Made by a program: the position numbers and the translations under genes. Source: an uncultured Alphaproteobacteria bacterium (GTDB lineage Bacteria; Pseudomonadota; Alphaproteobacteria; GCA-2731375). From it: a DNA stretch of 64,000 nucleotides. Below are positions 1-64,000 of the stretch, one piece after another. Under the pieces are notes generated by a model that did not search any database, was not told the DNA's origin, and saw only the letters and a list, made by a program, of their open reading frames with translations. The number at the start of each line of letters is the position of its first letter. Positions within the stretch are counted from its first letter, which is position 1. The DNA lies in assembly GCA_951812805.1 (NCBI GenBank), contig CATOSZ010000019.1, forward strand, positions 1 to 64,000. Reading direction: 5' to 3'.

Positions 1-830
1 ATGGAACCGGTGCTTGCACACCCGCGGCGGGGTGGGAGAAGGGTCAGATTGAGAACCAGGTTGGGTTCCTGCGGGGACAGCTGTTTGCGCCCAAGCCCGC
101 CTTTGACGATCTGGATGCGCTGAACGGCTGGTTGCGTCTGCGCTGCGAGGAATTGGCGAATCGCGCCCACCCCGAACAATCGGATCGCAAGATCTCGGAC
201 GTGTTCGCAGACGAGTGCGCCGAACTGCGTCCCCTGGGCCGGGCTTTTGACGGCTATGTTGAGAAGGCCGCTCGTGTCCGCTCTACCTGTCTGGTCCAAT
301 ATGCCACCAATCGCTATAGCGTCCCCTCCCGGTTCGCCGGGGAGCTTGTCTCTCTGCGCGCCTATGCGGACCGGATCGTGGTTGTGTCAGGGCAGAATGT
401 GATTGCCGAGCACAAGCGCCGCTTTACCCGCAACGCCAGCTATTTCGAGCCCTGGCATTACCTGCCCCTACTCGACCGCAAGCCCGGCGCGCTGAGAGAT
501 GGCGCGCCCTTTGTGGGTTGGCAATTGCCTGAGGCGATGCACCGGGTCAGGGCGCATTACATGGCCGGCAAAGGCGGGGACCGGGAGTTTGTCGATCTGC
601 TCCTGCTGGCCCAGGATCACGGGATCGAGGTGGTCGAGATAGCCTGTGAACTGGCCGTGGAGCAGAACACGCTGCGCCTTCCGGCCATCATCAATCTGAT
701 CAACCAACTGGTGGAGCCGGTCATCGCGCCATGGGGCGAGAGCCACGCCTATCCGCAACTGACCTTGCGGCCCGAAGCGGACTGCAAGCGCTATGAGACG
801 CTGTGCGTTGCCGGGGAGGCCGTCGCATGA
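1..830 (+). pseudogene. istA: IS21 transposase IstA, 3' part, with a 1-base deletion
   Basis: C-terminal half of the IS21 DDE transposase; the rest lies left of the window. Compared with copies B and C the sequence is the same except near base 11, where ATGGAACCGGTGCTTG replaces ATGGAACCGGTTGCTTG. This single missing T moves the upstream part out of frame, so this copy probably makes no full IstA. The downstream frame is open from about base 12 to the stop at 828-830, which overlaps the istB ATG. A sequencing error in a two-base T run close to the contig start is the alternative explanation. Confidence 0.85.
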
Positions 831-1558
831 AAGCTTTGATAGACCAACTGATCGCCCTGAGGCTGTATGGAATGGCGGCTTGCGCCGAAGCTTTGCTGGC
901 CGCGCGCAAGCCGCCAAGTCTGACCACTGCGATAAAGCAACTGATCGACGCCGAGACTGTAGAGCGCCGGGTGCGCTCTATCCAGCACCAAATGCGGGCC
1001 TCGAAGTTCCCCCACCATAAGGACTTCGCCACTTTCGATTACGGCCTAGCCGCCGTCACCCAAGCGCAAATCGACCCCTTCTGCTCAGGGCAGTTCACCC
1101 AGGAGGCCCACAACCTCATTCTGGTGGGCGGAACCGGTACGGGCAAAACCCACATCGCCATTGCTCTGGGGACGCTGTTGATCAATCAGGGAAAGAAGGT
1201 CCGTTTCTTCAACGCCGTCGATCTGATCAATGCGCTGATCAAGGAACAGGCCGAAGGCAACGCCGGCAAGATCATCCGGCAACTGACGGCCATGGATTGC
1301 GTCATCATCGACGAACTGGGCTATATCCCATTCCCCAAATCCGGCGGTGCGCTCTTGTTCCACCTGATCAGCAAACTCTATGAGAAGACCAGCGTCATCA
1401 TCACCACCAATCTGGAGTTCGGGGAATGGGTCTCCGTCTTCGGAGATGCAAAAATGACAACCGCGTTGCTGGATCGTGTAACGCATCACTGCGCAATCAT
1501 CGAAACAGGCAACATGTCTTACCGCTTCGCACAAAGCAAACAGCGACGACAAAAGTAG
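827..1558 (+). CDS. istB: IS21 helper ATPase IstB
   Basis: A 243-residue AAA+ ATPase that assists IstA in target selection and strand transfer. The Walker A motif GGTGTGKTH lies near residue 104 and a Walker B-type stretch VIIDELGY near residue 157. I choose the ATG at 827 because it overlaps the istA stop as ATGA, the normal IS21 coupling; an in-frame upstream start would only add residues from inside istA. Identical proteins are encoded in copies B and C. A strong stem-loop follows the gene but is split here by the IS3 insertion. Confidence 0.93.
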
Positions 1559-1641
1559 CCGCCCTGTAAGCAAAGCCCCAGGCTGATTGAGCTTGCCCCG
1601 ATTTCGTGGACATCCGATCCTTTGGGAAGGAGGAGCCCACG

Positions 1642-1956
1642 ATGTCCCGAAAACGAGCACCGTATCCGCATGAGTTTCGCAGCCAGCTTGTCGATCTTGT
1701 CCGCGGCGGCCGGACGCCGGAGGAACTGAGCCGCGAGTTCGAGCCGACGGCGCAATCGATCCGTAACTGGGTGGCCGCCGCCGATGTGGCGGAAGGCCGT
1801 CGCACCGAAGTCCTGACCGGCAAGGAACACGAGGAGCTGAAGCGGCTTCGTCGTGAGAACAAGCGGCTCAGACAAGAGCGCGAGATACTTGCAAAAGCCG
1901 CGGCTTGGTTCGCACGGGAGACCGACGCGACCTCGGACGACTCTTCGCGTTCGTGA
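1642..1956 (+). CDS. IS3 OrfA, helix-turn-helix DNA-binding subunit
   Basis: A 104-residue protein: an N-terminal helix-turn-helix region (residues about 10-50, ending in QSIRNWV) followed by a leucine-zipper-like coiled coil rich in E, R and L (about 62-90). The start at 1642 is chosen because AAGGAGG lies 8 bases upstream; an earlier in-frame GTG would start inside the terminal repeat. OrfB overlaps in the -1 frame. The AAAAG at 1893-1897, just before the overlap, is the probable slip site for making the OrfAB transposase. Confidence 0.92.
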   Translation: MSRKRAPYPHEFRSQLVDLVRGGRTPEELSREFEPTAQSIRNWVAAADVAEGRRTEVLTGKEHEELKRLRRENKRLRQEREILAKAAAWFARETDATSDDSSRS

Positions 1957-2813
1957 GTGCGTACCAAGCCATGTACCCAATCGCCATGATGTGCCGACTG
2001 CTCGAGGTCTCCACCAGCGGCTGGTACGAGTGGCGTCGGCGGCCGTCGAGCCGCCGGGAGATCGACGATGGGATCCTGACGGCGCGGATCACCGAGATCC
2101 ACGCAGCCTCCGACGGCACCTACGGCGCGCCGCGGATCCATGCCGAGCTGCGTGACGAGGGCGTGGCCGTCGCCCGCAAGCGGGTGGCCCGATTGATGCG
2201 CGTGGCCGGTCTGTCGGGCGTCAGTCGGCGCCGGCGGCCCAAGACGACGGTGCGAAGTGAGGGCGTGCGCCCAGCACCGGACCTGGTCGATCGGGACTTC
2301 CGTGCCGAGGCGCCTGACGAACTCTGGGTCGCGGACATCACTTATGTCCCGACCGCGATGGGCTTCCTGTACCTGGCGATCGTCCTGGACGCCTTCAGCC
2401 GCCGCGTCGTCGGTTGGGCGATGGAGACGCACCTCGCCACCGCACTCGTCTTGCAGGCCCTCGATATGGCGGTCACGCGACGGCGGCCGAAAGGAAGGCC
2501 GATCCATCACTCCGACCAGGGTTCGCAGTACACCTCGATCGACTTCGGCACCCGTTGCCGCAAGTTCGGCGTCCGGCCCTCCATGGGCTCGGTCGGCGAC
2601 TGCTACGACAACGCCATGGCCGAGAGCTTCTTCGCCACCCTCGAATGCGAGCTGATCGACCGGCGGCGGCTCGAAAACCCCGACCATGCGCGGCGCGAAC
2701 TCTTCCAGTTCATCGAAGGCTGGTACAATCCCCGACGCCGGCATTCATCCATAGGATACATGTCGCCGATCAACTACGAGAGGAGCACAGCCCCCCGTCG
2801 CACAAATCTTTGA
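1905..2813 (+). CDS. IS3 OrfB, DDE integrase-type transposase
   Basis: Catalytic rve-type domain with the DDE triad visible in WVADITY (first Asp), HHSDQGSQY (second Asp) and DNAMAESFF (Glu). The frame is open upstream to the AAAAG slip site at 1893, so the active enzyme is expected to be an OrfAB fusion made by -1 frameshifting; a separate start would have to be a TTG at 1905. The C-terminus has the family pattern of RRRHSSIGYMSP. It ends 26 bases before the element end. Confidence 0.94.
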   Translation: MVRTGDRRDLGRLFAFVSAYQAMYPIAMMCRLLEVSTSGWYEWRRRPSSRREIDDGILTARITEIHAASDGTYGAPRIHAELRDEGVAVARKRVARLMRVAGLSGVSRRRRPKTTVRSEGVRPAPDLVDRDFRAEAPDELWVADITYVPTAMGFLYLAIVLDAFSRRVVGWAMETHLATALVLQALDMAVTRRRPKGRPIHHSDQGSQYTSIDFGTRCRKFGVRPSMGSVGDCYDNAMAESFFATLECELIDRRRLENPDHARRELFQFIEGWYNPRRRHSSIGYMSPINYERSTAPRRTNL

Positions 2814-2842
2814 CCGTCCACGAAACCGGGGGAACTCCAGAT

Positions 2843-3443
2843 CCGCTATATGGAGCCAATCAGCCTGGGGGCTTTCATCGCAAAGGCGGGCAAATCAAAA
2901 CGGGTCCTGTACAGATTGTTCTGCAAAAGGGGTTTCGTAGCTGGGGCACAAGTCCGGGCCGATGGGGTGGATGAGCTGCCTCCGGCTGGTCCGGGCTCTC
3001 GCGATCGAAATCCATGAGGACTGGCTGGATGCCAACCGCTAGCTCAACATGATCCATCTCAAGGAGAGCAAAAGCGAACGCATCCAGAAAGCCGCCTGAC
3101 GGCGGCTCGGCATGCCTGGCGCTCCGAGCAATCGAAATCTCCGCGCCAGGCATGCCGGTGGCCCTCATCGGCAGCCATGACAAACTTGCAGAACAGTCTG
3201 GACACTACTTCAAAAGCTCATTGCCACTTCAAGAACCCCACCTGATCCCCACGTTCCGCCGCCGGCCCGGTTGTCCCGGTGGGCCCACAGGCCCCTCCCA
3301 CGCGGCTTCGCTCCGCGTAACGCAAAGCGCTACACGAAGCCGCGCGGGGCCCTCCCGTGGACTACCGGGACAACCTCCGTCGAAGCAAGGGGGGGGTCAA
3401 TTTTGCACGCCGATAGGGGGTCAGAATTAAATGCTGATTGACA
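2843..3443. other. Gene-poor 3' tail of IS21 copy A
   Basis: About 600 bases between the istB terminator and the IS21 end, also present in copies B and C. I see no intact gene. On the plus strand near 2970-3100 a broken reading frame with an in-frame stop gives LRLVRALAIEIHEDWLD and LNMIHLKESK, which resembles the C-terminus of IS256/mutator-type transposases (from memory, not searched). An inverted repeat GGCATGCCTGGCG / CGCCAGGCATGCC lies at about 3111-3155, and a longer palindrome at 3269-3375. Confidence 0.6.
3269..3375. repeat. 107-bp imperfect palindrome in the IS21 tail (copy A)
   Basis: The outer arms GGTTGTCCCGGT and ACCGGGACAACC pair perfectly. Further in, the arms pair again through CGCGGCTTCG / CGAAGCCGCG around a roughly 25-base centre. 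The same structure is at 19945-20051 and 52048-52154 in copies B and C. Confidence 0.85.
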
Positions 3444-5515
3444 CTGATGGTGACGTCGTTGGCGCCGGTAAGCGACGACGAGGCGTTGAGGTTCAGGCCC
3501 CCGGCGGTGATCAGTGAAATTGTGACATCGGTAGCGGCGTCGACATCGGCAAGGGCGCTCAGCGTCACGCTGTCGGTCATCGTATCGAAGACGCCGCCCG
3601 AGCTGATCGCGACCGCGCCGACCGTCAAGGCGCCGCCGTTGCCGTCGATCGTAAGTCCGCCGGTGCCGGTGGAAATCGCACCGTTCAACGCCACGGAGGT
3701 GAAGGCGTTGTCGATGGTGATACCGCCCGTTCCGGTGACGGTGAGCGCACCCAGCGTCATCGTCGCGCTCGGGACGGTCGTGCGGATCGTCAGGTTGGCG
3801 TCGCCCAGGCGGATCTCGTCCGTCACGTCGTTGAAGGTGATGGTGTTGACCGCTTCGAGCCTGACCGAGGCAGCGTCCGAGAGATCGAGGACGCCGTCCG
3901 TCAAATTCTCCAAGGTGATGGTGTTGTTGGCTTCGAGGACGATGGCGGCACTCGCGGCGAGGTTCTCGAGACCGACCTCGGAAATCGTGAAGGTTCCGGC
4001 GCCGTCCCCGGCCAGGATTTCATCGTCGGAAATTTCGCTGTCGCCGGCGATGGGACCGCCGTCCTGGATGACGATATCGTCCGGGTCGAGCAGCACCGTG
4101 CCGAGGGTGCCGTTCGGCGCGCTGGCGTCGACGTCGCCGCGAAACACCAGGGTCTGCTTGCCCGACACCTCGACGAAGCCACCATCGCCGCCGGCCGGCC
4201 CGCCGCGCGCCGAGATCTCACCCCGGTAGACGGTCGTCTCGTCGGCCCAGACGACGACGCGGCCGCCATCGCCTGCTTCGCTCGCATCGGCACGGATCGT
4301 CGCGCCCGCCTCGACGAGAGTGGTGGCCGCATTCGGCTCGGGCCCCAAGCCCTGGTAGTTGCCGCCGACCAGCACTTCGCCGCCGCCCGCCGTGCCCGAC
4401 GCGTCGATCGCGGTGGCGGCGCGCACGCGCACGTCGGCGCCCAGGATCTTGACCGTGCCGCCGGCCTCGCCCGCGTCGTTGCCGGTGGCGTCCACCGTGC
4501 CGGCGATGTTGACCGTGCCCGAGGGCGCGCCGAAGACGATCTCGCCGCCGACCTCGGCGACGGTGGTCGCGCGCACATGACCGGTCATGTTGATCAGGTT
4601 GTCGACGACGCCCTTCGCGGCCGCGGCCGAAATCTCGACGATGCCGCCGTCGGCCTCGATCACGCCCGAGTGCTCGACCAGGGCCTCAAGCGTCTCGCCG
4701 TCGACCCCCAGCACGCCCGCCAGCACATCGCCGTCGACGGCGATGGAAACGAGATCGTCGCCATAGAGATCGAGGGTGAATTTCGTGCCGGAGGCCAGCG
4801 CCACCCGGCCGAGCCGGGCGCGGATGCGGCCCTTGTTGACGACGCCCGGCGCCACGAAAGCGACCAGGCCGCCCTCCGCCGCCGTCACCTCGCCCTCGTT
4901 GACGATGATGGCGTCGGCCTCGCCGGGGCGGTCAAAGATCATCCGCCCGGCCATGAAGTTTTCGTTCGAAATGTCGCTCGTCGTCGCGGTCAGCGCGCCA
5001 ACGTCGATGCGCGCGCCCTTGCCGATGGTGATGCCCGAGGGGTTGATCAGCGTCACCCGGCCGTTGGCGAGCAGGTCGCCCAGGATCTCGCTGCCGCCAC
5101 CGCCGATCACCCGGTTCAGCAGTTCCGACAGGTCGGAAGGCTGGTGGATGGTAACCCGCTCACCGGCGTCGATATTGAAGCTCTGCCATTCGATGACGGC
5201 ACGCTCGCTCGCCTGGTTGATGCGCAGGTCCTTGGCCGAGGGTGCGGAAATTGTGACGTCGCCGGCCACCACCTGGCCGTTCTGCGGCAGGGCCCGGGCT
5301 TCGTCTGCGTGGAAGGTGGCGGCGCTCAGAACCAGCAGCGCGGAAATCGCCGTCGCCGGCGCCAGCGCCGTGCCGGCCAGGGCGGCGCGCCGGAAAGCCC
5401 GGTCGGTGAAGCTGGCCCGAAGGCCTCGGTTATCGTCCAGGGAAGGTCGCACTGCTACCTCGCGTCGGCGAATGTTTCGCCCGCGCCGTGCCGTCCTCCC
5501 CTGACGCCCCCCCAT
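3444..5515 (-). pseudogene. TpsA-type exoprotein (filamentous haemagglutinin family), 3' end lost to IS21
   Basis: Secreted protein of a two-partner secretion system. An N-terminal extended, arginine-rich leader and hydrophobic signal (ALAPATAISALLVLSAATF, cleavage probably after ADEARA) is followed by the TPS/haemagglutination-activity domain with LLANGRVTLINPSGITIG, the NPNG-like motif that TpsB recognises. Beta-helix-type repeats rich in V, T, G and N follow. About 690 native residues remain; the frame then runs 27 codons into IS21 and stops, so the C-terminal effector or adhesin part is missing. The start is uncertain: ATG 5515 is used, ATG 5536 and a GTG near 5455 are possible. It follows tpsB by about 95 bases in the same operon. 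Confidence 0.88.
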
Positions 5516-5609
5516 ATAATCGGTCGTTTGTCGCATCCGCACAATCACCCAAATGGGTGCCTCTTTTGTCGAAGCGCGCGCTCCTCCCCGAACGCGCGCC
5601 GACGGTGCC

Positions 5610-7289
5610 TCAGAACGCCGCCCCGATGGAGAAGAAGAAGCGCACGTCTTCCCCGTCGTTACCGAGTGCGCCGACCTCGTGCCAAATCGGCTTCGACGCC
5701 TCGACATAGCCGGTGAACGACTTGGCGAAGCGGAACCGCAGGCCGACGCCGGCCGACGCCGCCGCCACCCGGTCGACCCGCCGCAACCGGTCCTCGCGCC
5801 AGACCATGCCGTGATCGACGAAAGCGTAGAAGTTCGAGCTGTCGAGGAACGGCAGCTCGAAGCCGGCGTACTGCAGTTCCAACTTGCTGGCGATGCCATG
5901 GTCGCCGGTGATTTCGCTCGGATCGAAGGCGCGGCCGAAGTCGGCACCGCCAAAGCCGAACTCCTCCGACGCGAAAACCTCGTTCAAGGCGACCTGGCCC
6001 TTGGCCGCCAGATGCAGACGGAAATCTTCGCCGACGCTCTGGAAGCGGCCGATGTTGGCCGTGAGCTTGGTGAAATCCGTATTGCCGCCCGGCCGCGAGG
6101 TGCCTTGGGCACCGATGATGTCGAGACCCTGGGCGATGCCGACGCCGCCGAGATTGACGCCGCCGCCGAACCAGTCGTCGGCCCGGTCCGCACTGAGATC
6201 TAGGGTGAGGACCCGAAGGCTGTCCCGGCTGACCAGGGCGCCCGCCGAATGGGTTTGTGTATCGCGGATGACGAAGCCGCCGCGCAACGCCAGGTTTCGC
6301 CGGCGCGAGCGGATGAAATCGTGGCTCGCCCAGATTTCGATCGAGTCGCTTTCGCCGTCGACGTCGAGTTGGCCGAGGGTAAAGCCCGGGATCGAGCGGC
6401 TGGTGACCCCGCGCGTGCCGACCTGGGTGCCGTCGGTGCCGACCTGACGGCTGTAGGCGACATCGAGGTAGCGCAGTTCCTTGGGATGGTGCGAGGTGAT
6501 GAAGCGGCCTTCCAACCGGCCCTCGTCCGCGTGGACGCCGTTCAGCCAGGCATGGGTCTGAATCTGGAAGGGTCCGATGAAGCGGGTGCCGCGGTTGTCG
6601 AGCTGCGCCGCCATGCCCCAGCGCTGGTACTTAAGCTGCAGCACCATGTCCGAGGCGCCGGCCTGTTCGAAGCTCGGCAGCAGAAGGGCCTTCGCGGTCA
6701 GCCCCGGCAAATCGTTTGCCAGCAACAGGAAGCGTTCCAGCACGTTGTTGTCGAGCGGCCGCGAGGCCTGGATCCGGGCGATGTAGGCTTCCAGCCGTTC
6801 GCGATGCGGGCCGGGATCGCCTTCGAGCTCGATCTTGTGGATGAAGCCTTCGACCACCTGCAGGCGGACGATGCCGTCCTTCACCCGCTGCGCCGGCGGG
6901 AAGACCTGCACCAGCACATAGCCGTCGTTGCGGTAGAGCGCGGCGATCGCGTCGGCGATCTGGTAGACGACGGCGAGAGAGGATTGCGTGCCGAGCTTGT
7001 CGGCGTAAAGCCGGCGGAGCGCCGCCGCCTCATAGACGGTGACCCCGCCGATCACCAGGTCTTGCAGCGTGAAGGTGATCTTCGCCGCCTGTTCCGGCGG
7101 CAGGGGCTGATCGAGGCGGGGGATCAGCGGCTGGTCCTGCACCCGGGGCGTCACCGGCGGTTGGAAACGTTGTTGCAGGCGATTGGGATCCGCGGTCGGC
7201 TGGGTCTGCGCGACCAGCGCCGGGGCCAACAACAGGCCGGCGGCCAGCACCGCGGCCGGCGCCAAGAGACGCGTGAGGAAGCGGGTCAT
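5610..7289 (-). CDS. TpsB outer-membrane transporter (ShlB/FhaC/HecB family)
   Basis: A 559-residue partner that exports TpsA across the outer membrane. A signal peptide (MTRFLTRLLAPAAVLAAGLL, cleavage near ALVAQ) is followed by a proline-rich linker, POTRA-like domains (about 70-220) and a C-terminal beta-barrel ending in an aromatic residue (GAAF), as expected for BAM substrates. Typical ShlB elements such as YRNDGYVLVQVFPP and VVEGFI are present. The ATG at 7289 starts at the signal peptide; an earlier in-frame ATG at 7316 lies within the upstream gene. It starts 5 bases after the stop of the upstream gene and precedes tpsA. Confidence 0.93.
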   Translation of the reverse strand: MTRFLTRLLAPAAVLAAGLLLAPALVAQTQPTADPNRLQQRFQPPVTPRVQDQPLIPRLDQPLPPEQAAKITFTLQDLVIGGVTVYEAAALRRLYADKLGTQSSLAVVYQIADAIAALYRNDGYVLVQVFPPAQRVKDGIVRLQVVEGFIHKIELEGDPGPHRERLEAYIARIQASRPLDNNVLERFLLLANDLPGLTAKALLLPSFEQAGASDMVLQLKYQRWGMAAQLDNRGTRFIGPFQIQTHAWLNGVHADEGRLEGRFITSHHPKELRYLDVAYSRQVGTDGTQVGTRGVTSRSIPGFTLGQLDVDGESDSIEIWASHDFIRSRRRNLALRGGFVIRDTQTHSAGALVSRDSLRVLTLDLSADRADDWFGGGVNLGGVGIAQGLDIIGAQGTSRPGGNTDFTKLTANIGRFQSVGEDFRLHLAAKGQVALNEVFASEEFGFGGADFGRAFDPSEITGDHGIASKLELQYAGFELPFLDSSNFYAFVDHGMVWREDRLRRVDRVAAASAGVGLRFRFAKSFTGYVEASKPIWHEVGALGNDGEDVRFFFSIGAAF

Positions 7290-7293
7290 CACG

Positions 7294-8013
7294 TTACTCG
7301 CGCCCCCGTTCCGCATTGATGAAGGCGTTCTGCACGCGGGCCTGCCAGCCCTCGGCCCAGGCGGTGACGGTCTTCACCACCGCGCGCCGGGGCGGATTCT
7401 CTTCCACCGCCGCGCGGGTCCAGTCCTCGAACACCCAGAACTTGCGCTCCCCCCGCGCCGGCAGCATCAGGTCCGGCGTCCAGTTGTAGGCGACCCGCAG
7501 CAGCAAGTGCCGGTCCGCCAGGTGAAAGCGCGCACCGATCATGGCGACCGGGAGAAAATCCGCCGCGCCGTCGGCGCTGGAGAACAGCGCCTGACGATTC
7601 TCCGAGGGCTTGTTGCCGGCGGCCAGATCGACCGGCCGCACGTGCCAGCAGTCCTGTTCGTGGCCGTGCCGGTTCACCCGTTCGACGGCATGGCTGTAGT
7701 GGTCGACCGCGCAATTGGCATAGGGACGGAAGCCGTCGCCCTTGCGGGCATGCGCCACCGTCGCATAGATCGTCTGGCGCACGATCCGTCCATGCACCCG
7801 CATCAGGCCGACATCGGTGCGCGGATAGGCGCCAAGCGCGGAATCGTTGACGTAATAGACCTTCCAGGAACCGGGCGGCAGGGGGACCTCGACCCCGGCG
7901 ACCAGGATCGCTTCGGCCGCCGCCTGGCCCGGGACCGGAACCTGGGCACGGGCCGGCCCGGCCGTGAGCACGGCCAGCACCGCCAGGGCGAGCATCGCTG
8001 TCAGCAGGCGCAC
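7294..8013 (-). CDS. Secreted protein of unknown function in the TPS operon
   Basis: A 239-residue protein with a clear signal peptide (LLTAMLALAVLAVLTAGPARA). I do not recognise the mature domain. It contains PGSWKVYYVND near the start, two cysteines (in PYANCAVDHY and EQDCWHV) that could form a disulfide, and an aromatic-rich C-terminal half. The GTG at 8013 has AGGGAG about 9 bases upstream and overlaps the FecR gene end by 13 bases, indicating coupled translation; tpsB follows after 4 bases. The position suggests a periplasmic or surface accessory of the two-partner system. That role is inference. Confidence 0.8.
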   Translation of the reverse strand: MRLLTAMLALAVLAVLTAGPARAQVPVPGQAAAEAILVAGVEVPLPPGSWKVYYVNDSALGAYPRTDVGLMRVHGRIVRQTIYATVAHARKGDGFRPYANCAVDHYSHAVERVNRHGHEQDCWHVRPVDLAAGNKPSENRQALFSSADGAADFLPVAMIGARFHLADRHLLLRVAYNWTPDLMLPARGERKFWVFEDWTRAAVEENPPRRAVVKTVTAWAEGWQARVQNAFINAERGRE

Positions 8014-8738
8014 TGGTGGCTCTCCCTGAGTTCGACGGCGGCGCCGAGGCCTTCGAGCAAGGCCTGTTCCAACACCGGATCGGCGATGATCGAGCCGTCG
8101 ACGATAATGAGGATCGCGTCCATCTCCGCCACCAGGGACTGTCCATCGATGCTGGGCGTGCCGACCACGACCGGCGGCTGCCCGGGCTCGAGGATGATGG
8201 CGGTCCCCGCCGGCAGGGAAATTTCCCGCTGGCTTCCATCCGGCAGGGTGACAGTGATGATCAACTCGCCCTCTTCGACGAACGCCTCGACGGTGCCGCC
8301 CGCCAGCACGACCACGGTGAAGACGGTCCCGCGCACGCCGATCGTCGCGGTCGGCGTCTTGATCTTGTAGCTGAGCTTGCCGGTGACGAAGCGCAGCACG
8401 CCGACGCTGGCGTTGATCACCGCTTTCTGCTTTTCCGGCTCCGCGTCGAAGACGAATTCGTCCAACACCACCTCGGACTCGGGTCCGATGGTCAGCACCG
8501 TATCGTCGAGGAACTTGAGCTGCGAGGCGCTGTCCGGTCCGGTCTGGATCAACTCGTTCGAGAATACCGGGTCCTTGGCGACGAGTTTGCGCTGCTTGTC
8601 GCCGAGCACACCCGTCACGACCTTGACGACCGACGCCGTCTCGCCGATCCCACCCTCCTGCGAGAGGGCCGGCAGACCGGTCACCGACAGAGCCAGGACA
8701 GCCGCACAAAAAAAGGCTGGAAGCCGCAACATCGCCAT
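8001..8738 (-). CDS. FecR-domain periplasmic protein
   Basis: A 245-residue secreted protein: signal peptide MAMLRLPAFFCAAVLALSV, then a FecR domain (about 40-150) with FSNELIQTGPDSASQLKFLD, LTIGPESEVVLDEF and TATIGVRGT, the standard landmarks of the family. There is no N-terminal membrane anchor of the sigma-regulator type, so it is more like the FecR proteins that accompany large adhesins than the ferric-citrate regulator. The ATG at 8738 has GGGGAAG just upstream. It is first in the operon; only 25 bases separate its start from IS3 copy 2, so the native promoter has been displaced. Confidence 0.9.
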   Translation of the reverse strand: MAMLRLPAFFCAAVLALSVTGLPALSQEGGIGETASVVKVVTGVLGDKQRKLVAKDPVFSNELIQTGPDSASQLKFLDDTVLTIGPESEVVLDEFVFDAEPEKQKAVINASVGVLRFVTGKLSYKIKTPTATIGVRGTVFTVVVLAGGTVEAFVEEGELIITVTLPDGSQREISLPAGTAIILEPGQPPVVVGTPSIDGQSLVAEMDAILIIVDGSIIADPVLEQALLEGLGAAVELRESHQCAC

Positions 8739-8817
8739 CAGTCTTCCCCTTGCACGATCACCCTGAGCTTGCCCCGATTTCGTGGACATCCGATCCTTTG
8801 GGAAGGAGGAGCCCACG

Positions 8818-9132
8818 ATGTCCCGAAAACGAGCACCGTATCCGCATGAGTTTCGCAGCCAGCTTGTCGATCTTGTCCGCGGCGGCCGGACGCCGGAGGA
8901 ACTGAGCCGCGAGTTCGAGCCGACGGCGCAATCGATCCGTAACTGGGTGGCCGCCGCCGATGTGGCGGAAGGCCGTCGCACCGAAGTCCTGACCGGCAAG
9001 GAACACGAGGAGCTGAAGCGGCTTCGTCGTGAGAACAAGCGGCTCAGACAAGAGCGCGAGATACTTGCAAAAGCCGCGGCTTGGTTCGCACGGGAGACCG
9101 ACGCGACCTCGGACGACTCTTCGCGTTCGTGA
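8818..9132 (+). CDS. IS3 OrfA (copy 2)
   Basis: 104 residues, same protein as at 1642-1956, with the same AAGGAGG ribosome-binding site 8 bases before the ATG and the same AAAAG slip site before the overlap with OrfB. Confidence 0.92.
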   Translation: MSRKRAPYPHEFRSQLVDLVRGGRTPEELSREFEPTAQSIRNWVAAADVAEGRRTEVLTGKEHEELKRLRRENKRLRQEREILAKAAAWFARETDATSDDSSRS

Positions 9133-9989
9133 GTGCGTACCAAGCCATGTACCCAATCGCCATGATGTGCCGACTGCTCGAGGTCTCCACCAGCGGCTGG
9201 TACGAGTGGCGTCGGCGGCCGTCGAGCCGCCGGGAGATCGACGATGGGATCCTGACGGCGCGGATCACCGAGATCCACGCAGCCTCCGACGGCACCTACG
9301 GCGCGCCGCGGATCCATGCCGAGCTGCGTGACGAGGGCGTGGCCGTCGCCCGCAAGCGGGTGGCCCGATTGATGCGCGTGGCCGGTCTGTCGGGCGTCAG
9401 TCGGCGCCGGCGGCCCAAGACGACGGTGCGAAGTGAGGGCGTGCGCCCAGCACCGGACCTGGTCGATCGGGACTTCCGTGCCGAGGCGCCTGACGAACTC
9501 TGGGTCGCGGACATCACTTATGTCCCGACCGCGATGGGCTTCCTGTACCTGGCGATCGTCCTGGACGCCTTCAGCCGCCGCGTCGTCGGTTGGGCGATGG
9601 AGACGCACCTCGCCACCGCACTCGTCTTGCAGGCCCTCGATATGGCGGTCACGCGACGGCGGCCGAAAGGAAGGCCGATCCATCACTCCGACCAGGGTTC
9701 GCAGTACACCTCGATCGACTTCGGCACCCGTTGCCGCAAGTTCGGCGTCCGGCCCTCCATGGGCTCGGTCGGCGACTGCTACGACAACGCCATGGCCGAG
9801 AGCTTCTTCGCCACCCTCGAATGCGAGCTGATCGACCGGCGGCGGCTCGAAAACCCCGACCATGCGCGGCGCGAACTCTTCCAGTTCATCGAAGGCTGGT
9901 ACAATCCCCGACGCCGGCATTCATCCATAGGATACATGTCGCCGATCAACTACGAGAGGAGCACAGCCCCCCGTCGCACAAATCTTTGA
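9081..9989 (+). CDS. IS3 OrfB transposase (copy 2)
   Basis: Same DDE transposase as at 1905-2813 with all three catalytic residues intact. Likely made as an OrfAB fusion by -1 frameshifting. Confidence 0.94.
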   Translation: MVRTGDRRDLGRLFAFVSAYQAMYPIAMMCRLLEVSTSGWYEWRRRPSSRREIDDGILTARITEIHAASDGTYGAPRIHAELRDEGVAVARKRVARLMRVAGLSGVSRRRRPKTTVRSEGVRPAPDLVDRDFRAEAPDELWVADITYVPTAMGFLYLAIVLDAFSRRVVGWAMETHLATALVLQALDMAVTRRRPKGRPIHHSDQGSQYTSIDFGTRCRKFGVRPSMGSVGDCYDNAMAESFFATLECELIDRRRLENPDHARRELFQFIEGWYNPRRRHSSIGYMSPINYERSTAPRRTNL

Positions 9990-10015
9990 CCGTCCACGAA
10001 ACCGGGGGAACTCCA

Positions 10016-10900
10016 GACATAAATTTGCGTAGTGTATTGTCGGCAAGGGTGCCGGCGGACTTGGCACACAAAATTAGATCGCTGCCGTATGACGTCTCGG
10101 CGCCGACCGATGCACGGCCCTATTTCTTCAATCAGCTGTCGTTCGTCGAGGTTCCCTCCATCGTCGCAAGCATCTTCGGTGGTGCGAAGGATCCAGTGAT
10201 CGCGGGGAACCTCAAGGCGGCCAAGACGCTTTATCTGCTATTAATCGCGTCGATTCTCATGGTCGTTCTTATCGTTTTGCTACCCGCTTGGAGTTCGAAG
10301 CGGCAGGTGGCGAGGGGCTTGGTGATTGGTGGTACAGCATATTTTGTCCTCATTGGCGCTGGGTTCATGTTCGTCGAGATGAGTTTTCTTCAATTGTGGA
10401 GCGTGTATTTGGGGCACCCGATATACTCTCTTTCCGTCGTGCTGTTCTCTGTCATTGTTTGGGCGGGAATTGGCAGCTTCTTTTCGGAAGCGTTTATGAC
10501 GCGAGGTTCAATGATATTCGTTATCACTTTTGGAGCCCTGTCTCTGTATTTGTTTTCCGTTCCTTACTGGATTTCAGATATTCTAACCACGTATTCGGGA
10601 GTTTCACTGTTTTGGCGCGCCTTAATTTGTACCCTGGTGATAGCGCCCGCCGGCAACATAATGGGATTGGCCTTGCCGACAGGAATGTCGCTGGTTCAAT
10701 TAGGGGATGTCAGGCCTACTCCATGGTTCTGGGGCATCAATGGGGCTGCCGGTGTCGCTGCGGCAACACTGTCAATCGCCATGGGGCTTTCCTTCGATAT
10801 TTATATGCCTCTGAGGATTGGGGCGGCTTGTTATATGTTGCTTCCTGTATTTGCAATCTACATTGTATTTTCCGTAAACCAGGCGACGTCCACGCCGTAA
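10016..10900 (+). pseudogene. C-terminal part of a spermidine-synthase-like membrane protein
   Basis: A frame open from the IS3 border to a TAA at 10898, about 294 residues, with no plausible own start. At least six hydrophobic segments are visible. APTDARPYFFNQLS and GAGFMFVEMSFLQ with GHPIYSLSVVLFSV are typical of the integral-membrane half of large spermidine-synthase-like proteins, whose N-terminal part is absent. The DNA is clearly more AT-rich than its neighbours, which suggests a different origin. It is fused in frame to IS3 sequence, but no expression is implied. Confidence 0.75.
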
Positions 10901-11541
10901 TCTCTTTGCGGACTTGACTATTAGTGGCGCTCCGGCACGGATTACAGAGGCCACCTGTGCCGCTTCATGATCGCGAATGGCCGTAGGTTTGCGCTTGGTA
11001 TCCTTAAACATGTTCGATGTCTGACGAAACCAGAGTGGTTTAGGAATGGCATCCGAGCAGCTGGAAGATGGAACAGAAAAAGGGGTCACCCATTAGGCAA
11101 TACCCTTCGGTCACAAAGATCTCCTCTCTCCGCCGGCGCATCGCCGTCGGTCGTTCTCGTTGCCGTTCGTCGTCCGCGTCGCCGCACTGCCGTACGTGTT
11201 CTCGATGCTTCGGTGTCGGCCTTTCGAGCGCGCACCAGTCACCCATCAGGATCAAGGCGTCGTCCCCGATGGCGATGCGCCGCTCGGGTCCGGGCCCTTG
11301 GCATCAAGCGATGCCCCAGAGAACGTCTCGTGCCATGCCGTCTCCAAGGGTTCGTTGCAGATCTCGTGGCTGCCGCGGATCGTCGCCGACCTCGGCTCCA
11401 TCCCCTCGCTGGCTGACGGCACGGGCGCGCCGCGTCCCGGAGGACGCATTTATGTGGCGGGCGGCGACCAATCAGGTCTGGTGGCTCGAAGCCAACCCCC
11501 CAAGGTCCGGACGACCGTCCGGCCTGCCGCCCACCCGCCGT
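10901..11541. other. Region without a supportable gene
   Basis: About 640 bases between the membrane-protein fragment and the IS110 gene. Several short overlapping frames exist on both strands, but none shows a recognisable domain. At 11072 an AAAAAGGGGTCACCC block resembles the head of the palindromes found further right. This is probably debris between mobile elements. Confidence 0.5.
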
Positions 11542-12556
11542 TCAATCGAAGCAACGCCCCGGATCGAACGGTGTCCCGTCCCGCATCAGGTAGAAGCAGG
11601 CCCTGGCCAGCTTGTGCGCCAGGGCCTTCTTCGCCACCACCGACTTGGTCTTCCGCTTCTTGCGCTCGTACCAGAGCTTGGCCTCGGGTTGGTAGCGGAC
11701 CGCCGTGTGGGCCGCCTCCATGAACGCCCAACCCAGGTGCTTGTTGCCCTCGCCCTTCTTGCGCCCGTTCGAAAGATGCGTCGTGGCCACCAGGCGGCAG
11801 TAGGACGCATAGTTGCCCGGCCCGGCAAAGCGGGAGACGTCGCCCGTCTCCAGGCGGATCGTCATGCCCAGGATGTCGCCGATGCCCCCCACCGTGAGCA
11901 GCGCCTCGAAGGCACCGTCCGCCACCAGGCGCGGGCGAACGATCCGCTCCAGCCGCTTGATCTCACCGTCCAAGGCCCGCATCACCGAGAGATTGGCGGC
12001 GATCCCCAGGCCGGCGTCGCCCGTACCGACCAGGGCCTCCAGCTCGCTCGCCTCCTCGCGCCGCGCCAGACGCTTCACCGTATTGCCGTCGACCGTCGTG
12101 CCGGTCGAGCGCGCAACTTGGTTCTGCACCGCCAGAATGTTCGCCGTGCGCTGGCGTACCAGCTGGCCGCGGCGGCGCAAAAGGTCCCGCGTGCCGCGAT
12201 CCGCCCGCGGATAGATATAGCCCTCCGCCAGCAGCCCCAGACACAACAGGTGGGCAAGCCAGTGTGCGTCGCTCTCATCGTCGCGGTGCTTCAGGCCCGA
12301 GTCCTGAACGTTTCGCCGCCGGGTTCGCCAGGTGAACCCGGTAACCCGCGTCCTCCAGCGCGTCCAACAGCCAGTAGCCGTTGTAGGTCGACTCGACCAC
12401 AACCCCTGCAAGCCCCTCGCGGAACGGCGCAAGCGCCGCCAGTACGAGCTCGGGCCGGTTGGCCAAGCGTTTCTTGAAGACAATCTTGTCCGTCTCGTCG
12501 ATCACAACGACGACGTTGTTCGTGGAATGCAGATCGATCCCGCAATAGTATGACAT
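11542..12556 (-). pseudogene. IS110-family transposase broken by a 1-base insertion
   Basis: The N-terminal RuvC-like DEDD domain starts MSYYCGIDLHST (first Asp) and has VVVESTYNG (Glu); the frame then shifts near 12314. In the other frame it continues as SGLKHRDDESDAHWLAHLL (remaining Asp residues) and the C-terminal Transposase_20 domain (LLTVGGIGDILG, FAGPGNYASYCRLV) to the stop at 11542. Reading GCGGCGAAACGTTCAG with one A fewer restores a continuous protein of about 337 residues. The ATG at 12556 has GAGGAG 8 bases upstream. IS110 elements lack long terminal repeats, so I do not set exact ends; the left end lies somewhere before 11542 and the 5' end near 12640. Confidence 0.88.
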
Positions 12557-12558
12557 CT

Positions 12559-12631
12559 TGGTCTCCTCTTCCTTCGTTGTTCAAAGTCGGTGTTGCAGCT
12601 ACAGCGAACAACAACTTGGTGGAGGAGACCA
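12559..12631 (-). promoter_or_regulatory. Stem-loop hiding the IS110 ribosome-binding site
   Basis: On the transcript strand TGGTCTCCTC (12631-12622) can pair with GAGGAGACCA (12568-12559), 2 bases before the ATG. The second arm contains the Shine-Dalgarno GAGGAG, so pairing would block translation. The 53-base loop is kept almost unchanged in the partial duplicate at 12937-13010. IS110 elements encode guide (bridge) RNAs in their non-coding end, so this stretch may also be part of one; that is inference. Confidence 0.6.
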
Positions 12632-12666
12632 GACTAGATGTTCATCAGGTCTTGTTTGGCGAAACG

Positions 12667-12730
12667 GGTCAGGTCTTGTTTGGTGAACTTGGACGCCGCT
12701 ACGCCGATATTCACCAAACAAGACCTGACC
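12667..12730. repeat. Perfect palindrome 1 (GGTCAGG family)
   Basis: Arms of 21 bp beginning GGTCAGGTCTTGTTTGG pair perfectly with 12710-12730 around a 22-base loop. It lies between the IS110 copy and its partial duplicate. Confidence 0.9.
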
Positions 12731-12745
12731 CTAGTAGGTTCGAGG

Positions 12746-13034
12746 AAGCCATTAGCCGTTGTAGGTCGACTCGACCACAATCCCTGCAAGCCCCTCACGG
12801 AACGGCGCAAGCGCCGCCAGTACGAGCTCAGGCCGATTAGCCAAGCGCTTCTTGAAGACAATCTTGTCCGTCTCGTCGATCACAACGACGACGTTCTTCG
12901 TGGAATGTAGGTCGATACCGCAATAGTATGACATCTTGGTCTCCTCTTCCTTCGTTGTTCAAAGTCGGTGTTGCAGCTACAGCGAACAGCGACACGGTGG
13001 AGGAGACCAGACTAGATGTTCATCAGGTCTTGTT
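12746..13034 (-). pseudogene. Partial tandem duplicate of the IS110 5' end
   Basis: Roughly 285 bases nearly the same as 12366-12655: the first 60 codons of the transposase (ATG at 12934, MSYYCGIDLHSTKNV...), the stem-loop in front of it and the CCAGACTAGATGTTCATC flank. The coding part runs out at 12752, where it meets unrelated sequence. Scattered substitutions (for example GTTGTTCG versus GTTCTTCG) show that it is not a recent exact duplication. Confidence 0.85.
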
Positions 13035-13083
13035 TGTTGAATTGCGATTAGGGAGATGGTCGAATTCAACAAACAAGACCTGA
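13023..13083. repeat. Perfect palindrome 2 (GGTCAGG family)
   Basis: Arms of 21 bp starting TCAGGTCTTGTTTGTTG pair perfectly around a 19-base loop. Extra outer bases continue as CCCC on the right only. Its left arm overlaps the end of the IS110 duplicate. Confidence 0.9.
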
Positions 13084-13164
13084 CCCCTTTTGCTTGTGCT
13101 CGAACGCCGTCACGCGGTTCGCCGGCGGAGGAGGGACCGTGGCGCCAGTGGCGCCGCGTAAGCC

Positions 13165-13260
13165 CTACGACGGTGATCGTCGCCAACCGGTCCTCGGAAT
13201 TGCAACCATAGCTGGTCGTGTTGCCGTTGCGGTTGATCAACCGGGCCCGGAATGACTTGG
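13165..13260 (-). pseudogene. Fragment of an RHS/YD-repeat protein
   Basis: About 30 codons on the minus strand reading LINRNGNTTSYGCNSEDRL then ATITV, which matches the YD-repeat consensus (NGNTT-Y-Y-----RL--I). No start, no continuation on either side and no other YD repeats nearby, so it is a relic. The identification rests on one repeat only. Confidence 0.4.
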
Positions 13261-13293
13261 ATTATGACCGTGCGAATCTTACCACTTTGAGTG

Positions 13294-13327
13294 CACTGTC
13301 ACCGTAAATCCACTGTCACCGTAAATC
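13294..13327 (+). repeat. Tandem 17-bp direct repeat
   Basis: CACTGTCACCGTAAATC occurs twice back to back, exactly at the border between the YD-repeat relic and the SDR fragment. It could be a junction scar or the end of a lost mobile element. Confidence 0.85.
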
Positions 13328-13755
13328 TCTTCCGCATCGCCGGGACCTACGGCCCCGGGCGCAACCAGCTGACGGCCCTGCGCGCGGGCCGCGCCAAGCG
13401 GATCGACAAGCCGGGCCAGGTGTTCTCCCGCATCCATGTCGAGGACCTGGTAGCGATTCTCCGCGCCGCCCTGGCGCATCCATCCCCCGGCCGGGTCTAC
13501 AACTGTGCCGACGAGGCACCGGCACCGCCGGGCGAGGTCGTCGCCGATGCCGCCGAACTCCTCGGCATGGCACCGCCGCCCGCGATCCCCTTCGCGACCG
13601 CCGAGCTGTCGGCGATGGCGCGCAGCTTCTATGCGGAAAGCAAACGCGTCTCCAGCGCTGAGACCCGCGCGACTCTGGGCCTGACGCTCCGCTACCCGAG
13701 CTACCGCGAAGGTCTGGCGGCCCTCGCCCGCGAGGAAGCCAAGGCTGAGAGGTGA
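13327..13755 (+). pseudogene. C-terminal fragment of an SDR-type NAD-dependent epimerase/dehydratase (YeeZ-like)
   Basis: 142 codons without an own start: FRIAGTYGPGRN, FSRIHVEDLV and GRVYNCADEAPA are characteristic of atypical short-chain dehydrogenases in which the sugar-nucleotide-epimerase fold is kept. The Rossmann glycine motif and the catalytic Tyr-Lys region lie in the missing N-terminal part. The reading frame enters from the 17-bp repeat and ends at a TGA at 13753. Confidence 0.75.
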
Positions 13756-13796
13756 CCGCCCGTTTCGCCCGGCTCGCCGATCGTCATCCTCCAAAA

Positions 13797-13877
13797 GGGG
13801 TCAGGACTTGAATGTTGAATTCGCGTGGATAAGGAGGCGGCATTTCTGCACGAATTCAACATTCAAGTCCTGACCCC
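13797..13877. repeat. Perfect palindrome 3 (GGTCAGG family), 27-bp arms
   Basis: Arms starting GGGGTCAGGACTTGAATG pair perfectly over 27 bp (13797-13823 with 13851-13877) around a 27-base loop. It separates the SDR fragment from the glycosyltransferase fragment. Directly after it CCAGTCCCGT occurs twice. Confidence 0.92.
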
Positions 13878-14101
13878 AGTCCCGTGACCCCAGTCCCGTA
13901 CGCCTCCGCCGGCGTCTTCGTCTTTCCCTCGCGGACCGATACCTTCGGCGTGGTGCTGCTCGAAGCCCTCGCCTTCGGGGGCCAGCGCCGGCCTTTCTCG
14001 TCGCCGGTCCCCGCGACGTCCCGGGCGATGTGCCGGTCGGTTGCCTCGACGAGCATCTGGCCGCGGCGGTCCGTCGCGACCTCGCGCCCTTCCGCCCGTG
14101 A
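13878..14101 (+). pseudogene. C-terminal fragment of a GT4 glycosyltransferase, frameshifted
   Basis: The first frame gives SAGVFVFPSRTDTFGVVLLE, the sugar-nucleotide-binding E-x7-E region of family 4 glycosyltransferases. After a shift near 13976-13990 the next frame gives FLVAGPRDVPGDVPVGCLDE and ends at TGA 14099. No N-terminal acceptor domain is present. A clear relic. Confidence 0.7.
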
Positions 14102-14209
14102 CGCCAAACCGTCGCAAAGGGGTCATCGGAGTGCAATTGGTTCCCTCTAGAAAGCTGGACAGGGTCCCCTATCGGGACTTTCGGGGCGAGAGAAGCGAGG
14201 GAGAGTTCC

Positions 14210-16105
14210 ATGGCCATCGATACGACACGCGACATGACATTCGACGAGTTCGACGAGCACGACAACCCGCCACCCGCGGTCACCGATTTCGACCGGCTGG
14301 CGGAAGGTGCGTTGAGCCGGCGACGCTTCCTCGCCGGCGGTGTGGGCTTCGGCGCGGCCGCCTTCGTGATGGGGACGACGGCGCTGACGCCGGCACCGAC
14401 GCAAGCGCAGAGTCGGCTGGGCTTCGAAGCGGTCTCCGCAAATGGGCTCGACACGGTGACGCTCCCCGATGGTTATCGCTGGCACATCGTCGCCCGCTGG
14501 GGCGACCCGCTCTGGTCCGACGCTCCGGAGTTCGACCAGGAAAGCCGCGGTACCGGCACGAGTCAGGAAACCGCCTTCGGCGACAATAACGACGGCATGT
14601 CGCTCTTCGCCCACCGGGGCCGCACCATCCTTGCCGCCAACAACGAGTATGTGAACCGCTCCATCATCTACGGCAACCGCGCTTCCAAACTGCCCGAGAC
14701 GGCCGACGACGTGCGTAAGGGCAAGGCCGGACACGGCGTCTCGGTCGTCGAAATCACGCGCCGCGACGGTCGCTGGGGGATCGTCCAGGACTCTCCCTAC
14801 AACCGGCGCATCACCGCGGACACGCCGATGATGATCACCGGGCCGGCACGCGGCCACGAGCTGATGAAGACGGTGGCGGATCCCGACGGCACCACCTGTC
14901 TCGGCACCTGGAACAACTGCGGCAACGGGCGCACGCCGTGGGGCACCTACCTCGCCTGCGAGGAGAACTTCAACGGCTACTTCTCCTCGAGCGATCCCAC
15001 TCTCGAACGGACGGCCGACCAGAAGCGCTACGGCGTTAAGCTGAAGGATTGGGGCTATGCCTGGGCGACGGCGGATGAACGCTTCGACATCGCCAAACAT
15101 CCGAACGAGCCGAACCGGGCCGGCTATATCGTCGAGATCGATCCGCTGGATCCGACCTCGATCCCGAAAAAGCGTACCGCCCTCGGCCGTTTCAAGCACG
15201 AGAACGCCGAAGTGGTGCTGGCCGCCGACGGCCGAGTGGTCGTCTACATGGGCGACGACGAACGCGGCGAATTCCTCTACCGCTTCGTCTCGCGCGACGC
15301 CTATGTGGCTGGCGGTGACAATGCGGACCTGCTCGAGACCGGCGCTCTCTATGTCGCCAAGTTCGCCGATGACGGTAGCGGCGAATGGGTCGAGCTGACG
15401 CCGGCCGCCACCGGCATGTCGAGCCTCGTGGAGATCTGCGTGCGCACCCGCCAGGCGGCCTCGGCGGTCGGTGCCACGACGATGGACCGGCCGGAATGGG
15501 TCGCGGCCAACCCGAACAAGGTGGAGGCTTACTGCTGCCTGACCAACAACAAGAACCGGGCGAAGAAGTCCAATGCCGGCGGCGACCCGACGCCTGTGAA
15601 CGGGCCCAACCCGCGCGAGGCCAACACGTACGGACAGATCGTGCGCTGGCGACCGTCCGCCGGTGATCACGGCGCGAACCGGTTTGCCTGGGACCTCTTC
15701 GTCGTCGCCGGAAACCCGACGGTGCACAGCGATGCGCGACGCGGTTCGCCCAACATCACGGCGGACAACATGTTCAACTCACCCGACGGGCTTGCCTTTG
15801 ATGCCGCCGGCATGATGTGGATACAGACCGACGGCAAGTACTCGAACGAGGGCGACTTTGTCGGGCAAGGCAACAACCAGATGCTGATCGCCGATCCCGA
15901 TACCGGCGAGATCCGTCGCTTCATGGTCGGTCCCCGCGAGTGTGAGATCACCGGTATCACTTTCAGCCCGGACCGCCGGACCGTGTTCGTCGGCATCCAG
16001 CACCCGGGTGAGAAGGGCGACAGCCACTTTCCCGACGGCGGCCAGACGGTGCCGCGCTCGGCCGTCATCGCCATCGAGCGCGAGGACGACAGTCTCGTCG
16101 CCTGA
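14210..16105 (+). CDS. phoX: PhoX-family alkaline phosphatase (DUF839), Tat-exported
   Basis: 631 residues. A twin-arginine signal (LSRRRFLAGG, residues 36-45) after an acidic N-terminal extension predicts export of the folded enzyme. The DUF839 domain covers most of the rest, with VTLPDGYRWHIVARWGDP, NNDGMSLF, TPWGTYLACEENFNGYF and FKHENAEVVLAADGRVVVY, all typical of PhoX phosphatases that use Ca and Fe to release phosphate from organic esters. GGGAGAG lies 6 bases before the ATG. No clear Pho box could be picked out in the short upstream region. The gene is flanked by relics but appears intact itself. Confidence 0.9.
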   Translation: MAIDTTRDMTFDEFDEHDNPPPAVTDFDRLAEGALSRRRFLAGGVGFGAAAFVMGTTALTPAPTQAQSRLGFEAVSANGLDTVTLPDGYRWHIVARWGDPLWSDAPEFDQESRGTGTSQETAFGDNNDGMSLFAHRGRTILAANNEYVNRSIIYGNRASKLPETADDVRKGKAGHGVSVVEITRRDGRWGIVQDSPYNRRITADTPMMITGPARGHELMKTVADPDGTTCLGTWNNCGNGRTPWGTYLACEENFNGYFSSSDPTLERTADQKRYGVKLKDWGYAWATADERFDIAKHPNEPNRAGYIVEIDPLDPTSIPKKRTALGRFKHENAEVVLAADGRVVVYMGDDERGEFLYRFVSRDAYVAGGDNADLLETGALYVAKFADDGSGEWVELTPAATGMSSLVEICVRTRQAASAVGATTMDRPEWVAANPNKVEAYCCLTNNKNRAKKSNAGGDPTPVNGPNPREANTYGQIVRWRPSAGDHGANRFAWDLFVVAGNPTVHSDARRGSPNITADNMFNSPDGLAFDAAGMMWIQTDGKYSNEGDFVGQGNNQMLIADPDTGEIRRFMVGPRECEITGITFSPDRRTVFVGIQHPGEKGDSHFPDGGQTVPRSAVIAIEREDDSLVA

Positions 16106-16445
16106 CTGCGCCGATCGGGGCGGGAGTAGAGTCGCCGTCAGATGTGGTGGCCGGGTTAGCCCACCACGTCGGCGGCCAGAATGGCGGCAAGCCGGCGTTC
16201 CAATTCAGATCTCCTCCGCCCATCAGAATAGCGGCGGAAGAAGCAAGAAGCTATGTGCTGGAAGAGTGCTCGGATGCCTGCCCTTGGCTACTTCGACTCT
16301 GTTAGCACCCCCTGATGGAGCGGCGACTCTTGAGGGCCCTTCGGACGAACGAGGGCGATTCCGGAAACCGGCCCCTTCGGTGTCGGGAATCGCGGGTAAA
16401 GTCCCTGTGGGCTGCGGAGGCCGGCCTATGGGAATCCATCGTCAC
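16106..16445. other. Intergenic region between convergent phoX and GST genes
   Basis: Contains a small stem-loop (GTGGTGG / CCACCAC, about 16144-16167) that may help to end phoX transcription. Otherwise I see no gene or repeat. Confidence 0.4.
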
Positions 16446-17135
16446 CTACCGCCGTTGATACTGCTCCCGCCCGAAGAGGTTCGACCAGCTCTCCGGCGTA
16501 AACGTCGCCTCCCTGTCTTCCAGCCGCGCCATATCGCTGGCGATGGCGGGACGGGCGGCGAGGTGGTGGAACCAGCGTTCGACGTTGGGGAAGTCGGCGA
16601 GTTCTTGGCCCTGGCGGCCGTGAAGGCGGCACCAGGGGAAGATCGCCATGTCGGCGATCGTGTAGGCACTGCCGGCGACGTATTCATGCGCCGCCAATTG
16701 CCGGTCGAGGACGCCGTAGAGCCGGCCGGCCTCCTTGGTATATCGGTTCATGGGATATTCGATGCGCTCCAGCGCGTCCTGGTTGAAATGGTGCGCCTGG
16801 CCCAGCATCGGGCCAAAGCCGCCCATCTGCCAGAACAGCCACTCCAGCGCCTCGATCCGCGTCCGTGCCTCGGTGGGAAGGAAGCGTCCGGTCTTTTCCG
16901 CCAGGTACAACAATATCATGCCGCTTTCGAAGATGCTGATCGGTTGGCCGTCGGGGCCGTCGGAATCGCGGATCGCCGGGATCTTGTTGTTGGGGCTGAT
17001 GGCGAGGAATTCGGGGCGGAACTGGTCACCCTGGAAGAGGTCGAGGAAATGCTCCCGGTAGTCGAGGCAGCATTCCTCCAGCATGATGTGGATCTTCTGC
17101 CCGTTGGGCGTCGCCGCGGTATAGAGGTCGATCAT
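16446..17135 (-). CDS. Glutathione S-transferase (YfcG/Ure2p-like)
   Basis: 229 residues. The thioredoxin-like N-terminal domain (1-82) begins [20 protein letters not shown], has the cis-proline segment NNKIPAI and the glutathione-gamma-glutamyl contact [13 protein letters not shown]. An all-helical C-terminal domain follows with YTIADMAIFPW. The TPNGQK stretch is typical of the Nu/Ure2p-like class, bacterial disulfide-bond reductases and GSH-dependent detoxifiers. A second member of the same class lies at 43336-44001. It is monocistronic as far as can be seen. Confidence 0.9.
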   Translation of the reverse strand: MIDLYTAATPNGQKIHIMLEECCLDYREHFLDLFQGDQFRPEFLAISPNNKIPAIRDSDGPDGQPISIFESGMILLYLAEKTGRFLPTEARTRIEALEWLFWQMGGFGPMLGQAHHFNQDALERIEYPMNRYTKEAGRLYGVLDRQLAAHEYVAGSAYTIADMAIFPWCRLHGRQGQELADFPNVERWFHHLAARPAIASDMARLEDREATFTPESWSNLFGREQYQRR

Positions 17136-17226
17136 TCCCAGAGGGCCCTTCCCAGGTGGTGTTTGCGTCGCCGATGCTGCTTTGCAGACAGAGCGACATC
17201 CTTGGGTTTTCGGTCACGAAGCTGTT

Positions 17227-17634
17227 TTATTGCGGGTACACTTCAAACGCTTTGATAGCATCAAGTTGGGGGCACCACGTTGGCCGATATTGATTTTGCA
17301 CCGTGCTGGTTATTTTGAAGGCCGACGGATCGTCGAAGCATCCGAGAGACACTAATCGCATCTCGGGGTACGCTTTCGGGTTCACCCAATGCACGTTCGA
17401 ATAGCATTTTGGACAAAGATATCTTCTCAGCCCCGGCCACTTAGCCATTTCGGGATCGAGTTCAAGAGCATCCGACATTCCCACAATGTCCGTTTCCCGA
17501 AATATTGCAACAGCGTTCCCTACGGAACCCGTCATTCGCTGACAGTAGTCACAGTGGCAAACAAAACACCGAAGTGGATTATTAGTCAATTCTATAGAAA
17601 CGATTTTGCATGCGCATTGTGCTCTGTACGACAT
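17227..17634 (-). CDS. GFA/CENP-V-fold zinc protein
   Basis: 135 residues. The zinc-binding cysteines are in place: QCACK near the start, CFVCHCDYC (residues about 23-31) and LCPKC (about 73-77), the pattern of the glutathione-dependent formaldehyde-activating enzyme superfamily. Most members have no proven formaldehyde role, so only the fold is assigned. The DNA is more AT-rich than the neighbours, hinting at separate acquisition. It is oriented like the adjacent GST gene, about 90 bases upstream of it. Confidence 0.85.
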   Translation of the reverse strand: MSYRAQCACKIVSIELTNNPLRCFVCHCDYCQRMTGSVGNAVAIFRETDIVGMSDALELDPEMAKWPGLRRYLCPKCYSNVHWVNPKAYPEMRLVSLGCFDDPSAFKITSTVQNQYRPTWCPQLDAIKAFEVYPQ

Positions 17635-17988
17635 TTCTTTCTCCAGCGTTAATCACGGATAAAGTAGCGCGTCAAACTAGGTAAAGCCAACGGTATCAAC
17701 TTGTCCGCCAGCACAATTTCCGGCGAGGTCCCGCGCAGAATCAAAACCAATGAACTTCTAGGAAGGGCTCGTAACAGACCTTCGGCGCAAGACGCTTGAT
17801 GTCTGAAGATGGCCATTGTGAAAAGGGGTCAGGACTTGAATGTTGAATTCGGGTCCGGGACCGCTTCGCCGGGGGCGACATTCGCCGGTGTCGAAGACGA
17901 CCAAGGCCTGGGAGGTCACGCGAAATCCACGCTTCCAGACCGGATCCTCGCAAGTCCATGACGGCGACGCGATGGCGGCGAGGGCGGG
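17635..17988. other. Intergenic stretch with one half of a GGTCAGG palindrome
   Basis: About 350 bases without a supported gene. At 17821-17852 the block AAAAGGGGTCAGGACTTG and the following bases repeat the left arm of palindrome 3, but no matching right arm follows, so it is a half element. The rest carries no recognised motif. Confidence 0.6.
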
Positions 17989-19356
17989 CTATGTCTTCCG
18001 TGAAGTCGCCTCGGCGATGGCGTCGACCGCGAGGAGGGCGGTGGTGAAGCTTTGTAGCAACCCGTTGCCGGAGAGGTAGCCGAGGGCGTCCGTGCCGCTG
18101 ATCGAGGCGGCGGTGCCGCCGGCGGCGAAGAGGTTCGGGATCGGTCGGGCCGCGTCGTCGAGGACGCGGGCGGCGGCGTCGATGCGGAGGCCGCCCTGGG
18201 TGTGGGCGAGGGCGCCGGTGACGACGGCGGCGTGGAACGGGGGGATCAGCGGCGGCGGGCTATCGCGCCGGCCCCAGGCGTCACGGCCGGCGCGGCGGTC
18301 GGCGCTGGTTCGCGCGATCTCCGCCGCCAGCGCCTCGGCGGGCAGGGCGAAGAGCGCCGCCAGCTCGGCCGGGTCCGCCGCGCTTTTCACCGCGCCCGCG
18401 GCGAGTGCGGCCCGGTAGGGCCCGAAGCCGAGCGCGGTTCGGTGCATCGCCGCGTCGACGATTTCGATCGCCCGACCGCCCGGCTGCGCCAGCACCGCCG
18501 CGGCGAATTGGGAGGAGCCGACGTCTTCGGCCCCGAAACGGCGGCCTTCGTCGTTCACCAGGATGGCGCCGAGCCCGGGCAGCGCGCCGGTCAGGTGCGT
18601 GCCGTAGCCAGGGTTGAGGTGGGCGTGCGCCTGGTGGGCGCCCATCCAGGCGAGCGCCGCGCCTGCGGTCCGGCCGGCGCGAATGCCGTCGCCCCGGTTG
18701 GTGGGGGAACCGGTATAGGCCGCCGCCGCCATGGCCGGGCAATGGCGCGACAGCATCGCAGGCGCGGCGCCGAAGCCACCGCAGGCGAGCAGGACGGCGC
18801 TGGCCTCGAATTCTTCGATGCCGGCCGGTGTTTCCGCCCGGACACCGACGACGCGGCCGTCGGCAATCAGAAGGTCCCGGAGCGCGATGCCGTCGCGGAG
18901 CGTGACGCTGCGCCGCTGGCCGACCGCGCGGCGCAGGCCGTCGATCAAGGTCGCGCCGGACTCGCTCTCCGGTCCGTGCATGCGATGGCGGCGGTGGCCG
19001 GTGTGGAGCGAACTCAGGTGCAGGTGCATGGCGATCCCGGCCGAGCCTTCGAGCAATGCGACGACGTCGGCTGCGCGGGTCGAGATTGCCGCCAGCACCG
19101 CGTCGTCGACCCGGCCGTCGTTGACCGCCCGGATGTCGGCCGCGAGGTCGGCCGGCCGGTCCTCGATGCCGTGGGCCCGTTGTTGTGTCGTGCCGGCCGC
19201 CGGCATCAGGGCGCTGGAGATCGCGGTGTTGGAGGGGAGGCTTCCGTCCCGCTCCAGCACCAGGGTACGGAGGCCGAGGTCGCCGGCCCGGAGTGCGGCC
19301 AGCAGCCCGGCGCCGCCGCCCCCGGCGATCAGCAGGTCGGGGCGTTTGGCTACCAT
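17989..19356 (-). CDS. FAD-dependent dehydrogenase (fumarate reductase/ketosteroid dehydrogenase flavoprotein family)
   Basis: 455 residues. The N-terminal dinucleotide-binding motif LLIAGGGGAGLLAAL (about 8-22) is followed by LVLERD; the C-terminal FAD contact NLFAAGGTAASISGTD with GYLSGNGLLQSF is typical of FAD_binding_2 proteins. Substrate is unknown; such enzymes dehydrogenate tricarballylate, ketosteroids or similar acids. Its ATG lies 3 bases after the stop of the GMC oxidoreductase fragment, so the two formed one operon before IS21 B removed the start of the upstream gene. Confidence 0.88.
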   Translation of the reverse strand: MVAKRPDLLIAGGGGAGLLAALRAGDLGLRTLVLERDGSLPSNTAISSALMPAAGTTQQRAHGIEDRPADLAADIRAVNDGRVDDAVLAAISTRAADVVALLEGSAGIAMHLHLSSLHTGHRRHRMHGPESESGATLIDGLRRAVGQRRSVTLRDGIALRDLLIADGRVVGVRAETPAGIEEFEASAVLLACGGFGAAPAMLSRHCPAMAAAAYTGSPTNRGDGIRAGRTAGAALAWMGAHQAHAHLNPGYGTHLTGALPGLGAILVNDEGRRFGAEDVGSSQFAAAVLAQPGGRAIEIVDAAMHRTALGFGPYRAALAAGAVKSAADPAELAALFALPAEALAAEIARTSADRRAGRDAWGRRDSPPPLIPPFHAAVVTGALAHTQGGLRIDAAARVLDDAARPIPNLFAAGGTAASISGTDALGYLSGNGLLQSFTTALLAVDAIAEATSRKT

Positions 19357-19359
19357 GGG

Positions 19360-19875
19360 TCAGGCCGCGTGGTCGGCCCGGATCAGGTCGGCCGCCTTCT
19401 CGCCGATCATGATGCAGGGCCCGTTGGTGTTGCCCGACACCAGGGTCGGCATGATCGAGGCGTCGGCGACGCGCAGCCCGTCCAACCCATGCACGCGCAA
19501 CCGATCGTCGACCACGGCCAGCGGATCGTCGCCCATCCGGGCGGTGCCGGAGGGGTGATAGGCGGTCGCCGCGTTCTCCCGCATCCAGGCGAGCAGCTCG
19601 TCGTCGCGCTGCAGGTCCGGGCCGGGGGCTAGCTCCGCGCCGCGCAGGTGGTTCATCGCCTGGGCCTCGACGATGCGGCGGACCCAGCGCAGGCCGGCCA
19701 GCATGGTTTCCCGGTCGAGCGCGGCGGAAAGGAAGTTGAAGCGGATCGCCGGCGGCGCGTGCGGATCGGCGCTCTTTACGTGGACGGAGCCGGTACTCTC
19801 CGGGCGCAGCTGATAGCAGGACGTGGTGATGCCCGGCGTCGGGCCGAGCTGGCGCTTCTTGATGTCGGCGATGGC
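19360..19875 (-). pseudogene. GMC-family oxidoreductase, N-terminal part lost to IS21 B
   Basis: About 171 codons covering the GMC C-terminal domain: the catalytic His is in AYHPSGTARMG and the conserved region LRVADASIMPTLVSGNTNGP is intact. The FAD-binding N-terminal two thirds (about 350 residues) are gone and not present across the IS in this window. The frame opens into the TGTCAATC end of IS21. The original enzyme was probably a choline- or alcohol-dehydrogenase-like flavoprotein. Confidence 0.88.
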
Positions 19876-19944
19876 TGTCAATCAGCATTTAATTCTGACC
19901 CCCTATCGGCGTGCAAAATTGACCCCCCCCCTTGCTTCGACGGA

Positions 19945-20051
19945 GGTTGTCCCGGTAGTCCACGGGAGGGCCCCGCGCGGCTTCGTGTAGCGCTTTGCGT
20001 TACGCGGAGCGAAGCCGCGTGGGAGGGGCCTGTGGGCCCACCGGGACAACC
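19945..20051. repeat. 107-bp imperfect palindrome in the IS21 tail (copy B)
   Basis: Same structure as 3269-3375, in inverted orientation. Just outside it the C-run is 9 bases here, against 8 in copy A and 11 in copy C. Confidence 0.85.
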
Positions 20052-20444
20052 GGGCCGGCGGCGGAACGTGGGGATCAGGTGGGGTTCTTGAAGTGGCAAT
20101 GAGCTTTTGAAGTAGTGTCCAGACTGTTCTGCAAGTTTGTCATGGCTGCCGATGAGGGCCACCGGCATGCCTGGCGCGGAGATTTCGATTGCTCGGAGCG
20201 CCAGGCATGCCGAGCCGCCGTCAGGCGGCTTTCTGGATGCGTTCGCTTTTGCTCTCCTTGAGATGGATCATGTTGAGCTAGCGGTTGGCATCCAGCCAGT
20301 CCTCATGGATTTCGATCGCGAGAGCCCGGACCAGCCGGAGGCAGCTCATCCACCCCATCGGCCCGGACTTGTGCCCCAGCTACGAAACCCCTTTTGCAGA
20401 ACAATCTGTACAGGACCCGTTTTGATTTGCCCGCCTTTGCGATG

Positions 20445-20493
20445 AAAGCCCCCAGGCTGATTGGCTCCATATAGCGGATCAGCCTGGGGCTTT
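20445..20493 (-). terminator. Terminator-like stem-loop after istB (copy B)
   Basis: Arms AAAGCCCCCAGGCTGAT and ATCAGCCTGGGGCTTT pair over 16 bp with one bulge around a 17-base loop, 14 bases past the istB stop. The T-rich tract is short. In copy A this hairpin is split by IS3. Confidence 0.7.
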
Positions 20494-20506
20494 GCTTACA
20501 GGGCGG

Positions 20507-21238
20507 CTACTTTTGTCGTCGCTGTTTGCTTTGTGCGAAGCGGTAAGACATGTTGCCTGTTTCGATGATTGCGCAGTGATGCGTTACACGATCCAGCAAC
20601 GCGGTTGTCATTTTTGCATCTCCGAAGACGGAGACCCATTCCCCGAACTCCAGATTGGTGGTGATGATGACGCTGGTCTTCTCATAGAGTTTGCTGATCA
20701 GGTGGAACAAGAGCGCACCGCCGGATTTGGGGAATGGGATATAGCCCAGTTCGTCGATGATGACGCAATCCATGGCCGTCAGTTGCCGGATGATCTTGCC
20801 GGCGTTGCCTTCGGCCTGTTCCTTGATCAGCGCATTGATCAGATCGACGGCGTTGAAGAAACGGACCTTCTTTCCCTGATTGATCAACAGCGTCCCCAGA
20901 GCAATGGCGATGTGGGTTTTGCCCGTACCGGTTCCGCCCACCAGAATGAGGTTGTGGGCCTCCTGGGTGAACTGCCCTGAGCAGAAGGGGTCGATTTGCG
21001 CTTGGGTGACGGCGGCTAGGCCGTAATCGAAAGTGGCGAAGTCCTTATGGTGGGGGAACTTCGAGGCCCGCATTTGGTGCTGGATAGAGCGCACCCGGCG
21101 CTCTACAGTCTCGGCGTCGATCAGTTGCTTTATCGCAGTGGTCAGACTTGGCGGCTTGCGCGCGGCCAGCAAAGCTTCGGCGCAAGCCGCCATTCCATAC
21201 AGCCTCAGGGCGATCAGTTGGTCTATCAAAGCTTTCAT
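20507..21238 (-). CDS. istB: IS21 helper ATPase IstB (copy B)
   Basis: 243 residues, the same protein as at 827-1558 with Walker [10 protein letters not shown]. The ATG overlaps the istA stop by ATGA. Confidence 0.93.
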
Positions 21239-22734
21239 GCGACGGCCTCCCCGGCAACGCACAGCGTCTCATAGCGCTTGCAGTCCGCTTCGGGCCGCAA
21301 GGTCAGTTGCGGATAGGCGTGGCTCTCGCCCCATGGCGCGATGACCGGCTCCACCAGTTGGTTGATCAGATTGATGATGGCCGGAAGGCGCAGCGTGTTC
21401 TGCTCCACGGCCAGTTCACAGGCTATCTCGACCACCTCGATCCCGTGATCCTGGGCCAGCAGGAGCAGATCGACAAACTCCCGGTCCCCGCCTTTGCCGG
21501 CCATGTAATGCGCCCTGACCCGGTGCATCGCCTCAGGCAATTGCCAACCCACAAAGGGCGCGCCATCTCTCAGCGCGCCGGGCTTGCGGTCGAGTAGGGG
21601 CAGGTAATGCCAGGGCTCGAAATAGCTGGCGTTGCGGGTAAAGCGGCGCTTGTGCTCGGCAATCACATTCTGCCCTGACACAACCACGATCCGGTCCGCA
21701 TAGGCGCGCAGAGAGACAAGCTCCCCGGCGAACCGGGAGGGGACGCTATAGCGATTGGTGGCATATTGGACCAGACAGGTAGAGCGGACACGAGCGGCCT
21801 TCTCAACATAGCCGTCAAAAGCCCGGCCCAGGGGACGCAGTTCGGCGCACTCGTCTGCGAACACGTCCGAGATCTTGCGATCCGATTGTTCGGGGTGGGC
21901 GCGATTCGCCAATTCCTCGCAGCGCAGACGCAACCAGCCGTTCAGCGCATCCAGATCGTCAAAGGCGGGCTTGGGCGCAAACAGCTGTCCCCGCAGGAAC
22001 CCAACCTGGTTCTCAATCTGACCCTTCTCCCACCCCGCCGCGGGTGTGCAAGCAACCGGTTCCATCACATAGTGGTTCATCAACGCCAGAAAGCGCGGAT
22101 GGAACACACGGTCCTTAGAGCGCGAAACATAGGTTACCATCGTCTTGGGGTTGTCGATGATCACCCGGCGCGGTACGCCGCCATAGAAAGACATCGCCCG
22201 TGCAAAGGCGTCCAGCACCATCTCCTGAGATTCGCTGGGATAGGCAACAACAAAGGGCTTGCGGCTATGACATAGGCGGAAGTGGGCAACCTTTACCTTC
22301 TGCTCGACACCGCCCAGGACAGCGTATTCCGTGCTCCAGTCAAACTGGAGCGCGTCACCTGCCGTAAAGTGCAACGGAATGAACGCATCCCCCGATCCGG
22401 CGCCAGAACGCTTCAGGTCGCGGACAAACCTCTGAACCGTCGAGTAGGATCCGCTATAGCCTTCCGACACAAGCTGCTCATAAAGCTTCTTGGCCGTCCG
22501 GCGCTCACGGCGCGGGCGCCCCAGGTCCTGCTCAAAGAGCGCCCGAAGCCGGCTGGCGAAGCCATCGCTAAGCTCACGCCGGACGGGTGAAACGCGCCGC
22601 TGATAGCTCGGTGGATCGCCGTCCTTCAGATACTTCTTAATCGTGTTCCGCGACAAACCAGTCTGACGAGATACAGATCGGATACTCCGACCCTCCCGTA
22701 ATATCCAACGTCGGATCTTCAATACGCTTTCCAT
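21235..22734 (-). CDS. istA: IS21 transposase IstA (copy B)
   Basis: 499 residues. An N-terminal helix-turn-helix ([20 protein letters not shown], about 12-31) binds the repeated terminal sites; the rve/DDE domain (about 115-290) has [11 protein letters not shown] (first Asp), [11 protein letters not shown] (second Asp) and [12 protein letters not shown] (Glu). The C-terminal part binds IstB. ATG 22734 has AGGTGG 6 bases upstream; a GTG at 22761 is a possible longer start. It is intact here, unlike in copy A. One residue differs from copy C (E in VRRELSD against K). Confidence 0.93.
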
Positions 22735-22942
22735 CAATACCACCTGCTCTTTCCTCCGCACTGTTCCGTGCGGATGCTAGCGTTCCAGGTGGGTCAATTC
22801 TTACCGCTCATAACCCACCAAAGTGGGTCAGTTTTGCATGCCGATTCACACATTGACAAAAGGTTGCTCCCGCGTTAGCGGTTTCCCTGGCTCCGGAGGC
22901 ACGAAGGGCAAAGTTGGCATATAAGCGGTTTTCGAGGGATGT

Positions 22943-24085
22943 CCTCAGGAGCAGGAATTCTTCGCCGACGGCATGGCCGAGGACATCATCACCGGGCTCT
23001 CGCGGTTTCGTTCCCTCTTCGTCACGGCCCGCAACTCGACGTTCGGCTACAAGGGTCAGGCGCCCGATGTCCGGGCCGTCGCCCGGACGCTGGCCGTGCG
23101 CTACGTCCTGGAAGGCAGCGTGCGGCGCGGCGGATCCCGGGTCCGGGTGACCGCTCAGCTGGTCGATGCCGAAACGGGCAACCATATCTGGGCCGAACGT
23201 TACGACCGGGAGATGGACGATATCTTCGCGATCCAGGACGAGGTGACGGAGGCCATCGTCGCCGCCATTGCCCCGGAAATCAGTGACGTCGAGCGCGCCC
23301 GGGCCACCCGCAAGCCACCGGAAAGCCTCGATACCTGGGACCTTTACCAGCGTGGCCTCGCCGCGTTCTACGCCTCTACCGAGGCCGGCCTGAGCTCGGC
23401 CATCGCGCAGTTCGACGAGGTTTGCGCGGCCGACCCCGGGTTCGCGCCGGCCTTCGCGATGGCCGCCGGCGCGCGCTGGCGCCATGTCATTCACTTCGAG
23501 CCCGACAACCGTGTCGAGATCCTCGAAACCGCCCTGGAAAAGGCGCAGCGGGCGACCACCCTGGATCCGCGCGATGCCGTCTGCCTCTGCCACGCCGGCG
23601 AAGTCCTCAGCATGCTCGGCCGCCACGAAATGGCGATTCCCAAGCTGGAAGAGGCCGTGGCCCTCAACCCCGCCGACGCCGTGGTGCGCTATTTTCTGGG
23701 CAGCGTGTTGCGGCGGGCCGGGCGCTTCGACGAGGCCCTCCCCCACTTCGATTCTGCCATGCGCCTCAGCCCGCGCGACGTCTGGATCACCGGCATGTTG
23801 ACGGACAAGGCCCATGTGCTGTTCGCGCTCGAACGCTACGAGGAAGCGCTTCGTTGGGCCGAACGCGCCCGAACCAGTCCGAATCCCCGCACCATGACCT
23901 TTGCGGTCCATGCCGCGACGCTCTCTCTGCTCGGCCGGGACGCGGAAGCCACCGCAGCGGTGGCGGACCTGCGGGCCCATGCGCCGAACCTGACCTACAC
24001 GAGATACCGCGAGAATCTGTTCGGCACGCCCGAGGTCATGGAACGCCTCGCAAGCGGGCTTCGAAAACACGGCTTGCCGGTATGA
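22943..24085 (+). pseudogene. C-terminal part of an adenylate-cyclase-type or CadC-type protein with TPR repeats
   Basis: About 380 codons open to the stop at 24083, beginning in EQEFFADGMAEDIITGLSRF, which in intact proteins lies in the middle, after a cyclase or DNA-binding domain. The TolB-like segment has RYVLEGSVRR, RVTAQLVDAETG and IWAERYDR; four or five TPR-like helices follow (about residues 120-340 of the fragment). The N-terminal signalling domain is missing, and the 90 bases between IS21 B and the break match nothing I recognise. An internal ATG at 22973 could give a 370-residue product, but no good ribosome-binding site is present. Confidence 0.7.
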
Positions 24086-24121
24086 CGCACCTGGACGTCC
24101 GGACGCGCGTGCCGGATGCGT

Positions 24122-26143
24122 TCAGTCTTCCTGCGCCTCGAAGGAGAGAAGCTCGGCGCCTTCCTCGACCTGCTGGCCGGCCTCGACGTTGACGCGTTCG
24201 ACCACGCCGTCGCCCGGCGCCTGGAGGGTGTGTTCCATTTTCATCGCCTCCAGCACCAGCAGCGCCTCGCCCTTCTTCATGGCCGCGCCCGGCGCCACCA
24301 TGACCTGGACGATCTTGCCCGGAAGCGGCGCGTTGACGCCCCCCGCATGGTCGATCTCGACGGCGCCCAACGCCAGCGGATCGCGCCGGCCGATACGGCG
24401 GCTGGCGGCGCCGTACAGCACCGTCGCCTCGTCGCCGTGCCAGATCACCTCCGCCCTGAAGGCGCGGCCATCGAGGCTCAGCGCCACGCCGTTGGCGCCG
24501 GTGCGCCGGCCGGTCACCGCGGCCGTGCCGCCCGGCAAGGCGAGCGTGACGTCGCTGTCGCCATGCAATCCGACCGCGATGGAGATCTCGTCCTCGCCCA
24601 CGACGAGAATGATCTCGTCGCGGCCTTCGCCGTTCAGGCGCCAACCGTCGACCCGGTTCCAGGGGGAATGGGGATCGCCGCTCGCCAGCGCCGCGGCCGC
24701 CGCGCGCTCACCGCGGGCGAGCAGGACGTCGAACGCGACCGCCGCCAGCACCTCGTCCGCGACGCCGTCGCGCGGCGGCAGCAATTCCGCCTGCCGAGAA
24801 TCGATGAAGCCGGTATCGAGGTCCGCGGCGAGGAAGGCCGCATCGCCGGCGATGGCGTGCAGGAACTCGACATTGTTGGCGACGCCGGCGAGCCGCGTGG
24901 ACTCGAGCGCGCGGCGGAGGTGGCGCAACGCGCCCTCGCGCGTCTCGTCCCAGGCGATCAGCTTGGCGATCATGGGGTCGTAGTAGATCGAGACCTCGTC
25001 CCCCTCGCGCACGCCGGTGTCGACGCGGACATGCGCATCGTCCGCCGGCAAGACCAGACGGCTGAGCGGCCCCGAGGAGGGGAAGAACTTGCGCCGGGGA
25101 TCCTCGGCATAGATCCGCGCCTCGACCGCATGGCCATTCAGGGGAATGTCGCCCTGGCCGAGCGGCAAGGCCTCCCCCGCCGCGACGCGGAGCTGCCATT
25201 CGACCAGGTCCTGGCCGGTGATCATCTCGGTCACCGGGTGCTCGACCTGCAGGCGGGTGTTCATCTCCATGAAGAAGAAGCGGTCGTCGCGCAGGCCGTC
25301 CGAAACGTCGGCGATGAACTCGACGGTGCCGGCGCCCTCGTAACCAATCGCCTTGGCCGCTGTCACCGCCGCCTCGCCCATGGCGGCGCGCATGGCATCG
25401 CTCATGCCCGGCGCCGGCGCCTCCTCCACCACCTTCTGGTGGCGGCGCTGGAGGGAGCAATCACGTTCGTACAGGTGCACCGCATTGCCGTGCGCGTCGG
25501 CGAAGACCTGGATCTCGATGTGGCGCGGGCGTTGCAGGTAACGCTCCAGCAGCACACGGTCGTCGCCGAAGGCCGATTTGGCCTCGCGCCGGGCACCTTT
25601 CAACGCGGTGGCGAAGCGGTCTTCCGCCTCGACGACGCGCATGCCCTTGCCGCCGCCGCCGGCGACCGCCTTGATCAGCAGGGGATAGCCGATGCCGGCC
25701 GCCTCGCTCGCCAGCAACACGTCGTTCTGCTCTTCGCCGTGATAGCCCGGCACGATCGGCACGCCCGCGGTCTGCATGGCGCGCTTGGCCGCGTCCTTCT
25801 CGCCCATCGCCGAAATGGCCGCGGCAGGCGGCCCGATGAAGACCAGGCCGGCGTCGGCACAGGCGCGTGCGAATCCGGCGTTCTCCGAAAGGAAGCCGTA
25901 GCCCGGATGGATCGCCTGGGCGCCGGTCGCCCGCGCGGCTTCGATGATCCGTTCGGCCTGCAAATAACTTTCCGGCACCGGCGCGGGGCCGATGCAGACC
26001 GCTTCGTCGGCGAGTGCCACATGGGCGGCGCCGGCCTCGATCTCGGAATGGACGGCAACGACGCGGATGCCCAAGCGGCGCGCGGTGCGGGCGACGCGGC
26101 AGGCGATTTCGCCCCGGTTGGCGATCAGGAGGCAATCGAACAT
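24122..26143 (-). CDS. mccA: Methylcrotonyl-CoA carboxylase, biotin-containing alpha subunit
   Basis: 673 residues. Biotin carboxylase part: MFDCLLIANRGEIACRVART, the ATP-grasp glycine loop AVAGGGGKGMRVV (about 160-172), the MEMNTRLQVEHPVTE catalytic segment (about 285-299) and the C-terminal lobe. A BCCP domain at the end carries the biotinylated lysine in EAMKMEH (about 632-638). Together with the next gene it carboxylates 3-methylcrotonyl-CoA in leucine breakdown. GAGG precedes the ATG. It starts 8 bases after the beta-subunit gene in one operon. A propionyl- or geranyl-CoA carboxylase is less likely because of the beta subunit type. Confidence 0.9.
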   Translation of the reverse strand: MFDCLLIANRGEIACRVARTARRLGIRVVAVHSEIEAGAAHVALADEAVCIGPAPVPESYLQAERIIEAARATGAQAIHPGYGFLSENAGFARACADAGLVFIGPPAAAISAMGEKDAAKRAMQTAGVPIVPGYHGEEQNDVLLASEAAGIGYPLLIKAVAGGGGKGMRVVEAEDRFATALKGARREAKSAFGDDRVLLERYLQRPRHIEIQVFADAHGNAVHLYERDCSLQRRHQKVVEEAPAPGMSDAMRAAMGEAAVTAAKAIGYEGAGTVEFIADVSDGLRDDRFFFMEMNTRLQVEHPVTEMITGQDLVEWQLRVAAGEALPLGQGDIPLNGHAVEARIYAEDPRRKFFPSSGPLSRLVLPADDAHVRVDTGVREGDEVSIYYDPMIAKLIAWDETREGALRHLRRALESTRLAGVANNVEFLHAIAGDAAFLAADLDTGFIDSRQAELLPPRDGVADEVLAAVAFDVLLARGERAAAAALASGDPHSPWNRVDGWRLNGEGRDEIILVVGEDEISIAVGLHGDSDVTLALPGGTAAVTGRRTGANGVALSLDGRAFRAEVIWHGDEATVLYGAASRRIGRRDPLALGAVEIDHAGGVNAPLPGKIVQVMVAPGAAMKKGEALLVLEAMKMEHTLQAPGDGVVERVNVEAGQQVEEGAELLSFEAQED

Positions 26144-26151
26144 CTGGGACC

Positions 26152-27759
26152 TCACATCCGAAAGACGCCGAACTTGGTGTCCGGAACCGGTGCGTTGAGA
26201 GAGGCGGAAATTCCGAGCCCGAGGACGTCGCGCGTATCGCGGGGGTCGATCAGCCCGTCGTCCCAGATCCGCGCGGTGGCGTAATAGGGATCGGACTGGG
26301 CGCGATACTGGTCGATCACCGGCTGCTTGAAGGCCGCCTCTTCCTCTTCGCTCCAACTGCCGCCGCCGCGCTCGATGTTGGCCCGTTGCACGGTGGCCAG
26401 CACGCCCGCCGCCTGCTCCGGGCCCATCACCGCGACGCTGGCGCTCGGCCACATCCAGAGGAACCGGGGCGAATAGGACCGTCCGCACATGCCGTAGTTC
26501 CCCGCTCCGTAGGAACCACCGAGGATCAGGGTGAATTTCGGCACGGACGTCGTCGCGACAGCGGTGACCAGCTTGGCGCCGTCCTTGGCGATGCCGCCGG
26601 ATTCATACTTCCGGCCGACCATGAAGCCGGAAATGTTCTGCAGGAAGACGAGCGGGATGCCGCGCTGGCTGCAGAGTTCGATGAAATGCGCGCCCTTGAC
26701 CGACGATTCGGAAAACAGGATGCCGTTGTTGGCGAGGATGCCGACCGGATAGCCCCAAATCCGCGCGAAGCCGCAGACCAGGGTTTCGCCGTAGAGCCGC
26801 TTGAACTCGTCGAAGCGGCTGCCGTCGACGACGCGGCCGATGACCTCGCGCACGTCGTAGGGCTGGCGGACGTCGGGGGGCAGCAGGCCCAGGATCTCGT
26901 CGGGATCGAGGGCCGGCGGCTCCGGCGGCGCGACCTCCAGGTCATGGCGCTTCGGCCGGTTCAGGTTGGCGACGATCGAGCGTGCGATGGCGAGCGCGTG
27001 GTGATCGTCGACGGCATAATGGTCGGTGACGCCGGAAATACGGCTGTGCACGTCGGCGCCGCCCAGGTCCTCGGCCGAGACGACCTCGCCCGTCGCCGCC
27101 TTCACCAGCGGCGGGCCGCCGAGAAAGATCGTGCCCTGGCGGCGGACGATGATGGCGTCGTCCGACATCGCCGGCACATAGGCGCCGCCCGCCGTGCAGC
27201 TGCCCATGACGGCGGCGATCTGCGGAATGCCGCGGGCCGACATGTTGGCCTGGTTGTAGAAGATCCGGCCGAAATGCTCACGGTCGGGAAAGACGTCGGG
27301 CCATTCCGGCAGGTTCGCGCCGCCGCTGTCGACCAGATAGATGCAAGGCAGGTTGTTCTGCATCGCCACTTCCTGGACCCGCAGGTGCTTCTTCACGGTG
27401 AGCGCGTAGTAGGTCCCGCCCTTCACCGTCGCATCGTTGGCGACGACGACGCATTCGCGACCCGCGACGCGGCCAACGCCGGTGATGACGCCGGCGCCGG
27501 CGATATTGTCGTCGTAGACGCCGTGTGCGGCGAGTTGGGAAAGCTCGAGAAACGGCGCGCCGGGGTCGACCAGGCCGCGGATGCGATCACGCGGGAGCAG
27601 CTTGCCGCGGTCGACATGGCGCTTGCGCGAACGCTCACCGCCGCCTTGCTTGACCAGGTCGACGGCCTCGCGCAGGGCCGACACGCGGTCCTGCCAATGG
27701 GCCTGGTTTTCCCGATACGCCTCGGAGCGGGTATCGAGCCGGCTCTCGATTACGGACAT
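26152..27759 (-). CDS. mccB: Methylcrotonyl-CoA carboxylase, carboxyltransferase beta subunit
   Basis: 535 residues with both carboxyltransferase halves: the N-terminal one with [20 protein letters not shown] and [15 protein letters not shown], the C-terminal one with [30 protein letters not shown] and [14 protein letters not shown]. The alternation [16 protein letters not shown] is characteristic of MccB (LiuB). AGGTGG and GAGGAG lie before the ATG at 27759. First gene of the mccBA pair; the other leucine-pathway genes (liuA, liuC, liuE) are not in the window. Confidence 0.92.
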
Positions 27760-27870
27760 TGCCACCTACGCTCCTCATACGACTTCGAGCGCCAGCCTAG
27801 CCCGAACTCCGCACCGTACCCAAGCGCCAAAGGCCGGCCGGAACATACGAACATGCCCGGCGACGCGGCA

Positions 27871-28704
27871 TCAACCACCGCGGGCGAGGCATGCCAACAG
27901 CCGATCCCAACGCCGAAGCAACGAAACGATCACCCGGCGCGCGATCCAAGCCCGGCGCCACGGCGCTCGCTGCTCCGGCGGCAGGTGACGGATCAGAAAC
28001 TCGACTACCTTCAAGCCGGCCTCGAACCGCTCGCGCCGAGGCCGATGGTACCAGATGTTCGTCGCATGCAGCAGATAGGTCACCATGACCTCGTCGATAT
28101 AGCCGATCCATCCTCTTGCCGTTAGCAAACTAAAGAAGGGGTAATCGCCAAATGCCAAGTCGTGGTAATCCGGCGGAAAAGATGGCGTCGCGTCGGCACG
28201 AAACATGATGGCGCTGGTTTGCAGAAAGTTGCTCCGAGCGAGGTCGCCGCCGTCGTGGCGGCGACGGCGGCGGTTCAGCGGCGGCATGACGCGGACGACG
28301 TCGCCACTGGCCTCGTCGAGATAACGCGTGGCGGTCTGGCAGATGACGCAATCAGTATTCTCGTCGAGAAAGTCGGCCTGGATCTGTAGCTTTCGCTCGT
28401 CGTGCCAGTAGTCGTCGCCGTCAAGCAGGGCGAAGTAGTCGCCGTGCATTATTTGCAACAAAAGAGGCAGAATACGGCGGCCCTTACTGTACTGATTCTC
28501 GTCCTGCAGAAGCGCATTGAACCGCCCTGGATGGCGGGCAACATAACTTTCGATAATGGCCCGCGTTCCGTCGGTCGAGGCGTCGTCGTGCACGAATATA
28601 TCGACGTCAAAATCGGTCTCTTGCGCCAATATACTGTCGAGCGCTCGCGCAATATAGCGCTCCTGATTGAACGCCATTACGCCAACGGCGACTTTTGCAG
28701 GCAT
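27871..28704 (-). CDS. GT2-family glycosyltransferase
   Basis: 277 residues of the GT-A fold: VGVMAFNQERYIARALDSIL at the N-terminus, FVHDDASTDGT (nucleotide binding), DYFALLDGDDYW (DxD-type metal site) and a C-terminal amphipathic, arginine-rich tail that may sit on the membrane. ATG 28704 is chosen for the GGAGG 11 bases upstream. Its first base pairs overlap the flippase end, so the two are co-transcribed. Probably adds a sugar to the lipid-linked unit of the glycan made by the neighbouring locus. Confidence 0.88.
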   Translation of the reverse strand: MPAKVAVGVMAFNQERYIARALDSILAQETDFDVDIFVHDDASTDGTRAIIESYVARHPGRFNALLQDENQYSKGRRILPLLLQIMHGDYFALLDGDDYWHDERKLQIQADFLDENTDCVICQTATRYLDEASGDVVRVMPPLNRRRRRHDGGDLARSNFLQTSAIMFRADATPSFPPDYHDLAFGDYPFFSLLTARGWIGYIDEVMVTYLLHATNIWYHRPRRERFEAGLKVVEFLIRHLPPEQRAPWRRAWIARRVIVSLLRRWDRLLACLARGG

Positions 28705-28705
28705 G

Positions 28706-29983
28706 TCAGCCACTTCCTCCAAGACGCGTCACCCCCCGCGTGGCCAGGATCACCATGACCATGCACCGGACGCTCCAGGCGATACCGACCGCGATGAGGG
28801 CACCGTGTCCTGAATACGGACCGATGAGAAGCAACATTGCAGCCGGAAGGACTAGAGCCGCAACCATATTGGCGAGGACGACATTCCATCGCTTGTCACG
28901 CAATAGAAGCACTTGCGCAAACCCCGCAGGCGCCAAGATCAAACCCCCAGCAAATAGTCCCAGCCCCAACAATTCGCCCGCCATACGGTACTCCACCCCG
29001 AAGACCAAGGTCACCACCGCAACGCCGAGCCAATCTCCGAGCCCTCCAAGGACGCAAGCGCCCGCGATGGCGAGGGCGAGGATACTCCAGCCATAGCCCA
29101 TCGGAACGCCACCGCCCATCGATGCCTTGCGGCTGACCGCGGGCAGTCCTGCGCTCACGAAGGACTGCCCCGCCGCGGCCAGGACGTTCGTCATGCCGAG
29201 AACCAAGCCGACCTGGCCGATGACATCGAAGGCGAGGCCCAGTTGACGCAATACCAGCAGCGGACCGAGCGTCAGCCACACCACAAACGCCGCCGAGCCG
29301 CCGAGGACCGCGCTCTGACGAACGAAGGATCGGGCGTCGGCAAGCGAGAACCCGAAATGCAGCGGCGTCAGAAGCCGCGTGACGAGAAACAGGCCGATAC
29401 CCGCTTCGACGATGAGCAGAATGCCGTGCAATGCAACCACCGACAACAAGCCGGCGCCTTGCGTCAGCAAGAGGCTGCCGAACCCCAGCTCGACCACGCG
29501 TAATCCCAATGAGACGGGGATGAACGACCGAAGCCGCTCGTAGCCGAGAAAGCAGAACCGGACCCATAAGGCGATGCCCCGCCCTAGGAGTGCCGGCAGA
29601 AAAGCCAGCAAGACCGCGCGCCCGGCATCCGAAGGTTCGGCCAGGGCGCCATAAACGGCCAGCGACAGCCCGGCAATGCAGATAATGCCCACGCGCAATA
29701 TGAGCGTCATCGTGATGAACTCGGTCTCGCCGCCCCGGCGCTGCCCCAGGCGAATCGCAATCAGGGAATCGAAGCCGAGGCCGACGAGACCCAGGGCCAA
29801 GCCGTAAGCTGCGATCCCATAGGTCCACAAGCCGAGCTCGGACACTTCAAGAAACCGTGCCAATATCACAAGGTAGGCAACCCGCAGCAGATTTTCACCG
29901 ATCGAGCCACCTGCGAGGACGGCTCCGTTGGTCAACGCCAGGCGGACATCCCCGCCCTCTCCTCGCCCCCCGGTGTTCGGCAT
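28706..29983 (-). CDS. Polysaccharide flippase (Wzx-like, MOP superfamily)
   Basis: 425 residues with about twelve hydrophobic segments. The opening LTNGAVLAGGSIGENLLRVA with ARFLEVSELGLWTYG is the familiar N-terminus of O-antigen/teichoic-acid flippases that move undecaprenyl-linked oligosaccharides to the periplasm. Its end meets the start of the GT2 gene. It is divergent from the DegT-type operon, sharing the 465-base region 29984-30448. Confidence 0.88.
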   Translation of the reverse strand: MPNTGGRGEGGDVRLALTNGAVLAGGSIGENLLRVAYLVILARFLEVSELGLWTYGIAAYGLALGLVGLGFDSLIAIRLGQRRGGETEFITMTLILRVGIICIAGLSLAVYGALAEPSDAGRAVLLAFLPALLGRGIALWVRFCFLGYERLRSFIPVSLGLRVVELGFGSLLLTQGAGLLSVVALHGILLIVEAGIGLFLVTRLLTPLHFGFSLADARSFVRQSAVLGGSAAFVVWLTLGPLLVLRQLGLAFDVIGQVGLVLGMTNVLAAAGQSFVSAGLPAVSRKASMGGGVPMGYGWSILALAIAGACVLGGLGDWLGVAVVTLVFGVEYRMAGELLGLGLFAGGLILAPAGFAQVLLLRDKRWNVVLANMVAALVLPAAMLLLIGPYSGHGALIAVGIAWSVRCMVMVILATRGVTRLGGSG

Positions 29984-30448
29984 CCCTTCTCCGCCCTTCT
30001 CGCTCGCCCTCGGCCGTCCTCGTCATTTAGCGTCGGTGTAGCGCTGGTGACCTATCCACTCACCGCGTTGGATATTGCAACACATTCCCTACTGAGCCTA
30101 TGCATCTCCGGGCGACCAACCGGACACCGTCATGTGATACGGCATCCGTCCGACACATGGCCCCGAACCGCGTCAAGGCCTTCAATGACACGGCCCACAT
30201 CTACGCCGAAAAAATGAGCACACGACAACAATCGGACATTTTGAAATGCTCATTATTCGAGGACAATGAAGGGCATCGAGCGAAAGCCTCGGCCCGAACG
30301 CCGCAACGCGTTGCCAACTGGGAAGCAAGCGCATTACTCTCCATCTTTAAGTGAGGCGGCGGTTCAGGCCGACTCGATTACGCCGGAGTGCTTTCACCGT
30401 GACAGGAGCCACGACCGCCCGGGCCGATAGAACCGTGACGGCAGACGC
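29984..30448. promoter_or_regulatory. Divergent intergenic region of the glycan locus
   Basis: Separates the leftward flippase operon from the rightward DegT operon, so promoters for both are expected. The part around 30050-30350 is more AT-rich than the genes. A short plus-strand frame there shows no domain and poor codon use, and I do not call it. No operator or riboswitch was recognised. Confidence 0.5.
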
Positions 30449-31576
30449 ATGACCGGCGTGCCGCGCTCGGCGGGTGAACGCTCCGTCCTGGAGGCCGCGG
30501 GCCGCCGGGCGGATGAAGTTGGTCGGCGCGAGCCACACCTGCGCGACAAGGTTGCTTTCATCGATGTCAAACGACCCGATCTCGGCTTGATCGCAGATCT
30601 CCTCACATCATCCCAAGCCTGTAATCAATGGGCAAATCGGGGGCCCCTCTATTGGGCGCTGGCCGATAGCTATCATTCACACATGGGCCTGGCAGACGAC
30701 GTCGCTCTCATCCCCTGCGCCAACGGCGGGATCGCCCTGGAGGTGTTGTGCCGTCTGCATGAGCTGGCCGCCAGGCGCCCACTCGTCTGGGCGACGAGCG
30801 CCTTCAGCTTCGCCAATCTGGGCCGGGGCCACTTCTCCGATTCGCGGCTCGTCGATTGCGATGAACGCGGGATGCTGGACCTAGACGCCCTGGCCACCGT
30901 CGACAGCGAGGAATACGACGGCATTATTGTCACCAACATTTTTGGCCTTTGGCGCGACTTCGTACCCTATGTCGCGTTTGCAGAGGCGATAGGCAAGCCT
31001 CTCGTCATCGACAATGCCGCCGGCATTGACGAGCGGGTTCCCGACTGGCCTTGGCAGGCGTTCAGCCTTCACCACACGAAACCCTACGGGTCCGGCGAAG
31101 GCGGCCTACTGCTCGCCCCGGCAGCCGTGGCGGAGCAGGCGTACTCCCTGATTGACTATGGCGAGCTCGCGGCCGAAGAAAGTCGCAGCTGGCTCAACAA
31201 CGGGAAGCTTTCGGACATCTCCTGCGCCTTTCTGCTCGACCGTTTGGCCAAGCACGCCGACTGGGCACCCGCATATGGCCGCCAAGCCGCACGGATCACC
31301 GCCCTCGCCGAGCAGGCGGGGCTAGTGCCGCTTGTACCGCTGGACGCAATTCCGCCCGCGACCAGCCTGCCGTTCCTGGCCCCCGACATCGTCACAATCG
31401 AGCAGATCAGGAGTTCGACCGCGCTGGTTCTGGGAAAATACTACCTACCTCTATCGGACCTTCCGCGCGCGCGCGATATCTATGCACGGATCGTCAACAT
31501 TCCTTCCCATCCCGACGTCGGCAATCTCGACACTGACGCACTCCTAGCAGACATGGTGCGCCTGCTCCCCATGTAA
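30449..31576 (+). CDS. DegT/DnrJ/EryC1-type PLP protein 1
   Basis: 375 residues of the sugar-aminotransferase fold. VAFIDVKRPDLGLI and NQWANRGPLYWALAD form the usual N-terminal segment; IVTNIFGLW, VIDNAAGID (Asp for the PLP ring) and SLHHTKPYGSGEGGLLL with the PLP lysine are visible. Family members convert keto-sugar nucleotides to amino sugars, or make 3,4-dehydrated deoxysugars. The start is weakly supported: no strong ribosome-binding site precedes ATG 30449, and the first 35 residues look non-conserved. It heads the rightward operon; the WbqC gene follows after 12 bases. Confidence 0.85.
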   Translation: MTGVPRSAGERSVLEAAGRRADEVGRREPHLRDKVAFIDVKRPDLGLIADLLTSSQACNQWANRGPLYWALADSYHSHMGLADDVALIPCANGGIALEVLCRLHELAARRPLVWATSAFSFANLGRGHFSDSRLVDCDERGMLDLDALATVDSEEYDGIIVTNIFGLWRDFVPYVAFAEAIGKPLVIDNAAGIDERVPDWPWQAFSLHHTKPYGSGEGGLLLAPAAVAEQAYSLIDYGELAAEESRSWLNNGKLSDISCAFLLDRLAKHADWAPAYGRQAARITALAEQAGLVPLVPLDAIPPATSLPFLAPDIVTIEQIRSSTALVLGKYYLPLSDLPRARDIYARIVNIPSHPDVGNLDTDALLADMVRLLPM

Positions 31577-31588
31577 AGGATCGCTCCT

Positions 31589-32368
31589 TTGGACGAACCG
31601 AAAGAAATGTCCCGAGCCGACGCATCCGAGGGCGACGTCGACTATCGGGGGAAACGGCTGGCCATCATGCAGCCCTATTTCTTTCCCTATATCGGCTATT
31701 TCGGGCTGATCGCCGCGGTCGATCGATGGATCGTATTCGATCCTGTAAAGTACGTTCGAAAGGGCTGGATGAACCGGAACCGAGTCCTCAAGGCTGGCGG
31801 GGGCGTCAAGTACATCGGCGTCACCGTGGCGAAGCATGGCACCGACACGCCGATCAGCGATATACGGCTGGTCGAAGATACAGACCGCTTCGACCGGCTG
31901 GTGCGCCATCTCGACGCCTATGCCCAGCTGAACGCACCACACTATGGTGTCGTGCTCGAATTGCTTCGAGACTGCGTCGATACGACGGAAAGCGGATTCG
32001 TTACATTCTTGACACGCTGTCTACAAAGGACCTGCGCCTACCTAGGAATACCCTTTCAATACGAGATCTACTCGGAAATGAAGCTGTCCCACCCGGAGCC
32101 GCGGCACCCGATGGATTGGTCACTTCACATTTGCCATAGCCTTGGTGCCGGCGAATATGTCAATCTTCCCGGTGGCCGCAACTTCTTCGACCCAAAGCGC
32201 TTCCGAGAGGCGGGAATTGGCTTTCACTTTTATGAACAGACGATGGAGCGATATTCGCAGCGCGGCGAGGACTTCATACCTGGCCTGTCGATCCTTGATG
32301 TCTTGATGTTCAATTCGGCGGAGCGTGTTCAAGAAATGCTGTGCGAACACCGGATGCGTGAGGAATGA
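31589..32368 (+). CDS. WbqC-family protein
   Basis: 259 residues. KRLAIMQPYFFPYIGYFGLI followed by VDRWIVFDPVKYVRKGWMNRN is the signature of the WbqC-like family, found in O-antigen and exopolysaccharide clusters; its reaction is not established. It begins with TTG 31589, which has AAGGA 8 bases upstream; ATG 31607 is the alternative. The stop overlaps the next gene by ATGA. Context suggests a role in making or attaching an unusual (amino or acylated) sugar together with the PLP proteins around it. Confidence 0.88.
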   Translation: MDEPKEMSRADASEGDVDYRGKRLAIMQPYFFPYIGYFGLIAAVDRWIVFDPVKYVRKGWMNRNRVLKAGGGVKYIGVTVAKHGTDTPISDIRLVEDTDRFDRLVRHLDAYAQLNAPHYGVVLELLRDCVDTTESGFVTFLTRCLQRTCAYLGIPFQYEIYSEMKLSHPEPRHPMDWSLHICHSLGAGEYVNLPGGRNFFDPKRFREAGIGFHFYEQTMERYSQRGEDFIPGLSILDVLMFNSAERVQEMLCEHRMREE

Positions 32369-33312
32369 TCAAGAAATCCGCATGCGACACACATAACTGT
32401 GCCAGAGAACTCGAATTTTACATTTCGGCGCGCGCGGCCTGGTCGACGCTGCTCGGCGGGCTCAAATTCGACGGGGAGCAATCGATCCTCCTCCCCGCCT
32501 ACATCGGCATCACGGAGCGGGAAGGCTCAGGAATAGTGGACCCGGTTAACGAGCTGGCGGTGCCCCATAGTTTCTACCCGCTGGGCCCCCGGCTCGAGAT
32601 CGACCCGGAAGATATGGAGCAACGGCTCGCGTCGGGCCGTCATCCCTTGCTGCTGATCGTACACTACTTTGGCCTCGTGCATGGTGATCTCGCGCGGCTG
32701 CGCGACCTCTGCCGGCGTAGCGGAACCCTGCTGGTCGAGGACTGCGCCCACGTGACGAGCTTGACGGAAGACATCGGGGTCATCGACGCCCCCGGGTCGG
32801 TCGGCGATGCCGCCTTTTACAGCATTCACAAAGCGATCGCCGTCGACCAGGGCGGCATCCTCCGTTTCAACGGCCCGGCCTTTCCCCGCACCACACCGGA
32901 TCCTTCGGTGGCATGCCCACCGGCCGTACTGGGCCAGCTGCTGCGCACCGATATGCCATCCGTCGCGCGCCTGCGGCGGCGCAATTACCAGTGGCTCTGC
33001 CGACGGCTCGCCGACGTCGAAGGACTAAGCATCGCCTATCCGGATCCCGGCCCCCTAGTCCCGCACGACTTTCCGGTGCTGATCCGCGATGGCTTCCGCG
33101 AGAAGCTTTACTTCATGCTGCTGGACGAAGGCCTACCGACGATCGCGCTCTATTATCGGTTGATCGAAGAGATCGATCGCGGACAATTCCCGCTCAGCTA
33201 CGACTTCTCTGCGGCAATCTTGAATCTGCCTGTGCATCAAGATATCCGGATTCAGGATCTCGCGCACCTCGCGGACCGTCTCGAGGTTTTGCTTGCCGGG
33301 CTACATCGATGA
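32365..33312 (+). CDS. DegT-type PLP protein 2
   Basis: 315 residues, somewhat shorter than the usual 360-400 because the C-terminal domain is trimmed. LLVEDCAHV (Asp for the PLP ring) and FYSIHKAIAVDQGGILRF (Schiff-base Lys) are present, so it could be catalytic. It overlaps WbqC upstream and PLP protein 3 downstream by ATGA, so all three should be made in fixed ratio. It is clearly diverged from protein 1 in sequence, so not a simple recent duplication. Confidence 0.85.
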   Translation: MIKKSACDTHNCARELEFYISARAAWSTLLGGLKFDGEQSILLPAYIGITEREGSGIVDPVNELAVPHSFYPLGPRLEIDPEDMEQRLASGRHPLLLIVHYFGLVHGDLARLRDLCRRSGTLLVEDCAHVTSLTEDIGVIDAPGSVGDAAFYSIHKAIAVDQGGILRFNGPAFPRTTPDPSVACPPAVLGQLLRTDMPSVARLRRRNYQWLCRRLADVEGLSIAYPDPGPLVPHDFPVLIRDGFREKLYFMLLDEGLPTIALYYRLIEEIDRGQFPLSYDFSAAILNLPVHQDIRIQDLAHLADRLEVLLAGLHR

Positions 33313-34349
33313 AGAACGTCGGCGGCTTCTTCGAGCTCGAACTACCGCACGGCGGTAGCCTGCCGCACCCGAAGGCCATCGCCCTGAGTACCGGCCGGGC
33401 GTGCCTCTCGGTCATTTTGCATACACTTCGACCCCGGCTGGTTCACCTCCCCTTTTATACATGCGATGCCCTATTGGAGCCCTTTGAGCGCCACGGTGTA
33501 TCTTGGTGTTTCTACGCCATCGACAGCGATTTCGCGCCCTGCGACACACCTGTCCTGGGCGAGGGTGAGTACTTCCTCTGGATCGATTATTTTGGCATTC
33601 ATTCGGCAACGACGGAGGCATTGAAGAGCAAATACGGCGACAAATTGCTCATCGACGATACCCATGCCTTCTTCGCTGGTGCCCATACCGGGAATTGGTC
33701 TTTCACGTCGGCGCGCAAGTACTTCGGAGTTCCCGATGGCGCATTTCTCCACGCGCCGGTCGCTCTGAACCTGGCCGCCGAACGATTCGAGTCCGTGTCG
33801 CTCGACCATGGCCTTTGGCGCCATCTCGGCCGCCAAGAAGATGCATATGCCGCCTTCCAATCCCACGAGCAATCGATCGACTGCGCGATCTACCGCATCA
33901 GCGTGGTGAGCGAGGGCCTGCTTCGCGGCGTCGACCTCGGGCGTGTTGCCGCAGCACGGCGTGCCAATTTCGCCGCTCTCCACGACAGGTTGAGTTCAAG
34001 CAATGAAATTGCAGTCGGCTTGGCGGCGAACGAAGTGCCGTTCTGCTACCCTTATTTGCCCAGCTCGCCACGCGACCGCGCCATGCTGCACCGGGCAGGG
34101 CTCTTTGTTCCCGCGTTCTGGGAGGATACGCTTGCGCGATCGCCGTCGGGTTTTGAATGGGAACGCCGCCTCAGCACCGAGCTTCTCCCGCTACCCGTCG
34201 ATCATCGCTACGGCACCGAGGAAATGAAATGGATGGTGGATCTCCTGGAGGGCGCATACGGGCCAGAGACAGATGGGTCCGTTTCTGGGTCGAGCGGGGC
34301 GCGGACAGCACGGGGGAGCCCGCCCAGACACAAGTGCTTCGGACCCTGA
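33309..34349 (+). CDS. DegT-type PLP protein 3
   Basis: 346 residues. IALSTGRACLSVILHTL takes the place of the usual SG-TAAL segment; LLIDDTHAFFAG and FTSARKYFGVPDGAFL supply the PLP-contacting Asp and Lys. The last 35 residues are low-complexity and lie over the start of the methyltransferase gene in another frame, so the natural end may be shorter in relatives. Most divergent of the three PLP proteins. The ATG overlaps the stop of protein 2. Confidence 0.82.
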   Translation: MKNVGGFFELELPHGGSLPHPKAIALSTGRACLSVILHTLRPRLVHLPFYTCDALLEPFERHGVSWCFYAIDSDFAPCDTPVLGEGEYFLWIDYFGIHSATTEALKSKYGDKLLIDDTHAFFAGAHTGNWSFTSARKYFGVPDGAFLHAPVALNLAAERFESVSLDHGLWRHLGRQEDAYAAFQSHEQSIDCAIYRISVVSEGLLRGVDLGRVAAARRANFAALHDRLSSSNEIAVGLAANEVPFCYPYLPSSPRDRAMLHRAGLFVPAFWEDTLARSPSGFEWERRLSTELLPLPVDHRYGTEEMKWMVDLLEGAYGPETDGSVSGSSGARTARGSPPRHKCFGP

Positions 34350-34951
34350 ATAAGCAACCCATTTCGCCCGAGCTCTGGCACCATACGCTCGACGATCTCG
34401 CCCGCCACTTTCCGGTCGACGCGGGCGACGACCTTCTCGATCTTTGCTGCGGCAACGGCCTATTTGCGGCGCACTTCGCCGAATCGTGCCGCTCTGTCAC
34501 GGCCGTCGATGTAAGCGACAGCCTGCTGGAGCGGCTCCGCGCGATGGCCCTGCCCAACGTAACGGTTGAAAGCGCCGACATCCGCAAACTGCGGCTCGCG
34601 CCGGGGCGCTTCTCCAGGGTCCTCGTCTATGCCGGCATACAGTATCTGAGCGAAGCGGAGTGCGTTTCCCTGATGCGCCGAATGTTCGATTGGCTGCGTC
34701 CCGGCGGCATTCTCTTCGTCGGTGACATTCCCGACCGCGAATTGATGTGGACGTTCTACGACACGCCCGAGAGGCGTGCGGCTTACTTCGAGAACTGCCT
34801 CGCCGGCGAGGACGTGGTCGGCACCTGGTACGGGCGCGACTGGCTGGAGCATCTGGCCCTCGACTCCGGCTTTCGCGAGGCCGACGCCCTCTCGCAAGAT
34901 CCGAAACTGATTTATTCGCACTTTCGTTTCGATCTGAGGTGCGTGCGATGA
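34229..34951 (+). CDS. SAM-dependent class I methyltransferase
   Basis: 240 residues. WVRFWVERGAD with QVLRTLNKQPIS near the N-terminus and the SAM-binding motif DDLLDLCCGNGLFAAHFA (about 62-79), then VTAVDVSDSLLERL. It starts at ATG 34229, giving a 121-base out-of-frame overlap with PLP protein 3. The conserved-looking N-terminal segment lies inside that overlap, which supports the start. The stop overlaps the sulfotransferase ATG. Likely methylates a sugar of the glycan, though a small-molecule substrate cannot be excluded. Confidence 0.85.
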   Translation: MDGGSPGGRIRARDRWVRFWVERGADSTGEPAQTQVLRTLNKQPISPELWHHTLDDLARHFPVDAGDDLLDLCCGNGLFAAHFAESCRSVTAVDVSDSLLERLRAMALPNVTVESADIRKLRLAPGRFSRVLVYAGIQYLSEAECVSLMRRMFDWLRPGGILFVGDIPDRELMWTFYDTPERRAAYFENCLAGEDVVGTWYGRDWLEHLALDSGFREADALSQDPKLIYSHFRFDLRCVR

Positions 34952-35760
34952 CCGGGACGACCAAAGTCGCCTTCGTAGCTGGAGTGGCCCGCAGCGGTAC
35001 GAGCTGGATTGGCCAGATACTGAACAGCGCCCCCAGCGTCGCCTTCAGATTTCAACCGCTGTTCTCCTACGAACTGAAGAGTCAGGTGGACGAAGCGAGT
35101 AGCAGTGCCGATTTCGCTGCCTTCTTCGATCGCATGTACCGAACCGACACGACCTTCCTGACCCAGCGCGACAAGCGGGAAAGCGGGGTCTATCCCGATT
35201 TTTACAAGGCGGCGGACCCAGACTATCTGATTTTCAAAGAGAACCGCTACCAGAGCATCTTCGGTCCGATGCTACGCCGCGTTCCAGGGCTGCGCGGGAT
35301 CGGTGTCGTGCGCCATCCCTGCGCCGTGCTGAATTCTTGGCGCAAGAACGAACACGAGTTTCCCAAGGGGAGCGACATCATCCAGGAGTGGCGCTTCGCC
35401 GACTGCAAGAACCTTGGAAGTGAAGACTACTTCGGATTTTACAAGTGGCGGGAAGTTGCCAATCTCTATCTGGATCTGGCGCAGCAACATCCCGAACGCT
35501 TTCTCGTCCTACGTTACGAGGACGTCGTAGACGACTGTGAAACCGCCGTCGCCCAAATGTTCGCGTTCCTTGATCTCGAGCTGACGGAGGCGACATCGGA
35601 CTTTATCGTCGACAGCACGAGCAATCATCAAACAGGCTACTATTCCGTATACAAAGACCAGTCGGTCACGGAAAGTTGGCGCCGCGAATTCGATCCGGGC
35701 ATCGTCGCGGAAATCGAAGCAGAACTGCGCGGCACGCGGCTGCAATATTTCCTCGGCTGA
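34948..35760 (+). CDS. PAPS-dependent sulfotransferase
   Basis: 270 residues. The 5'-phosphosulfate-binding loop is VAGVARSGTSWIGQIL (residues 8-23) and the 3'-phosphate site is GVVRHPCAVLNSW (about 115-127); VLRYEDVVDDCE is the usual following landmark. Soluble, no membrane segment. As the last gene of the coupled operon it probably sulfates the glycan or its precursor in the cytoplasm. IS630 is inserted 32 bases past the stop. Confidence 0.9.
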   Translation: MTGTTKVAFVAGVARSGTSWIGQILNSAPSVAFRFQPLFSYELKSQVDEASSSADFAAFFDRMYRTDTTFLTQRDKRESGVYPDFYKAADPDYLIFKENRYQSIFGPMLRRVPGLRGIGVVRHPCAVLNSWRKNEHEFPKGSDIIQEWRFADCKNLGSEDYFGFYKWREVANLYLDLAQQHPERFLVLRYEDVVDDCETAVAQMFAFLDLELTEATSDFIVDSTSNHQTGYYSVYKDQSVTESWRREFDPGIVAEIEAELRGTRLQYFLG

Positions 35761-35881
35761 TCGTGACGGGAGCCGGTCTCCCGGACCTTATACCAGTCGA
35801 CATTGATGTCAACTCGCGGTTGGATTCCCTTGCTGGCTGATTTCTGACTCAATTGTGGTGATTCGGAAGAGGGGGATCACC

Positions 35882-36430
35882 ATGGGTCGGGGTATTGCCT
35901 TGCGCGAGGATTTCGATGCGGCGGCGTTGCGACGTCTGGCCAAGGGATCGAGGGATGCTAAACAGATCCGGCGCTTGCTTTCGCTTGCTGTGATCTACGA
36001 GGGCGGGAGTCGGACGGAGGCCGCGCGGACGGGGGACGTCGGCCTTCAGGTGATCCGTGACTGGGTGCTGCGTTTCAACGCGGAGGGCCCGGCCGGCCTG
36101 ATCGACCGCAAGGCGCCGGGCGCGGCGAAGAAACTGGACCCGGCGCAACGGGACGCCTTGGCGGCCCGGGTGGAAGCGGGACCGGATCCGGCGCGCGACG
36201 GCGTCATGCGCTGGCGGCTAGCGGATCTGGTCGACTGGATCGGCGAGAGCTTCGCGATCACGCTCGACCAGCGGACGGTGAGCCGGGAGCTGAAGGCGAT
36301 GGGCTTCGCCAGGATGACGATGCGGCCGCGCCATCACGCCCAGGAGCCGGGGGTGATCGAGGACTTCAAAAAAAATTCCCCGAGCTGGTCGCGCGGGCTC
36401 GCAAAGCACTCCCCGACGGCACCGGGATAG
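35882..36430 (+). CDS. IS630 OrfA (DNA-binding part)
   Basis: 182 residues with a helix-turn-helix, winged-helix N-terminus (GGSRTEAARTGDVGLQVIRDW) and a linker region ending in QRTVSRELKAMGFARM. It terminates after an A8 run at 36368-36375, where a -1 shift would continue into the catalytic frame. The start ATGGGTCGG at 35882 follows AGGGGGAT; an upstream in-frame GTG at 35855 is possible. Confidence 0.85.
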   Translation: MGRGIALREDFDAAALRRLAKGSRDAKQIRRLLSLAVIYEGGSRTEAARTGDVGLQVIRDWVLRFNAEGPAGLIDRKAPGAAKKLDPAQRDALAARVEAGPDPARDGVMRWRLADLVDWIGESFAITLDQRTVSRELKAMGFARMTMRPRHHAQEPGVIEDFKKNSPSWSRGLAKHSPTAPG

Positions 36431-36942
36431 AGATCTGGTGGCAGGATGAAACCCGCGTCGGACAGAAGAACAAGCATGCCCGGCGCTGGGCCCGGCGCGG
36501 CACACGGCCACGCACCCCGCACGATCAGCGCACCAAGTCGGCCTATATCTTCGGCGCCATCTGCCCCGAGCGCGGCACCGGCGCCGCCATCGTCCAGCAA
36601 CGCTGCAACACCGCCGCCATGCAGCAGCATCTGGAGGAAATCTCCGTCCAGGTTCAACCCGGAGCCCATGCCTTGATGCTGCTCGACCGGGCCGGCTGGC
36701 ACACCACGAAACGGCTCGACGTCCCGGCCAACATAACCCTCCTGCCGCTGCCGCCGAGATCGCCCGAACTCAATCCTGCCGAGAACGTCTGGCAGTACAT
36801 CCGAAACAACTGGCTCTCCGACATCGTCTTCGAAGACCAGGACGACATCACCGATCATTGCTGCAAGGCCTGGAACAACCTCATCGCACAGCCGGACAGA
36901 ATCAAATCCATCGGACGAAGATCATGGGCCATCGGGTTCTGA
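36376..36942 (+). CDS. IS630 OrfB (DDE catalytic part)
   Basis: About 188 codons in the -1 frame from FPELVARARKALPDG. DDE residues are in WWQDETRVGQ, LMLLDRAGWH and SPELNPAENVW. It has no own start near the slip site, so it is expected to be expressed as an OrfAB fusion by slippage on the eight A residues; alternatively the element is simply broken there. Confidence 0.85.
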   Translation, partial: FPELVARARKALPDGTGIEIWWQDETRVGQKNKHARRWARRGTRPRTPHDQRTKSAYIFGAICPERGTGAAIVQQRCNTAAMQQHLEEISVQVQPGAHALMLLDRAGWHTTKRLDVPANITLLPLPPRSPELNPAENVWQYIRNNWLSDIVFEDQDDITDHCCKAWNNLIAQPDRIKSIGRRSWAIGF

Positions 36943-36958
36943 TCATTGTCGATTGGTA

Positions 36959-37873
36959 TTACTCGTCCGTAGACGGCGGGCGCCACGACAGAACGAACAT
37001 CATCGCATTCGATAACCCTTCCACGTTCACCAGTTCTGCGGGAAGTGCGTTGAAGTACCGGTTGATCGCGTCAAGATCATCGCCACGCCCCAGCCTCTTG
37101 GCGAAGTAATTCGAAAATTCGAGCGCCGCCGCGCAGGGCATGAAGCCGTTTGGTTCCACGGTCGTTTCAAGATTTCGCGCTTGGGCGAATTCTTTCACGG
37201 AGGCGATGGTCGGCATGCGGCACTGCAAATGTTCCCGGGCCCAGCCAGCCTTCGTCACGGACACGAACAGATCGAGTCGGGTGGCCGTCGACGCCGCCGC
37301 GTCTTCGAAGGGGTTCAGCAGTACAAGCGCCCGCCGTGCACGGGACAGGAGAGAGTCGAGGAAGGCTTCGCGATCCGCAAAGGGAATGTGTTCCAGCACA
37401 TGGCAGGCGACGACGTAGTCGAAGCTGTCGGGCGCGAAGGGCAAAGCACGCCCTGAAAGACCGTTGACTGTCGGTTCGGCGAGAACGTAGTCGGCTTCGG
37501 GCAGGAACTGCGAAAGCTGGCCGTCACCCCCGCCGACATCCAGAATGGAGTAACGCGATCCGGCCGCGAGGCTCCGGACCTTTTGAGAAAGACTGCGAAA
37601 TCTGTGGAACTGGTTGTGATCCATGTCGAGAAACTCGGTGGTCCTGTCAAGAGGGGGCGATTCCGCCGTCCTTCCTTCGAGAAACCGCGCCGAACACTCG
37701 ACCGCATGGGCCGCGTCGGCCCGGCCGGCGTGGGCAAGGCCGCGCGCCAATGCGCGGTGGGCCACCGGGTCCAGCGGGCGAGCCGCGACGTCTTCGCGCA
37801 ATCGAGACAAACCGCGGCCGTGGGCCATGGCACGCACCCGACGGAGCACCCATGCGAGATGATATGGAGTCAT
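36959..37873 (-). CDS. SAM-dependent methyltransferase of the glycan locus
   Basis: 304 residues. The methyltransferase core holds YSILDVGGGDGQLSQFLP (SAM loop, about 108-125), FDYVVACHVLEHIPF (post-II/III motif) and a helical N-terminal extension of about 100 residues. It resembles class I enzymes found in capsule and O-antigen loci. Divergent from the rhamnosyltransferase-like gene. Its stop is 2 bases from the IS630 end. Confidence 0.85.
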   Translation of the reverse strand: MTPYHLAWVLRRVRAMAHGRGLSRLREDVAARPLDPVAHRALARGLAHAGRADAAHAVECSARFLEGRTAESPPLDRTTEFLDMDHNQFHRFRSLSQKVRSLAAGSRYSILDVGGGDGQLSQFLPEADYVLAEPTVNGLSGRALPFAPDSFDYVVACHVLEHIPFADREAFLDSLLSRARRALVLLNPFEDAAASTATRLDLFVSVTKAGWAREHLQCRMPTIASVKEFAQARNLETTVEPNGFMPCAAALEFSNYFAKRLGRGDDLDAINRYFNALPAELVNVEGLSNAMMFVLSWRPPSTDE

Positions 37874-38118
37874 GGAACCGGTTCTCCACCCGTCATATCA
37901 TGTCCATGGTCGAGGACGACACAAGGGAGAGGTGCGCCGACGATGCCCGCGCCGCCGGGAACGAGCAACCACATGCCGGGCATCCAAGTGATCGTGCCCT
38001 GAAACCCGATGTTAGGGACTCTTTCCCGCATTTACAATTCGCCTCGCTCGCACCGTCGCGCCGATCGATTTCCCTCCTCCGGCCACTTGTGGGAGGATCG
38101 AATGAGACGAACCGGAAA

Positions 38119-39114
38119 GTGCATGCCTTGTCCAGATTACCGTCGGAAGCCGCCGGCCCGCGCTTCGCGCTGATCATCCCGACGCTGAACGCTGGAGGCG
38201 ACCTGCCGGCCCTGCTCCCCGCACTAGCTGCGCAGACACGGCAGCCCGACCGCTTCGTGGTCGTCGATTCGGACTCCGAGGACGGCACCCGCGAGCGGTT
38301 TCGAGCCGCGGGCGCTGAGGTGCAACGGATCAACCGAGCCACCTTCGACCATGGCGGAACGCGCACGCGGGCGCTCGAGTGCATCGGTGACGTCGATTTC
38401 GCAATCTACATGACTCAGGACGCCTATCCAGCCGCGCCCGATGCGTTCGAAAAGCTGCTTCGGCCATTCGACGACGAGGCGGTCGCCGTCACCTATGGCC
38501 GACAGTTGCCGAAGGCCGGCGCTACCCCCGCCGAAGCCTTCGCCCGACATTTCAACTATCCGTCGACTTCGGAGGTCCGCAGCCTGGATGATGCCCGCGT
38601 GCGTGGCTTTCGAGCGTGTTTCTGCTCCAACTCCTTCGCTGCCTACCGACTGCGCGATCTGCGAGCCGTCGGTGCCTTCCCGAGTTCGGTAATCTCCGGC
38701 GAGGATACTCTCGCCACCGCCGCGCTCATTGCCGCCGGTCGGAGCAGTGCCTATGCCGCCGATGCGCTCGTTTACCACAGCCACCGCTATACGCCAGGCG
38801 AGGAGTTTTCCCGATATTTCGACATCGGCGTCATGCACGCGGGCGCTAGCGGGATGCTTCAGACCTTCGGCGAGCCGACCGGCGAGGGCGTGAAGTACCT
38901 GCTCGGCGAACTTCGCTACCTGCTCTCGCATCATCCCCTGGGCATTCCGGAATGCCTGCTGCGCACGGCCTGCAAATACACGGGCTACAAGCTCGGACGG
39001 CGGCACCGGCTGCTGCCGCATCGGCTGAAGCGCGCCATCAGCCTCAATTCCGGATACTGGCGCGAGATCGTCGGCCCGGCCGATGGCGATGCCGGCCTTC
39101 GTCCTCCTCAATAA
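38119..39114 (+). CDS. GT2 glycosyltransferase, rhamnosyltransferase-like
   Basis: 331 residues from GTG 38119; the frame stays open upstream and ATG 37900 or 37906 would give a longer, atypical N-terminus. FALIIPTLNAGGDLPALLPA, VVVDSDSEDGTRE, RATFDHGGTRTRAL and IYMTQDAYPA (metal site region) are those of the RfbF/rhamnosyltransferase group. The conserved C-terminal GEDTLATAALIAAGRS and YHSHRYT agree. It converges with the WcaJ-type gene with a 7-base overlap. Confidence 0.85.
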   Translation: MHALSRLPSEAAGPRFALIIPTLNAGGDLPALLPALAAQTRQPDRFVVVDSDSEDGTRERFRAAGAEVQRINRATFDHGGTRTRALECIGDVDFAIYMTQDAYPAAPDAFEKLLRPFDDEAVAVTYGRQLPKAGATPAEAFARHFNYPSTSEVRSLDDARVRGFRACFCSNSFAAYRLRDLRAVGAFPSSVISGEDTLATAALIAAGRSSAYAADALVYHSHRYTPGEEFSRYFDIGVMHAGASGMLQTFGEPTGEGVKYLLGELRYLLSHHPLGIPECLLRTACKYTGYKLGRRHRLLPHRLKRAISLNSGYWREIVGPADGDAGLRPPQ

Positions 39115-40568
39115 GAGTTCGTGCCCCTCAAGATGGCGGAAATCGTGGACAGCAGAATCCGTAAATCGAACGCAATCGACCAGTTCTCGATATAATAGAG
39201 GTCGTATTCGATCCGTTTTTCCATTTTCGCCGTCGTCTCGGTTTCCCCACGATACCCGTTTATCTGCGCCCACCCCGTCAAGCCCGGCTTGACGCGGTGG
39301 CGGGCGTAATAGCGGCTAATCTCCTGGGAGTAGAGGTGATTGTGCTCGACCGCGTGGGGCCGCGGGCCAACCAACGACATATCGCCTTTCAATACATTGA
39401 ACAGCTGCGGCAGCTCGTCGAGGCTGGTGCGCCGCAGCCATCGGCCGACCGCCGTGACACGGGGATCGCCGCGCCGGGCCTGGGCCACTTCGCCCACCGG
39501 CTCCGCGCCATCGGCCATGGAGCGAAATTTGTAGATCATGAAGATCCGATTGTTGAAGCCGTAGCGTTTCTGTCGAAAGAAGACCGGACCGGGAGACCCG
39601 AATTTGACCAGTACGGCGATGCCGGCCATCAGGGGCAGCGCGAAAAGTAGGAAGATCGATGTGAGGACGTAGTCCTCGACCTGTTTCGCGATGCCATCCC
39701 AGTCGGCGACCGGTCTCGTGTAGACGCTCATTAGCGGCACGCCGAGGAAGTCCTCGGTCCGCAGCGCGCTCGAACGAAAGGCCTCCAGCTTGCTGGCGAG
39801 GCGGACATTCACGGGCAATTCGCCGAGCTGTTCCAAAATCCCGTCGAGCCGCGCCTCCGGGTCCCAGGGAAGCACGACGATGACATCGTCGACCCGGTGC
39901 CAGCGGACATAGGAGGCAAGCTCCCCGATTCCGCCAAGCACCTCGAAACCTGGGGTATCGAGCTCGACGGGCGCGTTGTCGACGGAAAAGCAGCCAAGAA
40001 TGCGGGCCCAGGGATGGGTATCGAAGCGCAGGCGCGCCAACAGGTCCCGGGCCCGATCGTCCGTTCCGACGAGAACGACATTGCGCGTTAGCCGGCCCGC
40101 CAGGCCCAGGGCGCGGATCACTCGATGCAGCCAAAAGCGGGCACCCATGAGCAACAGGAAGGACGTCCCCGCCCAGGAAAATCCCCAGACGCGGGATATC
40201 TGGTTCGAGATCTTCAGTGCGAAGGCCAACGCCGCGATCGCCAGCAAGGCGACGGCGAAATTTGCCGCCAGGCTGCCCATTCGCCGCCCGGGACGGGTCA
40301 GGGCATCAAACCGGTACAGGCCGGCGCGGTGAAACAAGCCGACGACGGCGCCGATGGTCAGGGCCATGATGGCGGCATAGAAGAGCGCCGTCTCACCCTG
40401 CCACCCGACGTAGAGAGCGTAGATAATCGCTCCGGCGCCGCAAAGTATCGCGACATCGAGCATCATCACGATGCCCGAGAGAATCAGCGGCGAATACGTC
40501 AGCGCCAAGAAACCTCGCCCTGGGGTAGCCATACCCTCGCCCGTGCCCTGCCCAACCAACTCGGCCAT
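39108..40568 (-). CDS. Undecaprenyl-phosphate sugar-1-phosphate transferase (WcaJ/ExoY family)
   Basis: 486 residues. About four N-terminal transmembrane helices and a CoA-binding-like Rossmann domain ([18 protein letters not shown]) precede the bacterial sugar-transferase domain with [45 protein letters not shown] and [15 protein letters not shown]. It attaches the first sugar phosphate to undecaprenyl phosphate and so initiates the glycan. The GT39-like gene ends 1 base upstream of its ATG. Confidence 0.93.
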
Positions 40569-40569
40569 G

Positions 40570-42354
40570 CTAGCGTGTATCGATCGGCTGACAACCAGCC
40601 GTTCGCATTCGCGCGCGATGCCATCGCCCGAGGATGTCCGCATCCTCGCCCGCGACCAGCGGGACGATGCCAAAGTGCCGCAGCTGTTCGGAATCGACAG
40701 CGACCACTCGGCGGCCCCGACACAGGTCTCTCAGCTGCGCCGCGCTCAACAAATCCGCCGAAAGAACCTTCGGCGCATCCTTCAGCCAGGGATCGTTCCG
40801 CCTGAGATCGCGGCCGTACCAAACATCCTCGGCGAGGACCACGGCATCGACATCCAACGCCTCGATGTAAGCCATGGCGCGGGCAAAGGGCGCGACGAAC
40901 CGCTCGGCCTGCATGCCCCGCAGCGGCAGCGCGACGACCAGGCCAGCAATTCCGACGACCGCCAGCGTCGCTCGGGCGCGGTCCAACACGGCCGACTCGA
41001 ACTCCTCCCGGAATCGATACCACCCATAGACGGCGAGCACGGCCAGGTTGCCCAGAAGAGGATGGGCGTAGCGATAGCCCCAACCGTGCCCCTGCGTCGG
41101 CTGCAGCAATAAATAGGGTAGAAGTGTCGTCAGCATGCTCCAGCACAGCAGCTTGATCAGCGGAGGTGCGTCGCCCAGGTAGCGCAGCCCCAGCAGCGCC
41201 AGGAGAACCAGCGGCGGGCTCAGCCAGGCAAAAAACCGACCGATTTGAGCGGGGAACAGCCAGAGTTCGCTCCAGTCGCGTCCATTGGACAGCATCAGTT
41301 CGATTCGTTCCACGAGACCCAGCGACGGCGGCGGCGATCCGGGCACCAGCTCCGTCGACGGCGCCGGCGCGATGAACCCCGGCCAGTGCAGCCAAATCGC
41401 CAGCGCGGCGAGATACCAGAGGGCATAGGCCGCGAACAGCACGAAGCGCCGCTGAAAGGCCAGATGGAGAATGAACGGCGTGATGAAGAACAAGTGGACA
41501 TGTACCTGGTGCAGGCCCATGGCGGCAAAGCCCACCAGTGCCGCCAGGCCGTGCCCCCAGGCATCGTCGCGGGTGAACAGCCAGAGCCAGAGCAGGGCGA
41601 ACAGGAGCCGCGAGGTCATCGAATAGGGCGTCGCGGCGGTTAAGAAAAATTGCGCGCAGGAGACCAGAAGGAAAACGGCGAGGCAGGGCGCCCAGGGGCT
41701 TGCCGGGAAGATACGGCGGACCAGCATGGCCAGCACCAGAGCCGCGCCGGCGGCGAGAAAGACGTGGCTCCAAGGCCCGAGGCCCACGGCCGAGAACAGG
41801 GCGATCAGCGCCGCGTTGCCCGGCAAGCTGCCGGCGGCCCAGTGGGTACCTCCGCCGAGGAGATGCACGAACGTCGGCCTGAGTGCCTCGGCGAAGTCGC
41901 GCCAGGGGGCCGCGATCTCCGCCGTGAACCGACCCTCCAACATGATCCGGGCCATGAAGCGGTCGATATATTCGTCCATCGCCAGCGGGTAGTGATGAAA
42001 GACCAGGCCGACCGCCGCGATGGCAAACGCCATCAGCAGCAAGACCTGGACGGCGATGGCGCGCCCGCCGTCCGGCAGCCGGGCCATCAGCCACAGCGAC
42101 GCGGCGGGCTGGCGCCAGGCCAAGGCCCCGACGATGGGCAGAAAGAATACCACGACTGCCAGCCAGATCAGGTCCTGGGTCAGGAACATGAAGGCCGGCA
42201 GCTGCTTGTGCTCGCGCGTAAGAATGGCTTCGGGCGCCGCCACGACGAGGCCGAGACCGAGCACCAGAAAACCGAGCGCGAGCGCCCAGCCCGCGAAGAA
42301 CAGACCGCCGGCCGAGGCGTGCGCGTCGCCGTCCCGCCTCGGCCGCCCGACCAT
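40570..42354 (-). CDS. Multi-membrane glycosyltransferase-like protein (GT39/ArnT-like)
   Basis: 594 residues with about eleven or twelve hydrophobic segments. The acidic pair in HHYPLAMDEYIDRFMA after the first helices is where the GT-C catalytic Asp-Glu is normally found. A soluble C-terminal domain (about 480-594) includes DVDAVVLAEDVWYG. The family transfers sugars from polyprenyl phosphates in the periplasm. Start ATG 42354 avoids overlap with the upstream enoyl-CoA hydratase. The assignment to GT39 is by architecture, not by a strong motif. Confidence 0.7.
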   Translation of the reverse strand: MVGRPRRDGDAHASAGGLFFAGWALALGFLVLGLGLVVAAPEAILTREHKQLPAFMFLTQDLIWLAVVVFFLPIVGALAWRQPAASLWLMARLPDGGRAIAVQVLLLMAFAIAAVGLVFHHYPLAMDEYIDRFMARIMLEGRFTAEIAAPWRDFAEALRPTFVHLLGGGTHWAAGSLPGNAALIALFSAVGLGPWSHVFLAAGAALVLAMLVRRIFPASPWAPCLAVFLLVSCAQFFLTAATPYSMTSRLLFALLWLWLFTRDDAWGHGLAALVGFAAMGLHQVHVHLFFITPFILHLAFQRRFVLFAAYALWYLAALAIWLHWPGFIAPAPSTELVPGSPPPSLGLVERIELMLSNGRDWSELWLFPAQIGRFFAWLSPPLVLLALLGLRYLGDAPPLIKLLCWSMLTTLLPYLLLQPTQGHGWGYRYAHPLLGNLAVLAVYGWYRFREEFESAVLDRARATLAVVGIAGLVVALPLRGMQAERFVAPFARAMAYIEALDVDAVVLAEDVWYGRDLRRNDPWLKDAPKVLSADLLSAAQLRDLCRGRRVVAVDSEQLRHFGIVPLVAGEDADILGRWHRARMRTAGCQPIDTR

Positions 42355-42373
42355 CGCCGCCGCCCGACCGTCC

Positions 42374-43171
42374 TTACGTCCCCGTAAACTTCGCCCGCCG
42401 CTTCTCGACGAAGGCCGCCACGCCCTCCCGGTAATCGTTGCGCGCCGCACAGTCGGCGAAGCTCTCCGCCTCCAGCTGCAATTGCGCCTCGAACTCGTTC
42501 TCCAGGCTGCGGTACATCAGCTGCTTGCCGCGGCCATAGACATGGGTCGGCCCGGCGGCCAGCCGCCTGGCCAGCTTGTCGCACTCCGCATCGAGATCCG
42601 CGTCCGGCACGACAAAGTTCACCAACCCCATGTCCGACATCTGCTGTGCGCTATAGCGGTCTCCCAGCAGCATCAATTCCATCGAGCGCTTGATGCCGAT
42701 GGCCCGCGGCAGGTGGAAACTGGCGGAGCCGTCCGGCGTGGTGCCGATGTGGCAATAGGCGAGGGTATAGAACGCATCCTCGGAACTGATCACCAGGTCG
42801 CAGGCCGCCGCGAAGGAGACGCCGGCGCCGGCCGCGGCACCACGCACCTTGGCGACGATCGGCTTCGGCATGCGGCGCATCGAGAAACACATGGCGTGCA
42901 GGTTGTGGATCCGGTGGAGGAAGTAGCTCTGCACCTCCGGGCCTTCATGCTCCGCCAGATAGCCGTGCATGCTCTTCACGTCGCCCCCCGCCATGAAATG
43001 CTCGCCCGCGCCGGCGAGAACGACACAGCGGATCGCCTCGTCGAACTCGACCTGGTGGAAGGCCTCGTCCATGAGGGAGCGCATTTCCATCGACAGCGCA
43101 TTGCGCGCCGCCGGTCGGTTCATCGTCAGGGTCGCGACGGCGCCGTCGATGGTGAGTTCGAGATCGGCCAT
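42374..43171 (-). CDS. Enoyl-CoA hydratase/isomerase family protein
   Basis: 265 residues with the crotonase fold: ATLTMNRPAARNALSMEM, AGAGEHFMAGGDVKSM and KVRGAAAGAGVSFAAACDLV (oxyanion hole). PDGSASFHLPRAIG carries an Asp in place of the usual Glu pair, so the exact reaction (hydration, isomerisation or hydrolysis) is uncertain. GGAGA is 8 bases before the ATG. Same direction as the glycan genes to its left but functionally separate. Confidence 0.88.
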   Translation of the reverse strand: MADLELTIDGAVATLTMNRPAARNALSMEMRSLMDEAFHQVEFDEAIRCVVLAGAGEHFMAGGDVKSMHGYLAEHEGPEVQSYFLHRIHNLHAMCFSMRRMPKPIVAKVRGAAAGAGVSFAAACDLVISSEDAFYTLAYCHIGTTPDGSASFHLPRAIGIKRSMELMLLGDRYSAQQMSDMGLVNFVVPDADLDAECDKLARRLAAGPTHVYGRGKQLMYRSLENEFEAQLQLEAESFADCAARNDYREGVAAFVEKRRAKFTGT

Positions 43172-43335
43172 GGGGGGTCTCCGTGTTGTCGTCGTGTTCC
43201 GGTTGTGCAGGCTTCGCCCGGGCCGCCCGCCCTGTCAAGCGAGGGCCGCCTTGACAGGCGTCGTCTCCCGGGCAAAGTGCGCGCCTCGACTTGAATTTCG
43301 GGCCGCACCACCGGCCCCCGGCTCGGAGCACGCTC

Positions 43336-44001
43336 ATGATCGATCTCTATACCGCCGCGACCCCCAACGGCTGGAAAGTGGGCATCGCGCTCGAGGAGAT
43401 GGGCCTCGACTACATCATTCATGTGCTCGAACTCTCCGAGCGGCACCAGTACGAGGACTGGTTCCTCGCGCTCAATCCGAACGCCCGGATCCCGGTGATC
43501 GTGGATCGTGCCGCCGACGACCTGACGATCTTCGAAACCGGCGCGATCCTGCTCTATCTGGCTGAGAAGTCCGGCAAGTTCATGCCGACGGACGCCAAAG
43601 GCCACTGGGCCTGCATGCAATGGCTGATGTTCCAGATGAGCGGCATCGGCCCCATGCAGGGCCAGGCCGTGGTGTTCGAGCGCTACTTCCCCGACGACGT
43701 ACCGGCCGCCCGCCAGCGCTACCACAACGAGACCCGCCGTCTCTACGAGGTGCTGAACACGCGCCTCGCCGAGAGCGAATGGCTCGCCGGGCCCGACTAT
43801 ACGATCGCCGACATGGCCAACTGGTCCTGGATCCGCAGCCACCGCTGGGCCCGCGTGCCGACCGAGGGTCTGGAGCATCTGGAAGCCTGGATGGCGGCCA
43901 TCGCCGCCCGGCCCGGCGCGCAGCGCGGCGTCGAGGTACCGCCGCCCAAACGCAGTGCCGACGCCACCAAGGCGATGGGCAGTTCGATCACGACGGCTTG
44001 A
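43336..44001 (+). CDS. Glutathione S-transferase (YfcG/Ure2p-like)
   Basis: 221 residues, same class as the protein at 16446-17135 (shared [12 protein letters not shown] start and [11 protein letters not shown]). The cis-Pro segment NARIPVI and [13 protein letters not shown] contact glutathione. ATG 43336 has GGAGC 7 bases upstream; a longer in-frame ATG-less extension upstream is not supported. It overlaps the end of the convergent EamA gene by 14 bases. Confidence 0.9.
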
Positions 44002-44896
44002 CGCCCCCCGCCCCGCGCTGCACGACGATGGTCGCGACGACGACGATGACAAGGCCCGGCCAGGTCATCGCCGACGGCAGGCCGTGGCCGACGGCGAACT
44101 CGACCAGCACGACGAAGACCGGGCTCAGGTAGCCGTAGCTCGCCACCCGGGTCGGTCCGATATAAAGGGTGCCGTGCTGGATGATGAGCGCGGTGATGAT
44201 CGTGGTGAAGACGGCGAGATAGGCGATGCCGAGATAGACCTCGCCCGGGACCGCCGCCCAATCCGTCCGCCAGACGGCGACATTGTTCACCGCCAGCAAC
44301 CAGAGCGCGCCGGTGCCAAGCGTCCAGAAGCTCATCACCGTCGCCGGCTCGCCCCGGCTCAACAGGCGGACCAGCGGGGTGTAGAGCCCCATCGCCACCA
44401 GTCCGGCGAGGAAGATCAGGTCGCCCCGGTTCAAGTCCAGCGCCAGCAGACGCTCGGGATCGCCGCGGAAGACCACCCACAGCGCGCCGACGCCGCCCAG
44501 CACCAGGGCGACCAGCCGGGCGCCGGAGATCCGCTCGCGCACCAGCAGGAACGACCAGATCGCCGCGATCCCCGGCAACAGGTTGTAGAGCGCCGCGGCG
44601 TTGAGGGCGCTGGTCCAGCGCAGCGCCTCGAACATCGCCCAGAAGAAACCGACCATGCAGGCGCTGATCAGCGCGTAGCCGCCGAGCGCCCGGAACCCGG
44701 GCCAGGCCAGCGCCCCGCGCAACGCGACGACCGGCGCGAACAGCGCCGTCGCCAGCAGGAAGCGCAGCAGCGTCAACGACTCCGGCGCCAGGCCATGGGT
44801 GATGCCGGCGCCGACGACGAAGGAAGTGGCGACCAGCGCCCGGCTCGCCAGGACCTGGCAATGCACCCGCCAGAGCGGGGGGCCGGAAGCGCTCAT
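43988..44896 (-). CDS. EamA/DMT-type transporter
   Basis: 302 residues with ten hydrophobic segments in two EamA repeats (about 15-135 and 150-285); [20 protein letters not shown] before the first helix and [20 protein letters not shown] in the second repeat are typical. Probable metabolite exporter. Its ATG overlaps the isochorismatase-fold gene stop by ATGA, so it belongs to the hyuBA operon and may handle its substrate or product. Confidence 0.88.
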
Positions 44897-45498
44897 GCGG
44901 CGGCGAAGGCGGCCGCCGCCTCGCCCGCCGTCGTCACCTCGGCGATCCGCGCGAGGCCGCCAATCGCGGTCTCGTGGATCTCCGGCGTGAAGGCGGCGCA
45001 GCCGTCCGCCAGCACGGTGAGTTCATAGTCCCGCACATGGGCGTCGCGCAGCGTCGAGGTGACGCCGCCGTCGGTGACGATGCCGGCGGCGACCAGATGG
45101 GCGATGCCGGCGCGGCGCAACACCCAGTCCAGCCGGCTCATGTAGAAGGCGGAGAACGCCACCTTCTCGACTGTGATATCGGCCGGCGCCAGCTCGTCGA
45201 TCAAGGCCTGGCCGAAGCTGCCGGGCGCAAAATCGCCGGGCCCGAGAAACGGCCGCCGCGCCGCCAGATGGGGGGAGATGAAGGGCACGCCGCCGCGTCC
45301 CGGCACCAGCGTGAAGTGGGTGGAGACGATCAGCACCCCCGCCGCCCGGGCCGCCTGGACGACAGGTGCCAGACGCCCCGGCAGCTGGGCGATCTCCGCC
45401 GCCGCGGCGCCGCCCCGCGCATAGGCGCCGTCTGGGTGCATGAAGTCGTTCTGCAAATCCAGCAGCAACAGCGCGGTGCGCGCGACGTCGATGGTCAT
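44893..45498 (-). CDS. Isochorismatase-fold hydrolase lacking the nucleophilic cysteine
   Basis: 201 residues. ALLLLDLQNDFMHPDGAYA (catalytic Asp), VEKVAFSAFYMSRLD (Lys) and AGIVTDGGVTSTLRDA are aligned by eye with the family. In amidases such as N-carbamoylsarcosine hydrolase the last motif is T-D/N-x-C-V; here the Cys position is Gly (codon GGC). Isochorismatases such as EntB also lack that Cys, so this may be a non-amidase hydrolase or an inactive homologue. AAGGAGG precedes the ATG, which overlaps hyuA by 4 bases. Confidence 0.85.
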   Translation of the reverse strand: MTIDVARTALLLLDLQNDFMHPDGAYARGGAAAAEIAQLPGRLAPVVQAARAAGVLIVSTHFTLVPGRGGVPFISPHLAARRPFLGPGDFAPGSFGQALIDELAPADITVEKVAFSAFYMSRLDWVLRRAGIAHLVAAGIVTDGGVTSTLRDAHVRDYELTVLADGCAAFTPEIHETAIGGLARIAEVTTAGEAAAAFAAA

Positions 45499-47546
45499 GG
45501 CGCCTCCTTGGCCGCGACGACGAGGTTGCCGAAACCGTCGACCCGCCCCTCGTGCCCGGCCTCGACGAAGATGGTCGTATCGGCCTGCTCCAACACCGCG
45601 GGGCCGGGAATGCGGGTGCCGACCGGCAAGGCCAGCCGATCGAACACCGGCGTCTCGGTCCATCCGCCGCCGACCCAGACCGGCCGCAGGGCGAGCGGTT
45701 CCGCCCCGCCCAGGCCGGCGGGCGCCAGCAGCTTCGGATCGAAACGCGGGCGGCGGCCGACGACCCAGACACGCAGGTTCATCACCCGGATCGGCAGGCC
45801 GCTCAACAGGCGGCCGTAGGCCCGTTCGTAGGCCGCCTCGAAGGCGGTGCGAACGATGTTCTCGTCGACCCCGGTGCCCGCGTCGCCGACGGTGAGGTCG
45901 AGCGGCACCGCGATGGTGTGGGTCTGCCCCTGGTAGAGCATGTCGAGCTGGAAGTGGTCCTCGACCCCGTCCAGCGCGACACCGGCGCGGGCGAGCGCGG
46001 CGCGGCCCCGTTTGCTGAGCGCCACCATCTCGCCGTCCAGCCGCGCGACGTCCAGGCCGTCCAGGGGTGCGACCAGGCTGGAGACGTAGTCGACCCGCAT
46101 GTCGGCGACGACGCAGCCGAGCGCGCTGGTGATGCCCGGATAGCGCGGCACCAGGGCGCGGGCCAGCCCGACCTCGTCGATCAGCGCGCCGACGTGCAGC
46201 GCGCCGCCGCCGCCGAACGGCATCAGCGCGAAGTCCTTCGGATCGTGGCCGCGCTCGACCGAGACCAGGCGCAGGGCACCGGCCATGGAGGCGTTGGCGA
46301 CCCGGACGATCGCCTCGGCCGCGGCCATCACGTCGAGCCCCAGAGGTTCGCCCACCTCCCGCTCGATGGCCCGCCTGGCCGCCGCGACGTCGAGGGAGGC
46401 ACGGCCGCCGATCGGCTGGTCCGCGTTGATACGACCCATCACCACGTTGGCGTCGGTCACCGTCGGCTTGTCGTTGCCCTGGGCGTAGCAGACCGGCCCC
46501 GGGTCCGAACCGGCGCTGTCCGGGCCGATCCTGAGGATGCCGCCCCGGTCGACCCGGGCGATGGAGCCGCCGCCGGCGCTGATCGTGGTGATCTCGATCA
46601 TCGGCGAGCGGATGACGAGGCCGAAGTCGATCTCGGTCTGCGGCGCTTCCGCGCTGGCCCCCTCGACGACGAGGGAGACGTCGAAACTCGTCCCGCCCAT
46701 GTCGCAGGTGATGACGTTCTCGAAACCGGCCGCGCGGGCGATATGCGTCGCGGCGATGACGCCGGCCGCCGGCCCGGAAAGCGCCGTGCGCACCGGCAGG
46801 CGGCGCGCCTCCGCCGCCGCCATGACGCCGCCGTTCGACTGCACGATCAACAGCTCGCCGCCGAAGCCGCCCTGCTCCAGCGCCTGGCCGAGGCTTTCGA
46901 GATAGCGTCCCAGCACCGGCTGCAGATAGGCGTTGAGGGCGGCGGTCGAGCCGCGTTCGAACTCGCGGATCTCGTTCAGAATACGGCTCGCCCGGGTGAC
47001 GTGCGCGTTGGGCCAGACCTCGGCTACCGCGTCCGCCGCCAGGCGTTCGTTCTCGTCGTTGGCATAGGCATTCACGAAGAACACGCAGACCGCTTCCGCG
47101 CCGCGGGCCAGCAGCTCGCGGGCGGCGGCACGCACCGCGTCGAGGTCGACCGGCGTGGCGACGGTGCCGTCGGCCAGCACCCGTTCCGCCACCTCGAGGC
47201 GGAGGTCGCGCGGGATCGCCGGTACGAAGCCGCCCCACAGGCCCCAGGTCTCCGGCCGGTCGCGCCGGCGCATCTCCAGCACGTCGCGAAACCCGGCGGT
47301 GGTGATGAGTCCGGCCCGCGCGCCCTTGCGTTCCAGCAATGCGTTGGTGCCGACGGTCGTGCCGTGCACCACGGTGGCAACGTCGCCAAGCGCCGCCCCG
47401 GTGGCGGCGATTCCCTCGACCACGCCCTGCGACTGATCGGGCCGGCTGGTCGGCACCTTGGCGACCGTCGTCGTCCCACTCGCCTCGTCCAGCAGGAACA
47501 GGTCGGTGAAGGTGCCGCCGACGTCGACCCCGATGATCGCGCTCAC
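45495..47546 (-). CDS. hyuA: Hydantoinase/oxoprolinase subunit A (HyuA)
   Basis: 683 residues. The actin-like ATP-binding N-terminus is AIIGVDVGGTFTDLFLLD, followed by VVHGTTVGTNALLERKG and VITCDMGGTSFDVSLV, then FGGGGALHVGALIDEVG. With HyuB it forms an ATP-dependent cyclic-amide hydrolase (N-methylhydantoinase, 5-oxoprolinase or acetone-carboxylase-like). GTG 47546 overlaps the HyuB stop (GTGA) and has GGAG close upstream. The gene order hyuB-hyuA-hydrolase is compatible with hydantoin-type substrates; the exact substrate is not evident. Confidence 0.92.
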   Translation of the reverse strand: MSAIIGVDVGGTFTDLFLLDEASGTTTVAKVPTSRPDQSQGVVEGIAATGAALGDVATVVHGTTVGTNALLERKGARAGLITTAGFRDVLEMRRRDRPETWGLWGGFVPAIPRDLRLEVAERVLADGTVATPVDLDAVRAAARELLARGAEAVCVFFVNAYANDENERLAADAVAEVWPNAHVTRASRILNEIREFERGSTAALNAYLQPVLGRYLESLGQALEQGGFGGELLIVQSNGGVMAAAEARRLPVRTALSGPAAGVIAATHIARAAGFENVITCDMGGTSFDVSLVVEGASAEAPQTEIDFGLVIRSPMIEITTISAGGGSIARVDRGGILRIGPDSAGSDPGPVCYAQGNDKPTVTDANVVMGRINADQPIGGRASLDVAAARRAIEREVGEPLGLDVMAAAEAIVRVANASMAGALRLVSVERGHDPKDFALMPFGGGGALHVGALIDEVGLARALVPRYPGITSALGCVVADMRVDYVSSLVAPLDGLDVARLDGEMVALSKRGRAALARAGVALDGVEDHFQLDMLYQGQTHTIAVPLDLTVGDAGTGVDENIVRTAFEAAYERAYGRLLSGLPIRVMNLRVWVVGRRPRFDPKLLAPAGLGGAEPLALRPVWVGGGWTETPVFDRLALPVGTRIPGPAVLEQADTTIFVEAGHEGRVDGFGNLVVAAKEAP

Positions 47547-49279
47547 AGCTCCGCCTCCGCCCGCAGGGCCGCGGTCGCCGCGTCGTCGAGCCGCCCCTCG
47601 CCGTCGACCACGCAGGCATAGTCGCGCCGCGCCGCTTCCGCCGTGACGTAGCCGAGGCGGACGTCTTCGGCCACCGCCGCCGGCGCCCGGGCCCGCGCCC
47701 GGCCGTAGCCGCCGCCCCCCGGCGTCTCCAGCCGCACCGCCTGGCCGCGCCGCAGGCGGATGTCGACGGTCTTCGAGGCCATGTCCGGGGTTCGGGGACC
47801 CGCGTCGTTCTCCCATTCGAAGCGGTTCAGCGCGCCCGGCCCGCCGCCCTCGACGCCCGGCGGCGCGAAGCGGCCGCGTTCGCCGAACAGGAAGGCCTCG
47901 CAGTCCTCTTCCAGCAGTTCGATCTCGTAGACCGCGCCGAGGCCGCCGCGGTTGCGCCCGGGCCCGCCGCTGTCGGGGCGCAGCGCCCATTGCCGGAAGC
48001 GGACGGGATAGGCCGCCTCCAGGATCTCCAGCGGCGGAATGGTCGCCGTCGAGATCGGCGCGTTGCCGTGGTTGAGGCCGTCGCCCTCCGGATGGCCGCC
48101 GTGGCCGCCGCCGAAGAAGCTGAACAGCACCCAGCGCCGCCCGTCCGCCCGGTGCCCGGCCATCGACAGCGCGTTGATGGTGCCGTAGGCGCAGCCGTTC
48201 ACCCGCTCCGGCGCCGCCTGGGCCAACGCCACGAAAACCAGGTCGATGATGCGCAGGATGGTTTCCGTATAGCCGCCGACCGGCTTCGGCGCTCCGGCCG
48301 ACAGCAGGCTGGTCTCGGGAATTTCGAAGCGGATCGGCGCCAGCACGCCGGCGTTCGCCGGCACCTCGCGGAAGACGTGCTTGAGCGCGACGTAGCAGGA
48401 CGCGATCGCGGTCGAGCGCGAGATGTTGACCGGTCCGGCGCAGGCCGCCGCCGTGCCGGTGAAATCCAGCGTCATCTCCTCCCCGGCGATCCCGATGGCG
48501 AGCGCGATTCTGAGTGGCTCGTCCCGGATGCCGTCGTTGTCGAGCCAGTCCTCGGCCCGGTAGGTCCCGTCCGGCAGCTCCGCGATATAGCTCCGCATCA
48601 AGCGTCCCGCGCGCGCCTTCAGCTCGTGAAAGGCGGCCTCGATCCGCGCCTCGCCTTGTTCGTCCAGCAGCCCGCCGAGGCGCCGGGCGCCGATCTCGAG
48701 GGCGTTGATCTGGCCGTTGAGATCGCCATAGAGGCTGCCCGGCAGGCGGGAATTGGCGGAAAGGATGTCGAGCACGTCGCGGCGAAACACGCCGGCGGCA
48801 TAAAGCTTCACCGGCGGGATCAGCATGCCTTCCTGGAAGCTCTCGGTCGCGACCGGGTTGTAGTTGCCAGGCACGTTGCCGCCGACATCGTGCCAATGGC
48901 CGACGGAAGCGAGGTAGCAGAACAGCCGCCCGTCGCGAAAGAACGGCCGTACCAGCTTGAAGTCCGAGAGATGGGTACCGCCCTCGTAGGGGTCGTTGAA
49001 GATGAAGACGTCGCCGTCCTCGAGGCCGCCGTCGGCCGCCACCTTGTCGATCACCGCCTTCACGGCGAAGGCCATGACGCCGACGAAGATCGGCAGGCCG
49101 GAACGGCCCTGCGCCAGGGTTTCGCCGGTTTCCGGGTGATAGAGGCCGTGGCTGGCGTCGTGCGCCTCGGCGATGATCGGGTTGAAGGCGGAACGGAACA
49201 GCGTCGCGTCCATCTCGTCGACAATCCCTTCGAGCCGCCCCTGCAGCACGGCCAGGGTCACGGGATCAAGCTCGGCCAT
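47543..49279 (-). CDS. hyuB: Hydantoinase/oxoprolinase subunit B (HyuB)
   Basis: 578 residues. LDPVTLAVLQGRLEGIVDEM, RSAFNPIIAEAHDASHGLY, DGDVFIFNDPYEGGTHLSD and the C-terminal GGPGRNRGGLGAVYEIELL are the standard HyuB landmarks. It contributes the metal-dependent hydrolytic site to the HyuAB complex. First gene of the leftward operon hyuB-hyuA-hydrolase-EamA; the promoter lies in 49280-49492, shared with the divergent monooxygenase gene. Confidence 0.93.
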   Translation of the reverse strand: MAELDPVTLAVLQGRLEGIVDEMDATLFRSAFNPIIAEAHDASHGLYHPETGETLAQGRSGLPIFVGVMAFAVKAVIDKVAADGGLEDGDVFIFNDPYEGGTHLSDFKLVRPFFRDGRLFCYLASVGHWHDVGGNVPGNYNPVATESFQEGMLIPPVKLYAAGVFRRDVLDILSANSRLPGSLYGDLNGQINALEIGARRLGGLLDEQGEARIEAAFHELKARAGRLMRSYIAELPDGTYRAEDWLDNDGIRDEPLRIALAIGIAGEEMTLDFTGTAAACAGPVNISRSTAIASCYVALKHVFREVPANAGVLAPIRFEIPETSLLSAGAPKPVGGYTETILRIIDLVFVALAQAAPERVNGCAYGTINALSMAGHRADGRRWVLFSFFGGGHGGHPEGDGLNHGNAPISTATIPPLEILEAAYPVRFRQWALRPDSGGPGRNRGGLGAVYEIELLEEDCEAFLFGERGRFAPPGVEGGGPGALNRFEWENDAGPRTPDMASKTVDIRLRRGQAVRLETPGGGGYGRARARAPAAVAEDVRLGYVTAEAARRDYACVVDGEGRLDDAATAALRAEAEL

Positions 49280-49599
49280 GACGGTTCGCCCCTACGCTTC
49301 AGCACCTCGACGCCGGCAGGATTAGCACAAATCATGGCCCGGCGATGCGCCGGCGCGTTGCCCCCCATGGCCCTCAGGGGCCCGGTGGCGGGAACCGGCT
49401 CGCGCGCGCCGCTAAGGGCCACCTCCCCTTGCCACGATTTCCGCCCTCCGCCATGGTGGCCGCGACCGTGTCGTCGCGCCGGAGGGAGGCAAATGTCTGA
49501 GGTTTCCGCCCCTACGAATGACCGCGCGCCCGAAACCGATATCGGCTTCGACGCCATTGTCGTCGGTGCCGGCTTCGGCGGGCTCTATATGCTGCATTG

Positions 49600-52154
<2,555 letters not shown>

Positions 52155-52547
52155 GGGCCGGCGGCGGAACGTGGGGATCAGGTGGGGTTCTTGAAGTGGC
52201 AATGAGCTTTTGAAGTAGTGTCCAGACTGTTCTGCAAGTTTGTCATGGCTGCCGATGAGGGCCACCGGCATGCCTGGCGCGGAGATTTCGATTGCTCGGA
52301 GCGCCAGGCATGCCGAGCCGCCGTCAGGCGGCTTTCTGGATGCGTTCGCTTTTGCTCTCCTTGAGATGGATCATGTTGAGCTAGCGGTTGGCATCCAGCC
52401 AGTCCTCATGGATTTCGATCGCGAGAGCCCGGACCAGCCGGAGGCAGCTCATCCACCCCATCGGCCCGGACTTGTGCCCCAGCTACGAAACCCCTTTTGC
52501 AGAACAATCTGTACAGGACCCGTTTTGATTTGCCCGCCTTTGCGATG

Positions 52548-52596
52548 AAAGCCCCCAGGCTGATTGGCTCCATATAGCGGATCAGCCTGGGGCTTT
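52548..52596 (-). terminator. Terminator-like stem-loop after istB (copy C)
   Basis: Same hairpin as at 20445-20493, 14 bases past the istB stop. Intact here. Confidence 0.7.
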
Positions 52597-52609
52597 GCTT
52601 ACAGGGCGG

Positions 52610-53341
52610 CTACTTTTGTCGTCGCTGTTTGCTTTGTGCGAAGCGGTAAGACATGTTGCCTGTTTCGATGATTGCGCAGTGATGCGTTACACGATCCAGC
52701 AACGCGGTTGTCATTTTTGCATCTCCGAAGACGGAGACCCATTCCCCGAACTCCAGATTGGTGGTGATGATGACGCTGGTCTTCTCATAGAGTTTGCTGA
52801 TCAGGTGGAACAAGAGCGCACCGCCGGATTTGGGGAATGGGATATAGCCCAGTTCGTCGATGATGACGCAATCCATGGCCGTCAGTTGCCGGATGATCTT
52901 GCCGGCGTTGCCTTCGGCCTGTTCCTTGATCAGCGCATTGATCAGATCGACGGCGTTGAAGAAACGGACCTTCTTTCCCTGATTGATCAACAGCGTCCCC
53001 AGAGCAATGGCGATGTGGGTTTTGCCCGTACCGGTTCCGCCCACCAGAATGAGGTTGTGGGCCTCCTGGGTGAACTGCCCTGAGCAGAAGGGGTCGATTT
53101 GCGCTTGGGTGACGGCGGCTAGGCCGTAATCGAAAGTGGCGAAGTCCTTATGGTGGGGGAACTTCGAGGCCCGCATTTGGTGCTGGATAGAGCGCACCCG
53201 GCGCTCTACAGTCTCGGCGTCGATCAGTTGCTTTATCGCAGTGGTCAGACTTGGCGGCTTGCGCGCGGCCAGCAAAGCTTCGGCGCAAGCCGCCATTCCA
53301 TACAGCCTCAGGGCGATCAGTTGGTCTATCAAAGCTTTCAT
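52610..53341 (-). CDS. istB: IS21 helper ATPase IstB (copy C)
   Basis: 243 residues, the same protein as in copies A and B, ATGA-coupled to istA. Confidence 0.93.
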
Positions 53342-54837
53342 GCGACGGCCTCCCCGGCAACGCACAGCGTCTCATAGCGCTTGCAGTCCGCTTCGGGCCG
53401 CAAGGTCAGTTGCGGATAGGCGTGGCTCTCGCCCCATGGCGCGATGACCGGCTCCACCAGTTGGTTGATCAGATTGATGATGGCCGGAAGGCGCAGCGTG
53501 TTCTGCTCCACGGCCAGTTCACAGGCTATCTCGACCACCTCGATCCCGTGATCCTGGGCCAGCAGGAGCAGATCGACAAACTCCCGGTCCCCGCCTTTGC
53601 CGGCCATGTAATGCGCCCTGACCCGGTGCATCGCCTCAGGCAATTGCCAACCCACAAAGGGCGCGCCATCTCTCAGCGCGCCGGGCTTGCGGTCGAGTAG
53701 GGGCAGGTAATGCCAGGGCTCGAAATAGCTGGCGTTGCGGGTAAAGCGGCGCTTGTGCTCGGCAATCACATTCTGCCCTGACACAACCACGATCCGGTCC
53801 GCATAGGCGCGCAGAGAGACAAGCTCCCCGGCGAACCGGGAGGGGACGCTATAGCGATTGGTGGCATATTGGACCAGACAGGTAGAGCGGACACGAGCGG
53901 CCTTCTCAACATAGCCGTCAAAAGCCCGGCCCAGGGGACGCAGTTCGGCGCACTCGTCTGCGAACACGTCCGAGATCTTGCGATCCGATTGTTCGGGGTG
54001 GGCGCGATTCGCCAATTCCTCGCAGCGCAGACGCAACCAGCCGTTCAGCGCATCCAGATCGTCAAAGGCGGGCTTGGGCGCAAACAGCTGTCCCCGCAGG
54101 AACCCAACCTGGTTCTCAATCTGACCCTTCTCCCACCCCGCCGCGGGTGTGCAAGCAACCGGTTCCATCACATAGTGGTTCATCAACGCCAGAAAGCGCG
54201 GATGGAACACACGGTCCTTAGAGCGCGAAACATAGGTTACCATCGTCTTGGGGTTGTCGATGATCACCCGGCGCGGTACGCCGCCATAGAAAGACATCGC
54301 CCGTGCAAAGGCGTCCAGCACCATCTCCTGAGATTCGCTGGGATAGGCAACAACAAAGGGCTTGCGGCTATGACATAGGCGGAAGTGGGCAACCTTTACC
54401 TTCTGCTCGACACCGCCCAGGACAGCGTATTCCGTGCTCCAGTCAAACTGGAGCGCGTCACCTGCCGTAAAGTGCAACGGAATGAACGCATCCCCCGATC
54501 CGGCGCCAGAACGCTTCAGGTCGCGGACAAACCTCTGAACCGTCGAGTAGGATCCGCTATAGCCTTCCGACACAAGCTGCTCATAAAGCTTCTTGGCCGT
54601 CCGGCGCTCACGGCGCGGGCGCCCCAGGTCCTGCTCAAAGAGCGCCCGAAGCCGGCTGGCGAAGCCATCGCTAAGCTTACGCCGGACGGGTGAAACGCGC
54701 CGCTGATAGCTCGGTGGATCGCCGTCCTTCAGATACTTCTTAATCGTGTTCCGCGACAAACCAGTCTGACGAGATACAGATCGGATACTCCGACCCTCCC
54801 GTAATATCCAACGTCGGATCTTCAATACGCTTTCCAT
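53338..54837 (-). CDS. istA: IS21 transposase IstA (copy C)
   Basis: 499 residues, intact, one residue different from copy B (VRRKLSD). The helix-turn-helix and DDE residues are as described for copy B; the same GTG 27 bases upstream of the ATG is a possible alternative start. Confidence 0.93.
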
Positions 54838-55155
54838 CAATACCACCTGCTCTTTCCTCCGCACTGTTCCGTGCGGATGCTAGCGTTCCAGGTGGGTCAA
54901 TTCTTACCGCTCATAACCCACCAAAGTGGGTCAGTTTTGCATGCCGATTCACAGCCGATTTTCCAGGCCGGAATGCCCCCAAAATCACGGCGATTTTCCA
55001 GACGGTTTCGACCGTGAAAAAATATTTCCGAACATGATTCTTAATTATTTCTGTCCCGCTACACGCCGCACCGGGGCAGGCCGTCGCCCCCCGTATGGAC
55101 GGGTGCGTGCATCCGGGCCAGACTGCGCGCGCAACGATACGAGGGAGAAGACGCC

Positions 55156-56547
55156 ATGGACCGGGATGCATTGAAACAGGCCGCCGTCGCGGCGATCGAG
55201 GCGCGGCGCGACGAGCTGATCGAGATCGGCGAAACCATCCTGCGCAATCCCGAAACCGGCTTCCGCGAGGTCAAGACGGAAGCCCTGGTGGTCGAGAAGA
55301 TGAAGAGCCTGGGGTTGGAGCCGCAGAGCGGCCTGGCCGTCACCGGTGTCAAGGCGCGCCTCAACAACGAGAACACCGGCCCGACCCTCGCCCTCATCGG
55401 CGAACTCGACAGCCTGATGATCTCCGACCATCCGCATGCCGATCCGAAGACCGGCGCGGCGCATGCCTGCGGCCACAACGCGCAGATCACCGGCATGCTG
55501 GGCGCCGCGATGGGCATCATCGACGGTGCCGTCGCCGAGCATCTGACCGGCAACATCGCCTTCGTCGCCGTTCCGGCGGAGGAGCTGATCGAGGTCGGCC
55601 ACCGCCTGGACCTGCGCGCCAAAGGCGAAATCGAGTTCCTGACCGGCAAGGCGGAGTTCATCCGCCGCGGCCATTTCGACGACGTCGACCTGGCGCTGAT
55701 GTGCCATACCAAGACCGACACGGTGGCGAGCCATGTCGCGCTCTCGTCCAACGGGCCCCTGATCAAGAAGATCCGCTTCATCGGCAAGGCGGCGCATGCG
55801 GGCGGGCGGCCGCAATACGGCATCAACGCCCTCAACGCCGCCAACCTGGCGATGACGGCGATCGCGCTGCTGCGTGAGACCTTCTTCGATTCCGACACCA
55901 TCCGCATCCATCCGATCATCACCAAGGGCGGCGAGGCGGTGAGCGCGGTGCCCGCCGACGTCCACCTCGAAACCTTCATCCGCGGCCGGACCCTGGAAGG
56001 CATCGTCGATGCCAACGCCAAGGTCGACCGGGCGGTGAAGGGGGCGGCGATGGCGATCGGCGCCAAGGTCGAGATCGAGACCACGGCCGGCTACCTGCCG
56101 CAGACCAACAACGAGCGGATGACCGATATCTGGGGCGACAACGTGAAATCGCTCTATGGCGAGGACCAGTTCTATATCGAGCGTCACCGCACCGGCTCCA
56201 CCGATATGGGCGACCTCGGCCACATCATGCCGGTGACCCACCCTTATATCTTCGGCGCCAGCGGCGTGGCGCATGCCAACGACTATCTGATGGTGGACAA
56301 GGACGCGGTCTATGTCGGCATGGCGAAGCTGCTGGCGATGACCGCGATCGACCTGCTGGCGGACGAGGCGGCGGTGGCGACCCGGATCCTCGACGAGCAG
56401 AAGCCGAAACTCTCGAAGGCGGACTATCTCGCCTTCAACCGCCGGATGATGGCGGTCGACCGGTACGCGGCGCCCGCCATCGAAGGCGGCATCGCCGATC
56501 GCGGCGCCAGCGACTCCGACACGGCCGACAAACTCTCGGCCGAATGA
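55156..56547 (+). CDS. M20-family amidohydrolase/peptidase
   Basis: 463 residues. The metal-dependent M20 fold is shown by RRDELIEIGETILRNPETGF, LALIGELDSLMISDHPHADP (metal Asp region), GAAHACGHNAQITGMLGAAM, VAVPAEELIEVG (catalytic Glu pair) and GKAAHAGGRPQYGINALNAA (dimerisation domain). Similar to aminobenzoyl-glutamate or indole-3-acetyl-amino-acid hydrolases, so it probably cleaves an N-acyl or aryl amide. GAGGGAG precedes the ATG. It overlaps the acyl-CoA ligase gene by ATGA; IS21 C ends 202 bases upstream. Confidence 0.9.
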   Translation: MDRDALKQAAVAAIEARRDELIEIGETILRNPETGFREVKTEALVVEKMKSLGLEPQSGLAVTGVKARLNNENTGPTLALIGELDSLMISDHPHADPKTGAAHACGHNAQITGMLGAAMGIIDGAVAEHLTGNIAFVAVPAEELIEVGHRLDLRAKGEIEFLTGKAEFIRRGHFDDVDLALMCHTKTDTVASHVALSSNGPLIKKIRFIGKAAHAGGRPQYGINALNAANLAMTAIALLRETFFDSDTIRIHPIITKGGEAVSAVPADVHLETFIRGRTLEGIVDANAKVDRAVKGAAMAIGAKVEIETTAGYLPQTNNERMTDIWGDNVKSLYGEDQFYIERHRTGSTDMGDLGHIMPVTHPYIFGASGVAHANDYLMVDKDAVYVGMAKLLAMTAIDLLADEAAVATRILDEQKPKLSKADYLAFNRRMMAVDRYAAPAIEGGIADRGASDSDTADKLSAE

Positions 56548-58088
56548 CGACACTCGGCGACAGTTTGGTGCGGGCGGCGGCCCGCTGGCCGGAAAAGACC
56601 GCCCTCGTCTTCGAAGGCCGGCGCTGGCGTTTCGTTGAATGGAACCGGCAGGCCAACCGCGCCGCCCATGCCTTCGCCGCGCGCGGCATCGCCGCCGGCG
56701 ACCGGGTCGCCTTCCTGACCTGGAACCTGCCGGAACAGGTCATCGCCTTCTTCGGGCTGCTGAAGCTCGGCGCGGTGCCGGTGCCGATCAACTACCGCCT
56801 GGCGGCGAACGAAGTGCGCTACATCGTCGAGGACTGCGGCGCCCGAATTCTGGTCTTCGAGGACAAGCTGCGCGCGGCGATCCAAAGCCTCGACGGCGGG
56901 CCCGAACGGATCGTCGTCGAGGGTGCTGCCGAAGGCGGTGAAAACACCTGGGCGGATTTCATCGCCCCCGCCGCCGAGCACGAACCGGCCGGCGGGCCCG
57001 GCCCGGACGACACCGCCTTCATCATGTACACCTCTGGCACCACGGGGCGGCCGAAGGGCGTGATGCGCAGCCACCGGGCGGAGCTCGCCGGCGGCGACAT
57101 CATGGCCGAGGTCTGTGGTTTCACTCACGACGACCGGATCATCGACAACAAGCCACTGTTCCATATCGCGCAGCTGCAGCTGCAACTGCTGCCCTTCGTG
57201 GCGCGCGGTGCGACCAACGTGATGACGCGGGGCTTCGACGTCCCCGAGACGTTGGCCCTGGTCGAGAGCGAGCGGCTGACCTGCCTGCACGGCGTGCCGA
57301 CGCAGCTGGTCGAGATGATGCAGGCCGACCTTTCCGGCCATGATCTTTCCAGCCTGCAGTGCGGTTTCTTCGGCGGGCAGAACCTGGCCGACGACGTCAC
57401 GCGCAAGTGCGTGGCGCTGTTCCCGGGCCGCTTCCTCAACGTCTACGGCTCGACGGAGGCCCTGACCGTCACCACCTGCGACTATCGCCGTCACCCCGAC
57501 CGCCTCGGCAGCGTCGGGCCGGCCGCGCCGGGGATGGAAGTGCGCGTTCTGCGGGCGGGCGCGGCGCCGGGCGCGGTCGAGGACCTCGCGGGACCGGGCG
57601 AGGTCGGTGAGCTGATCTGCCGCGGCCCGAGCCTGATGAGCGGTTATTTCGGCCTGCCGGAACGGACGGCGAGCGCACTCGCCGGCGGCTGGTATCACAC
57701 GGGCGACGCGGCCCACGCCGAAGCGGACGGCTTCGTCACCGTGCTGGGTCGCATGGACCACACCATCAAGACCGGCGGCGAGAACGTGCATCCGAGCGAG
57801 GTGGAGAACCTGCTGTTCACCCATCCCGCCGTGGCCGACGCCGCCGTCGTCGGCCTGCCGAGCACCCGCTGGGGCCAGGCCGTGGTGGCGGCGATCCGGC
57901 CCGGCGACCCGGCGCTCACCCCCGAGGCGCTCGACGCCTTCTGCCGCGAAAGCCCGGACCTCGCGCGCTACAAGCGGCCCCGGCGCTATATCTTCCTCGA
58001 CGAGATCCCCTCGAACTCGACCGGCAAGGTGGAGCGCGAGCGCTTGAAACAGCTGCTGGCCGAGCGCTTCGACGGCCCCCTGCCCTGA
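56544..58088 (+). CDS. Class I acyl-CoA ligase (AMP-binding)
   Basis: 514 residues. The P-loop FIMYTSGTTGRPKGVM (about 152-167), NVYGSTEALTVTT (A5), GWYHTGDAAHAEADGF (A7), GRMDHTIKTGGENVHPSEVE (A8) and the A10 lysine in SNSTGKVER are all in place. It would convert the carboxylate released by the preceding amidohydrolase to a CoA thioester; that link is inference from coupling (4-base overlap). The LLM-type gene follows after 15 bases. Confidence 0.92.
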   Translation: MTTLGDSLVRAAARWPEKTALVFEGRRWRFVEWNRQANRAAHAFAARGIAAGDRVAFLTWNLPEQVIAFFGLLKLGAVPVPINYRLAANEVRYIVEDCGARILVFEDKLRAAIQSLDGGPERIVVEGAAEGGENTWADFIAPAAEHEPAGGPGPDDTAFIMYTSGTTGRPKGVMRSHRAELAGGDIMAEVCGFTHDDRIIDNKPLFHIAQLQLQLLPFVARGATNVMTRGFDVPETLALVESERLTCLHGVPTQLVEMMQADLSGHDLSSLQCGFFGGQNLADDVTRKCVALFPGRFLNVYGSTEALTVTTCDYRRHPDRLGSVGPAAPGMEVRVLRAGAAPGAVEDLAGPGEVGELICRGPSLMSGYFGLPERTASALAGGWYHTGDAAHAEADGFVTVLGRMDHTIKTGGENVHPSEVENLLFTHPAVADAAVVGLPSTRWGQAVVAAIRPGDPALTPEALDAFCRESPDLARYKRPRRYIFLDEIPSNSTGKVERERLKQLLAERFDGPLP

Positions 58089-58103
58089 CCTGGAGACGCG
58101 CCC

Positions 58104-59108
58104 GTGCGCCTGAGCTATGTCGCCCCCTTCAGCCGGCCCGAGCACCGCGCCCAGGCTACAGCCCATGCCGAACGGGCCGAAGCGCTCGGCTACGAGGCCG
58201 TGTGGATGCCGGAGGCCTTCGGCTCCGACGCCTTCACCTTGCTGGGCCTGATCGCCGGGCGCACCCGGCGGCTGCGGCTGGCGACGGGCATCGTCAATGT
58301 CTATTCCCGCACGCCCGCGCTGCTGGCCCAGTCCTTCGCCACCCTCGACGAGATCTCCGGCGGCCGGGCCATCGCCGGCCTCGGCACCAGCGGGCCGATC
58401 GTCATCCGCGACTGGCATGCGATGGCCTATGACAAGCCGCTGACGCGAACCCGCGAAACGGTGGAGATCCTGCGCCTGGCGCTCGCCGGGGAGCGGGTCG
58501 ATTACGAAGGCGACTGCTTCACCATGCAGGGCTTCCGCCTGCTGATCCGGCCGGTGCAACGCACCCTGCCGATCTATCTCGCGACCTTGAAGCCGCGCGC
58601 CGTCCGGCAGACGGGCGCGATCGCCGACGGCTGGCTGCCGACCCACGTCTCGCTCCGCAATCTGGAGGCCGTCCGCGCGCCGCTCGTCGCCGGGGCCGAG
58701 GCGGCAGGACGGCCGGCGGGCGACGTCGACATGGCGGTGATGACCTTGGCAGTGGCGGATGCCGACGGGGAGGCTGCCCGCGCGCTCTGCCGCGAGCATC
58801 TCGCCTACTACATCGGCGGCATGGGCAGCTTCTATTCCGAGCTGATGACCGGCTATGGCTACGGCGTGGAAGCGGACGCCATCGTCGCCGCCTGGCGGGC
58901 GGACCGACGGGGCGAGGCCGCGGCGCTGGTCACCGACGAGATGCTGGCCGACCTGGTGATCGCCGGCAATCCGGCGGAGTGCCGTGCGGCGATCGAAGAA
59001 CGGCAAGCCGCGGGGATTTCCCACATCGTCGCCTTTCCGCCGCACGGCGCCGACGGCGCGCAGGTGGCGGTGACGCTGGACGCTTTGGCGCCGGCTATTT
59101 CGAGCTGA
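58104..59108 (+). CDS. LLM-class flavin-dependent oxidoreductase
   Basis: 334 residues with the luciferase-like TIM barrel: LSYVAPFSRPEHRAQATAHA, GYEAVWMPEAFGSDAFTLLG, LRLATGIVNVYSRTPALLAQ and QSFATLDEISGGRAIAGLGT. F420 or FMN use cannot be told by eye. The start is GTG 58104 with GGAGA 9 bases upstream. Last gene of the M20-ligase-LLM operon; a monooxygenation or redox step on the same compound is likely. Confidence 0.9.
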   Translation: MRLSYVAPFSRPEHRAQATAHAERAEALGYEAVWMPEAFGSDAFTLLGLIAGRTRRLRLATGIVNVYSRTPALLAQSFATLDEISGGRAIAGLGTSGPIVIRDWHAMAYDKPLTRTRETVEILRLALAGERVDYEGDCFTMQGFRLLIRPVQRTLPIYLATLKPRAVRQTGAIADGWLPTHVSLRNLEAVRAPLVAGAEAAGRPAGDVDMAVMTLAVADADGEAARALCREHLAYYIGGMGSFYSELMTGYGYGVEADAIVAAWRADRRGEAAALVTDEMLADLVIAGNPAECRAAIEERQAAGISHIVAFPPHGADGAQVAVTLDALAPAISS

Positions 59109-59243
59109 CGGTGATGGTAACGTTTGTCCTAAGGCTACCGGAGGTTTTGTGTGCCGCAACGCCGAGCCAAAACGGAGCGATTGCCCGCCGCAAGGGGCGG
59201 ACAATCGCGGAGGAAGGCTCCGAACTGCCCGTCGCATTGACCG

Positions 59244-60254
59244 TCAGGGACAAGTCTGGAAGCAGGCGGTAGGATCGTGCGGTGATGGAATGACCTTGAG
59301 GCCAATGATACTCTCGCCAATCGCGGGGAAAGCATAGCCGCGAGTCTTGTTGTTGGTGATTGTGTTGTCAGTGCCAAGATCAGCCAGGCCGACATCGGCG
59401 ACCTGTGCGTCTGGACCTTTCTCGAATATGCGATTGTTGTTGACCGTCGCGCCGCTGGTGGCGAAGAGAAAGATGCCGACATCGGCATTGCCGCCAACAT
59501 TGTTCAAGCTGATGTCGAGGAGATCACCCGCTTCCAAAGCAAGCACGGCAGTGGCGACAAATTCCGACGGTCCTCCCCACTGGTTGCCAGATATATGATT
59601 TTTCGACACGGTCCCCGTGGCTCCGCGCGAGATTTGAACGGCGTTCGCCGCCAGATGATCCTGGGTCGCGGATTGGCCGACTATGTTGTGGCGAATTTCG
59701 CAGGAAACCATGCCGTCGCAGACAATGCCGGTCTTCTGATAGCTGCCGATCACATTGTGCGAAATGAGCACGTCTCGAGGTAGACCTTCGTCAGTCGGCG
59801 TGGACGACCTGACGTCGATGGCATTGCCTTCCTGGCAGCCGCTGGCCCCTTGGTTGATGTTCTCAACCGTCGAATGGGTGATGGAGCCTGAAGTATCTTC
59901 CAACTGTATGCCCATCAGGCGGTCGGGACTGGGGGCGGCATTACAAATGTTCGAAAGTTCGGTAGCGGAGATGATGATGTCCGTGAAGTGGGCGACATCC
60001 CCGCCGTTGCGAAGCACGGCACCCGTGAAATGACCATCCACCGGGTCGACGGCGCTGATCAAAAAACCCCGTCCATCGAAGGTGAAGCCGTTGGGCACCA
60101 CGAGGGTTTCGTCGGTCGTGCAGTCATTGTCGAGATAGCGTGTTGTGTCGACATCGGTCCAACTACAGTCCGTTGCCGCCAGAGGCTGAGTGATGGCAAC
60201 CAGAGCAAAAGCCGCCGATAAGGCGAGACTCGGTATGAGGTGAAAAGAGGGCAT
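59244..60254 (-). CDS. Secreted right-handed beta-helix protein
   Basis: 336 residues. The signal peptide MPSFHLIPSLALSAAFALVA ends near LAATDCSW. The mature part is a ladder of short parallel-beta repeats rich in N, G and I (GIQLEDTSGSITHSTVENI, ISHNVIGSYQKTGIVCDG, AVQISRGATGTVSKNHISGN, TVNNNRIFE), as in NosD/pectate-lyase-like proteins. Six cysteines may form disulfides. CAGGAG is 7 bases before the ATG. No enzyme motif is visible. Convergent with the LLM operon; slightly AT-richer than its neighbours. Confidence 0.85.
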   Translation of the reverse strand: MPSFHLIPSLALSAAFALVAITQPLAATDCSWTDVDTTRYLDNDCTTDETLVVPNGFTFDGRGFLISAVDPVDGHFTGAVLRNGGDVAHFTDIIISATELSNICNAAPSPDRLMGIQLEDTSGSITHSTVENINQGASGCQEGNAIDVRSSTPTDEGLPRDVLISHNVIGSYQKTGIVCDGMVSCEIRHNIVGQSATQDHLAANAVQISRGATGTVSKNHISGNQWGGPSEFVATAVLALEAGDLLDISLNNVGGNADVGIFLFATSGATVNNNRIFEKGPDAQVADVGLADLGTDNTITNNKTRGYAFPAIGESIIGLKVIPSPHDPTACFQTCP

Positions 60255-60395
60255 GGGGATCTCCTGACAATTGGCGTGGCTCGTGGTCGGCGACCGTGGC
60301 TTTACGTCCGACCCACCAGATGTCCGAGATCGTCGGTGATTAAACTGAAGATTTGATTAACGTTAATGCAATTGGTCCGCCGTCGTCGGAGATGG

Positions 60396-61388
60396 TCACT
60401 TGCCGGGCTGAACGACGACCGGTCTGCGGCGGGTGTCGCGTCGTACGAAGCAATCGACGCCCGCTTGACGGTACCGCCGACACCGACTTTGGGCGGCATC
60501 GCGGGAGATAAAATATTGCGCCACGACCCTGTAGAAGACTTCCTTGTTGCCGGTCTCATTGGCGATGATGGCAAGATCCTCGGCCGAGAGGGTGTTCGGA
60601 TGTCTGGCAACCAGTCGTTTCTTCAGGAATTCCGCCTTCGCACGGTCACGGAAGTATCCGAGTTGGACTTGAAACCCGGCGGAAGGACCTGGATCAACTT
60701 TCGTGGCTTCTCGAAGACCGCTTGCGGACGTCGTTTGCGTCTTTGACCTGCTCGTGCCGGGTTTCGCGCTGGGGACGGGGACCTCGACCGCAGCCTTCCT
60801 GGCCTTGGTCGCCGCAGTGCCTGCTTCGAGCAGACGTTTCGCCTCGATCAGCTGCGCCGGCGTCATGCGCTCGGCGACCGCATCTCGCGATGTGCCAGCT
60901 CGGGTGCTGCCAGCGGCCGCAGCCCGTGCCCACCAAACATAGGCTTTGACGAAGTCGACCGGTTGTCCCCAGCCGTTGGCAAAAATATAGGCGAGGTTAT
61001 TCTGGGCATCCCGATCGCCCTGCATAGCCGCTGCCTCGAACCAATAGACAGCCAGTGCCGGATCATGTTTGACGCCGACGCCCTGAGCGTAAAAGTTCCC
61101 AAGGTTGAATTGTGCGGTCATGTGGCCTTGCAGGGCGGCTTTGCGATACCATTCGGCGGCGGCTCGGGAATCTTGTGAGACGCCGCGCCCGGTTGAGTAC
61201 ATATGGCCAAGCAGAGTTTGAGCTTTTGCATCACCTGATTTGGCAAGCGGATGCAATTCTGCTTTGGCTAGCCCATAGTCACCGGAACGATAGGCGGCCA
61301 AGCCACTCTCGAAGTTGTCCGCCGCTTTGGCATGGTTGATAGTGGCTTGAGTAATTGCCGTCACCAGTCCGTACAAAAGGGGGAGCAT
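60396..61388 (-). CDS. Sel1-repeat protein with a C-terminal SPOR-like domain
   Basis: 330 residues. An N-terminal hydrophobic signal or anchor (MLPLLYGLVTAITQA) is followed by four Sel1-like repeats (about 30-150: QTLLGHMYSTGRGVSQD, AQFNLGNFYAQGVGVKHD, AQNNLAYIFANGWGQPVD), an Ala/Lys-rich linker and a SPOR-like domain (about 255-325, GFQVQLGYFRDRAKAEFLKK) that would bind peptidoglycan. The ATG at 61388 is only 21 bases from IS3 copy 3 and has no good ribosome-binding site; the native start (for example TTG 61400) or promoter may have been damaged by the IS. Confidence 0.85.
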   Translation of the reverse strand: MLPLLYGLVTAITQATINHAKAADNFESGLAAYRSGDYGLAKAELHPLAKSGDAKAQTLLGHMYSTGRGVSQDSRAAAEWYRKAALQGHMTAQFNLGNFYAQGVGVKHDPALAVYWFEAAAMQGDRDAQNNLAYIFANGWGQPVDFVKAYVWWARAAAAGSTRAGTSRDAVAERMTPAQLIEAKRLLEAGTAATKARKAAVEVPVPSAKPGTSRSKTQTTSASGLREATKVDPGPSAGFQVQLGYFRDRAKAEFLKKRLVARHPNTLSAEDLAIIANETGNKEVFYRVVAQYFISRDAAQSRCRRYRQAGVDCFVRRDTRRRPVVVQPGK

Positions 61389-61462
61389 CCAAAGCCGCAA
61401 AGAGAGGGTGAGCTTGCCCCGATTTCGTGGACATCCGATCCTTTGGGAAGGAGGAGCCCACG

Positions 61463-61777
61463 ATGTCCCGAAAACGAGCACCGTATCCGCATGAGTTTCG
61501 CAGCCAGCTTGTCGATCTTGTCCGCGGCGGCCGGACGCCGGAGGAACTGAGCCGCGAGTTCGAGCCGACGGCGCAATCGATCCGTAACTGGGTGGCCGCC
61601 GCCGATGTGGCGGAAGGCCGTCGCACCGAAGTCCTGACCGGCAAGGAACACGAGGAGCTGAAGCGGCTTCGTCGTGAGAACAAGCGGCTCAGACAAGAGC
61701 GCGAGATACTTGCAAAAGCCGCGGCTTGGTTCGCACGGGAGACCGACGCGACCTCGGACGACTCTTCGCGTTCGTGA
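61463..61777 (+). CDS. IS3 OrfA (copy 3)
   Basis: 104 residues, same as at 1642-1956, with AAGGAGG before the ATG. Confidence 0.92.
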   Translation: MSRKRAPYPHEFRSQLVDLVRGGRTPEELSREFEPTAQSIRNWVAAADVAEGRRTEVLTGKEHEELKRLRRENKRLRQEREILAKAAAWFARETDATSDDSSRS

Positions 61778-62634
61778 GTGCGTACCAAGCCATGTACCCA
61801 ATCGCCATGATGTGCCGACTGCTCGAGGTCTCCACCAGCGGCTGGTACGAGTGGCGTCGGCGGCCGTCGAGCCGCCGGGAGATCGACGATGGGATCCTGA
61901 CGGCGCGGATCACCGAGATCCACGCAGCCTCCGACGGCACCTACGGCGCGCCGCGGATCCATGCCGAGCTGCGTGACGAGGGCGTGGCCGTCGCCCGCAA
62001 GCGGGTGGCCCGATTGATGCGCGTGGCCGGTCTGTCGGGCGTCAGTCGGCGCCGGCGGCCCAAGACGACGGTGCGAAGTGAGGGCGTGCGCCCAGCACCG
62101 GACCTGGTCGATCGGGACTTCCGTGCCGAGGCGCCTGACGAACTCTGGGTCGCGGACATCACTTATGTCCCGACCGCGATGGGCTTCCTGTACCTGGCGA
62201 TCGTCCTGGACGCCTTCAGCCGCCGCGTCGTCGGTTGGGCGATGGAGACGCACCTCGCCACCGCACTCGTCTTGCAGGCCCTCGATATGGCGGTCACGCG
62301 ACGGCGGCCGAAAGGAAGGCCGATCCATCACTCCGACCAGGGTTCGCAGTACACCTCGATCGACTTCGGCACCCGTTGCCGCAAGTTCGGCGTCCGGCCC
62401 TCCATGGGCTCGGTCGGCGACTGCTACGACAACGCCATGGCCGAGAGCTTCTTCGCCACCCTCGAATGCGAGCTGATCGACCGGCGGCGGCTCGAAAACC
62501 CCGACCATGCGCGGCGCGAACTCTTCCAGTTCATCGAAGGCTGGTACAATCCCCGACGCCGGCATTCATCCATAGGATACATGTCGCCGATCAACTACGA
62601 GAGGAGCACAGCCCCCCGTCGCACAAATCTTTGA
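61726..62634 (+). CDS. IS3 OrfB transposase (copy 3)
   Basis: Same DDE transposase as in copies 1 and 2; expected as an OrfAB frameshift product. Confidence 0.94.
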   Translation: MVRTGDRRDLGRLFAFVSAYQAMYPIAMMCRLLEVSTSGWYEWRRRPSSRREIDDGILTARITEIHAASDGTYGAPRIHAELRDEGVAVARKRVARLMRVAGLSGVSRRRRPKTTVRSEGVRPAPDLVDRDFRAEAPDELWVADITYVPTAMGFLYLAIVLDAFSRRVVGWAMETHLATALVLQALDMAVTRRRPKGRPIHHSDQGSQYTSIDFGTRCRKFGVRPSMGSVGDCYDNAMAESFFATLECELIDRRRLENPDHARRELFQFIEGWYNPRRRHSSIGYMSPINYERSTAPRRTNL

Positions 62635-62660
62635 CCGTCCACGAAACCGGGGGAACTCCA

Positions 62661-62904
62661 CCCTGCCTTCTTAACCGGGCATTGGATCGCTTCGACGCCA
62701 CGCCACCCCCACGGCCCCAGGCGGCGTTTTGAAGTCAGCCCGGGTTATACAACAACAATGCGGTTCGGTCATGACCATCACAGGTAGAAGCCTCGGACCT
62801 GCAACTTCCCTGCAACAGGTACCATTTGCGGACCTGCCCTTGGGTCGGTGCGCGTTTCCCCCTAATCTCCCGCCGCCGAACAACAGGACGCGGGAGCGGA
62901 AAAC
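62661..62904 (+). promoter_or_regulatory. Upstream region of the quinone oxidoreductase gene
   Basis: 244 bases between IS3 copy 3 and the next ATG; it must hold the promoter of the downstream gene. A purine-rich GCGGGAGCGGAAAAC lies just before the ATG. No operator recognised. Confidence 0.4.
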
Positions 62905-63882
62905 ATGAAGGCGATGGTATGTCGGGCCTGGGGTCCGATCGACTCCTTGGAAATGGCGGAACTGCCGGAGCCCGTCGCCGGGGCGGGTGAGCTGGTCATC
63001 GAGGTCGAGGCGACCGCGGCCAACTACGCTGATGCGATCATGGTCGCCGGCAATTACCAGACCAAGCCGCCCTTTCCCTTCTCGCCCGGCCTGGAAACCG
63101 CGGGCACGGTCGCCGAGATCGGCCCGGGGGTCACCCGTTTCTCGCCCGGCGACCGGGTCATGGCGATTTTGGCCAATGGCGGCATGGCCGAACGGGCCCT
63201 CGCCACGGAAGCGGAATGCTTCCCCATCCCCGACGACATGGACTTCGTCGAGGCGGGTGCCTTCCCGGTTTCCTACCTCTCGAGCGACGTGGCGATCCGC
63301 TGGCAGGGCCGCCTGGCCGAAGGCGAGAGCATGCTGGTCCTCGGTGCCGCCGGCGGCGTCGGCATTACCGCGTGCGAAATCGGCAAGGCGATGGGCGCCC
63401 GGGTGCTGGCGGGCGCCAGCACGGCGGAAAAGCTGGCGGCGGCCGCCGACCACGGCGCTGACGACCTGATCAACTATGCCGAGGAGAACCTGAAGGAACG
63501 GGTGATGGCGCTGACCGACGGGCGCGGCGTCGACGTCGTCTTCGATCCGGTCGGCGGCGAGCTGTTCGATCCCGCGCTCTCGTGCCTGGCCTGGGGCGGG
63601 CGGATCCTGCTCGTCGGTTTCGTCGGCGGCATCCCGAAAATTCCGGCCAACCGGCTGTTGGTAAAGCACCGCTCGGCCATGGGCTCCGCCTTGCGCTATT
63701 TCCGCTGGTATGCGCCGGAGAAGCTGGAGAAGAGCGCGGCGGAACTGATGCACTGGTACGGCGAAGGCAAGCTGAAACCGCTGGTCTCCGAAACCTATCC
63801 CCTGGAAGAGTGCGCCGCGGCGATCCGCCGCCTGACCGAACGACAGGCCCTCGGCAAGGTCGTCGTGACGGTCAAGAGCTGA
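62905..63882 (+). CDS. Zinc-free NADPH:quinone oxidoreductase (MDR superfamily)
   Basis: 325 residues. The GroES-like N-terminus has VEATAANYADAIMVAGNYQ and FSPGLETAGTVAEIGPGV; the nucleotide-binding motif is LVLGAAGGVGITACEIGKAM (about 149-168), followed by VDVVFDPVGGELF. The zinc-binding cysteines of alcohol dehydrogenases are absent. It would reduce quinones or enoyl/enone compounds with NADPH. An enoyl-CoA hydratase gene begins 19 bases after the stop, so the pair may be an operon for CoA-thioester or enone metabolism. Confidence 0.92.
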   Translation: MKAMVCRAWGPIDSLEMAELPEPVAGAGELVIEVEATAANYADAIMVAGNYQTKPPFPFSPGLETAGTVAEIGPGVTRFSPGDRVMAILANGGMAERALATEAECFPIPDDMDFVEAGAFPVSYLSSDVAIRWQGRLAEGESMLVLGAAGGVGITACEIGKAMGARVLAGASTAEKLAAAADHGADDLINYAEENLKERVMALTDGRGVDVVFDPVGGELFDPALSCLAWGGRILLVGFVGGIPKIPANRLLVKHRSAMGSALRYFRWYAPEKLEKSAAELMHWYGEGKLKPLVSETYPLEECAAAIRRLTERQALGKVVVTVKS

Positions 63883-63901
63883 CAGGGCGGGAACGGCAGA
63901 G

Positions 63902-64000
63902 ATGGAGATCCGCACCGAGGACCACGGCCGCCACGTCATCGTGGTGACGATCCACAACCCGGACCGGCTGAACGCCATGACCCGGGCGATGATCGGCGAT
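63902..64000 (+). CDS. Enoyl-CoA hydratase family protein, N-terminal part (cut by window end)
   Basis: 33 codons visible: MEIRTEDHGRHVIVVTIHNP then DRLNAMTRAMIGD, the first beta strands and the NP-RLNAM motif of crotonases. It starts 19 bases after the quinone oxidoreductase stop. The rest is outside the window. Confidence 0.8.
   Translation, partial: MEIRTEDHGRHVIVVTIHNPDRLNAMTRAMIGD

Follow-up and report, generated by a model that had tools for sequence, protein, structure and literature searches.

The 64,000-nucleotide stretch of DNA from an uncultured alphaproteobacterium analysed here (the window) carries, between 12 and 18 kb, a set of palindromes that share a common head and lie among relics of IS110-family elements, which raises the question of what kind of element they are and which enzyme moves them. 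The initial annotation described three palindromes with perfect arms of 21, 21 and 27 bp, a half element at 17821-17852 and a related head near 11072. All of these are present, with the one amendment that the first arm pair measures 22 bp (12666-12687/12710-12731); like it, the other two pairs (21 bp, 13023-13043/13063-13083; 27 bp, 13797-13823/13851-13877) are 100% paired. Folded as single-stranded DNA, the three palindromes give z scores of -9.9, -10.2 and -11.7, and none of 200 shuffles folded equally well. Read in the light of the identity proposed below, the features of the region are as follows.

11077-11088, plus strand: outer piece of a TIR arm, AAAAAGGGGTCA (the related head), apparently severed by an IS110 relic from 12645-12663
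11542-12644, minus strand: IS110-family relic with a broken transposase (PF02371 and PF01548 in two frames; NF033542 below cutoff), its right end adjoining a TIR arm
12645-12663, plus strand: half of a TIR arm, TCAGGTCTTGTTTGGCGAA, immediately following the IS110 end
12666-12731, plus strand: probable miniature TIR element with perfect 22-bp arms, T-type, GTTTGGTGAA subfamily
12747-13022, minus strand: end of a second IS110 relic, with 94-95% identity to 12369-12644, stopping at the same TIR-arm nucleotide
13023-13087, plus strand: probable miniature TIR element, T-type, GTTTGTTGAATT, with the left GGGG missing at the IS110 junction
13797-13877, plus strand: probable miniature TIR element, A-type, with perfect 27-bp arms
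13878-13898, minus strand: ladder flanking the A-type element on its right, reading CGGGACT-GGGGTCA-CGGGACT on the minus strand and then the head at 13877 (GGGGTCAGG)
17825-17851, plus strand: half element (given earlier as 17821-17852), a lone A-type arm followed by GAATTCGGGT

The palindromes at 12666 and 13023 have a third arm type, GTTTGKTGAATT, and no intact transposase gene with exactly this arm type was found in the genome. A-type elements in the neighbourhood of the A-type transposase gene have at their left end the same GAATTCGGGT sequence that follows the lone arm of the half element. A search for the 13797 element in plasmids gave no match, and an Rfam search of window positions 10500-18500 returned no family. 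Directly downstream of the relic region is an intact PhoX-type alkaline phosphatase gene (14210-16105; PF05787, E 2e-177). Elsewhere in the window, an IS with two transposase-like open reading frames (116 and 302 aa) is located at 8782-9989, and regions near 1820-2739 and 61641-62560 resemble it; from identical matches that recur with corresponding spacing, it is judged to occur at least three times.

The hairpin family extends well beyond this region. The head GGGGTCAGGNCTTG has 99 exact copies in the 7.4-Mb genome, where the reversed pattern has none, and with one mismatch allowed there are 147 copies, versus 7 for the reversed control. At least 52 paired elements were recovered from 373 kb around heads, so that the possibility raised at the outset, that the window holds the only copies in the genome, gives way to dozens of copies. 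The elements fall into discrete sizes (46, 59, 63, 68, 81 and 121-126 bp), most being 46, 63, 68 or about 123 bp long, and the 46-bp copies are palindromes without a loop. The loops had been described as unrelated and free, which is true of the three window copies but not of the genome, where loop families and discrete sizes recur. Loop motifs such as TTCATTAG...TCTAGG are repeated within subfamilies, and the motif TTGGAYGCCGCTA is common to the 12666 copy and one at C3:65535. There are also mixed elements: three hybrids combine one A-type and one T-type arm (C8:26138, C3:911215 and C8:288290), and the copy at C9:173738 combines GTTTGTTGAATT arms with the loop motif of the other T subfamily. 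The A-type 120-bp copies have inner sequence in common with the end of the A-type gene unit.

Because six other genomes of the same taxonomic family contain only 0-5 heads each, the head expansion is peculiar to this lineage, whose genus has no second genome; neither an empty site nor a transposition event was seen. Copies are mostly located outside genes and also avoid the spaces between divergent genes; by rough gene calls, 15 of 44 elements lie between convergent genes (baseline 41/212) and 1 of 44 between divergent genes (baseline 29/212). No direct target duplication of 6 nt or more was found at any of the 52 elements, and direct repeats of 4-5 nt flank four of them, versus 1.4 expected.

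A search for a Y1/RAYT transposase gene flanked by the same palindrome, proposed in the initial annotation, found two. Six Y1_Tnp genes are encoded in the genome, and two of these are located between inward-facing heads of matching type: the T-type gene unit at C4:244764/245671 (head GGGGTCAGGTCTTG) and the A-type gene unit at C3:779542/780452 (head GGGGTCAGGACTTG). Each unit is about 0.91 kb long, GGGGTCAG is present at both ends of both genes, and the stop codon of each gene falls within the right-hand repeat. The T-type and A-type transposases (285 and 286 aa) are both intact and 63% identical. Both exceed the NCBIfam cutoff for REP-associated tyrosine transposase (NF047646) and match the Y1 transposase domain PF01797 over cutoff, and H60-Y-H62 (HUH) and Y119 are invariant in six aligned sequences. 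The T-type tail matches HTH_23 above cutoff; the A-type protein has no HTH_23 match, yet aligns through the region. A PDB search by sequence found no relative, and a PHROGs search matched none. A protein scan gave 75 named relatives, many in beta- and gammaproteobacteria, and most full-length relatives have GGGTCAGGTC-type repeats on both sides. The four further Y1 genes (C3:75449, C3:259187, C3:1252778 and C8:51487) lack GGGGTCAG repeats and may serve other REP families of this genome.

The same heads bracket each gene, and the miniatures share those ends but lack the gene; each of the two REP-type transposase systems thus has its own head variant and miniatures. TIRtrons, whose transposases are called TIRYTs, are RAYT-like genes flanked by long terminal repeats with a recurring GGGGWSAS, and have moderately abundant repeat families (Di Nocera et al. 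2013, PMC3733652); 20 of 26 TIRYTs have been assigned to TnpA_Y1 subclass 2.1, with HTH-like tails, a subclass equated with RAYT group 1 (PMC6006769). The systems described here are assigned to this kind because GGGGTCAG fits GGGGWSAS. It is very probable that the palindromes belong to two related TIRYT systems as their non-autonomous (miniature) elements, and scarcely less so that they are both this and mobilised by the two TIRYTs. Linkage suggests that each head type is cognate to the enzyme gene that it brackets. The initial suggestion of a REP/RAYT or MITE-like family was thus right in kind, given two bracketed Y1 genes and dozens of copies, but these are not canonical GTAG REPs.

It had also been proposed that each change in one arm is matched by a complementary change in the other. 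The signal is real: in T/T elements, variable position 17 is matched in 25 of 38 pairs, versus an expectation of 15.0, and the two arms of one element are 94.6% identical, versus 89.2% for arms of different elements, a within-element figure that none of 5000 shuffles reached. It is, however, partial. No excess arm pairing was found in A/A elements (n=11), and strict compensatory evolution is rejected, as mismatched arms and A/T hybrids persist. Near-perfect arms, like the palindromic flanks described below, are best explained if one arm is copied from the other as the DNA replicates (template switching), or if elements are copied whole, and not by selection on RNA. It is known that template switching can both form hairpin stems and repair them (PMC8794818), and the chance that it is the cause of the arm covariation is put at about even.

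The position of the window hairpins at junctions between gene relics and IS110, noted at the outset, holds in that both relic ends adjoin TCAGGTCTTG, a TIR arm, at the same nucleotide (12644/12645 and 13022/13023), but it is uninformative about the way in which the hairpins originated. The pieces at 11077-11088 and 12645-12663 look like one arm split by the IS110 relic. Because these two pieces rebuild a single arm, and because the relic ends meet the TIR at the same nucleotide, it is most likely that the IS110 relics inserted into hairpins. IS110-family elements are known to insert into REPs (PMC1525189), and the relic ends here similarly adjoin a palindrome at one fixed nucleotide, twice; the hairpin, however, is a TIRYT repeat and not a GTAG REP, and there are only two relics. 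These may represent one insertion followed by a local duplication of about 378 bp, and a target specificity of this IS110 is therefore not proven. A search for an IS110 guide matching the hairpin found no match of 7 nt or more between 12540 and 12645, and nothing longer than the junction itself is shared within 11080-11560. Among 15 family genomes, no IS110 relatives were found at E<=1e-40 beyond the window copy, and all relatives in plasmids are below 60% identity.

The shared junction could be taken to mean that the arms are part of the IS110 system itself, as its terminal repeats or its targets. This is extremely improbable. The genome has just two copies of the IS110 end versus 99 heads, numbers that refute IS110 as the source of the hairpin family; the heads bracket Y1 transposases instead, and insertion of IS110 elements into REPs is already known. 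An unlikely but less remote alternative is that the hairpins are kept for a host function, as terminators or mRNA 3'-end stabilisers (AAAAGGGGTC...GACCCCTTTT), with the covariation reflecting that selection and mobility being secondary. The strong folds, the T-runs after many stems and the placement bias towards convergent and away from divergent genes would all fit such a role. However, the ends of the copies are transposase TIRs, imperfectly paired arms and hybrid elements have survived, excess pairing is absent from A/A elements, and the Rfam search of 10500-18500 gave no match; a position downstream of genes is equally expected if harmful insertions are purged.

A further property of the family, apparently undescribed although the TIRYT/TIRtron kind is already known, is found at the element ends. 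At many heads, a short stretch of flank and a prefix of the head, usually GGGGTC(A)(G), are tandemly duplicated. The resulting ladder has the layout outer flank - F - GGGGTCA - F - GGGGTCAGG..., F being a flank of 5-17 nt that differs from locus to locus. Exact tandem steps occur at 44 of 309 distinct heads, from loci not chosen for the ladder pattern, and at 0.43-0.6% of random positions. Among other hairpin bases the counts are 1/686, 0/192 and 0/103 (arms of at least 10, 12 and 14 bp), although few of these are as long as the TIR hairpins. The head break falls at 6, 7 or 8 nt in 28 of the 44 ladders, and 27 of the 44 junctions have no microhomology. The flank break precedes a pyrimidine-purine step in 20 of 23 cases (null 33%, P=1.5e-7), with 12 CA and 6 CG. 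In a second set, found by a spaced-head pattern and giving only partial replication, this was the case in 11 of 17 (P=0.009), and a preference for C alone was not replicated (7/17, P=0.24). The definition of a ladder was fixed after examples had been seen, and these statistics are thus partly exploratory. Ladders also occur at the ends of gene-bearing units of about 900 bp, whose repeats cannot fold into a tight hairpin. Across the phylum, the pattern GGGGTCA-N4-22-GGGGTCAGG was found in 33 of the 399 genomes examined, with a control count of 0, not all of these matches having been checked as true ladders. No description of such ladders was found in the open-access papers searched.

Another repeated sequence in the window, GGGGTCAATTTTGCACGCCGATAGGGGGTCAGAATTAAATGCTGATTGACA (3393-3450, 19880-19926 and 51980-52027), also begins with GGGGTCA heads. 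It looks like the terminus of another IS and not a TIRYT ladder, because all of its copies are identical. A relative is located near a Y1 gene at L036:1020-1088.

In nine of the 52 elements, the 6-10 bp beyond GGGG/CCCC are perfectly complementary (0.67 expected; maximum of 6 in 10,000 shuffles). These palindromic flanks include all three of three loopless copies, and the shared stretch begins with C in seven of the nine (P=0.008). At C12:19901 the same F that forms the palindromic flank is also laddered, suggesting that either end of an element may receive a copy of a flank. Insertion into pre-existing short palindromes is a possible alternative. Elsewhere, palindromic flanks occur in 2 of 85 elements, and a general TIRYT feature is rejected on that count.

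The ladders may be the footprint of TIRYT nicking, as far as can be inferred from sequence. In such a model, the TIRYT would recognise the TIR as a folded single strand, by analogy with TnpA-REP, and would nick 5-17 nt beyond the head, at a pyrimidine-purine step that is often CA. Rejoining would link the nicked end to a strand end lying 6-8 nt within the head, and one step of flank and head would be added each time. Nicking and rejoining of this kind would leave heritable flank+GGGGTC(A)(G) ladders, with the flank sometimes copied across the hairpin, and ends would grow without transposition. Single-strand cleavage by TnpA-REP takes place close to the hairpin, at CT or CA (PMC8266576). As the known cut at C|A and the ladder break before CA are offset by one base, the correspondence is suggestive only. 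The nick-and-rejoin mechanism is put forward tentatively, its likelihood falling somewhat short of even. It may instead be that slippage or template switching, as general faults of replication at strong hairpins, produced both the ladders and the perfect arms with no transposase involved, a reading that is quite possible though improbable on balance. Long TIR hairpins are strong polymerase blocks, template switching has precedent in making and mending stems (PMC8794818), and the palindromic flanks in nine of 52 elements resemble fold-back copying. Less easily accommodated are the lack of ladders at other hairpins of the same loci, few of which are equally long, and the ladders at gene-bearing units, where no tight hairpin is possible. 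Most junctions, moreover, are free of microhomology, and neither breakpoint varies freely.

Among REP-type transposases, TIRYTs form a large group whose cut sites and manner of repeat spread are not shown in the open-access literature searched. If the nicking model is true, the ladders record something that REP-type tyrosine transposases have not been described as doing in vivo, and mark the sites at which these enzymes cleave. Specific predictions follow from the presence of both sibling systems, hybrids and ladders in one genome: a dinucleotide cut, a rejoining point in the head, and homogenisation of arms by copying. Perfect, covarying hairpin arms do not in themselves imply selection for RNA structure, as template switching or transposase action can produce them.

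Among known systems, MITEs are similarly short and non-coding, with discrete size classes and TIRs common to a gene-bearing partner; here, however, the partner is a Y1 (HUH) enzyme and not a DDE enzyme, and no direct target duplication was found. The resemblance to REP, REPIN and RAYT systems lies in hairpin-forming dispersed extragenic repeats, in linkage to a related tyrosine transposase whose gene has the repeat on both sides (PMC2817692, PMC3116915), and in an intergenic placement like that reported for other REPs. REP stems, however, are short (PMC2817692, PMC3116915), whereas the TIR arms here are long and perfect (20-27 bp) and have no GTAG/GTGG foot: GT[AG]G at the stem foot is absent from the flanks of 119 own heads, where only positions -3 to -1 are A/T-rich. 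The closest likeness in these comparisons is to TIRtrons, in which a Y1 gene with an HTH-like tail, as the T-type has here, lies between long GGGGWSAS TIRs, and TIR repeats are dispersed as single, dimeric or grouped copies. This genome differs from them in its ladders and palindromic flanks, for which the open-access literature searched gave no description, in its approximately 50 miniature dimers, and in combining a pair of sibling systems, each with its own head variant, with A/T hybrid elements in one genome.
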